Of a stretch of 35,253 nucleotides of DNA, positions 1 to 35,253 are shown piece after piece. The translations under genes were made by a program, and so were the position numbers. Positions within the stretch are counted from its first letter, which is position 1, and each line of letters opens with the position of its first letter. The stretch is taken from contig CANRSN010000021.1 in NCBI GenBank assembly GCA_947642455.1, positions 1 through 35,253 on the forward strand. Direction: 5' to 3'. The notes beneath the pieces are model-generated. The model did no database searches, had not been told where the DNA came from, and saw only the letters and a list, made by a program, of their open reading frames with translations. The DNA is from an uncultured Clostridiaceae bacterium (GTDB lineage Bacteria; Bacillota; Clostridia; TANB77; CAG-508).

Positions 1-325
<325 letters not shown>

Positions 326-490
326 ACTAAGAAAAGGTTTAAGAATACGAGATTACAAATCTTTTTTCTATGTATTTTTGAGTGTGCTTTAATCAAAAGT
401 AAAAAAATAAAAAAGTGAAGAAAATATATTTACAAAAAGAAAAATATATGATATATTAAATGAAGATGATTAAAAGTATACAATAATTTT

Positions 491-607
491 CTGGTGATTA
501 TGACAGAGAGGAAATACCTGTTCCCATTCCGAACACAGAAGTCAAGCTCTCATGTGCCGACGATATTTACGAGTTACCTTGTTGAGAAAATAGGTTGTCG
601 CCAGTTT
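491..607 (+). rRNA. 5S ribosomal RNA
   Basis: This is about 117 nt with the conserved core CCCATTCCGAACACAGAAGT (521-542). Its ends are complementary (CTGGTGATTATG at the start, TTGTCGCCAG at the end), forming helix I. It lies downstream of the 23S in the same orientation, the usual 23S-5S order. The ends are placed by helix I pairing and could be off by a few bases. Confidence 0.95.
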
Positions 608-618
608 TAATTTTTTTT

Positions 619-672
619 AAAGTTATCAATTAAGTTTAGAACTTACTAAATTTAATTGATAACTTTTATTTT
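619..672 (+). terminator. rRNA operon terminator
   Basis: A perfect 15-bp inverted repeat (619-633 with 652-666) has a further TTTAG/CTAAA stem inside its loop and ends in T-rich sequence. It sits directly after the 5S gene, so it probably ends the rRNA transcript. Confidence 0.7.
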
Positions 673-873
673 AGAAAATATGCTACTATAGTTAATAAAT
701 GGTGGAATGTAAAATATCATCATATACATACATAATGTATATGATTAAAAGAAAGTAATATAATTGAATAATGCAGGAGATATATAATTTAAAGAAGTAA
801 TATAATAGAATATACAAAATGTATCTAATTATAAGGCTGTAATATAAAATATATAATAAAAGGGGGAGAAATA

Positions 874-1473
874 ATGAGTAGGAAAGAATGGAAAGCAGGT
901 ACATTTATATATCCAATACCAGCAGTAATGGTATCATGTGGTAATATGGAGAAATCTAATATAATAACAGTAGCTTGGACTGGAATAATAAATACAAATC
1001 CAGCAATGTGCTATATATCAATACGTCCAGAGAGATATTCATATAATTTAATAAAGGAGTCTGGAGAATTTATTATTAATTTAACTAATGAGAAATTAGC
1101 ATATAAAACAGATTGGTGTGGAGTAAAAACAGGGAATAAAGTAGATAAATTTAAGGAAATGAATCTTACAAAAGAAAAGGCAAATCATGTAAGTTGTCCT
1201 ATAATTAAAGAAAGCCCTGTTGCCATAGAATGTAAAGTAAAAGAGATTAAAGAGTTGGGGTCACATCATATGTTTATTGCAGAAGTTATATCAATAGATG
1301 CAGACGAAAAATATATAAATGCAAAAGGAACTTTTGATATTTCTAAATGTAATTTAATTTCATATGCAAATGGAGGATATTATTGTTTAGGTAAAAAAAT
1401 TGGTAAATTTGGTTATTCTGTTGAGAAAAGAAAGAAAACATCGACATTAAATAAAGTACAAAGAAAAGGTTAG
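874..1473 (+). CDS. flavin reductase family protein
   Basis: A 199-residue protein of the FMN-binding split-barrel (flavoredoxin/flavin reductase-like) type. It opens with the usual KAGTFIYPIPAVMVSCG, followed by a TVAWTGIINTNPAMCYISIRPERYSY block (residues ~31-57) that in this family contacts FMN, and SGEFIINLT further on. Length is normal for the family. Start ATG 874 has an AGGGGGA ribosome site at 861-867. It stands alone between the rRNA terminator and a small downstream gene. The likely role is NAD(P)H-dependent flavin reduction or a related cytoplasmic redox reaction; the substrate cannot be read from the sequence. Confidence 0.9.
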   Translation: MSRKEWKAGTFIYPIPAVMVSCGNMEKSNIITVAWTGIINTNPAMCYISIRPERYSYNLIKESGEFIINLTNEKLAYKTDWCGVKTGNKVDKFKEMNLTKEKANHVSCPIIKESPVAIECKVKEIKELGSHHMFIAEVISIDADEKYINAKGTFDISKCNLISYANGGYYCLGKKIGKFGYSVEKRKKTSTLNKVQRKG

Positions 1474-1683
1474 TATAATATATAGAGAGCAAGCATTATG
1501 AAAATTTTTATAATATTAATAGAACAGTGCACAATTTAATACCGCTCAATAGTTATATATCTTTTTATATATAAGTATTTTTATTTTTAGAGTAATTCTC
1601 TATAAAAATTTAATGTGGTCGACAACCTTCGACAGACAAAATAAACATAATATAGTACAATAATATATGAAAGGATGATGTAT

Positions 1684-1839
1684 ATGAAAGAATTATATTT
1701 AAAATCCTTACAAAAGATAAAAGAATTAAAAATAAGAGATAGAGAAGAGTATATAAAAATAGCAAAAGAAGAAAATTTATTAATGCCAGATAGTTTAGAA
1801 TACATATCAAATAAGAAATTTGAGGAACTAGTAGTCTAG
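1684..1839 (+). CDS. small hypothetical protein (51 aa)
   Basis: An intact frame for a charged, helical 51-residue protein (MKELYLKSLQKIKEL... ending KKFEELVV). Two in-frame ATGs lie just upstream (1675, 1678), but AAAGG at 1671-1674 fits 1684 best. A plausible promoter TTCGAC-17 bp-TATAGT lies at 1628-1656. The stop codon is built into a perfect terminator hairpin, which argues that this is a real transcript. No family is recognised with confidence. Confidence 0.6.
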   Translation: MKELYLKSLQKIKELKIRDREEYIKIAKEENLLMPDSLEYISNKKFEELVV

Positions 1840-1849
1840 TTCTTTTTTT
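1825..1849 (+). terminator. intrinsic terminator overlapping the stop codon
   Basis: GAACTAG (1825-1831), loop TAGT, CTAGTTC (1836-1842), then seven T. The TAG stop of the 51-aa gene (1837-1839) lies inside the 3' arm. Confidence 0.85.
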
Positions 1850-1878
1850 CTTGTATAGGGAAAATAATAAAGTTCATA

Positions 1879-1902
1879 GGCGGGATTTAAACCTACGATC
1901 TG
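1879..1902 (-). repeat. tRNA T-arm-like remnant, direct repeat of the tRNA-Met T arm
   Basis: These 24 bp match the T-arm region of tRNA-Met (7041-7064) at 20 of 24 positions in the same orientation, and all four differences are transitions. Further right, 1929-1950 weakly resembles a D-arm. It may be a decayed tRNA or a degraded attachment-site duplication at the far edge of the 1.9-7.0 kb island. The match does not reach the tRNA 3' end, which weakens the attachment-site reading. Confidence 0.4.
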
Positions 1903-2052
1903 ATTTCAAAAGTTAAAAATAAGGCATTAACTAACGACAAGGCTTGAAATAAGGATTGGTTATCGGTAAAGAGAAATGGTATCAGATAAAGAAGAAATTA
2001 AAAGATTAATAAAATATATGATAAAATATAAGAAATGTTGGGAGTGATAAAT

Positions 2053-2323
2053 TTGAAGGATTTACAAGAATTAAAAAAAGAATTAGAAGAAAATTACAAT
2101 GGACAAGATATAACAGTAAGAATAGAACGGAAGTTTAAGGTTTGAAATATGTATAGATAAATTACAGTCAATAGTTACAAGAAAAGTGTTACTAATTGGA
2201 AACTCGAATTTAGTAGCAAATCAGGAAATAGAGATTTGCACAGATGATATAAATGGCATTACTATTGATACAGAAATTGTATTAGAAATGAACGGAAATT
2301 ATACAATATTTATTAGTACATAA
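2053..2323 (+). pseudogene. frameshifted small gene, unknown function
   Basis: TTG 2053, preceded by GGGAGTG (2040-2046), opens LKDLQELKKELEENYNG and stops at 2143-2145. A second frame, open from about 2141 to the TAA at 2321-2323, continues with FEICIDKLQSIV and ends NGNYTIFIST. Together they read as one ~90-residue protein broken by a one-base shift near 2135-2141. The product is not recognised. The position beside an XRE repressor suggests an accessory or phage-like gene. Confidence 0.5.
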
Positions 2324-2345
2324 TAGAAGTAGAGGATTCATTCCC

Positions 2346-2681
2346 CTACTTCTTATTTTCTTCCTGTTCTAGTGCTAATAAACAACCTTCTAATTTATTT
2401 TTATTTTCATTACTTAACTTATTATATCTAAAAATTAAATTTTTTATTTCTTCATCTTCAGCAGATAATTTTTCTTTATTTACAATAGGGTTGTCGGTTC
2501 TCCCTAACAAATAATCTACACTACAATTTAAATAGTCAGCTAGTTTAATAAGTATTTCTTTTGAAGGAAACGCATTTCCATTTTCGTATTTTGAAATGGA
2601 TTCTTGCGATATTTCTAACTCCACAGCTATTTTTTGTTGATTTATATTTCTTTTTTCTCTAATAATTCGTAAATTCTCCAT
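2346..2681 (-). CDS. XRE/Cro-CI family transcriptional regulator
   Basis: A 111-residue protein with an N-terminal lambda-repressor-like helix-turn-helix (residues ~5-60: REKRNINQQKIAVELEISQ, then ISKYENGNAFPSKEILIKLA and SVDYLLGRTD), typical of phage-type repressors. The C-terminal ~45 residues are a charged helix, probably for dimerisation, with no peptidase domain. Start ATG 2681 has AGGGAGG 13 nt upstream. It is divergent from the broken genes at 2.84 kb and the endonuclease at 3.1 kb, with repeated TAGTTAT motifs between them, so it probably represses that promoter and its own. Confidence 0.88.
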   Translation of the reverse strand: MENLRIIREKRNINQQKIAVELEISQESISKYENGNAFPSKEILIKLADYLNCSVDYLLGRTDNPIVNKEKLSAEDEEIKNLIFRYNKLSNENKNKLEGCLLALEQEENKK

Positions 2682-2720
2682 AAACTATTGATACCTCCCT
2701 TATTTCAAGCATATGAAAGT

Positions 2721-2792
2721 TAGTTATATTGTATCAGTAATTTTAATTATTTTTAGTAACAATAGTTATTTACTTTTATTCTAATTAGTTAT
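2721..2792. promoter_or_regulatory. divergent regulatory region with three TAGTTAT copies
   Basis: TAGTTAT occurs at 2721, 2763 and 2786 between the XRE repressor and the rightward genes. An imperfect GTAAC/GTTAT pair lies at 2756-2769 and a TATAAT-like box at 2791-2796. The spacing suggests operator half-sites for the adjacent repressor. No binding evidence can be seen beyond the repetition. Confidence 0.3.
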
Positions 2793-2888
2793 ATAATAAT
2801 TTTGTATTAAATTAGATATTAAATTTTAAGGGGGGAAAATATGGAGAGATTCATTTAGTGGTACTAGATTACAAAAGAAATTTGTTAA

Positions 2889-3062
2889 GTTGGGAAATTT
2901 AAAAGTGACTATATAGTAAACGAAGTTGGCAAACCAAATGCAATATTTAATATAAAGAACAGTCAAGTAGTTGCTCAATGGATTGCAAATGGTTATAATA
3001 TAGCATTAATATTTGACAAAAATAATATATGTTTGGGAATATCTACTCAAACATCAGTCTAA
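2889..3062 (+). pseudogene. remnant of a small unknown protein
   Basis: A frame open from 2889 to the TAA at 3060-3062 encodes a coherent stretch (DYIVNEVGKPNAIF..., ...ALIFDKNNICLGISTQTSV) but has no start codon. The obvious start, ATG 2841 behind AAGGGGGG (2828-2835), reads only five codons before a stop. So the 5' part has been lost or frameshifted. Not assigned to a family. Confidence 0.4.
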
Positions 3063-3093
3063 AAAAGATTTTATTAGAATGGAGATGTGAGAA

Positions 3094-4953
3094 ATGGCAA
3101 GATTTTGTAGTAAATGTAATAGAAAAATTGGATTCTTTGAAGAAGATTTTGAAGGTATATGTAAAAGTTGTTATGAGGAAAATTTAAGAAAAGAAGAAAG
3201 GAGAATACAAGATGAAAAATTCAGAAAAATAATAGAAGATAGAGTTGAAAAAGAAAAACAAGATAAAAAGGAGCAATGCGATGAACAAGAAGAGAAAAGA
3301 GAAAAAGAAAGAGAAGAACAAAGAAAGTGCGAAAAGGAGCAACAGGAAAAGTTAAATAAATTAAAAGATAACAAGAAAGAATTATTAAAAAATAAATTAA
3401 TTTCGAATCCAATGATATTAGATAGATTTAACAATATGATTAATATGACACCAATAGGGGTGTATGGAGCATTAAAGAAAGAAAATAAATCTTTAGAAAA
3501 CGATGGATATTTAAGTGAAATTTTATTTGAATTATTAGTAAATTTATATTGTGAAATACCTGATGATTTTAAATTCAATGATATTGATAAAATTAATAAC
3601 TATAAATTTTTAATAAAAACAAGAATAGAATTAAACGAATTTTTTAAAGAAAATGTAAATGAAAAGTACTTTAAAAATAAAAAGGAAGATTATAATAAAA
3701 TAGTATGTGAGTATTACAACTGCGAAAAATTTTTATTTGCTAATAGTAATATATATATATATCACGAACTACATATGAATGAAGATTCAAAGTGGGCTGA
3801 CTATGGATTATCTGGTACAGAATATTTATCAGAAAACGATATGTTGGAAAGAATGGAAGTTTCCAAAAATATGCGTATATTGGTATATTTTAAAGAAATT
3901 TTTTCTTATGCTATTACAGTATTTTATGGACTTATATTCTCTAAAAATATGGAAATAATTGAAAACAATGAAGAACTTAACAAAATATATAATAATTTAA
4001 AAAGTACAACAGATGATATGGAATATATATCAAATAAATTGTATGAGATGTATAAAAATTTTTATAAAGATTTATTTGATATACCGATGTTTCCTAAAAA
4101 TTTTTATAATTTAGTTTATTTGTTTAAATGGAAAGAATCATATAATTATAAATATTTAAAAGATAATGAATATGAAGACATAATCAATGAATTAAAAAAT
4201 AATGAAGCAGGAAATAAAACACAAATAATTATTGATAAAATAAAACAGTCCAAATGTATTTCATATTTGGAAGAACTAGGTAATGATAAAAAGTCAGCTT
4301 GTAAAATTTTGCTAATTGATACAGTTGCAAGAGTTGGCAAATGTTTATGTTATGATGACCTATTCCTATTCTTAAAAGATGTATATAAAAATGCTGAGAA
4401 ATTATCTGAATTTGCTGATAAACAAATTGCAATTAAGGAAAAAGAAAGACTTTTAAATGGGAATATGAATAAAGAAATAGAAAAAGAACAATTAGAAGTA
4501 GATTATTCAAATGTTCAAAATGGATATGAGTTTGAAGAATATATTGCTAATTTATACAGAAAATTAGGATATAAAATAGAAGAAGTTACAAAAAAGAGTG
4601 GAGACCAAGGTGCAGATGTTATCACATATAAAGATAATGTGAAATATGTTATTCAAGTCAAATTTTATAATAATCCTGTTGGAAATAAAGCTGTACAAGA
4701 AGCTGTTGGAGCAATAGGAATGTATAAAGCAGATAAAGGTATTGTAGTAACAAATAGTACATTTACTACATCAGCTATTGAATTGGCACAGGCTAATCAT
4801 ATTGAGTTAGTTGACGGGGAAAAAATAGAAGAATATAAAAAAGAAATTGTGAGAATTGCTAAACCAAATAAAAATAGTGATGAAGAGAATGAAATAAATA
4901 ATATATTGAAGTATGGAAAGTATTATCTAATGGATATGCAGATGATGACATAA
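3094..4953 (+). CDS. zinc-ribbon / restriction endonuclease-like (Mrr_cat) protein
   Basis: 619 residues. The N-terminus is a zinc ribbon (Cys5, Cys8, Cys23, Cys26), followed by a highly charged Lys/Glu coiled coil (~30-100) and a long helical middle with no recognised domain. Residues ~485-590 form a PD-(D/E)xK nuclease of the Mrr/restriction endonuclease type: FEEYIANLYRKLGY, GDQGADVI with catalytic Asp508, and IQVKFY giving Gln521-x-Lys523. It likely cleaves foreign or damaged DNA, as Mrr-like proteins do. The last ~17 residues (KYGKYYLMDMQMMT) look out of frame. The adjacent frame continues EVWKVLSNGYADDD into the next gene, so the natural protein probably extends to 5420 and is broken by a one-base shift near 4905. 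Start ATG 3094 with GGAGATG upstream. Confidence 0.7.
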   Translation: MARFCSKCNRKIGFFEEDFEGICKSCYEENLRKEERRIQDEKFRKIIEDRVEKEKQDKKEQCDEQEEKREKEREEQRKCEKEQQEKLNKLKDNKKELLKNKLISNPMILDRFNNMINMTPIGVYGALKKENKSLENDGYLSEILFELLVNLYCEIPDDFKFNDIDKINNYKFLIKTRIELNEFFKENVNEKYFKNKKEDYNKIVCEYYNCEKFLFANSNIYIYHELHMNEDSKWADYGLSGTEYLSENDMLERMEVSKNMRILVYFKEIFSYAITVFYGLIFSKNMEIIENNEELNKIYNNLKSTTDDMEYISNKLYEMYKNFYKDLFDIPMFPKNFYNLVYLFKWKESYNYKYLKDNEYEDIINELKNNEAGNKTQIIIDKIKQSKCISYLEELGNDKKSACKILLIDTVARVGKCLCYDDLFLFLKDVYKNAEKLSEFADKQIAIKEKERLLNGNMNKEIEKEQLEVDYSNVQNGYEFEEYIANLYRKLGYKIEEVTKKSGDQGADVITYKDNVKYVIQVKFYNNPVGNKAVQEAVGAIGMYKADKGIVVTNSTFTTSAIELAQANHIELVDGEKIEEYKKEIVRIAKPNKNSDEENEINNILKYGKYYLMDMQMMT

Positions 4954-4976
4954 AAAAACAAATAAACTGTATAGGA

Positions 4977-5420
4977 ATGTCTTATGCAACTATATGCGAT
5001 ACTAATGGAGAGAATATGTTTGATGAAAATAAAGTACAAGCATTTATAGATAAACTAATTAAATATTCATATTTAGATGAAAGAATAGAACAGTATATAA
5101 ATATTTCTAAAGATGATAAAGATACTTTGAAATTACTTATTCAAACAGGAATATTTATGAAGCATTTACTTCAGCAATTAACTGACTTAAAAGCTGTTTC
5201 AAATGATAATACTTCAGATATAGATAAGATAATGGTTATATACATACGCTCTGTAGAAGGGTTAGGAACACCAAGCCAAGTTATGGTATTAATGAATTTA
5301 TTAGGGGCAGAAGATACAAAGTATGTAACAGATACTATAATAGAATATAAGATGAAATTAGATACAGCTAATAATGATAACAATACTAATTATGATTATA
5401 TTGATGATGATATATATTAG
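4977..5420 (+). CDS. C-terminal continuation of the frameshifted nuclease protein
   Basis: 147 residues (MSYATICDTNGENMF...) with no ribosome site at its first ATG. The same frame is open upstream to about 4905 and reads EVWKVLSNGYADDDIKKQ straight into this segment, overlapping the end of the 619-residue gene in another frame. It is best explained as the severed C-terminus of that protein, an acidic helical domain of ~165 residues ending YDYIDDDIY. No domain is recognised. It could instead be an independent gene, but the missing ribosome site and fluent upstream frame argue against that. Confidence 0.5.
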   Translation: MSYATICDTNGENMFDENKVQAFIDKLIKYSYLDERIEQYINISKDDKDTLKLLIQTGIFMKHLLQQLTDLKAVSNDNTSDIDKIMVIYIRSVEGLGTPSQVMVLMNLLGAEDTKYVTDTIIEYKMKLDTANNDNNTNYDYIDDDIY

Positions 5421-5440
5421 AACTGATAGGGAATGAGCTC

Positions 5441-5830
5441 TTTCCCTTAAAGTAGACACTAATAAAAAAAGTGAAGGAACTGAGCCATATACCAACTTAA
5501 GTGATACTCAAAAATAATGTCATATATAGAAAAATATTACCCAGAGTTAGTTAAGAATGAACTCTGTATTGTACAGGGCTCATTCCTTGACTTTGTCAAG
5601 TAAAGTGTGTAATTTTTTTTGAAAATTTAATTTTTATGAAATCGATGACTAAATTAAGCCATCGATTTTGATTCTATCTTTAGGATTTACATAATTTATC
5701 CATAAAGGCACAATTAATAAACCAAAGAAATTCTCTGCTAATGAATTATCTAAACAATTTCCTTTTCTTGACATACTTTGCCTAATTCCTTTTTCACTTA
5801 ATAAATGCTGATATTGTTTCTAACTTATTA
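5441..5830 (-). mobile_element. remnant of an IS3-family insertion sequence (IS150-like)
   Basis: On the minus strand, 5813 down to ~5700 encodes YQHLLSEKGIRQSMSRKGN followed by CLDNSLAENFFGLL, the characteristic C-terminal block of IS3-family transposase (OrfB, DDE type, with the catalytic Glu of AENFF). After a stop near 5655 and further decay, 5583-5551 encodes GMSPVQYRVHS and a stop, the family's usual C-terminus. Beyond that, 5444-5459 reads on the minus strand as GTGTCTACTTTAAGG, like the ends of many IS3-group elements. The 5' half of the element is gone, so it is inactive. Confidence 0.75.
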
Positions 5831-5857
5831 TTTCCCATTAAAAAACCTCCTAGTATA

Positions 5858-6691
<834 letters not shown>

Positions 6692-6773
6692 TCACTCCTA
6701 TTATTATTTATATCAAAAAATCAATGCTTTTTCAACAAAAAATGAAGAAATTAAATGAATAAAATGTAGTTGA

Positions 6774-6914
6774 AAGAATTGTGAAAGAATTGAGGAAAAT
6801 AAGAATTTATTTAATGAAAAAGAGTTAAGAATATTAGATGGTAATAGTAATTTAATAAAGAAAATATATTTACTTGGATTAATAAATGGAAAAGAAATAT
6901 ATGAAAAAAAATAG
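6774..6914 (+). pseudogene. C-terminal fragment of a small uncharacterised protein
   Basis: A frame without a start, open 6774-6914, reads KNCERIEENKNLFNEKELRI and ends KKIYLLGLINGKEIYEKK. It looks like the end of a small helical protein whose 5' part has been lost. The rest of the 6686-7030 gap is AT-rich with no intact gene. Confidence 0.35.
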
Positions 6915-7030
6915 AACGATAACATTATAAATAATATATATAACTGGTGTGATAAAAAAGTGATAAACAAGAAAATAGCATATTTCAAAATGAATGAAAT
7001 ACGCTATTTATAAGTATTCTTTATGATTAG

Positions 7031-7107
7031 TGGTAGCGAAGGTGGGATTCGAACCTACGACCTGCCGGGTATGAACCGGATGCTCTAGCCAACTGAGCTA
7101 CTTCGCC
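7031..7107 (-). tRNA. tRNA-Met (CAT anticodon)
   Basis: The minus strand folds as a 77-nt tRNA. The acceptor arm is GGCGAAG with CTTCGCT, the D arm is AGCTCAGTTGGCTAGAGC, the anticodon loop is TTCATAC with anticodon CAT, and the T arm is GTAGGTTCGAATCCCAC. CCA is encoded at 7033-7031. It is probably the elongator tRNA-Met. A tRNA-Ile2 with lysidine-modified CAT cannot be excluded by eye. Confidence 0.95.
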
Positions 7108-7309
7108 AAATGTGAAAGACAATTATTATTATAATAGCAAATACGCATTTTGTCAAGTGATAAATAAAAAAATGCTTAATTTATATAATAAATTGTCCTA
7201 CAATTAATTGATTAATTGTAGGACACCATTTTTGTAATATAAGATTCTTTTAATTTGCATTAAACTATATTAATAAATTAGGTTATATGTAATTAAAAGT
7301 TTTGTTTTA

Positions 7310-7660
7310 TTAAAGTTGTTGTTCATCATCATAAGATTTATTTTGTGAAGGAATAGTTTTAGAAGTAGAAGAACGAGAATTATTGGTATTGGTTTTTTGA
7401 ATACCTGAAATTTTGTATTTATCAAGTTCAGCCTTTTCAGCTTTTTGTTTAGCTGTAACTTCTCTATTTATTATTTCTAAAGAATTTTGTAATTCTTCTG
7501 CTATTTTCGAATTTTCTAAATTATTTATATTTTTAGAGTATTTTTCTAAAATCTCTCCATCAGATAATAAATCATCATTACTAAATATCATTCTTTTTAA
7601 AACATTAAGCATATTTAAAAATGGATTGATTGATTTATTTTTTTGAGTTACATTACTCAT
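7310..7660 (-). CDS. hypothetical protein (116 aa)
   Basis: No family is recognised. The first ~35 residues are mixed hydrophobic/basic (NPFLNMLNVLKRMIF), the middle is a charged helix (~45-80), and the tail is low-complexity Ser/Thr/Asn/Gln (NTNNSRSSTSKT...). There is no signal peptide or clear membrane segment. ATG 7660 is the only sensible start, yet the strong ribosome site AAGGAGGT is 30 nt upstream, with a 10-bp hairpin between them (separate entry). It is divergent from rpsF and lies beside tRNA-Met. Confidence 0.65.
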   Translation of the reverse strand: MSNVTQKNKSINPFLNMLNVLKRMIFSNDDLLSDGEILEKYSKNINNLENSKIAEELQNSLEIINREVTAKQKAEKAELDKYKISGIQKTNTNNSRSSTSKTIPSQNKSYDDEQQL

Positions 7661-7666
7661 AATTAT

Positions 7667-7698
7667 ATTCTTAACTAAGTTAAGAATTTCACCTCCTT
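7667..7698 (-). promoter_or_regulatory. hairpin separating the ribosome site from the start codon
   Basis: ATTCTTAACT (7667-7676) and AGTTAAGAAT (7678-7687) form a perfect inverted repeat between AAGGAGGT (complement of 7691-7698) and the ATG at 7660. Folding the hairpin in mRNA would bring the ribosome site to about 9 nt from the start. It could also be a protein-binding palindrome. Confidence 0.5.
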
Positions 7699-7779
7699 TT
7701 GGTAAAATACCATCATATATCTATATTAACATAAATTTTGAAAAAAATCAATATTATTACATAAATTCTTATAAAAGTA

Positions 7780-7808
7780 TTGTAATTAGAGTAAAAATAT
7801 GGTAAAAT
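7780..7808 (+). promoter_or_regulatory. promoter of the rpsF-ssb-rpsR operon
   Basis: TTGTAA (7780-7785), 17-bp spacer, TAAAAT (7803-7808): a good vegetative sigma-A promoter. Transcription would start near 7815 and give a ~70-nt leader before rpsF. Confidence 0.7.
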
Positions 7809-7835
7809 AACAACATTGTAAAATATTTTTTACAA

Positions 7836-7880
7836 CCTTACTTACACAAAAGAGTGTAGGTTACAAACCATAAGGAGGTG
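7836..7880 (+). promoter_or_regulatory. structured leader upstream of rpsF
   Basis: CTTACAC (7841-7847) pairs with GTGTAGG (7854-7860). CCTTA (7836-7840) can pair with TAAGG (7871-7875), which is part of the ribosome site AAGGAGGTG. S6:S18 is known to bind and repress rpsF leaders in many bacteria. The position and the occluded ribosome site fit such control, but I do not see the CCG bulge typical of that RNA. Confidence 0.4.
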
Positions 7881-7886
7881 AAAATA

Positions 7887-8171
7887 ATGAATAAATACGA
7901 AAGTGTAATCATTATTAATCCAAATCTTGATGAAGAAGAAGTTAAAAAATTAGTAGCAACATTTACAGATTTGATTAATAAGGATGGAAAAGTTGAAAAA
8001 GCGGATGAATTAGGAAAAAGAAAATTAGCTTATGAAATAGATAAAAATAAAGAAGCTTACTATGTAGTATTTTATTTTGAAGCTAATCCATCATTAATTG
8101 CTGAGCTTGAGAGAAATTACAGAATTACAGATGACATAATAAAATTTATGACTATAAATGTAGAAAAATAA
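7887..8171 (+). CDS. rpsF: 30S ribosomal protein S6
   Basis: 94 residues with the classic S6 start MNKYESVIIINPNLDEEE, then GKVEKADELGKRKLAYEIDK and AYYVVFYFEANPSLIAELER. It binds 16S rRNA together with S18 in the small-subunit platform. ATG 7887 is preferred over the in-frame GTG 7878 because that GTG lies inside the ribosome site AAGGAGGTG (7872-7880). It is the first gene of the conserved rpsF-ssb-rpsR operon. Confidence 0.98.
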   Translation: MNKYESVIIINPNLDEEEVKKLVATFTDLINKDGKVEKADELGKRKLAYEIDKNKEAYYVVFYFEANPSLIAELERNYRITDDIIKFMTINVEK

Positions 8172-8235
8172 GTTTTTATAACTTAAGAGGAGAAAAATAA
8201 GGAGCCTTTAAATATAGAAAGGTATGGTGTAAATT

Positions 8236-8661
8236 ATGAATAAAGTAATATTGATGGGAAGATTAACAAGAGATCCAGAAGTTAGATACACACAAACAAA
8301 TAATACATTAGTAGCATCCTTCGCACTTGCAGTTAATAGAAGATTTGTAAGACAGGGAGAAGAGAGGCAAGCAGATTTCATAAATATAGTTGCTTGGAGT
8401 AAACTAGGTGAATTCTGCAGTAAATATTTTAAAAAAGGTCAACAAGTAGGAATAATAGGAAGAATTCAAACTAGAACTTGGGATGATGACCAAGGACAAA
8501 AACATTACATAACAGAAGTAGTAGCAGAAGAAGCATATTTTGCAGATAGTAAAAGAGATGGAGAAGCAGGTTCTTCAAACTTTGATGCTACTTTTGGGAC
8601 AATGCCAAATACAACAGGTTCTGACTTTGAAGTATCTTCAGGAGATGACCTACCATTTTAG
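8236..8661 (+). CDS. ssb: single-stranded DNA-binding protein
   Basis: 141 residues: an N-terminal OB fold (MNKVILMGRLTRDPEVRYTQ, FALAVNRRF, FINIVAWSKLGEF, QQVGIIGRIQTRTWDD; residues 1-~105), then a short disordered linker and the acidic tip SGDDLPF that recruits replication and repair proteins. It coats single-stranded DNA during replication, repair and recombination. The place between rpsF and rpsR is the standard Firmicutes arrangement. Confidence 0.98.
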   Translation: MNKVILMGRLTRDPEVRYTQTNNTLVASFALAVNRRFVRQGEERQADFINIVAWSKLGEFCSKYFKKGQQVGIIGRIQTRTWDDDQGQKHYITEVVAEEAYFADSKRDGEAGSSNFDATFGTMPNTTGSDFEVSSGDDLPF

Positions 8662-8682
8662 ATAGAATAGGGGGGAAAGAAA

Positions 8683-8964
8683 ATGGCAGATAAGAGAAAT
8701 AAAAGAAACAATAGAAATAATAATAGTGATGAAGATTTTAATCCAAGATTTAAAAAAATAAGAAAAAAAGTATGTCCTTTATGTTCAGATAAAAATCTTG
8801 TATTAGATTATAAAAATCCAGATCAATTAAAAAAATTTATTAATGATAAAGGAAAAATATTACCAAGAAGAGCAACAGGAGCTTGCGCTAAACATCAAAG
8901 AGATATAACTTTAGAAGTAAAAAGAGCAAGACAAATTGCAATGCTTCCATATACTCAAGAGTAA
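8683..8964 (+). CDS. rpsR: 30S ribosomal protein S18
   Basis: 93 residues with the S18 core [28 protein letters not shown] and QIAMLPYT. A longer Asn/Arg-rich basic N-terminus (1-~20) precedes it. Cys31, Cys34, Cys68 and His71 match the zinc-binding (C+) form of S18, which implies zinc dependence; genomes with it sometimes carry a Cys-free copy for zinc limitation. A ribosome site GGGGGGAAAG precedes ATG 8683. Last gene of the operon; a terminator follows. Confidence 0.98.
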
Positions 8965-8978
8965 TAGTTTTATATAGA

Positions 8979-9021
8979 ATAGCTGTAAGTTAAGAAAATA
9001 AAGACTTATGGCTATTTTTAT
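8979..9021 (+). terminator. terminator of the rpsF-ssb-rpsR operon
   Basis: ATAGCTGTAAGT (8979-8990) pairs with ACTTATGGCTAT (9004-9015), 12 bp with two G-U pairs, followed by a TTTTTATTTT tract. Confidence 0.85.
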
Positions 9022-9058
9022 TTTATACTTTACTAGTATAAAGCCTATCTAAACGTTC

Positions 9059-9134
9059 TACACAAAATTACTAAAGCAATTTTGGTGTAAACAAAGCGAG
9101 ACATGAAAAGTAACCTAAAAGGTTTATCATGTCT
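9059..9134. repeat. two adjacent hairpins, one with a repeated intergenic motif
   Basis: Hairpin 1: TACACAAAATT (9059-9069) with AATTTTGGTGTA (9078-9089). Hairpin 2: AGACATGA (9099-9106) with TCATGTCT (9127-9134), and an inner AACCT/AGGTT. The inner sequence AAAAGTAACCTAAAAGGT recurs at 11671-11688. They lie tail-to-tail between rpsR and a minus-strand small gene, so they are probably a bidirectional terminator region. Confidence 0.55.
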
Positions 9135-9142
9135 CTTGTCTT

Positions 9143-9310
9143 CTAATACATTTTTAGAGTATCTTCAATCATATAAGAAACTTGTATAACATCATCATTA
9201 TCAGCATCAATGCTATAAGCAGAAAAACCAGTATTTTTATTTTTGTAAATAGAAACAGAGATAGTACCCACTTTTTCTACATCAGATTTCTTATTATTAA
9301 TATTATTCAT
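9143..9310 (-). CDS. small hypothetical protein (55 aa)
   Basis: ATG 9310 lies behind a very strong GAGGGGGG ribosome site (9316-9323). The 55-residue product runs MNNINNKKSDVEKVGTIS, then VSIYKNKNTGFSAYSIDADN, and ends MIEDTLKMY. Its alternating pattern suggests a small beta-rich soluble protein. No family is recognised. The ribosome site, intact frame and downstream hairpins support expression. A GTATAAC box lies ~10 nt upstream of the ribosome site on this strand, so the leader is short. Confidence 0.65.
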   Translation of the reverse strand: MNNINNKKSDVEKVGTISVSIYKNKNTGFSAYSIDADNDDVIQVSYMIEDTLKMY

Positions 9311-9414
9311 AAAAACGCCCCCCTCTTCATTTGTTATACTGAAAAAAACAGCAACAAAAATAAATATATCATATAAGAAAAGAAAAAAATGTCGAAAGGT
9401 GTAAAAAATGAAAA

Positions 9415-9443
9415 ATAATTACAATACAGTAATTATGATTTTT
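9415..9443 (+). terminator. possible terminator hairpin upstream of the patatin gene
   Basis: ATAATTAC (9415-9422) pairs with GTAATTAT (9429-9436), followed by GATTTTTT. No gene reading into it is evident. It could also be an operator or leader element for the gene at 9540. The rest of 9311-9539 is AT-rich with no coding signal. Confidence 0.4.
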
Positions 9444-9539
9444 TAAACATAGAAAATAACTAAAAAAGTAATAATGTAAGTTTAAAAATTCACTATTTGT
9501 AAATAATATAAGTAATATATTATATGAGGAGTGAAAAAG

Positions 9540-10388
9540 TTGAAAATAGGAGTAGCATTATCAGGTGGAGGAATAAGAGGGATTGCACATGCTGGTGTAT
9601 TAAAGGCATTAGAAGATAATCAAATAAAAATAGATATAATAGGAGGAACAAGTTGTGGTAGTATAATAGCAGCATTATATGCAATAGGATATAAACCATA
9701 TTACATATACGAATTGTTTAAAAAGTATGCAAAACAGATAGCAGGCACAAATACAAATCCAATAATATTCGGAATACAAAATTTTATTATGAAGAATAAA
9801 TTTAAAGGATTAAAAAGTGGTGAAAATATAGAAGATATATTTAATAAAATTGCAAATCAAAAAAACATAAGAAATATGAAAGATGTAAATATGCCGTTAG
9901 TAATTCCAACTGTTGATATTATGAATTCAAAAGAATATATTTTTACAAATTATATACCTAAAAAGCAATCACATATAGAGCAATATATAACAGATGTAAC
10001 AATAGGAAAGGCGGTAAGAGCAAGTAGTAGCTTTCCAGCAGTATTTAGTCCTTGTAATATTGATATGCATGCATTTATGGATGGAGGAGTTCTAAATAAT
10101 GTTCCTGTAAATGAAGTAAAAAAGCAAGGAGCAGATAAAGTAATTGCAGTAAAATTTGATGCAGACCCAATAGATAAAAAGAGTAATTTAATGGATATAG
10201 TAATGAAAACTATAGATATAATGGGCAGTAAAATATCAGAAGAAAATTTAGAAATGAGTGATATAATTTTAAATGTATATACTGACAAAGTAGGACTATT
10301 AGATTTTAAAAAGTTAGATACTTGCTATAAATATGGGTATCAATGCGTTATTAATAATATAGAGAAAATAAAAAAGATTATAGAGTAA
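9540..10388 (+). CDS. patatin-like phospholipase family protein (RssA-like)
   Basis: 282 residues with all patatin signatures: glycine-rich oxyanion loop SGGGIRG (8-14), nucleophile elbow GTSCG with Ser38, and catalytic Asp181 in FMDGGVLNNVPV. Members are serine acyl hydrolases acting on membrane lipids or acyl esters. No signal peptide is present, so it is probably cytoplasmic or peripheral. Start TTG 9540 is chosen because GAGGAG (9526-9531) lies 8 nt upstream; the in-frame GTG 9531 overlaps that site. The last codons (ATA GAG TAA) have been duplicated as the target site of the adjacent MITE. Confidence 0.92.
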   Translation: MKIGVALSGGGIRGIAHAGVLKALEDNQIKIDIIGGTSCGSIIAALYAIGYKPYYIYELFKKYAKQIAGTNTNPIIFGIQNFIMKNKFKGLKSGENIEDIFNKIANQKNIRNMKDVNMPLVIPTVDIMNSKEYIFTNYIPKKQSHIEQYITDVTIGKAVRASSSFPAVFSPCNIDMHAFMDGGVLNNVPVNEVKKQGADKVIAVKFDADPIDKKSNLMDIVMKTIDIMGSKISEENLEMSDIILNVYTDKVGLLDFKKLDTCYKYGYQCVINNIEKIKKIIE

Positions 10389-10611
10389 CAGCAAAAAAGA
10401 GTACAATTTGTTTCATTTAACAGATTAAAATCAGAATTATATAAGTACTATAATATTTATTTTAACAACGTTTTTTACTGGCTTCGCCAATCGCTCTGGG
10501 TCATGTCCACTCTGGGAGCTTCCCTGTGCAAAACTTTGTTAAAATAAATATTATAGTACTTGAGTGAATGTTATATCTGTAAAATGAAACAAATTGTACT
10601 CTTTTTTGCAG
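10389..10611. mobile_element. MITE-like element with 9-bp target duplication
   Basis: The outer arms 10391-10425 and 10575-10609 match at 34 of 35 positions. The inner arms 10443-10474 and 10530-10561 match at 31 of 32. A ~55-nt GC-richer loop (10475-10529) contains the mini-hairpin TGGCTTCGCCA. ATAGAGTAA flanks the element on both sides (10380-10388 and 10612-10620), a perfect 9-bp direct repeat as left by transposition. No ORF inside. The RNA would form a very stable hairpin and could also end transcription of the patatin gene. Confidence 0.8.
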
Positions 10612-10645
10612 ATAGAGTAAATAGTATCTTTTAATTTATAAGATT

Positions 10646-10657
10646 TTATGGTATAAT
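10646..10657 (+). promoter_or_regulatory. extended -10 promoter of the permease gene
   Basis: TATGGTATAAT (10647-10657) holds a perfect TATAAT preceded by TGG (extended -10). The -35 (TTTTAA, 10629-10634) is poor, as expected for extended -10 promoters. Confidence 0.55.
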
Positions 10658-10691
10658 ATACAAAAATTTTAAATTAAGAAGAGGTAAAGTT

Positions 10692-11564
10692 ATGTTAGAA
10701 ATAATAGAAGATACATTAGTAGATGGAATAAAATTGTTACCATTTTTATTTGTTGCATATCTAATAATGGAATATATAGAGCATAAAACAAGTAATAAGA
10801 CAAAAAAAGTAATACAAAAATCAGGAAAATTTGGTCCAATATTAGGTGGGGCGTTGGGAGTATTTCCACAATGTGGTTTTTCAGCATTAGCAGCAAATCT
10901 TTATGCAGGAAGAGTTATTACACTTGGAACATTAATAGCTATATTTTTATCAACATCAGATGAAATGCTACCTGTATTAATATCAGAAACTGCACCAATA
11001 GAAATAATATTAAAAATATTAGCCATAAAATTAGTTATTGGTATAATAGCTGGAATAATAATAGATTTAATAATAAATATATTCAGAAAGTCAAAAATGG
11101 CATTAAAAGAGGGAACAGAAGGGGAAACAATAGCACAAATGTGTGAACATGATCATTGCCATTGTGAAGAAGGAAGTATAATAAAATCATCTATAAAGCA
11201 CACTATTAGTATATTTTTATTTATATTAATAATTACATTTATAATAAATGTAGGAGTTGAATATATAGGTAAAGAGAATATTTCTAATATGGTATTAAAT
11301 ATACCAGTAATAGGAAGTTTGATTTCTGGCTTAGTAGGTTTAATACCAAATTGTGCAGGTTCTATAATTTTAACAGAATTATATCTAGAAGAAGTTATAT
11401 CTATGGGGTCAATGATAGGTGGGCTTTTAGTTGGTTCAGGAATAGGAATATTAGTATTGTTTAGAGTAAATAAAAATATAAAGGAAAATTTGAAAGTTGT
11501 TGGAATTTTATATGTTATAGGAGTAATATGTGGTTTAATAATAGATATGTTGGGGTTGGGGTAA
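10692..11564 (+). CDS. putative heavy-metal/arsenic efflux permease (PF11449-like)
   Basis: 290 residues, mostly membrane segments in two halves that look like an internal duplication. Each half carries a Pro-x-Cys loop: GVFPQCGFSA (Cys61) and GLIPNCAGSI (Cys221). A metal-binding-looking loop CEHDHCHCEEG (151-161) separates the halves and should face the cytoplasm or outside. This fits the PF11449 'putative 10TM heavy-metal exporter' group, variously annotated as arsenic efflux or manganese transport protein. The His/Cys loop argues for a transition metal, but the substrate is not certain. Start ATG 10692 with AAGAGG upstream; single-gene transcript. Confidence 0.78.
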   Translation: MLEIIEDTLVDGIKLLPFLFVAYLIMEYIEHKTSNKTKKVIQKSGKFGPILGGALGVFPQCGFSALAANLYAGRVITLGTLIAIFLSTSDEMLPVLISETAPIEIILKILAIKLVIGIIAGIIIDLIINIFRKSKMALKEGTEGETIAQMCEHDHCHCEEGSIIKSSIKHTISIFLFILIITFIINVGVEYIGKENISNMVLNIPVIGSLISGLVGLIPNCAGSIILTELYLEEVISMGSMIGGLLVGSGIGILVLFRVNKNIKENLKVVGILYVIGVICGLIIDMLGLG

Positions 11565-11660
11565 GTAAAAAAGTTTTAATAGTTTAATATTATACTCTTT
11601 TTGTATGAATTTTTCAAAAATAAATTTTTGAAAAATTTACATACACTTTTTATAAAAAAG

Positions 11661-11912
11661 GAGAAGCATAAAAAGTAACCTAAAAGGTCTAAACATTTTA
11701 ATGAGGCTGCTGAAAAAGTCGAAATTTTAAAAATTTCCTAAAAGTGCAAAAATTTTCTTACCACTTTTGTATTAAATTTGCTATAAAACAGATATTTAAT
11801 ATCCACTTTACACAATAATCAATATAAAAATAGGGATTGCGTTTTTGTAAACATAATTTTTTGAAAATTTTTGCACTTTTTCAGTAGCCTCCATTTTAAT
11901 CATGCCTCTTTT
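11661..11912. repeat. intergenic hairpin split by a MITE
   Basis: Removing the MITE and one copy of its 9-bp duplication restores a hairpin, GAGAAGCAT (11661-11669) with CATGCCTC (11900-11908), around the motif AAAAGTAACCTAAAAGGT (11671-11688). That motif is also in the hairpin at 9099-9134. It was probably the convergent terminator between the permease and pflA. Confidence 0.5.
11703..11891. mobile_element. MITE with terminal inverted repeats and 9-bp target duplication
   Basis: A 189-bp non-coding element. The left end GAGGCTGCTGAAAAAGT and right end ACTTTTTCAGTAGCCTC are inverted repeats, 16 of 17 matching. A further copy of AAAAGTGCAAAAATTTTC (11740-11757) near the left end matches the right arm. 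CATTTTAAT flanks both sides (11694-11702 and 11892-11900). No ORF, so it must have been mobilised by a transposase elsewhere. Confidence 0.85.
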
Positions 11913-11924
11913 ATATAGTTAAAT

Positions 11925-12632
11925 TTAAAGTTCTAATATTTCTTTTGCTTTTTGAACATCTTTATTAGTTGCAGTTCTATAACCTTCTAATTCATAAGGA
12001 CATTCAAGGTTTTCCCATTTAAATTTACCTAAATCGTGGTAAGGTAAAATTTCTACTTTTTCTACAGTTTTAAGGTTAGAAATAAAGTGTTTCAAAGTAG
12101 TTAAGTCATCTGGATTATCTGTAATACCAGGAACAAGAACTTGTCTAATCCAAATAGGTTTATTTATAGAACTTAAAAAATTTGCAAAAGCTAATTCTTT
12201 TTTATTAGAAACACCAGTTAAATCAATACATTTTTGGTCATTAATACATTTAATATCTAATAGAAATAAATCAGTTAAACTAATTAATTCTTTTATATCA
12301 TTTGTTAAATCAAAAGAACCAGAAGTATCGATACATGTGTGTATATTATGTTTTTTTAATTCTTTAAAAAGTTCAATTAAAAATTTTGCTTGAAGTAGAG
12401 GCTCTCCACCACTTATAGTAACACCACCTGTCTTAGAAATATAGTTTTTATATCTTAATATTTTTTCTACTACTTCATTAACAGTATATGTGGCACCAGA
12501 ATTTAAGCTCCAAGTGTCTCTATTTTGACAATATTTGCATTTTAAAGAACAGCCCTGCATAAATATAACATACCTAACTCCTGGACCATCTACAGTACCT
12601 AAACTTTCAAATGAATGAATTCTACCTTCCAT
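11925..12632 (-). CDS. pflA: pyruvate formate-lyase-activating enzyme
   Basis: 235 residues, full length. The radical-SAM cluster motif is CSLKCKYC (Cys28, Cys32, Cys35), preceded by GTVDGPGVRYVIFMQG and followed by WSLNSG; the GGE motif is at 75-77 (ISGGEPLLQ). Using a [4Fe-4S] cluster and S-adenosylmethionine it creates the glycyl radical on PflB under anaerobic conditions. It lies downstream of pflB on the same strand, separated by 271 bp containing a terminator and a long hairpin, so its level relative to pflB may be set by read-through. ATG 12632, ribosome site AAGGAA upstream. Confidence 0.97.
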   Translation of the reverse strand: MEGRIHSFESLGTVDGPGVRYVIFMQGCSLKCKYCQNRDTWSLNSGATYTVNEVVEKILRYKNYISKTGGVTISGGEPLLQAKFLIELFKELKKHNIHTCIDTSGSFDLTNDIKELISLTDLFLLDIKCINDQKCIDLTGVSNKKELAFANFLSSINKPIWIRQVLVPGITDNPDDLTTLKHFISNLKTVEKVEILPYHDLGKFKWENLECPYELEGYRTATNKDVQKAKEILEL

Positions 12633-12666
12633 AATTAATCACATTCCTTCCTCAAGGCACAAATCT

Positions 12667-12790
12667 GGTTGGAAAAGAATTAAATTTTGGCTAGGAAAAC
12701 AAATTTTAAATTTATGAGGCGTACTAATTGTACGTTGATTAAATTTAAAATGTAGTTTGACGACGCCAAAATTGTAATTATTTTTCAACC
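12667..12790. repeat. 124-bp long inverted repeat between pflB and pflA
   Basis: Outer arms 12667-12691 and 12765-12790, inner arms around 12697-12714 and 12741-12758, and a terminal GCGTAC/GTACGT hairpin make a nearly continuous fold-back. It resembles a MITE, but no flanking target duplication is visible. Placed in the pflB-pflA intergenic region, it may act as an mRNA-stabilising or attenuating structure. Confidence 0.65.
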
Positions 12791-12816
12791 TTTTCTCCTT
12801 TTTTATAAATATATTC

Positions 12817-12857
12817 GAAAAAATAGGGGAGTAGAGAAAGGCAATTTCTCCATCCCC
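12817..12857 (-). terminator. terminator/attenuator after pflB
   Basis: On the minus strand GGGGATGGAGAAA pairs with TTTCTCTACTCCCC (12857-12845 with 12839-12826), followed by TATTTTTT. It lies ~45 bp after the pflB stop and before pflA, so it should reduce pflA expression relative to pflB. Confidence 0.8.
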
Positions 12858-12903
12858 ACAATGATTTAAAATTATAAAGCTTAAAATTTATATTTTAAAT
12901 TTT

Positions 12904-15138
12904 TTACATTTTTTCATGTATTGTTCTATTAATAACATCTAATTGTTGTTCTCTAGTTAATTTAATAAAGTTTACTGCATAACCAGATACACGAATTGTA
13001 AGTTGAGGATAGTTTTCTGGATGTTCCATAGCATCTTCAAGTAAGGCTCTATCGAAAACATTAACATTGATATGATGTCCTGTTTGTGTAAAGTAACCAT
13101 CTAGTAAATTAACTAAGTTATCTATTCTAGATTCAAGCTCTTTTCCTAAAGTTCCAGGTGTAATTGAGAATGTGTAAGAAATTCCGTCTTCAGAATATTC
13201 ATATGGTAATTTTGCAATAGTGTTCATTACTGCAACAGCACCATTTGTATCTCTTCCATGTAGTGGGTTTGCACCTGGACCAAAAGGTTCTCCAGCACGT
13301 CTTCCATCTGGTGTATTTCCAGTAGCTTTACCATATACAACATTTGATGTAATTGTTAGTATTGATAATGTGTGTTTTGAATTTCTATAAGTATGATGTT
13401 TTTGTAGTTTTCTTAAGAATGTTTTTACTACTTCAACAGCTATACTATCAACACGATCATCATCATTTCCGTATTTAGGGAAATCTCCATCTACTTTATA
13501 GTCAACAGCTAAACCTGTTTCATCACGAATAACTTTTACTTTTGCATATTTTATTGCAGATAAAGAGTCAGCAACTACTGAAAGACCAGCAATACCACAT
13601 GCCATTGTTCTTAATATATCTTGATCATGTAAAGCCATTTCTAAAGCTTCATAAGAATATTTATCATGCATATAATGAATTGCATTTAGTGCTTTTATAT
13701 ATATTTTAGCAACATAATCCATCATAGTATCAAATTTTGCTAATACTTCATCATAGTTTAGATATTCAGAAGTAATTGCTTCAAATTTTGGAGTTACTTG
13801 TTTTCCACTCTTTTCATCTCTACCACCATTTATAGCATATAGTAATGTTTTGGCTAAGTTTGCTCTTGCTCCAAAGAATTGCATTTGTTTACCAATTTTC
13901 ATTGCAGATACACAACATGCAATACCATAGTCATCACCTAATGTAGTTCTCATTAAATCATCATTTTCATATTGAATTGATGAAGTTTGAATTGATACTT
14001 TAGCTGTATAATCTTTAAAACCTTTAGGTAAATTGTTTGACCATAATACTGTTAAGTTTGGCTCTGGTGCAGGTCCTAAGTTTATTAGAGTATGAAGAAC
14101 TCTGTATGAATTTTTGGTTACTAATGTTCTACCATCAACTCCCATACCTCCAATACTTTCTGTAACCCATACTGGGTCACCACTAAATAATTCGTTATAT
14201 TCAGGTGCACGTAAGAAACGAATCATACGTAATTTCATTACAAAGTGATCCATTAATTCTTGTGCTTCTTCTTCTGTAATTATTTTGTTTTCTAAGTCTC
14301 TTTGTATATATATGTCTAGGAAAGTTGATGTTCTACCTAAACTCATTGCAGCACCATTTTGATCTTTTGTTGCAGCTAAATATCCAAAATATAACCATTG
14401 TATAGCTTCTTTTGCACTTTGTGCTGGAACAGATATATCAAAACCATATTTAGCAGCCATTTTTTTAAGGTCTTCTAATGCTATTAATTGGTCATGTATT
14501 TCTTCACGACTTCTAATGATTTCTTCTGTAAATTCATCTGTATCTAGTACTTCTAAGTCCTTCTTTTTTGCTTCTATAAGTGCATCTACACCATATAGAG
14601 CAACTCTTCTGTAATCTCCAATTATTCTTCCACGACCATATCCATCTGGAAGTCCTGTAATTAAGTGAGAACTTCTAGCAGCTCTTATGTCTGGTGTGTA
14701 TACAGAAAAGACACCATCATTATGTGTTTTTCTTAAATGATTGTAAATATAGTCTGTGTTTTCATCTACTTTATAGCCATATGAGTCACATGATTTTTCT
14801 ACTATTTTTATTCCACCATTTGGCATTATTGCTCTTTTTAAAGGTGCATCTGTTTGTACTCCTACTATTTGCTCTAAGTTTTTGTCAATGTATCCTGCTT
14901 CATACGCATTTACTGCAGATGGAGTTTTTGTGTCAACATCAAGTACACCGTTTTCTCTTTCTTTTTTGTATAATTCTAAAACTTCATTCCATAGTTTTTT
15001 TGTTCTTTCTGTTGCTGGTGCTAAAAATTTGTCATCTCCTTCATATGGTGTATAGTTGGCTTGTATAAAGCCTCTAACATCAATTTCTTTTGTCCATTCT
15101 CCGATTTTATTAAATCCTTCCCATTGCTTAAAATCCAT
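12904..15138 (-). CDS. pflB: formate C-acetyltransferase (pyruvate formate-lyase)
   Basis: 744 residues, full length. The active-site pair Cys408-Cys409 is in [14 protein letters not shown], and the glycyl-radical site Gly719 is in [19 protein letters not shown] near the C-terminus. Residues such as [19 protein letters not shown] and [14 protein letters not shown] are typical. It converts pyruvate and CoA to acetyl-CoA and formate in anaerobic fermentation. It is activated by PflA, encoded just downstream. ATG 15138 with AAGGAGG upstream and a clear sigma-A promoter at 15200-15228. High expression is likely. Confidence 0.99.
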
Positions 15139-15199
15139 AAAAAAATCCTCCTTGATTTAGATTTGCTTTTTATCTATATTTTTATATTCTGCACTTTTT

Positions 15200-15228
15200 A
15201 TAATATCATATTTCGACTACTTTTGCAA
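15200..15228 (-). promoter_or_regulatory. pflB promoter
   Basis: On the minus strand TTGCAA (15228-15223), 17-bp spacer, TATTAT (15205-15200): a near-consensus sigma-A promoter, giving a ~55-nt leader before the pflB ribosome site. Confidence 0.7.
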
Positions 15229-15339
15229 TGGTAATTTTTTTAAGTTTAGAAATTTTTTTAGGAAAAATACTTGCAAAACTTAAAACCAAATGTTTTAATA
15301 TAAATGAAAAGAATTTTGTTTAGAAAAAATAGGTAAATA

Positions 15340-15436
15340 GTAAGATTCGAGGGTCTTGCGGTAGCTTAGCTACAGCAAAGGGCTGATTTCGAATATTTGC
15401 GAAGTGTAAAACCTTTGAAATTAGCCAACTTCAAAG
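15340..15436. other. structured GC-richer intergenic element, function unknown
   Basis: It stands out from its AT-rich surroundings. It can fold as ATTCGA/TCGAAT (15345-15350 with 15389-15394) around TTGCGGTAGC and GCTACAGCAA (15357-15377). Alternatively, 15381-15393 pairs with 15414-15426 (13 bp with G-U), plus CTTTGAA/TTCAAAG. The two folds are mutually exclusive, as in some regulatory RNAs. It lies between an XRE gene and the pflB promoter, both reading leftward. No coding signal and no known RNA family recognised. Confidence 0.4.
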
Positions 15437-15487
15437 ATAAAACATGAAAAACATTTTAAAAATTTAAAATATTTTTCATGTCTTTTT
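15436..15487. terminator. terminator hairpin after the XRE gene
   Basis: ACATGAAAAACATTTT (15442-15457) pairs with AAAATATTTTTCATGT (15466-15481), 15 of 16 positions, with T-rich flanks on both strands (CTTTTTT on the plus side, TTTTATC on the minus). It ends the leftward XRE transcript. Confidence 0.7.
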
Positions 15488-15492
15488 TAAAA

Positions 15493-15819
15493 CTATTTTG
15501 TTTCGTATACAGTTTTTGCTAAATTATAAATTAGTTTTTGCTGTTCAGGAGAACATTTTTCCAATAAATCAGAGAATTCATTTGTTAAATATTTTCCAGA
15601 AATATTAGAAACTCCATTTAATATTTGACCTTCTGTAACATCTAATAGGTTACAAATTTCAGATAATCTTTCCAAATTTATATGAAGTTTTCCAGTTTCT
15701 ATTTTACTTAAATAGGCAATAGAAACTGACATTTTTTCAGCAAGCATTTCTTGAGTTAATTTTTTATCTTTTCTTGCATCTTTAATTCTCTTTCCAACAA
15801 TACTAAAATCTACAGCCAT
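15493..15819 (-). CDS. XRE family transcriptional regulator (paralogue 1)
   Basis: 108 residues. An N-terminal HTH (VGKRIKDARKDKKLTQEMLA, then VSIAYLSKIETGKLHINLERLSEIC, residues ~8-60) and a short conserved C-terminal helix SPEQQKLIYNLAKTV. It is a close paralogue of the gene at 15920-16243 (same length, same domain plan, about half the residues shared), so the pair arose by tandem duplication. ATG 15819 with GAAAGGATG upstream. Targets unknown. The neighbours pflB and the P-type ATPase give no strong hint. Confidence 0.88.
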   Translation of the reverse strand: MAVDFSIVGKRIKDARKDKKLTQEMLAEKMSVSIAYLSKIETGKLHINLERLSEICNLLDVTEGQILNGVSNISGKYLTNEFSDLLEKCSPEQQKLIYNLAKTVYETK

Positions 15820-15919
15820 AACGATATCATCCTTTCAATTATTCTGTAGACAATATAGCATTTATGCACAGAAAATTACAGAAATTTATAAATATAATTA
15901 AACTGATAAATCAAAACAA

Positions 15920-16243
15920 TTATGACTTTGAGATAACTTTTGCTACATCATATATTAGTTTTTGTTTTTCTGGGCTACAGGTTTTTAATAATTGAGAGAA
16001 ATCAGCTTCTAAATATCTTGCAGATTTATTTGTAGAACCATTTAATATTTCACCTTCAGTTATATCCAATATTTCACAGATTTGTCCTAGTCTTTTTAGA
16101 TTTATTTGAGAAGAGCCTCTTTCAATTCTACTCAGAAATGCGATAGAAACGTCCAATTTTTCAGCTAGTTTTTCTTGTGTCATATTTTTTGCTTTTCTTG
16201 CTTTTTTAATTCTTTCTCCAATAACATTATAATCAGTCGCCAT
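15920..16243 (-). CDS. XRE family transcriptional regulator (paralogue 2)
   Basis: 107 residues, HTH at ~8-60 (IGERIKKARKAKNMTQEKLA, VSIAFLSRIERGSSQINLKRL) and the C-terminal helix SPEKQKLIYDVAKVI. The recognition-helix region differs from paralogue 1 (SIAFLSRIERGSSQIN against SIAYLSKIETGKLHIN), so the two may recognise related but different operators. ATG 16243 behind AAAGGAGTG. The 100-bp gap between the paralogues is AT-rich, so they may be separately promoted. Confidence 0.88.
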   Translation of the reverse strand: MATDYNVIGERIKKARKAKNMTQEKLAEKLDVSIAFLSRIERGSSQINLKRLGQICEILDITEGEILNGSTNKSARYLEADFSQLLKTCSPEKQKLIYDVAKVISKS

Positions 16244-16445
16244 AAAATTTCACTCCTTTTATAAATTTTATTAAGTAGTTAACTAATCAATATATAGCAT
16301 TTACAAGTTCAAGTTTACAGAAATAAAATAGTAAATTTGAACTATAGAATTCGCATTTTATAAAAGTATTTTCTAAAATAGATATTATTATTCATAAAAA
16401 ATTAATAAATAGGTATAAAAATTTATATACAAAAATACAAATGTA

Positions 16446-16454
16446 TGATATAAT
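16446..16454 (+). promoter_or_regulatory. extended -10 promoter of the P-type ATPase gene
   Basis: TGATATAAT: a perfect TATAAT with TGn upstream. The predicted transcript start (~16461) leaves too little leader for ATG 16472 to have a ribosome site, which supports ATG 16508 as the start. Confidence 0.5.
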
Positions 16455-16507
16455 TCTAGTACTTTTAAGTAATGGAAAAATTATTAACAGAAAACAAGGT
16501 GAATAAA

Positions 16508-18862
16508 ATGTTGAGTAGGTATGAGCCAAAAGTAGAAGAAGGGCTAACATATGAGCAAGTAGAAAAAAGAAAGCAAGAAAACTTAATAAACTTTGATACA
16601 ACACTTCCAACCAAAAGTATAAAACAAATACTATTAGAAAATTTTGTAACATTATTTAATGTTTTAAATTTAATATTAGGAATTACAATATTTGCAGTAG
16701 GGTCATATAAAAATGCTACATTTTTAATAATAGTCATACTAAATACAGCAATTAGTACATTTCAAGAAATTCATTCAAAAAGAGTAGTAGACAAACTATC
16801 TGTAATGGCAAGTTCAAAAGCTACAGTTATAAGAAACTCAAAAAAAGAGAATATTTCAATAAATGACATAGTATTAGATGACATTATAGAGTACAATACA
16901 GGCTCACAAGTTTCAGTAGATAGTATAATAAAAAAAGGAGAAGTAGAGGTAAACGAATCTTTTATAACAGGAGAACCAGATTCAATTACAAAAAAAGAAG
17001 GCGAGACATTACTTTCAGGAAGTTATATTGTAAGTGGAAAGTGTCAAGCAAAAGTAGAACATATAGGAGAGGACAATTACACTGCTAAAATCTCAAGTGG
17101 AGCGAAGTATGTAAAAAAAGTAAATTCAGAAATTATGAAGTCATTAAATAAAATCATAAAAGTACTTACATTTGCAATAATACCAATTGGAATAATCTTA
17201 TTTATAAATCAGCTAAATGTATTAGGTGCAACATATAAAGAAGCAGTTGTCAAATCAGTTGCGGCAATTATAGGAATGATTCCAGAAGGGTTAGTATTAT
17301 TAACAAGTACAGTACTTGCAGTAAGCGTAATTCGTCTTTCAAAAAACAAAGTATTAGTACAACAGTTATATTGTATAGAAACTTTAGCAAGGGTAGATAC
17401 ATTATGTTTAGACAAAACAGGAACATTAACAGAAGGAAAAATGGAAGTAAAAAAATATATATCTTTAGATAATTCAAATAATGATATTGAAAATATTTTA
17501 GCAAATATAGGAAAATCATCAACAGATGAAAACTCTACAATTAATGCAATAAGGGAGTATTTTAATACAGTAACAAATGAATATATACCTAAAAATATAG
17601 TACCATTTTCTTCAAAAACAAAATGGTCAGGAATATATTTCGAAAATGTTGGAACATATGTAATGGGAGCACCAGAGTATGTATTAAAAGAAAAATTTGA
17701 ACAATACAAAGAGCAAATAAATGGATATACAAAAGACTATAGAGTAATAGCAATAGCACATTCAAATAACAACTTCAAAGAAAAGAATCTGCCAGATACT
17801 TTAGAGCCAATTGCTATTGTATTAATAACTGATAAAATCAGAAAAGAAGCAAATAATACATTAGAATATTTTAAAAGTCAAGGGGTAGATATAAAAATAA
17901 TATCTGGAGATAATCCTGTAACAGTATCTAAAATTGCTAAATTTACAGGTGTAGAAAATTATGAAAATTATATAGATATGAGTACTATTAATTCAGAAGA
18001 GGAAGTAAAACAAGTAGCTTTAAAATATACCATTTTTGGAAGAGTTACACCAATGCAAAAAAAATTATTAATATTAGCATTAAAGGAAAGTGGTAAAACT
18101 GTTGCAATGACAGGCGATGGCGTTAATGATGTTTTAGCATTGAAAGAAGCGGATTGTAGTATTACAATGGCAAATGGTAGTGATGCAACTAAAAGTGTAT
18201 CAGAATTGGTATTATTAGACTCTAATTTTGCTTCAATGCCAAAGGTTGTAGCAGAAGGTAGAAGAACAATAAATAATATACAACGTTCAGCAACATTATT
18301 TTTAGTAAAAACAATATATTCAACTGTACTTGCCATAATGTTTATATTTTTAGGTGAACAATATCCATTTGAACCTGTACAAGTTAGTTTAATTAGTGTT
18401 GTTGCAATAGGAATACCATCATTTTTATTAGCATTAGAACCAAATAATGAAAGAATAACAGGTAACTTTTTAAAGAATGTTATAAGTAAAGCAATACCAA
18501 CTGCTCTAACTGTAATTTTAGGAATTATTGCAATTGTAATAGCAAATAAATTAAATTATGTATCAGAAGAAATTTACTCAAGTTTATGTGTTATTTCTAC
18601 AGGGTATACAGGAATTTTATTATTGTTTACATTATCGAGAAGCAGGAAAAGTGAACACAAAAAATTACCAGTGTCTAAATTTAGATTTTGCCTAGATATT
18701 GCCTTAGTATTTTTATTTATTTTTGGACTTACAGGGCTTAGTTGGTGGTTTAACATTGTACCATTAGATATAATGTATAAACAGATAATTAAAATATGTA
18801 TTTTTGATTTATTAGCATTTATAATATTTAACTTCATTGTAAGAAAAATTTTAAAAATATAA
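16508..18862 (+). CDS. cation-translocating P-type ATPase (CtpE-like)
   Basis: 784 residues. In order: cation-ATPase N-terminal segment (RYEPKVEEGLTYEQVEKRK), actuator loop TGEPDSITK (154-), fourth membrane helix IPEGLVLL (259-), phosphorylated Asp302 in DKTGTLTEGK, hinge GDGVNDVLALKEADC (536-), and six C-terminal membrane segments. PEGL with no CPC motif places it with Ca/Mg-type pumps (mycobacterial CtpE is a calcium transporter), not the soft-metal P1B group. The TGES glutamate is kept. ATG 16508 has AAGGTG 6 nt upstream; the earlier in-frame ATG 16472 lacks a ribosome site. Monocistronic or co-transcribed with the next gene 67 bp on. Confidence 0.88.
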   Translation: MLSRYEPKVEEGLTYEQVEKRKQENLINFDTTLPTKSIKQILLENFVTLFNVLNLILGITIFAVGSYKNATFLIIVILNTAISTFQEIHSKRVVDKLSVMASSKATVIRNSKKENISINDIVLDDIIEYNTGSQVSVDSIIKKGEVEVNESFITGEPDSITKKEGETLLSGSYIVSGKCQAKVEHIGEDNYTAKISSGAKYVKKVNSEIMKSLNKIIKVLTFAIIPIGIILFINQLNVLGATYKEAVVKSVAAIIGMIPEGLVLLTSTVLAVSVIRLSKNKVLVQQLYCIETLARVDTLCLDKTGTLTEGKMEVKKYISLDNSNNDIENILANIGKSSTDENSTINAIREYFNTVTNEYIPKNIVPFSSKTKWSGIYFENVGTYVMGAPEYVLKEKFEQYKEQINGYTKDYRVIAIAHSNNNFKEKNLPDTLEPIAIVLITDKIRKEANNTLEYFKSQGVDIKIISGDNPVTVSKIAKFTGVENYENYIDMSTINSEEEVKQVALKYTIFGRVTPMQKKLLILALKESGKTVAMTGDGVNDVLALKEADCSITMANGSDATKSVSELVLLDSNFASMPKVVAEGRRTINNIQRSATLFLVKTIYSTVLAIMFIFLGEQYPFEPVQVSLISVVAIGIPSFLLALEPNNERITGNFLKNVISKAIPTALTVILGIIAIVIANKLNYVSEEIYSSLCVISTGYTGILLLFTLSRSRKSEHKKLPVSKFRFCLDIALVFLFIFGLTGLSWWFNIVPLDIMYKQIIKICIFDLLAFIIFNFIVRKILKI

Positions 18863-18929
18863 CTAGTTTTAAATTATACCAAATAAAAAGTAATATATAT
18901 AAAAATATATGGAAAAATAGGAGGAATAA

Positions 18930-20873
18930 ATGGAAGAAAAATTAAATGAGATGAAACAAAAGATTAAAAAAGTCGATAAATTGTTGAATGTTTGGAACAC
19001 GAAAATAGAAATAGATGAAATAACATCTGTAGATGAAAAACTATTAAAACAATTAGAAGAAGTATGGGAAGATGTATTAGAAATTTGTCAAAATGAGAAA
19101 ATAAATGATATGGATAAATTTGATAAGAAATATCCAATTTTTAAATATGGATTAGATGAATTTATACAAGATTACAGTGATGTATTAAGCAATGCAGTAG
19201 ATATAAGTGATGAGTTTTTGGATGAAGAGATAAAATTATTAACACAAGTAAATGAAAATTTTATCTTAGATAAACAAACAAAAAATGATAATGAATTATT
19301 AATAATAAGAGACAATTATTTGCTTGGTAATCAGAAAGAAGCAGAAAAAGAAATTGAAAAATGGATAGGAGATCATCCTTCAATAGGAGATGGCTATGAA
19401 GTAAAATGTGACTGGGAGCTTTCAAAGGAAAAACCAGATATGAATAAAGTAGCGAAAATTCTAGATGAAGCACAGAAAAATAAAACTTTTGTGCCAAATG
19501 AAGATATATATGAGCTGGTTATAGAATATTTTAAAGATATAGGGAATGATGAAAAAGCTAAACATTATGATACAATATTAAAGGAAGAAGAAGAACGATT
19601 ATACGAAGAGTTTGATAAAAATTTTGGAATTGATAGTATTGAAGATGATTTTGAACTTGATTTTGAAGATGAAGAATTTTTTGAAGATGATGACTTTGAC
19701 TATGAAGACGAAGAATTTGATGATGAAGAACTAGATGATATTTTTGACCTTGAAGATGAAGAATTAGACGACATTTTTGATTATGAAGATGAAGAATTTG
19801 ATGATCAAGAGGCTATATTAAAAGAAAGGGAAATATTAATAAGAGAAATAAAGAGATGTGCTAAAGATGAAGTAGAAAAAAATAAAACAACAGAAGATTA
19901 TTTTTCAGAGAAAACGAAACAAGAATTAACATCATATTTAGGTCCACAAGCAATATTTTACACTATAGGAGAAATGAAGGAAAGTCAGAAGAACATAAAA
20001 AAGTATATGTTAAAAAATTATAAAGAAATAATGAAAAATAATTTGATATATATGCCTCAAAGAGTAGTAGATGAAATTGGTAAAATACCTTTTCATGGAA
20101 TAATTGAAAAAAACTTAGAAAAGTGTACAACTGAACAGTTATATGAAGTGCAAGGCTATATATTATTAAAACAATTAGGAATGGCTTTTATAAGTCATAA
20201 AAATAATAAGCTTACAATACATGTTCCTCTTATAAAAACTTTAAATGAATTTTTAGGCGATAATGAAGTAATTGAAAAACGAAAGGAATTTGAAGAAAAA
20301 GTAAATGTTGTTAAAGGTATTTGTGAACTTCATGGTGCATTGAAGGTAAAAAAAGTATTTCATATTATGAATGAATTTTTTGGAGAAATGAACAGAAATG
20401 ATTTTGCTAAGTTTTTATTATTAGTAGTCAGAATTTCATCAAAAGTAGATATTAAAATTAATTATGCAAATGGTAATTTACAATTTATTTATAATAATTA
20501 TATTAGTGAGGAAATGGCAAAAGAAATTATAAAAGAAAATAAGGAAATTATAAAATATTCTAAAGATGAATATTTGAAATATTCATCTATCCAATTTTTA
20601 AGAGATACGAAAGGATATAAAAGAATAGAAAATCAATTATATTCAAAAGTATTTATGGAGGATGTATTTTATGAAATGATAGATGCTATAATTATGCCAT
20701 ATACAATAGAAGTAAGAATAGGTGGAAAACATGCGAATGAAATAGTAGATATGATTATAGAGCAAGTAAAACAAATAGGAGAGAAAATGGGAGATAAAAA
20801 TATTATAGATATAGATGAAATGAAAAAAGGATTTAATGAAATTGCTAAAGAATTCCCTAAGTGGAAAAAGTAA
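18930..20873 (+). CDS. large acidic protein, TPR-like N-terminus, unknown function
   Basis: 647 residues, no signal peptide or membrane segment. The N-terminal ~225 residues are helical with a TPR-like stretch (NYLLGNQKEAEKEIEKWIGD; YFKDIGNDEKAKHYDTIL). Residues ~230-295 are an Asp/Glu/Phe/Tyr hinge made of near-repeats such as DYEDEEFDDEELDDIFD, visible at the DNA level as duplicated ~40-bp units at 19680-19805. The C-terminal ~340 residues form an unfamiliar globular domain. No family assigned. A good ribosome site (AGGAGGAA) precedes ATG 18930. It may be a chaperone-like or adaptor protein, but that is a guess. Confidence 0.75.
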   Translation: MEEKLNEMKQKIKKVDKLLNVWNTKIEIDEITSVDEKLLKQLEEVWEDVLEICQNEKINDMDKFDKKYPIFKYGLDEFIQDYSDVLSNAVDISDEFLDEEIKLLTQVNENFILDKQTKNDNELLIIRDNYLLGNQKEAEKEIEKWIGDHPSIGDGYEVKCDWELSKEKPDMNKVAKILDEAQKNKTFVPNEDIYELVIEYFKDIGNDEKAKHYDTILKEEEERLYEEFDKNFGIDSIEDDFELDFEDEEFFEDDDFDYEDEEFDDEELDDIFDLEDEELDDIFDYEDEEFDDQEAILKEREILIREIKRCAKDEVEKNKTTEDYFSEKTKQELTSYLGPQAIFYTIGEMKESQKNIKKYMLKNYKEIMKNNLIYMPQRVVDEIGKIPFHGIIEKNLEKCTTEQLYEVQGYILLKQLGMAFISHKNNKLTIHVPLIKTLNEFLGDNEVIEKRKEFEEKVNVVKGICELHGALKVKKVFHIMNEFFGEMNRNDFAKFLLLVVRISSKVDIKINYANGNLQFIYNNYISEEMAKEIIKENKEIIKYSKDEYLKYSSIQFLRDTKGYKRIENQLYSKVFMEDVFYEMIDAIIMPYTIEVRIGGKHANEIVDMIIEQVKQIGEKMGDKNIIDIDEMKKGFNEIAKEFPKWKK

Positions 20874-20918
20874 AATTATAAATAAAAATTCTTGCAAATA
20901 TTACTTTTCATTGTATAT

Positions 20919-20969
20919 AAAAAATAGAGTATATTTTACCCTTACAGGGTTAATTACTCTATTTTTTAT
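20919..20969 (+). terminator. terminator of the acidic-protein gene
   Basis: AAAAAATAGAGTA (20919-20931) pairs with TACTCTATTTTTT (20955-20967), with an inner ACCCT/AGGGT stem. A-tract and T-tract make it bidirectional. Confidence 0.85.
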
Positions 20970-21182
20970 TTTCAGACAATAGGAAACCATATGAAACTTT
21001 GTAGTTACACAACACGAAGTAAAAATAGATTGCTAAATATATAAAAAGTTTCGCTGACATTATACACAAATAAAAAAGTTTGGTCAGAACAAATTTTGGA
21101 AAAACAAAGAAAAAGATTATGCTAATTTAAAGATTTTCCGATTTGTTTGAAGTTATAAAAGAAAAAAAAATAGAAAAAAGTA
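20970..21182. other. non-coding gap upstream of the cad operon
   Basis: No coding frame. GAAACTTT/AAAGTTTC (20992-20999 with 21044-21051) and a CAAAT...GGAAAA/TTTTCC...ATTTG pair (21098-21150) could form weak hairpins. Otherwise nothing recognised. Confidence 0.4.
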
Positions 21183-21239
21183 TTGACAGTTGAGTATGTG
21201 TTCACATATAATATAGTAAAGTTGAGTAGATATTCAACT
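21183..21239 (+). promoter_or_regulatory. cad operon promoter with two CadC-type operators
   Basis: TTGACA (21183-21188), 18-bp spacer, TATAAT (21207-21212). Two aligned copies of GTTGAGTAnnnnTTCA lie at 21189-21204 (inside the spacer) and 21221-21236 (at the transcript start). The second is the better palindrome, AGTTGA...TCAACT at 21220-21239. ArsR/SmtB repressors bind such imperfect dyads over promoters and leave when metal binds, so CadC encoded next is the obvious ligand. Confidence 0.7.
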
Positions 21240-21309
21240 ATTATGTAAAAAGTAAATGAGTATAATATAAAACTATTACATAATGAAAATATTGTTTAAG
21301 GAGGTAGTA

Positions 21310-21672
21310 ATGTCTAGAAATGAGTTTATATGTGATTGTAGTGTAATTCATAAAGATGTAGTAGATAATACAAAGAAAAATATGCCTGAAGATGATACTT
21401 TTAATAAATTAGCAGAGTTTTTTAAAATTCTTGGAGATACAACCAGAGTAAAAATTTTATTTGCTTTAGATCAAAATGAAATGTGTGTATGTGATATAGC
21501 AAATGTTTTAGGGATGAGTAAATCGTCTATTTCTCATCAATTAGGAACATTAAGAAGAAGTGGAATTGTTAAATGTAGAAAATCTGGGAAAGAGGTGTTT
21601 TATATGTTAGATGATAATCATATAAAAGAGGTTTTTGAAATAGGTGTTGAACATATTGAACATAAAAAATAG
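21310..21672 (+). CDS. cadC: ArsR/SmtB family metal-sensing repressor (CadC-like)
   Basis: 120 residues with a winged helix (RVKILFALD; SKSSISHQLGTLRRSGIV). The metal site is of the CadC alpha-3N type: Cys59 and Cys61 in EMCVCDIA, with Cys8 and Cys10 in the N-terminal FICDCSVIH. This set binds Cd, Pb or Zn and releases the repressor from DNA. ATG 21310 is chosen because AAGGAGGT (21298-21305) precedes it; the in-frame ATG 21283 has no ribosome site. First gene of an operon with an HMA protein and CadA, behind two matching operators. Confidence 0.93.
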   Translation: MSRNEFICDCSVIHKDVVDNTKKNMPEDDTFNKLAEFFKILGDTTRVKILFALDQNEMCVCDIANVLGMSKSSISHQLGTLRRSGIVKCRKSGKEVFYMLDDNHIKEVFEIGVEHIEHKK

Positions 21673-21689
21673 GAAGGAATGAATAAAAT

Positions 21690-21911
21690 ATGAAAAGTAG
21701 ATTTAAAATTAAAGGATTAGACTGTGCAAATTGTGCTAGTCAATTAGAAAGAGCAATTCAAAAATTGGATGAAATAGAAAATGTAAATATAAATTTTATA
21801 ACACAGAAAATGGAACTTGAATATGATGAAAAAAGAAAAGAAGATGTAATACAAAAAGTGAAGAAAATTATAAAAAAAGAAGAACCTGATGTAACAATAG
21901 AAGAAGTCTAG
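21690..21911 (+). CDS. free-standing heavy-metal-associated (HMA) domain protein
   Basis: 73 residues, a single ferredoxin-like HMA fold with the metal motif GLDCANCA (Cys12, Cys15). In most CadA/ZntA pumps this domain is fused to the N-terminus. Here it is a separate gene 12 bp before cadA, so it may act as a metallochaperone or a detached N-terminal domain of the pump. Ribosome site AGGAAGGAA upstream. The reading frames differ between this gene and cadA and there is a clean stop and a new ribosome site (GGGGAGG), so this is not a simple frameshift. Confidence 0.9.
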   Translation: MKSRFKIKGLDCANCASQLERAIQKLDEIENVNINFITQKMELEYDEKRKEDVIQKVKKIIKKEEPDVTIEEV

Positions 21912-21923
21912 GGGAGGAATTAC

Positions 21924-23774
21924 ATGAAGAAAAAGGGAATTAAAATTATAATATCACTAATACTATTTCTTATAGCATTTGTAATAAAATGTAATAATGA
22001 ATGGATAAACAATACTATATATATAATATCATATATTATTGTTGGATTTGAAATAGTAAGAAAAGCAATAAGAAATATTATTAGAGGAAAAGTATTTGAT
22101 GAAAATTTCTTAATGACAGTTGCAACTATTGGTGCATTTGTAATAGGGGAATTTCCAGAAGCAGTTGCAGTAATGTTATTTTATCAAATTGGGGAACTGT
22201 TTCAAAGTTACGCAGTAGATAAATCAAGAAAGTCAATTTCAAGTTTAATGGATATAAGACCAGATTTTGCAAATGTAGAAAGAAATGGAAAAGTAGAGAA
22301 GGTAGACCCAGAAGATGTAAAAATAGGTGAAGTAATACTAATTAAGCCAGGAGAGAAGGTTCCATTAGATGGCTATATAATAGAAGGAAAAACAAGTTTA
22401 GATACAAAAGCATTAACAGGGGAATCTATGCCGAAAGAGGTAGAGGAAAAAGAAGAGGTATTAAGTGGTTCGATAAATCTAAATGGTGTTATAAAAATGC
22501 AAGTAACCAAAGAATATGAAGATGGGACAGTAAGCAAAATATTAAATTTGGTTGAAAATGCAAGTAGCAAAAAATCAAAATCAGAAAATTTTATTACTAA
22601 ATTTGCAAAATATTATACACCAATAGTAGTAATTATAGCAACAATTCTTGCAATAATACCACCACTTATTATAAAAGATGCAGTATTTTCAGATTGGTTA
22701 TATAGGGCATTATCATTTCTTGTAGTATCTTGTCCTTGTGCATTAGTTATTTCGATACCATTGAGTTTTTTTGGAGGAATAGGTGGAGCGTCAAAAATAG
22801 GTATATTAATAAAAGGAAGCAATTATTTAGAGCAATTAGCTAATACAGAGATAGTTGTATTTGATAAAACAGGAACATTAACTCAAGGTGTTTTTGAAGT
22901 ACAGAAAATTGAAGCAGTTGGAATAAGTAAGGAAGAATTACTAAAAATTACAGCATATGCTGAGAATTATTCAAATCATCCAATTTCATTATCTGTAAAG
23001 AAAGCATATGGTAAAGAAATAATAGAAAAACAAATTGAAAAAACAGAAGAATTATCAGGTCTGGGAATTGTAGCTAAAATTGAAAAACAAGATGTATTAG
23101 TAGGGAATGAAAAATTGATGATTAAAGGGAAGATTAATTTTTCAAAAGTTGATGAAATAGGAACTATTTTGTATGTAGCAATAGATGGAAAGTATGCAGG
23201 ATATATAGTAATTGCTGACAAAATAAAACAGGATTCTGCAAAAGCGGTAGCACAATTAAAGAAAAATAATATAAAACATATAGTTATGTTGACAGGAGAT
23301 AAAAGAAGCGTTGGAGAAAGTGTAGCTAAAGAATTAGAATTAAATAAGGTTTATACAGAATTATTACCAATAGAAAAAGTAGAAAAAGTAGAAGAGCTAT
23401 TAAAAGAAAAAAGTAAAAAGGGTAAGTTGATTTTTGTTGGAGATGGAATAAATGATGCACCAGTACTAGCTATTTCAGATATAGGAATAGCAATGGGAGC
23501 TTTAGGTTCTGATGCAGCAATAGAAACAGCTGATATTGTACTTATGACAGATGAGCCGTCAAAAATTATAGATGCAATTTTATTGGCAAAGAAAACAATG
23601 AAAATAGTAATAGAAAATATAGTATTTGCTATTTTAGTAAAGGTATTTGTATTGATATTAAGTGCATTTGGAATTTCAACTATGTGGGAAGCTGTTTTCG
23701 CTGATGTAGGTGTTTCTATAATTGCCATTATAAATGCTTTAAGAGTATTAAATATAAAAAAATGTATATTCTAA
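21924..23774 (+). CDS. cadA: heavy-metal translocating P1B-type ATPase (Cd/Zn/Pb efflux)
   Basis: 616 residues. Membrane helices lead into actuator motif TGES (165-), membrane metal site SCPCALVIS (Cys270-Pro-Cys272), phosphorylated Asp314 in DKTGTLTQG, the P1B-specific His-Pro (352-353, SNHPISLS), hinge VGDGINDAPVLA (506-), then two C-terminal helices. CPC with this context points to Zn/Cd/Pb export. The N-terminus begins directly with hydrophobic helices and lacks the HMA domain, which is encoded by the preceding gene. Last gene of the cadC-HMA-cadA operon. Soft-metal specificity is supported by the CadC sensor. Confidence 0.93.
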   Translation: MKKKGIKIIISLILFLIAFVIKCNNEWINNTIYIISYIIVGFEIVRKAIRNIIRGKVFDENFLMTVATIGAFVIGEFPEAVAVMLFYQIGELFQSYAVDKSRKSISSLMDIRPDFANVERNGKVEKVDPEDVKIGEVILIKPGEKVPLDGYIIEGKTSLDTKALTGESMPKEVEEKEEVLSGSINLNGVIKMQVTKEYEDGTVSKILNLVENASSKKSKSENFITKFAKYYTPIVVIIATILAIIPPLIIKDAVFSDWLYRALSFLVVSCPCALVISIPLSFFGGIGGASKIGILIKGSNYLEQLANTEIVVFDKTGTLTQGVFEVQKIEAVGISKEELLKITAYAENYSNHPISLSVKKAYGKEIIEKQIEKTEELSGLGIVAKIEKQDVLVGNEKLMIKGKINFSKVDEIGTILYVAIDGKYAGYIVIADKIKQDSAKAVAQLKKNNIKHIVMLTGDKRSVGESVAKELELNKVYTELLPIEKVEKVEELLKEKSKKGKLIFVGDGINDAPVLAISDIGIAMGALGSDAAIETADIVLMTDEPSKIIDAILLAKKTMKIVIENIVFAILVKVFVLILSAFGISTMWEAVFADVGVSIIAIINALRVLNIKKCIF

Positions 23775-23862
23775 TTTTATATATTTGATGTAAAATAATA
23801 AAATATAGTTTTCATAGAAATATATATTATGGAAAAAGTAATAAATGTAATTTTGATTGAAA

Positions 23863-23892
23863 GTTCTAATACAACCTCTATATGAATACAAT
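23863..23892 (+). promoter_or_regulatory. possible sigma-E-type promoter of spoIIID
   Basis: AATACAAT (23885-23892) resembles the sigma-E -10 CATACAnT, with GTTCTAATA (23863-23871) about 13 bp upstream as a -35. spoIIID is transcribed by sigma-E in other spore formers, so the position is right, but the match is loose. Confidence 0.35.
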
Positions 23893-23925
23893 AAAACAAA
23901 AGTATTCACATGGAGGTTTTCTTAT

Positions 23926-24081
23926 ATGAAAGGTTATTCAATAGAAGAACGTGCAATAAATTTAGCACATTATATTATAGATTCAAAAGATACTGTAAGA
24001 GGTGCAGCGAAAAAGTTTGGAATAAGTAAAAGCACAGTACACAAAGATGTAACACTAAAGAACGGTAGAAAAAGTGGATAA
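23926..24081 (+). pseudogene. spoIIID: spoIIID, 5' part, interrupted at an attachment site
   Basis: ATG 23926 behind TGGAGGT encodes MKGYSIEERAINLAHYIID, then SKDTVRGAAKKFGISKSTVHKDVT: the N-terminal half of SpoIIID with its helix-turn-helix, matching the family (KTVRxxAKxFGVSKSTVHKD). The normal protein is ~80-95 residues and continues with a basic C-terminal region required for DNA binding. Here, from the 26-bp core at 24034 onward, the frame runs into unrelated sequence (LKNGRKSG, stop at 24081). SpoIIID is the mother-cell regulator acting between sigma-E and sigma-K. The break at a direct repeat shared with a serine recombinase gene indicates insertion of a mobile element, not random decay. 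Confidence 0.85.
24034..24059 (+). repeat. left attachment core (attL)
   Basis: Identical over 26 bp to 34431-34456. After one mismatch a further 13 bp (24061-24073) are identical, then ~100 bp are similar at a lower level. To the left, the similarity stops and spoIIID coding sequence begins. Confidence 0.85.
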
Positions 24082-24180
24082 GTCGTTCCAGAAAGTATTG
24101 AGATAAAGGGGTTTTCTTAAGTATAAAAAATCCTGTTGTTAGATTAAGTTTGATGATTAAATAGAATATATAATTAAATT

Positions 24181-24224
24181 AAAAACTCCAAGTATATGGT
24201 TATGCATATATATGGAGTTTTTAT
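24181..24224. terminator. bidirectional terminator at the element left end
   Basis: AAAAACTCCA (24181-24190) pairs with TGGAGTTTTT (24213-24222), with further pairing AGTATATGG/CATATATAT inside. It lies between the truncated spoIIID frame and a leftward small pseudogene and could serve both. Confidence 0.75.
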
Positions 24225-24227
24225 TAA

Positions 24228-24393
24228 TTATAATACAATAGGCTTTTGCTTACGCCGACGCTTTCTTAATTCGAGACCATATCCTTGTCTTAATGAATAT
24301 TCACTAAGACTATCTAAAGGATTTTGACCATCAGGTTTTTTTATATGTCTTACTGGAAAAAGTATCGATAATTCTTTGCTTTTCTAAACTCAT
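24228..24393 (-). pseudogene. small basic protein, frameshifted
   Basis: ATG 24393 behind GGAGGAATT begins MSLEKQRIID and soon stops. The neighbouring frame continues LFPVRHIKKPDGQNPLDSL, then SEYSLRQGYGLELRKRRRKQ, and stops at 24228. Together about 55 residues with one base shift near TTTTTCC (~24356-24362). Unknown function. It is the first gene inside the left end of the element. Confidence 0.5.
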
Positions 24394-24488
24394 ATTAATT
24401 CCTCCTGTCAGTAGACATGAATTTTATGCATAACCATAAAATTTCAGAAACATATACAACAAGTTACATTGTTTAAATTATAATTTAA

Positions 24489-24713
24489 TTTGTAATCAAA
24501 GTCAAAAAAAAAGTAAAAAATTCAAAAATATATACAGATGAAATATGTTGGGGAAAATTGCTAGAAAAAGAATTGGAGACAGGAATTGATATTCCACAGG
24601 AATGTTTAAATGAATACAACAAAATAAGAGAAGAACATAATATAAATAACGATTCAATTGAAGTATGGAAAGTAGCTATGCAAAATATATTTGATAAGTA
24701 TAAACTAGAGTAA
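24489..24713 (+). pseudogene. fragment of an unknown protein
   Basis: A frame open from 24489 to the TAA at 24711-24713 has a fluent 3' part (EICWGKLLEKELETGIDIPQ, ...SIEVWKVAMQNIFDKYKLE) but no start codon with a ribosome site. After it, ATG 24742 behind AGGAGAAAA encodes only MRYLIIYYFFY before a stop, another remnant. Function not recognised. Confidence 0.35.
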
Positions 24714-24866
24714 TAGAAATAAATTAATTTAGGAGAAAATTATGAGGTATCTTATTATTTATTATTTTTTTTATTGATAATTCAATCAATAAAAAAATAT
24801 GGAAAGCTAAATATAGAAAATATATTGTAAACAAAGCTATATTTGATTGTGATTAAGCTAGATTTT

Positions 24867-25073
24867 TTAATTATTAAAACTAAAAGCAGAAGATATAGTT
24901 TCAAATGAACCAACAAAAATATTTTTCTTAGGTCGTTTGACCTTGTCAGCAGGATTATTAACAATTAAATCATTTTTAAAAGCATAATCAAGTGATTTTC
25001 TAATAATAGCATGATAACGAATAACGGTAGTAGGTTTTAGTCCATCAGCTAATAAAATATCATAAAAATTTTG
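24867..25073 (-). pseudogene. tyrosine recombinase (phage integrase) N-terminal fragment
   Basis: Minus-strand frame FYDILLADGLKPTTVIRYHA, then IIRKSLDYAFKNDLIVNNPA and DKVKRPKK..FVGSF, matches the core-binding (SAM-like) domain and linker of Tn916-type tyrosine integrases. The start and the whole catalytic domain are missing. It stops at 24867 after a short unrelated tail. It shows that a different integrative element was once present here. Confidence 0.7.
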
Positions 25074-25179
25074 TTTTTGTTACAATGTAATGTTTTAAAT
25101 AAATAAGAAATATAAGGGATTTGATATTATGAAACAATAAAAAAGCAAAAAAATTGTTACAAGTAACACTAGAAATATA

Positions 25180-25208
25180 TTGTAAAATAGTAACAAAGGT
25201 AGTATAAT
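25180..25208 (+). promoter_or_regulatory. promoter of the MazF-like gene
   Basis: TTGTAA (25180-25185), 17-bp spacer, TATAAT (25203-25208). A GTTAC-AA-GTAAC palindrome lies just upstream (25156-25167), and another GTAAC lies in the spacer (25190-25194). These could be operator sites for autoregulation. Confidence 0.6.
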
Positions 25209-25239
25209 TTAAACACATTATAAGAAAAGAGGTAATTTA

Positions 25240-26001
25240 TTGAATAAAGAAGATGTAATCAAAAACAAAAATGAAGCAATAAAAATGATGACAGATTATT
25301 TAGATAATTGCTTAGCAATAGATGATAATTCTAATATAAAGAAAGTTAATCTAATTTCATATTGGCAAAAAGATTATATAAATTATATTAAAGATGAAAA
25401 AAATTTTAATCCTATAAATTTAAAGACATATGAAAGAGGAGATATAATTAAAGTAAATTTAGGCTTTAATATTGGAAGTGAATTAGGTGGATTGCATTAT
25501 TGCGTTGTTATAGATAAGAAAAATAATAGAAATTCGCCAGTAGTTACAGTAATTCCATTATCATCTCAAAAGATAGATATTATTAATAAAAATTCTATAA
25601 TGCTAGGAAATGATATTTATAATAAATTAGTAGAAAAATCAGATAAATTGCTTGCAGATAGTAAAATAGAAATAGAAGAAAATAAAAATAAGTTACTAAT
25701 TGAAACTAAAAAACTAACACAAAATAATGCAACATCAGATGAAATTTATTTAAAAACCAGTGAACTAAACAATAATATAACAGAAGCATATAAAAAATTA
25801 GAGTTAGCCGAAAAAATAAATAAAGAAGTTCAAAAAATGAAATTCGGAAGTATTGCTATAATAAATCAAATAAGAGTAATTAGTAAACAAAGAATTTATG
25901 ATCCAAAAACGGAATTTGATATATTATCAGGAATAAAATTATCTAATGAAAATTTAGATTTGATAGATGAAAAAATTAGAAAAATGTTTATAAAAAATTG
26001 A
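25240..26001 (+). CDS. PemK/MazF-like toxin-family protein with coiled-coil insert
   Basis: 253 residues, apparently intact. The MazF/PemK barrel starts at YERGDIIKVNLGFNIGSELG (64-83), followed by GLHYCVVIDKKNN and SPVVTVIPLSS, and ends with GSIAIINQIRVISKQRIYD (203-221). Between them, residues ~125-198 are a Lys/Glu-rich coiled coil, and ~60 helical residues precede the barrel, so the protein is over twice the size of a classic MazF (~110 aa). No antitoxin-like gene is adjacent. It may be a self-restrained or orphan mRNA interferase, or a domesticated relative. TTG 25240 start with AGAGG 8 nt upstream; own promoter. Confidence 0.75.
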   Translation: MNKEDVIKNKNEAIKMMTDYLDNCLAIDDNSNIKKVNLISYWQKDYINYIKDEKNFNPINLKTYERGDIIKVNLGFNIGSELGGLHYCVVIDKKNNRNSPVVTVIPLSSQKIDIINKNSIMLGNDIYNKLVEKSDKLLADSKIEIEENKNKLLIETKKLTQNNATSDEIYLKTSELNNNITEAYKKLELAEKINKEVQKMKFGSIAIINQIRVISKQRIYDPKTEFDILSGIKLSNENLDLIDEKIRKMFIKN

Positions 26002-26010
26002 GTATTTTTC

Positions 26011-26090
26011 TTGACTAAAGTACATAATATATATTATAATGTATTTATAATACATTTGCCGTGCAATATATTTTATATTGTGTACCGGCA
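26011..26090 (+). promoter_or_regulatory. promoter and structured leader of the broken GNAT gene
   Basis: TTGACT (26011-26016), 18-bp spacer, TATAAT (26035-26040). The transcript would begin with a hairpin: TGCCG (26057-26061) with CGGCA (26086-26090) and CAATATA (26064-26070) with TATATTG (26074-26080). The leader may once have regulated the gene that is now decayed. Confidence 0.5.
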
Positions 26091-26133
26091 CGAAAGAATA
26101 CACGTTCCTCGTATATAAATATGGGGAATTTAT

Positions 26134-26331
26134 ATTTTAAAGGAAGATATAGAAAAGTTTATTATAGACAAAGATAATTATTGTTTTATAGGAATGAGTG
26201 AAAATAAAGTAGTTGCACTTTTATATGGTTATGGAATGTTAAGACCAAATGGAAAATCAATGTTTTAAATACATTCAGTTGATGTTATTTTAGAATACCA
26301 AAATATTAGTAAAAGTTTAGAAGAGGTGTGA
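26134..26331 (+). pseudogene. GNAT acetyltransferase fragment
   Basis: An open frame without a start reads YCFIGMSENKVVALLYGYGM, LRPNGKSMF, then an in-frame TAA, then IHSVDVILEYQN and a stop. This matches GNAT proteins of the aminoglycoside 3-N-acetyltransferase I type, in which a MF(Y/F)IHSVDV block precedes the acetyl-CoA loop. That loop (QxxGxG/A) and the C-terminus are missing. An internal stop plus truncation make it dead. Confidence 0.6.
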
Positions 26332-26334
26332 TAG

Positions 26335-26932
26335 ATGGTAAAAGTTCTATTTACAGGGGGATCTGGTGCTCGGAAAGACAAGTATAATTGAATATCTAAA
26401 AAAATATTTTGAAAATAAAGGCTATGATGTATTTATAGTAAATGAAGTTCCTACAATGCTTTTAAATAATGGTTTCAACTCCAAAAGATGTGGAAAATTA
26501 AATTTTTTAGAACTAATTGCAAAAATTGAATTATCTTTAGGAAATATTTTAGAAAAGGAAGCTAATGACTCTATAAATGAAAATAAAATAATGTTTTGGG
26601 ATAAATGTCCGATAGATAATTTAGCTTTTATTGACAGAGATGAATTAGATATTATGCTAAAAAAATTAAATACTTCTTATAGTGAAATTATAAATTCATA
26701 TGATTTAATCATTCATTTAGAAACAATAGCAAAAGATTATCCAGAGTTATATACTAATGAAACTAATAAAAATAGAACTTTAGATAAAGATTTAGCTATT
26801 AAGCGAAATGATAGATTATTAAAAGCTTATAATGACTGTACTAAAAGAGTTATTATTAATTGTTATAAAGATATAAAAGATAAACAAGAAAAGGTTATAG
26901 AAGAAATAGAGAAAATATTAGCTAATAGTTAG
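26335..26932 (+). pseudogene. P-loop kinase/ATPase with a one-base frameshift in the P-loop
   Basis: ATG 26335 behind AGAGGTG starts MVKVLFTGGSGA and then runs out of frame. Skipping one base (about C26371) gives GKTSIIEYLKKYFENKGYD and an open frame of 198 residues to 26932. The restored Walker A is GGSGAGKTS, and WDKCPIDNLAFID is Walker-B-like. This is an AAA_28/NadR-type kinase fold. The only damage is one base, so it is either a very recent mutation or a sequencing/assembly error. An annotation starting at GTG 26366 would lose half of the P-loop. Confidence 0.75.
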
Positions 26933-27140
26933 AGGAAAATTAATATTATAAATAGCAAGTATTCTGTTACTAAAAACATCTAACTAAAATCTAACCAAAG
27001 TAAGAATAATTTACAAAATAGCCTAAAATTTTATAAATATTCATACTACTAAAATTTATCAAAAAAATGTCAAAAATCATTGCAATTTCAAGACTTTAAA
27101 GTTACTTAATATACCCTAAAAAATTTCAAAAGATTTTTAG

Positions 27141-27302
27141 ATGAACACATGTGGAATGTGTAGCAGTGCTACAACTAAAGCAAGACATGTAATGCTTGAT
27201 TTTGATATGGTTTTAGAGATTATAACTTTTGAAGAAAAAGGCAGATTTCGAAAAGAAAAACATCAAAATCTAGGCATTTCAGATGTTAAGAAGAATTTAT
27301 AA
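27141..27302 (+). CDS. small hypothetical protein (53 aa)
   Basis: ATG 27141 encodes MNTCGMCSSATTKARHVM, then LDFDMVLEIITFEEKG and a basic tail. No clear ribosome site. Its N-terminal DNA (27146-27177) resembles 34985-35017 in the second element, where CGMLLGAISKEL is encoded in the matching frame, so these may be remnants of a common element gene. The preceding gap 26933-27140 holds nothing recognisable. Confidence 0.3.
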   Translation: MNTCGMCSSATTKARHVMLDFDMVLEIITFEEKGRFRKEKHQNLGISDVKKNL

Positions 27303-27329
27303 AAATGAGTTATAGAGAATCTTTATAAA

Positions 27330-27367
27330 ATAGGTGTCAGTAGATATATGCTGATGTCTATTTTTTT
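27330..27367 (+). terminator. intrinsic terminator
   Basis: ATAGGTGTCAG (27330-27340) pairs with CTGATGTCTAT (27351-27361) using three consecutive wobble pairs, followed by seven T. Confidence 0.7.
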
Positions 27368-27499
27368 GTCCTATACATTTGCAAAATAATTCTAATCTCC
27401 AATAAAAATAATATAAAGAGTAAATAAACTCGTTATCACTCGCTCTTGACATTATTTCTATTGGAGATTTTGTGGCAATTAAGCAAATGTAAGGATAAA
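27366..27499. repeat. ~134-bp long inverted repeat, MITE-like
   Basis: The left arm (TACATTTGC... AATCTCCAAT... AATAAT) and right arm (ATTATT... ATTGGAGATT... GCAAATGTA) are complementary over ~50 bp with small bulges, around a loop with GAGT/ACTC at 27418-27440. No coding content and no obvious target duplication. It sits where a 2-hydroxyacid dehydrogenase gene has lost its 5' part, so it may mark the rearrangement. Confidence 0.55.
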
Positions 27500-27514
27500 T
27501 ATGTTTTGTAAATA

Positions 27515-27697
27515 TTGGCAAAACACTATGAAAAATTGTTAATTTGTGATATAAATAAAGAAAATTATAAAGACTTATTAAATACAAAAAGAAATAATGT
27601 AATAGTAACGCCACATATAGCAGGAGTAACAAAAGAGGCAATAAAAAGAATGGATGTCGAACTAGCAAATAGTATAAATGAATATTTAGAAAAGTAA
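27515..27697 (+). pseudogene. 2-hydroxyacid dehydrogenase, C-terminal fragment
   Basis: The last ~35 residues, NVIVTPHIAGVTKEAIKRMD and VELANSINEYLEK, are the typical C-terminal end of D-isomer-specific 2-hydroxyacid dehydrogenases (TPHIAG with its conserved His). The NAD-binding domain is absent, and the first codons after TTG 27515 look unrelated, with no ribosome site. A severed gene end. Confidence 0.7.
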
Positions 27698-27698
27698 A

Positions 27699-27806
27699 AT
27701 TATAGAACTATGGGAAGTATTGGATAGCAAAGGAAATCCAACAGGAGAAATAACAGTTAATTATGGATATATACCAAATACAATAAGTGAGATGGAGAGG
27801 AACTAG
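27699..27806 (+). pseudogene. NUDIX hydrolase, N-terminal fragment
   Basis: IIELWEVLDSKGNPTGEI resembles the start of small NUDIX hydrolases (ELWDVYDxxGNxTG). The frame ends at 27804-27806 before the Nudix box. It directly abuts the pyrophosphatase fragment, so a deletion joined the two. Confidence 0.5.
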
Positions 27807-27997
27807 ATTGTTATATATTAGGAATTTTTGAACCAATAGAAAGTTTTACAGGAAAATGTATAGCAATAATACATAGATTAAATGATAATGATGATAAATT
27901 AGTTTTAGTACCAGAAGATAAAAAATATGCAGATGATGAAATTTGAGCATTGACAGAATTTCAAGAAAGATTTTTTGAAAGTACGATTATTAGCTAA
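27806..27997 (+). pseudogene. inorganic pyrophosphatase-like C-terminal fragment with internal stop
   Basis: DCYILGIFEPIESFTGKCIA, IIHRLNDNDDKLVLVP, then DDEI, an in-frame TGA at 27944-27946, then ALTEFQERFFESTIIS. It matches the C-terminal part of soluble inorganic pyrophosphatase-like proteins (the stop replaces a residue in DDEIxALTEFQERFF). The 5' half is missing. Confidence 0.65.
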
Positions 27998-28018
27998 TAT
28001 AGATGGAGGAAAAATAAT

Positions 28019-28123
28019 ATGAATTATAGTTATTTAATAGGAATTAATAATATTGAAAAATTAAAACAGAATAATTTTGAAATTAAATCATTATGTTATA
28101 ATTCATGTAAATTAGAAATATAA
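28019..28123 (+). CDS. small ORF (34 aa), possibly a truncated gene start
   Basis: ATG 28019 with GGAGGAA upstream encodes MNYSYLIGINNIEKLKQNN, FEIKSLCYNSCKLEI. It is too short to assign. It may be the preserved start of a longer lost gene. It ends 11 bp before the GNAT gene. Confidence 0.3.
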   Translation: MNYSYLIGINNIEKLKQNNFEIKSLCYNSCKLEI

Positions 28124-28134
28124 GAGGATAAAAA

Positions 28135-28389
28135 ATGATTAATATTAAATTTATAAAAAAAGAAAATAGAGCAGTTGCTTATGATGATGAAATTGAAATT
28201 GGTGAATGTAAATTTAAAGAAGTGGGAGATATGTGGAATATACTTCATACTGGAGTAGATAGCAAATATCAAGGACAAGGTATTGCAAAAAGATTAGTAA
28301 AATGTGTTATTGAAAATGCAGAAAACTTCAGTAAAAATCTTATTGCAGAATGTTCCTATGCTAAAAAATTAGTAGAGAAAAATAAATAA
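28135..28389 (+). CDS. small GNAT-type N-acetyltransferase (PF14542-like)
   Basis: 84 residues, near full length for the minimal GNAT family (YjdJ-like, ~90 aa). The acetyl-CoA loop is YQGQGIAKRLVK (~63-74), preceded by WNILHTGVDSKYQGQG and followed by the LIAECSYAKKLVEKNK end seen in this family. Substrate unknown. ATG 28135 with AGAGGA upstream. Start of a short apparent operon with the flavodoxin gene, 16 bp on. One of the few intact cargo genes. Confidence 0.8.
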   Translation: MINIKFIKKENRAVAYDDEIEIGECKFKEVGDMWNILHTGVDSKYQGQGIAKRLVKCVIENAENFSKNLIAECSYAKKLVEKNK

Positions 28390-28405
28390 TAGGAGGAAAA
28401 ATAAC

Positions 28406-28879
28406 TTGAATACTTTAATTATTTATGCTAGTAAAACTGGGACAACAGAAAAATGTGCTGACCAAATAAATAAACAGTTAAAAAATTCTAAAATGGTAAA
28501 TATATTAGATCAAAATGAAGATATAAATAGATATGATTTAATTGTGATAGGTACTCCAATTAGAATGGGAATGATAGATAAAAGAATAAAAAAATTTTTA
28601 ATTAGTAATATTGAAAGTTTGAAATCAAAAAAAGTAGCATATTTTATTTGTTGTGGCTTTAATGAAAATTGGAAAAGTTATTATGAACAAAATATTCCAA
28701 AAGATTTGCTAGATAATGCAATTATTTATGATACTTTTGGAGGAGAAATGGATTTACAAAAACAAAAAGGTTTTGACAAATTTATTACAAAGATGGTAAG
28801 CAAGAATACAGATAAAAACAAAGAGATAAAAATATTAAACGAAAATATTGAAAGATTTATAAAATTGCTAGATGAGTGA
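28406..28879 (+). CDS. flavodoxin domain protein
   Basis: 157 residues. The FMN phosphate loop YASKTGTTEKCA (residues 7-18) and IVIGTPIRMGMID (~48-60) are typical of flavodoxin-like proteins of the protoporphyrinogen oxidase (HemG)/Flavodoxin_5 type, and AYFICCGFNEN follows. It probably binds FMN and acts in cytoplasmic electron transfer. TTG 28406 lies 9 nt after AGGAGG. Intact, co-directional with the GNAT gene. Confidence 0.85.
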   Translation: MNTLIIYASKTGTTEKCADQINKQLKNSKMVNILDQNEDINRYDLIVIGTPIRMGMIDKRIKKFLISNIESLKSKKVAYFICCGFNENWKSYYEQNIPKDLLDNAIIYDTFGGEMDLQKQKGFDKFITKMVSKNTDKNKEIKILNENIERFIKLLDE

Positions 28880-28911
28880 TAAATTACAATCTATCAAGGA
28901 GGAATAATAGT

Positions 28912-29160
28912 TTGAATGAAAAAGAAAAAATGTTAGCAGGAGAATTATATGATGCTAACTATAATGAAAATCTAATAAAAGAGAGATATTGGGTAAAAGA
29001 TAAATGCTATGATTATAATCAATTAAGACCATCAAATCATAAAGAAAAAGAAAATATCATAAAAGAAATCTTGGAAAAAACAGGAAGTGCTGTAAATAAA
29101 GATATACCATCAAATGTTGTAGCAGTTGGAAATCCTGGCAAAGTAATAAAACAATTATAA
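28912..29160 (+). pseudogene. maltose/sugar O-acetyltransferase with its middle deleted
   Basis: TTG 28912 (AAGGAGG 9 nt upstream) opens MNEKEKMLAGELYDANYNEN, the Mac N-terminal domain of maltose O-acetyltransferases. At about residue 58 it jumps in frame to SAVNKDIPSNVVAVGNPGKV, the C-terminal end of the same family. The whole left-handed beta helix with the catalytic His (~100 residues) is missing. 82 residues instead of ~185. An in-frame internal deletion; enzymatically dead. Confidence 0.8.
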
Positions 29161-29209
29161 CAAGAAATTACAAGTTATAGAAATGAATAAAATAGCAGAC
29201 AAAATTCTG

Positions 29210-29530
29210 CTATTTTTGATTTTCACGATATTCATTTCCCCATTCAACCATAGAATCTAATATAGGTTTTAAACTAAAACCAGTATCAGATAAAGAATAT
29301 TCAACTTTAGGTGGAACTTCTGCATATACTTTTCTTAAAATAAGACCAGAAGTTTCCATTTGCCTTAAATTATTAGTTAATACCTTTTGAGTAATACCAG
29401 ATAGAGATTTTTTTAATTCTCCAAATCTTTTTGTTCCAGTTAGTAAATCTCTAATAATTAAAACTTTCCATTTATCTCCAATTAAGCTTATTGTTATTTC
29501 AACAGGACAAGCAGGTAATTCTGTTTTCAT
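29210..29530 (-). CDS. HxlR family transcriptional regulator
   Basis: 106 residues, a winged-helix HxlR protein: PACPVEITISLIGDKWKVLI, RFGELKKSLSGITQKVLTNN, then LRQMETSGLI. Cys8 in the CPVE motif is the position used for redox/electrophile sensing by relatives such as HypR and YodB. ATG 29530 is chosen because GGAGGT lies 8 nt upstream; the earlier ATG 29545 overlaps that site. It is divergent from the MBL-fold gene at 29913, a common pairing, so it probably controls that gene. Confidence 0.9.
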   Translation of the reverse strand: MKTELPACPVEITISLIGDKWKVLIIRDLLTGTKRFGELKKSLSGITQKVLTNNLRQMETSGLILRKVYAEVPPKVEYSLSDTGFSLKPILDSMVEWGNEYRENQK

Positions 29531-29815
29531 AAATTCAACCTCCATAAAAGGAGTATATCAATAAAATTATAAAAAGTAAATAGATATAATACTAGAAAGC
29601 CAATAATAGTATAAAATAATATAGTAGTATTTTAAAAGAATATAAGCAATAAAAAAATTTCAAAATTTTTTATTCTATGTAAGCTATAAAAATACACAAA
29701 AGTATCTCCTAGGAAACTATGCCACTTTAAAGTGCCTACTTTACAATGGAAAAATATTCTATTACAATGATTACAGAAATTCAAAAATAGAGTAGCTACT
29801 AAATTTCAAAAGATT
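29531..29815. other. non-coding region between HxlR and the structured repeat
   Basis: AT-rich, no intact frame. AAAAAAATTTCAAAATTTTTTATT at 29651 onward contains an A/T inverted repeat that could terminate transcription. TATAAT-like boxes at 29586 and 29612 may serve the divergent genes. Nothing else recognised. Confidence 0.35.
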
Positions 29816-29874
29816 ATAAGAACCTCACCCACTACACAATCAAATATTGTGAGTGAGGTTCCGAGAACCTTGTT
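29816..29874 (+). repeat. structured ~59-bp repeat, copy A
   Basis: It starts ATAAGAACCT and ends GAGAACCTTGTT. It folds by ACCTCAC (29822-29828) with GTGAGGT (29853-29859) and CACAAT (29835-29840) with ATTGTG (29846-29851). Copy B at 31040-31099 has the same frame of conserved ends, and its stems differ by compensating changes. It lies in the leader of the MBL-fold gene. Confidence 0.6.
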
Positions 29875-29912
29875 GCTTACGCAATAATAAAAATAATTGG
29901 AGGTATTTAGTT

Positions 29913-30707
29913 ATGGAATCAAAAAGAATTGATTTAAAAAAAGGATTTGTAGAAGTATATGATTTTGGAGAAATAAAATTACACAGTTATCAAACAAACG
30001 ATTTAATGTATGATGAAAGTTATATTTTAGAAAATAAGGATAATGTATTATTAGTAGAGTTCCCAGCATTTTATGATAATTTACGAGAATTTGAAGAATA
30101 TGTAAAAGGACTAAATAAAAATATAGTAGGAAAAGTATTTTCAGACCATCCAAATGGAGGAACAATTTTCAAAGATGTAAAAGGTTATGCATCAGTTGGT
30201 ACAATTAAATCAATGAAAGAAGGAACAATAAACGGATTAGTTACTGGATTTGAAACAGCATTTGGAGGAACATTTGCAAAAGAATATCACGAAATAACAG
30301 ATATATTAAAAGATAATAAAGTAAATATAGGTGGATTTGAATTAAATATAACATATCATGATGAAAATATTGAAATAGAGTTCCCACAAATAGGATGTGT
30401 ATATACACACATGTTAGGACACGATTGTCATTCAATAGTTGCAGGGGCAGGTCATGCAAATGTAATTATTGAACAATTAAAAGGTTATAAAGCAAAAGGA
30501 TATAATTTAGTTTTATCAAGTCATTACACACCAGAAACTTTAAAAGATGTTGATACAAAAATAGCATATTTAGAAGAATTAAAAATATTAGCAAATGTGA
30601 GTCACAATATTGATGATTTTAAAGATAAAGTAAAAGCAAAATACCCAGAATATAGTGGATTAAACTATTTAGATATGACAGCAGGATTTTTCTTTCCACA
30701 AAACTAA
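29913..30707 (+). CDS. MBL-fold metallo-hydrolase-like protein without the metal motif
   Basis: 264 residues resembling metallo-beta-lactamase-fold hydrolases: DESYILENKDNVLLVEFPAF at the start, FSDHPNGGTIF where the HxHxDH motif would be, CHSIVAGAGHANVIIEQL, and SSHYTPETLKDVDTKIAYLE. The canonical zinc-binding HxHxDH is absent. Only isolated His/Asp residues remain, so the metal site is altered or lost as in some atypical family members. ATG 29913 with TTGGAGG upstream. Intact, divergent from the HxlR regulator, with a structured repeat in its leader. The substrate cannot be predicted. Confidence 0.7.
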   Translation: MESKRIDLKKGFVEVYDFGEIKLHSYQTNDLMYDESYILENKDNVLLVEFPAFYDNLREFEEYVKGLNKNIVGKVFSDHPNGGTIFKDVKGYASVGTIKSMKEGTINGLVTGFETAFGGTFAKEYHEITDILKDNKVNIGGFELNITYHDENIEIEFPQIGCVYTHMLGHDCHSIVAGAGHANVIIEQLKGYKAKGYNLVLSSHYTPETLKDVDTKIAYLEELKILANVSHNIDDFKDKVKAKYPEYSGLNYLDMTAGFFFPQN

Positions 30708-30779
30708 TTAACAAATAAAGTCAAGGATTGCATAGTAAATTTTGCAATCCTTTATCTATAATATGAGGAGATGATTATT

Positions 30780-31106
30780 TTGGAAAAATTAGATTTTTTA
30801 ATAGAGTATTTATTAAAAGAAAATAAAGAATTAAAAGTAGAAAAAATGCGTACAAACATAGAAGATAAAAAGAATTTATGGAGAAGTTTGTGTAATATAA
30901 GAGATACAAAGCCAATTTCTAATGAATATCTACAAATAGAAAAAGAATATTTACAAGAAGAATTAAAGAATAAGTCTATTACTAAAGTAGGAGATATAAA
31001 ACCAATTTCAGATAGTATAGAAGAATCTAATTTACAAAATAAGAACCTGACCCACCAAAACAATCGAAGATTGTTGGTGGGTACCCCAGAACCTTGTTAT
31101 CTATAA
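30780..31106 (+). pseudogene. protein-ADP-ribose hydrolase (macrodomain), N-terminal fragment
   Basis: TTG 30780 (GAGGAG upstream) encodes MEKLDFLIEYLLKENKEL, KKNLWRSLCNIRDTKPIS, then EYLQEELKNKSITKVGDIKP. This is the N-terminal extension of the SirTM-linked macrodomain ADP-ribosyl hydrolases, in which these residues lead into the macrodomain. At ~31040 the coding sequence is replaced by copy B of the structured repeat, which supplies a meaningless tail (THQNNRRLLVGTPEPCYL). The whole macrodomain is gone. The next segment is a sirtuin fragment, so a deletion across two operon genes is likely. Confidence 0.7.
31040..31099 (+). repeat. structured ~60-bp repeat, copy B
   Basis: ATAAGAACCT ... 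CAGAACCTTGTT, folding by ACCCACC (31051-31057) with GGTGGGT (31077-31083) and ACAAT (31061-31065) with ATTGT (31071-31075) around loop CGAAG. It lies exactly between the macrodomain and sirtuin fragments, so it is either an insertion or a scar-associated element. Confidence 0.6.
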
Positions 31107-31398
31107 ATCTGGATTTGATAAAGAAAAAATATTTGCTACACAAGGAAGTTATAGATATATTCAATGTAGTCAGGCTTGTCATAACAAAATATATGATGCG
31201 AAAGATTTAATAAAAGAAATGATAGAAAAAACAAAGGATTGTAAAATTCCATTTGAAGAAATGGTACATCAAAACAATAATTGGAATTTAGTACGAATTA
31301 ATAAGGATAATAGTAATACATTTTTAGATATTGAAGATAAAAGTATAGCAATTGAAGATGATATAAAGAAAGTAATAGAAGTAATATCACAGTTATAA
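31102..31398 (+). pseudogene. SirTM-class sirtuin (ADP-ribosyltransferase), internally deleted fragment
   Basis: An open frame with no start: YKSGFDKEKIFATQGSYRYI, QCSQACHNKIYDAKDLIKEM, EKTKDCKIP, then PFEEMVHQNNNWNLVRINKD and SIAIEDDIKKVIEVI. It matches the macrodomain-linked sirtuins (FATQGDYGxFQCSxxCH at the zinc region; the NAD-site end with LIRINKD and the I.DDIxxVI C-terminus). About 60-70 residues between CKIP and PFEEM are missing, and the N-terminal Rossmann half is lost. SirTM normally ADP-ribosylates a GcvH-like protein in an operon with the macrodomain hydrolase. Confidence 0.7.
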
Positions 31399-31399
31399 T

Positions 31400-31814
31400 A
31401 TATAAAAATTATTATAGTGAATGGCGAATGAATAGAATACATGAAGGATTTGCATATTCAAGGAATCCATTATTTCAAAACAATGTTTCAAAGGTAAGTT
31501 TAAAACCAGAAGACGTAGACTGCTTAATGTTTTGCTCTAAAAATTATAAGTCTATGCTAAAAAATATGAAACAAATAAATGAAAAGTATAGAATTATATG
31601 TCATTATACAATAACAGCTTATGATACTTGTTTAAATGGATGTAAATATTGTTATGCCAATAAAAGACCAGATTTAGCAAAAGAAATTGTAAAATTACAT
31701 GATAAAAATTCACCACTGTTATTAGGAAATATAAGAGAAACAGATAAAATTACAGAATCAAAGGTTATAAGTTTGATTATTGAGGATAAAGGAAAACAGA
31801 TAAGTTTGATTTAA
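31400..31814 (+). pseudogene. DUF1848 family protein with lost ends and middle
   Basis: NYYSEWRMNRIHEGFAYSRN, KVSLKPEDVDCLMFCSKNYK and KYRIICHYTITAYD are from the N-terminal half of DUF1848. The frame then jumps to TCLNGCKYCYANKRP, the family's C-terminal Cys cluster (iron-sulfur-like CxxxCxxC), and HDKNSPLLLGNI. Full-length members are ~300 residues. The first ~15 codons and ~120 residues of the middle are absent. ATG 31428 is not a real start (no ribosome site; upstream YYSEW is native sequence). Dead. Confidence 0.75.
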
Positions 31815-31956
31815 AATAGATATATAAAGTAAAACACAAATTTTATGGGTAGATTTTGAATTTGCTTTTTAATTATATAGACAGATATTAGCAAGAAATA
31901 TCGGGTATAATAAATCTTTTTGAGTTAAAATTTATTTAGGAACTGAAAGGAGAAAA

Positions 31957-32073
31957 AGTTATGAATTTAAATTTATATTAAAAACACAAAGGGATATAGC
32001 AAGGTCATTAGAAATATCGATATCTTACATTAACAAAATATTTCAAGAACTTATAAAGTTAAATGTTTTATAA
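31957..32073 (+). pseudogene. winged-helix regulatory domain fragment
   Basis: SYEFKFILKTQRDIARSLEI, SISYINKIFQELIKLNVL: a short helix-turn-helix like those at the N-terminus of some nucleotidyltransferases and MarR-type proteins. A nearby ATG 31961 with AAAGGAG upstream reads out of this frame for six codons only. It is broken at its start and followed by decayed sequence to 32200. Confidence 0.4.
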
Positions 32074-32212
32074 AAAATAAAGAATGGAAAATATAGTTTA
32101 ACTATTTAGAAAAAAGGGAAATAAAACGGAATTGAATATATAAAAATCTCATCATATAATGTACTAAAAGTTTTAAATAAAACATAGTATTAAAAGAAAG
32201 TTGGTGAGAATT

Positions 32213-32389
32213 TTGAAAAAGAGTTTGAATATTACATTTATTAATCCTAATACAGAAGAGCAAATAGTACAAGCATTCGCTGGAGTTCTTGCTTATAATC
32301 TAGCTGAGAATGATGAAAAAATAAAATTTGATTACAACAATTCAAATGCTCATCAAAATTCTCACGAAGAAATAGAAGATGAATTGTAA
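32213..32389 (+). CDS. small hypothetical protein (58 aa)
   Basis: TTG 32213 with GGTGAG upstream encodes MKKSLNITFINPNTEEQIVQ, AFAGVLAYNLAENDEK and an acidic tail ending EIEDEL. An in-frame TTG 32201 and GTG 32204 are alternative starts. It overlaps the next gene by 11 bp, so the two are probably translationally coupled. I do not know the function. Its position just before the recombinase suggests a core element gene. Confidence 0.55.
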   Translation: MKKSLNITFINPNTEEQIVQAFAGVLAYNLAENDEKIKFDYNNSNAHQNSHEEIEDEL

Positions 32390-32729
32390 AAATTTAGAAG
32401 AACACTATAAATTTTTAATAGAATATTTGTTATTTGACTTTAAAGAAGGAGAAAAAGAAGAAATAGCTGATAAATTTTATGAAGATATTAGATGTGGGCT
32501 AGTACATTCTGGTTCAACAGAAAATATGAGTGGGTTATCATGTGATTCATTGAATTTAATTACTACTATGAAAGAAAAAAATAAAGAATTTATTAGTGTA
32601 GATATATTTATTATGGATAAAAAACTTAGAGAAAATTTCAATGAGTATAAGGAAAAATTGAAAGATAAAGAACAATATGAATTAAGAAAAAACTTTGTAA
32701 AAATAATGAATGTAGTTTGTAAGATATAA
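32379..32729 (+). CDS. HEPN-like protein (116 aa)
   Basis: MNCKNLEEHYKFLIEYLLFD at the start, then FYEDIRCGLVHSGSTENM (about residues 32-49), in which R-x4-H fits the catalytic/structural motif of HEPN nucleases and RCGLxH is common in abortive-infection HEPN proteins. The family is usually larger, so this may be N-terminally truncated. ATG 32379 overlaps the preceding stop. The role could be RNA cleavage in element or phage defence. This call rests on one motif. Confidence 0.45.
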   Translation: MNCKNLEEHYKFLIEYLLFDFKEGEKEEIADKFYEDIRCGLVHSGSTENMSGLSCDSLNLITTMKEKNKEFISVDIFIMDKKLRENFNEYKEKLKDKEQYELRKNFVKIMNVVCKI

Positions 32730-32751
32730 AAATTAAGTACTATAGCTAAAG

Positions 32752-32779
32752 CTATTCTCAAAAAAGAGTAGTTTTTTCT
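32752..32779 (+). terminator. intrinsic terminator before the recombinase
   Basis: CTATTCTC (32752-32759) pairs with GAGTAG (32766-32771) with small irregularity, followed by TTTTTT. It isolates the recombinase from upstream transcription. Confidence 0.6.
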
Positions 32780-32832
32780 TGCTTTTTTGAAACTGATATG
32801 CTAAAATGTAACAGAACCGAATAAAAGTTACA
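32779..32832 (+). promoter_or_regulatory. recombinase promoter with inverted repeat at the start site
   Basis: TTGCTT (32779-32784), 17-bp spacer, TAAAAT (32802-32807) with TGC before it. TGTAAC (32807-32812) and GTTACA (32827-32832) form an inverted repeat over the transcript start, a possible operator. It looks sigma-A-like; a sporulation sigma site is not evident. Confidence 0.5.
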
Positions 32833-32860
32833 GACAATTAAACAAGAAAGTAGTGATGTT

Positions 32861-34465
32861 ATGAAAATTGCAGCATATGCAAGAGTATCAACAGAAAAAG
32901 AATCACAAGTGGAATCATTTGAAAAGCAAATTGAATTTTTTAACGAATTTACAAAAAAGAATAATTATGAATTGTATAAGCTATATGCAGATGAAGGAAT
33001 ATCAGGAAAGCAAATAAAACACAGAAAGCAGTTCCAACAAATGATGCAAGATGCTAAAGCAAAAAAATTTGATAAAGTAGTTGTAAAAGATGTAAGCCGT
33101 TTTGCTAGAAATACAGTAGATTTATTACAAAGTATAAGAGAATTAAAATCTTATGGAATAGAAGTAGACTTTTTAAATAATGGTGAAATCATGGAAGGTG
33201 GTTCTGAATTTATACTAACTATTTTAGGAGCAATGGCACAACAAGAAAGTGCCAATATGTCTAAAAGAGTTAAATTTGGAAAAGACATCACTGCAAAAAA
33301 AGGAAGAGTTCCTAACATTGTTTTTGGGTATGATAAAATACCAGATGAAAGATATACTTTAAAAATAAATGAAGAAGAGGCAAAAATCGTAAAAGAAATA
33401 TTTGAAAGCTATGTATATAAAGGAATTGGAACAACAAAAATTGCATGGGACTTAAATGATAGAGGAATTAGAACTAAAAAAACAAAATCAAAATGGGTAC
33501 AAACATCTATTGTCAGAATGTTAAAAAATCCAATCTATACAGGACGAGTAACTAATAAAAAGAGTGAGGTAACAGATTTTATAACAGGAACTAGAAAAGA
33601 GTTACCAGAAGAAGAATGGATAACAGTAGAAAGACCAGAAATGAGAATCATATCAGATGAATTATTTAACAGAGCTCAAGACTTACTAGAACAACGCTCA
33701 AAAGAATTTAAATTAAACAATAAAAGAGAAAAAACAGAATATGTATTTAGTACACTTATCTATTGCAAACATTGTGGCTATTCTTTTAGAAGAATAAGGA
33801 GAAAATACACAGAAGATGGGAAAGAATATATAAGATGGGTATGTAGTGGAAGAAACTCAATGGGAGTAAATCATTGTCCAAATACAACTGTAATTGATGA
33901 AGAAGAACTTTTAAATGCCATAAAAGAATATCTAAAAAGCATTATTTCAAATAAAAAGAACTTTATGAAGGCAGTAGAAAAGGAGTTTGAAAAGATTACC
34001 AAATTAAGAGAAAACAATGCAAGAAGTGAAGAAAGTCTATTAAAAGAAATAGAAAAGGTAACTAACAAAAAACAAAAATATATGGAAATGTTTCAAAATG
34101 AGGTAATCAATATTGGGGAACTAAAGAAATACACAAATCCATTAAATGAAGATATAGCAAGATATGAGCGAGAGCTAAAACTAATTACATCAGAAATAAA
34201 AGAAAAAGATGTATTAGAAAAAGAATTATCTAAAACAATTAGCACAGTAGATGATATTCTAAACAACAAGACAATCACAAATGCAATGCTAAAAACAATA
34301 ATAGATGTAATTGAAGTAGATAGTGATTTAAATGTAGAAGTAAGATTGAAATTGCTTAATGAAATAGGCTCTACACCTACTGTAATAACTAACTTCAATG
34401 ATATAAAAGATACCATTACGAAAAGTAACAACAGTACACAAAGATGTAACACTAAACAACGGTAG
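32861..34465 (+). CDS. large serine recombinase (SpoIVCA-like site-specific recombinase)
   Basis: 534 residues, intact. Resolvase catalytic domain (1-~140): AAYARVSTEKESQVES with nucleophile Ser10, GISGKQIKHRKQFQQMM, VKDVSRFARNTVDL, ILGAMAQQESANMS. Then the recombinase domain (KFGKDITAKKGRVPNIVFGY; YKGIGTTKIAWDLNDRGI), a zinc ribbon (Cys302, Cys305, Cys328, Cys339) and a long coiled coil (~350-450). It catalyses integration and excision between short att sites by 2-bp staggered cuts. Its last codons (NNSTQRCNTKQR) are the right attachment core, so each integration or excision rebuilds its 3' end. ATG 32861, ribosome site weak. Probable function: excising this element from spoIIID. Confidence 0.95.
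   Translation: MKIAAYARVSTEKESQVESFEKQIEFFNEFTKKNNYELYKLYADEGISGKQIKHRKQFQQMMQDAKAKKFDKVVVKDVSRFARNTVDLLQSIRELKSYGIEVDFLNNGEIMEGGSEFILTILGAMAQQESANMSKRVKFGKDITAKKGRVPNIVFGYDKIPDERYTLKINEEEAKIVKEIFESYVYKGIGTTKIAWDLNDRGIRTKKTKSKWVQTSIVRMLKNPIYTGRVTNKKSEVTDFITGTRKELPEEEWITVERPEMRIISDELFNRAQDLLEQRSKEFKLNNKREKTEYVFSTLIYCKHCGYSFRRIRRKYTEDGKEYIRWVCSGRNSMGVNHCPNTTVIDEEELLNAIKEYLKSIISNKKNFMKAVEKEFEKITKLRENNARSEESLLKEIEKVTNKKQKYMEMFQNEVINIGELKKYTNPLNEDIARYERELKLITSEIKEKDVLEKELSKTISTVDDILNNKTITNAMLKTIIDVIEVDSDLNVEVRLKLLNEIGSTPTVITNFNDIKDTITKSNNSTQRCNTKQR
34431..34456 (+). repeat. right attachment core (attR or element-element junction)
   Basis: A perfect 26-bp copy of 24034-24059, inside the recombinase 3' end. 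To its right, similarity to the left end of element 1 (24060-24170) continues at about three bases in four, where spoIIID 3' sequence would be expected. Confidence 0.85.
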
Positions 34466-34535
34466 AAAAAATGGATAAGTTGTTCTAGAAGATATTAAAA
34501 TTAAAGGAGTTTTCTTGAGTTAGAGAAATCCTATT

Positions 34536-34803
34536 GTGAAGTTAGTATTGATATATGGAACACAAATATATGAAGTACAAGTAGAAAGTAATGAAAATGG
34601 CAATGTAGAAAATATGGATTGTTATAGACTTTATACAGAGAAAACAATTATAAACATATGGTTCCATTTTTATATTATATTGGTAATGATTCAGTTGGAA
34701 TATAGAAGCAATTAAAAATGATATTTTAGGAGGGTATTCTGAAGGAATCGAGAAGATATTAGATGAATATTTTACAGAAGACAAATTTATAAATGAGGAT
34801 TAA
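34536..34803 (+). pseudogene. unknown protein broken by two frameshifts
   Basis: Three consecutive frames give one fluent sequence: YGTQIYEVQVESNENGNVEN, MDCYRLYTEKT (frame 1), KHMVPFLYYIGNDSVG (frame 2), NIEAIKNDILGGYSEGIEKI, LDEYFTEDKFINED (frame 3, stop 34801-34803). About 88 residues once joined. GTG 34536 is a possible start, but the nearest ribosome site (AAAGGAG, 34503-34509) is too far away. Unknown family. Confidence 0.5.
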
Positions 34804-34992
34804 AAATAATAGATACATAGATACAGGAATTAAATAAAGAAAAGACCATTATTTAGCATACAAATTAGAAAATTTAATAAAAACAAGATAGCACTATTAT
34901 GTCAATTAAAAAATAGTAAAGACACATTAAGAACAATAAAAGATACAATAGAATTTTAGAATAGATATATCTATATTTACTAACCATGTGGA

Positions 34993-35157
34993 ATGTTGCT
35001 CGGCGCTATATCTAAAGAATTAGACAAAATAGTTGAATTTACTGCTTTTGAGGATTTTATTAGTTTTGAGAGAAAAGGCAAAAATAAGATAAAAAGAGTA
35101 GAAAATCATAAAATTAAAGTAACGATAGAGGTTGATATGGTGTGCGGAGCAGTATAA
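34993..35157 (+). CDS. small hypothetical protein or fragment (54 aa)
   Basis: ATG 34993 encodes MLLGAISKELDKIVEFTAFE, DFISFERKGKNKIKRV and ends EVDMVCGAV. No ribosome site. The frame extends upstream as PCGM, matching the CGM start of the 27141 gene in element 1. Probably a remnant of a longer gene. Confidence 0.3.
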   Translation: MLLGAISKELDKIVEFTAFEDFISFERKGKNKIKRVENHKIKVTIEVDMVCGAV

Positions 35158-35164
35158 ATTAATA

Positions 35165-35188
35165 TTGACAATGTCAACAATTTGTCAA
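35165..35188. promoter_or_regulatory. TTGACA/TGTCAA palindrome
   Basis: TTGACA-A-TGTCAA (35165-35177) is a perfect 13-bp palindrome, with a further TTGTCAA at 35182-35188. It may be an operator or a DNA-binding site in the second element. Confidence 0.35.
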
Positions 35189-35223
35189 CGAAAAATAAGA
35201 ATGTTTGGAGATAAAACTTAATT

Positions 35224-35253
35224 GGAAGTGTTTGGAAAAGCACTTTCTTTTTT
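35224..35253 (+). terminator. intrinsic terminator at the window edge
   Basis: GGAAGTGTTT (35224-35233) pairs with AAGCACTTTC (35238-35247), 10 bp with two wobbles, loop GGAA, then six T at the end of the window. Confidence 0.75.

Follow-up and report, generated by a model that had tools for sequence, protein, structure and literature searches.

Splitting of the sporulation regulator gene spoIIID by a recombinase-bearing element in Clostridia, and its possible restoration by excision

The locus studied here raises the question of whether its interrupted spoIIID is a lost gene or a gene made whole again by DNA rearrangement during sporulation. The window, that is, the whole stretch of 35,253 nucleotides analysed, contains the 5′ half of spoIIID, one complete element and the beginning of a second.

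The two halves of spoIIID and the elements between them

The spoIIID frame starts with ATG at position 23926 and runs to STVHKD, where it enters a serine-integrase core. As the preliminary description stated, the frame breaks at a repeat. The repeat is 82 nt long and 85% identical between its copies, which start at 24034 and 34431 (spacing 10,397), with the first 26 bases exact. The features at the two ends are as follows.

23863..23892, +, sigma-E-like spoIIID promoter (GTTCTAAT-N13-GAATACAAT; one match in the window, none in shuffles)
23926..24047, +, spoIIID 5′ half (matches only positions 4–42 of TIGR02844, E 7.1e-15)
24019..24067, +, attL, made up of the left side of the host, the core at 24034-24047 and the left arm of the element, from attL/attR comparison over the fetched loci
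24042..34437, +, element A, reaching over about 10.4 kb from one putative crossover point to the other (repeat spacing and att logic)
24048..24164, +, remnant of the element tail with TAA and a frameshift; in relatives in-frame with the SpoIIID N half
24181..24225, +, terminator-like hairpin followed by a T-rich run, past the tail (read directly from the sequence)
34412..34464, +, attP-like tandem junction: element A right arm, core (34431-34444) and element B left arm (att comparison)
34438..35253, +, start of element B, truncated where the contig stops; the tail copy in it is likewise broken (repeat family D1, sequence)
C20:36853-36990, −, spoIIID 3′ half, in the same genome outside the window (E 1.6e-19)

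Across the 2.22 Mb of the genome, the 14-base core ACAGTACACAAAGA has three matches: two in the window and one on contig C20, at the spoIIID 3′ half. As a control, the reversed pattern matched nowhere in the genome, and shuffled windows gave a mean of 0.01 matches with one mismatch allowed. A profile search with TIGR02844 found no whole spoIIID in the genome, and uninterrupted spoIIID genes are present in same-genus genomes. The flank past the 3′ half is approximately 73% identical over 0.9 kb to the flank of intact spoIIID in three of the six same-genus loci compared. The stretch linking the window contig (C21) to C20 is missing from the assembly. The genome also has a sigK-like gene above the cut-off. 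The halves of a mother-cell sporulation gene thus flank an element equipped with a site-specific recombinase of its own and with att sites that match, and the splitting of spoIIID by an intervening element is confirmed. The two outcomes that the preliminary description had named as refuting its skin-like interpretation, a second complete spoIIID and a missing 3′ half, are both absent. With the intact relatives and the complete elements on single contigs described below, that interpretation is supported.

The crossover is likely to take place at the CA of 24040-24041. In the copy at 34431, the core follows the element right arm and leads into an element left arm, so that by its sequence this copy is a tandem attP-like junction, not an attR. 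The element end proposed earlier, 34465, must be moved accordingly: this position is the stop of the recombinase inside the tandem junction, and the right end lies at C20:36853-36990.

The layout of the spoIIID promoter is kept across 99 upstream regions, from split and intact genes alike. By consensus and similarity, it is a putative sigma-E promoter.

The cargo of element A was annotated by a Pfam scan of 10 window ORFs, among which no phage domain was found.

25240..30707, +, cargo stretch overall
25240-26001, +, PemK/MazF-like ORF
26366-26932, +, AAA_28 ORF
28135-28389, +, GNAT ORF
28406-28879, +, flavodoxin ORF
29210-29545, −, HxlR regulator
29853-30707, +, ORF without assignment
31428..31814, +, N-terminal DUF1848 ORF, apparently a gene fragment (PF08902 positions 19–85 of 262 only)
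32379..32729, +, short ORF of cluster c12, common to one other element (L067); no match in Pfam and NCBIfam scans

Recurrence in the family and in other Clostridia

Comparison of related loci establishes, at the sequence level, the insertion site, the att logic, the restored frame, the recurrence of the element and its transfer between species. With the window recombinase alone as the query, 79 loci were retrieved, and in 74 of them a spoIIID 3′ half lies within 250 nt of the recombinase. Att sites of this element type are present in at least 57 of the 195 family genomes, in 21 genera. The elements thus form a mobile family that occupies a single, precise site within spoIIID in many Clostridia of the gut. 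Among the 64 split candidates tested, 57 have an att arm and 36 have both attL and attR. All 64 fall below the SpoIIID model cut-off, suggesting that annotation-based surveys of sporulation may miss the gene. When the halves are joined at the core, 15 of 16 loci regain a complete SpoIIID frame; the exception (L145) has a frameshift in the 5′ half ahead of the core. All 34 intact-gene rows have TVHKD; SVHKD is instead seen in many attR and TVHTE in many attL, the pattern predicted by an exchange inside GTACA.

The halves in the window's genome are on separate contigs, the assembly being metagenome-like and 5.63% contaminated, and the contigs of many relatives also break near the core, as would be expected of an assembly or binning artefact. 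In seven family genomes, however, both halves are on one contig with a complete element. In a genome of another family (G410), a single contig of 4.07 Mb carries both halves in order. Moreover, element ends are identical in at least 12 genomes (counted by eye), which alone suffices to break assemblies. An artefact is thus hardly credible for the window and is already refuted for the phenomenon beyond it. We also considered the breaks as a trace of mixed excised and integrated cells. This was rejected, since the broken ends share element sequence in those genomes and such shared ends account for the breaks.

In other Clostridia families, diverged recombinases split spoIIID at the same codons. 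The excision frame is restored in G410, G336 and G215. In G325, G557 and G565 the frame is open, with the scripted join falling off the core to give STVV, STVI and STKH before HKD. The G410 element is 65 kb long and has conjugation and Cas9-like genes, a T4SS coupling protein and ParA/ParB. In the family, a MobV relaxase cluster (c4) is found in 7 of 17 complete elements, with the one member tested above the NCBIfam cut-off, and a RepL plasmid-replication gene is found in one element tested. With this content, a phage-like character of the elements seems unlikely. Element A itself has no relaxase-cluster ORF in the clustering of ORFs from the 17 elements.

The recombinase, c2 and the proposed excision

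The features at the right end of element A are listed below.

32161..32191, +, weak sigma-E-like site before c2 (GTACTAAA-N13-ACATAGTATT; one found, none in shuffles)
32201..32389, +, c2 (ORF cluster), 62 aa, acidic, pI 4.6, candidate recombination directionality factor
32779..32807, +, sigma-A-like recombinase promoter (TTGCTT-N17-TAAAAT; one match in the window, 0.11 expected)
32861..34465, +, large serine recombinase, whose final codons overlap the junction

The recombinase is intact, as first described: 32861-34465 is open and has the expected domains, Resolvase, Recombinase and Zn_ribbon_recom (PF00239, PF07508 and PF13408). Other serine recombinases in the genome are at most 37% identical to it. 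The sigma-A-like site is conserved, though not identical, in front of most of the 17 recombinases compared. The product of c2 is conserved with the recombinase. It forms an ORF cluster in 15 of the 17 elements, tblastn recovers it in the remaining two, and it is found by tblastn in 29 of the 30 loci having at least 6 kb upstream. The integrase and c2 are kept as a unit while the remaining element content varies. Scans of the window protein and one relative (L107) against Pfam and NCBIfam gave no match above threshold and one below it (E 0.015). The gene next to the recombinase in L271, L272, L274 and L275 was checked in two of these loci and had no Pfam or NCBIfam match.

Conserved and acidic, c2 is probably the directionality factor, and it may be under sporulation control through the weak sigma-E-like site before it. 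The scores of the site should be read with its matrix in mind. The window site scores −3.7 against a background 95th percentile of 2.3, and the c2 sites range from −3.7 to 9.4, with 13 of 15 under that percentile. The matrix was built from spoIIID promoters and was rejected as too specific, the spoIVA control reaching only −10.6 to 5.0; regions upstream of the recombinases score −13.7 to 14.8. The sole case of 14.8, in element L099, is a strong spoIIID-like sigma-E site at the recombinase rather than at c2.

We propose, with a probability of about 0.75, that spoIIID is controlled by a skin-like switch residing on transferable elements, in which the recombinase and c2 restore the gene by excision in the mother cell. 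The large serine integrase has inserted the element into the codons for STVHKD, between Val and His, and has thereby split the helix-turn-helix region of SpoIIID. In the window's genome, a tandem passenger without a recombinase appears to sit beside element A. The recombinase would be expressed from the sigma-A-like promoter and c2 perhaps from the sigma-E-like one. Once sigma-E is active, attL and attR would recombine in the mother cell to make spoIIID whole. The mother cell is lost anyway, and the element would stay in the spore chromosome. Since the element sits inside the gene, a whole SpoIIID is possible only if it is excised. The rejoined gene is predicted to be functional.

A simpler account is plain insertional inactivation, in which the element uses a conserved site, sporulation is lost or impaired and no excision is programmed. 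Several observations agree with it. The distribution within genera is patchy. The elements were transferred recently, identical recombinases occurring in hosts whose spoIIID genes have a pS of 0.56–0.72. The sigma-E support is weak, and a related recombinase occurs in a class-level host (G348) in which spoIIID gave no match at all. No excised or circular form was found in the 195 genomes with an attP pattern so strict that it misses the window's own junction; its only match is an attR by its sequence. Contrarily, the 3′ halves counted are all open (123 of 123, 46–61 codons), split loci retain a conserved spoIIID promoter, and the integrase and c2 persist amid varying content. In addition, spoIVA is about equally frequent in split candidates (62 of 64) and in the others (124 of 131). 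The conserved halves are not decisive, because the insertions may be too young for the decay of a dead gene. On balance, we regard inactivation as unlikely and prefer the mother-cell switch.

The fused tail and the relation to known elements

In relatives, the element tail is read in-frame after the SpoIIID N half, and it is intact in 34 of the 42 attL loci with enough sequence. Its pN/pS is 0.31, compared with 0.81 and 1.40 in shifted frames. The intact tails are under purifying selection as judged by codon statistics, on which a role for the chimera also rests. This raises the question of whether an interrupted gene yields a useful protein. If the N half with its tail could stand in for SpoIIID, or serve as a selected variant regulator, excision would be needless. 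The selection, the position under spoIIID's own promoter and the terminator-like hairpin after the window tail are in line with such a substitute. However, the tail is unlike the C-terminal part of SpoIIID and does not have its conserved HIRGGMATKLKY region. Both window copies are broken, tails in other families have a few codons only, and the orphaned 3′ half remains open. We consider the substitute very unlikely. The idea that the tail is a SpoIIID C-terminus that has diverged was rejected, with no profile match and an hhalign probability of 0.35%.

Alternatively, the chimera, made from the sigma-E-like promoter of spoIIID, might trigger the excision alone or with c2; it would then erase its own gene while restoring spoIIID. 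The broken window tails and very short tails elsewhere disfavour this as a general mechanism, and we hold it to be rather improbable.

Sporulation genes known to be split are sigK, spsM, spoVFB, gerE and yabG, according to the parts of the sources drawn on (PMC5595907, PMC10747680, PMC6957869, PMC5027557, PMC12713726, PMC5025042). No element in spoIIID was found among the titles and abstract openings listed from the open-licence literature. The closest layout is that of the skin element in sigK of C. difficile, where a mother-cell regulator gene is likewise split and a large serine recombinase lies directly 5′ of the 3′ half. Its recombinase CD1231 has a sigma-A promoter, and its small, acidic directionality factor CD1234 has a sigma-E promoter; c2 is acidic like CD1234 and SprB (available parts of PMC5025042). 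The spoIIID elements differ from this skin in being mobile and cargo-bearing and in having a fusion tail. They also differ in their target, which is the regulator needed for skin excision: SpoIIID is required for this process in B. subtilis and C. difficile (same parts of PMC5025042). A rearrangement inside spoIIID would act one level higher than skin, and, spoIIID itself being interrupted, its excision must proceed without SpoIIID.

The gin element in gerE of Bacillus cereus resembles the present one as a non-phage element in the gene of a small mother-cell transcription factor. It is 28.6 kb long with three recombinases, and uses the serine recombinase GirC and an extra factor, GirX. It differs in its target gene and in its class, Bacilli, and the portion of the source used mentions no transfer genes (PMC5595907). 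Excision also restores a sporulation gene in the cases of B. subtilis skin (sigK), SP-beta (spsM), vfbin (spoVFB) and yin (yabG), which, unlike the spoIIID elements, are prophages or prophage-like and have other target genes (excerpts of PMC10747680 and PMC6957869). The MobV cluster, RepL and the T4SS coupling protein liken the spoIIID elements to integrative mobilizable or conjugative elements with serine integrases, from which they differ in interrupting a developmental gene and, for element A, in having no relaxase-cluster ORF.

A pattern-based scan of viral contigs found no relatives of the recombinase, and in plasmids the best of the matches listed was at 33%. A search of phages with 20 kb of the G410 element gave no match. 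Phages carrying a spoIIID gene are described, as far as the source excerpts go (PMC5595907, PMC10747680, PMC6957869, PMC5027557, PMC12713726, PMC5025042). One phage record, matching at 46%, is an unannotated fecal scaffold (MT838016.1) that carries a spoIIID 3′ half.

The split spoIIID gene and its att sites

That a dedicated serine recombinase integrates into spoIIID, as a recurring and transferable system, is close to certain, and we infer that developmental excision is likely, with a probability of about three in four. The spoIIID elements are classed here among the sporulation gene-intervening elements; searches of open-licence papers listed no intervening element in spoIIID. The features in the window are as follows.

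23863-23892: sigma-E-like spoIIID promoter, conserved
23926: ATG of the spoIIID 5' half, which reads to STVHKD
24034-24047: 14-base crossover sequence (core), where SpoIIID family likeness ends
32861-34465: large serine recombinase with three Pfam domains typical of such enzymes

The preliminary description placed the break of the gene at an exact 26-bp repeat recurring 10,397 bp away. This is borne out, since the repeat covers 82 nt with 85% identity, its first 26 bases are exact, and the spacing is 10,397. The same description proposed a search for the 3' half and named a second complete gene as evidence against a split. A search of the 2.22-Mb genome with the TIGR02844 profile gave two partial pieces and no complete spoIIID: the 5' half in the window, and a 3' half at 36853-36990 of another contig (C20), behind the same core. 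The core occurs three times genome-wide, at 24034, at 34431, and on C20 beside the 3' half. The order on C20 is element right arm, core, and 3' half. The core copy at 34431 also follows a right arm and leads into an element left arm, so this site is a junction of two elements in tandem; the window contig stops 0.8 kb into the second one, and an assembly gap lies between this contig and C20. The rightmost element seems to have no recombinase of its own, as the C20 sequence upstream of the core contains other genes and no recombinase ORF. Beyond the C20 3' half, the sequence matches the flank of intact spoIIID (~73% over 0.9 kb) in three of six same-genus loci. The gene adjoining the 3' half on C20 (L003 15824-16687) is a putative yabG. 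In another species, yabG is the target of the yin element, according to passages of PMC10747680.

The residues at the site should be noted. Intact genes encode TVHKD in 34 of 34 rows. In split genes, SVHKD is common at attR (right arm and 3' half) and TVHTE at attL (5' half and left arm), and exchange within the shared GTACA is the sole way from these back to TVHKD. CA is probably the crossover dinucleotide, because GTACAC is flanked by the element arms as an inverted repeat (TACCGTT..G.AA.GT.AC). Of the 16 complete loci, whose elements measure 4,793-15,087 bp, 15 yield the whole SpoIIID when joined in silico; the failing one, L145, has a frameshift 5' of the core. All 123 counted 3' halves are open to the stop (46-61 codons); this count omits 14 loci (same-place repeats, uninterrupted or frameshifted genes, and one paralogue), and some of its rows are one contig fetched twice.

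Distribution in the family and beyond

TIGR02844 matched in 187 of the 195 sampled CAG-508 genomes and passed the cut-off in 100. The 64 genomes with a weak best match, including the window's and none passing the cut-off, were taken as split candidates. By sequence, an att arm lies beside the half gene in 57 of them, belonging to 21 genera, and 36 of these have both attL and attR; 57 is a lower bound, as inspection covered the 64 candidates of 195. The remaining seven were not confirmed: the arms of G093 are variant, G122 is truncated by a contig end, G080 and G082 yielded no evaluation, G187 is a frameshift judged by position, and in G034 and G088 reading continues through the core. A 3' half is listed in a few of the other 131 genomes (e.g. 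G058 and G111). In seven family genomes, one contig contains both halves, in matching strand and order, and the element separates them.

A pattern-based scan of genome contigs with the window recombinase as sole query gave 93 relatives, of which the best 80 were kept, yielding 79 loci (76-97% identity in the best segment). The spoIIID 3' half lies within 250 nt after the recombinase in 74 of these 79, counting L088, where the match is weak (48%). As for the other five, L128 and L142 stop inside the recombinase, L121 stops 160 nt past it, L154 shows a tandem junction, and no spoIIID was found near the recombinase in L129. Upstream sequence exceeds 3 kb in 38 loci, and in 16 of these the sequence covered includes the 5' half. 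The titles of the 79 records name uncultured Clostridia and related bins, and one Candidatus Merdicola faecigallinarum. In L088, the recombinase before the divergent SpoIIID-like 3' part (5462-5593) shares 95% identity with that of the window, and this is perhaps an insertion in a spoIIID paralogue.

In G215, from another family in the order-level sample, the arms and the tail (element codons fused to the SpoIIID N half) at the split spoIIID are the same as in CAG-508. MT838016.1, a human fecal scaffold filed as phage, encodes a 46% identical recombinase upstream of a spoIIID 3' half. With the latter recombinase as query, 12 of 391 class genomes, the window's own among them, matched at E 1e-90 or better. 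In G557, G565, G503, and G325, the match immediately precedes a spoIIID 3' half. The gene is in two parts in G410, G336, G557, G565, and G325, and whole in G313 and G582; only its 3' part was found in G503, and no spoIIID in G348. In G410, a single 4.07-Mb contig, the 5' half (3,646,002) and the 3' half (3,710,871) are on the same strand, no other spoIIID match was found, and the rejoined frame is open. The ~65-kb insert encodes a T4SS coupling protein, ParA, ParB, and a Cas9-like nuclease (L291 9190-12282, 1030 aa, HNH_4, RuvC_III, and Cas9_RuvC). Recombinases 44-45% identical to that of MT838016.1 are located directly 5' of a conserved gene part (VDPI..FFPP) in L271, L272, L274, and L275; this part, with no Pfam or NCBIfam match in the two of the four tested, possibly belongs to another target of this recombinase group.

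Element content, transfer and hosts

All 17 complete elements, 16 besides that of the window, have the recombinase. The small acidic protein c2 (32201-32389 in the window), a candidate recombination directionality factor (RDF), is an ORF in 15 of them (59-74 aa, pI 4.2-5.3). By tblastn it is also found in the remaining two; where at least 6 kb upstream is available, 29 of 30 loci have it, L121 being the exception. Variable genes of the 17 include the relaxase cluster c4 (7), a Schlafen-AlbA_2 cluster (8), a DUF6076 cluster (7), RepL or other replication-like genes (3 each), ABC and MATE transporters, and one protein with a match to a candidate defence helicase model.

Sequence comparison indicates that the elements move between species, since the synonymous difference is smaller in the recombinase than in spoIIID in 87% of 1,485 pairs from 55 loci (medians 0.455 vs 0.657), and three pairs combine identical or almost identical recombinases with a spoIIID pS of 0.56-0.72. 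Further tandem accretion is indicated by two att copies enclosing a 1.9-kb passenger that encodes a DUF4143 protein (L138 471-2355), a junction 2.2 kb upstream of a 5' half (L154 769-3054), and two 5' halves with unlike tails 2.6 kb apart (L071, from G004).

In the window's genome, a sigK-like gene and spoIVA both exceed their cut-offs. Among the 64 split candidates 62 have a spoIVA match, as do 124 of the 131 others; it is in two pieces in some of both groups. The carriers look like spore formers by gene content, which does not prove excision because the insertions may be young. Two partial spoIVA matches, several with similar scores, are seen in a number of family genomes (e.g. G107, G174, G004, and G040) and adjoin on one contig in G174 (C10:27207-28680); they may reflect a frameshift or a further hot spot of insertion. 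The sigK-like halves on separate contigs in the relatives G197 (C28 and C52, profile 9-112 and 106-226, one half holding a stop) and G201 (C26 and C35, 4-118 and 109-225) suggest a skin-like split.

Proposed control of excision and the element-encoded tail

A sigma-A-like TTGCTT-N17-TAAAAT is located upstream of the window's recombinase and is conserved with variation in most of the 17. Upstream of c2, nine of 15 elements have GTAATATT followed after 12-13 nt by TAATAGTATT; the site is GTACTAAA-N13-ACATAGTATT in the window and L069, and GTAATATT-N12-AAATACAATT in L070, the element with the most divergent recombinase. It looks like a sigma-E promoter with modest scores, exceeding the background 95th percentile in L066 and L070 only, by a matrix that recognises spoIVA promoters poorly. 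In L099, a strong sigma-E-like site precedes the recombinase, not c2. By promoter likeness, this arrangement resembles C. difficile skin, where, in passages of PMC5025042, the recombinase is expressed from a sigma-A promoter and an acidic RDF from a sigma-E promoter. Unlike skin in C. difficile and B. subtilis, whose excision depends on SpoIIID (same passages), the spoIIID element cannot require SpoIIID for its excision.

An in-frame run continues from the SpoIIID N half into the element in 15 of 16 complete relatives, ending like NPVVKLGLVIK, and the tail has 43-50 codons in 34 of 42 attL loci with enough sequence. A diverged SpoIIID C-terminus was ruled out by profile comparison. The chimera looks like a selected protein, because pN/pS of the tail is low in frame and higher in shifted frames: 0.31 (bootstrap 0.20-0.49) vs 0.81 and 1.40 over codons 14-43 of 28 distinct sequences, and 0.34 vs 0.80 and 1.14 in the 14 below 88% identity. 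The contrast is clear but based on 30 codons, and the frame +1 intervals (0.52-1.48 and 0.54-1.38) slightly touch that of frame 0. For the SpoIIID N half of these loci, the value is 0.30. The chimera, made only in the integrated state, might itself switch on excision, alone or with c2; we consider this improbable, since the tail is broken in both window copies and, in Clostridia of other families, has just a few codons in five split genes.

An inverted repeat lies in the promoter and leader of spoIIID (23863-23925 in the window, and 98 further loci), with arms that cover the -10 region and the ribosome-binding site. A stem score of at least 10 is reached in 32 of 99 loci, and in none of the 99 once the 3' side is shuffled. 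Read-through transcripts would mask the translation start, and those initiated at the spoIIID promoter would be without the 5' arm.
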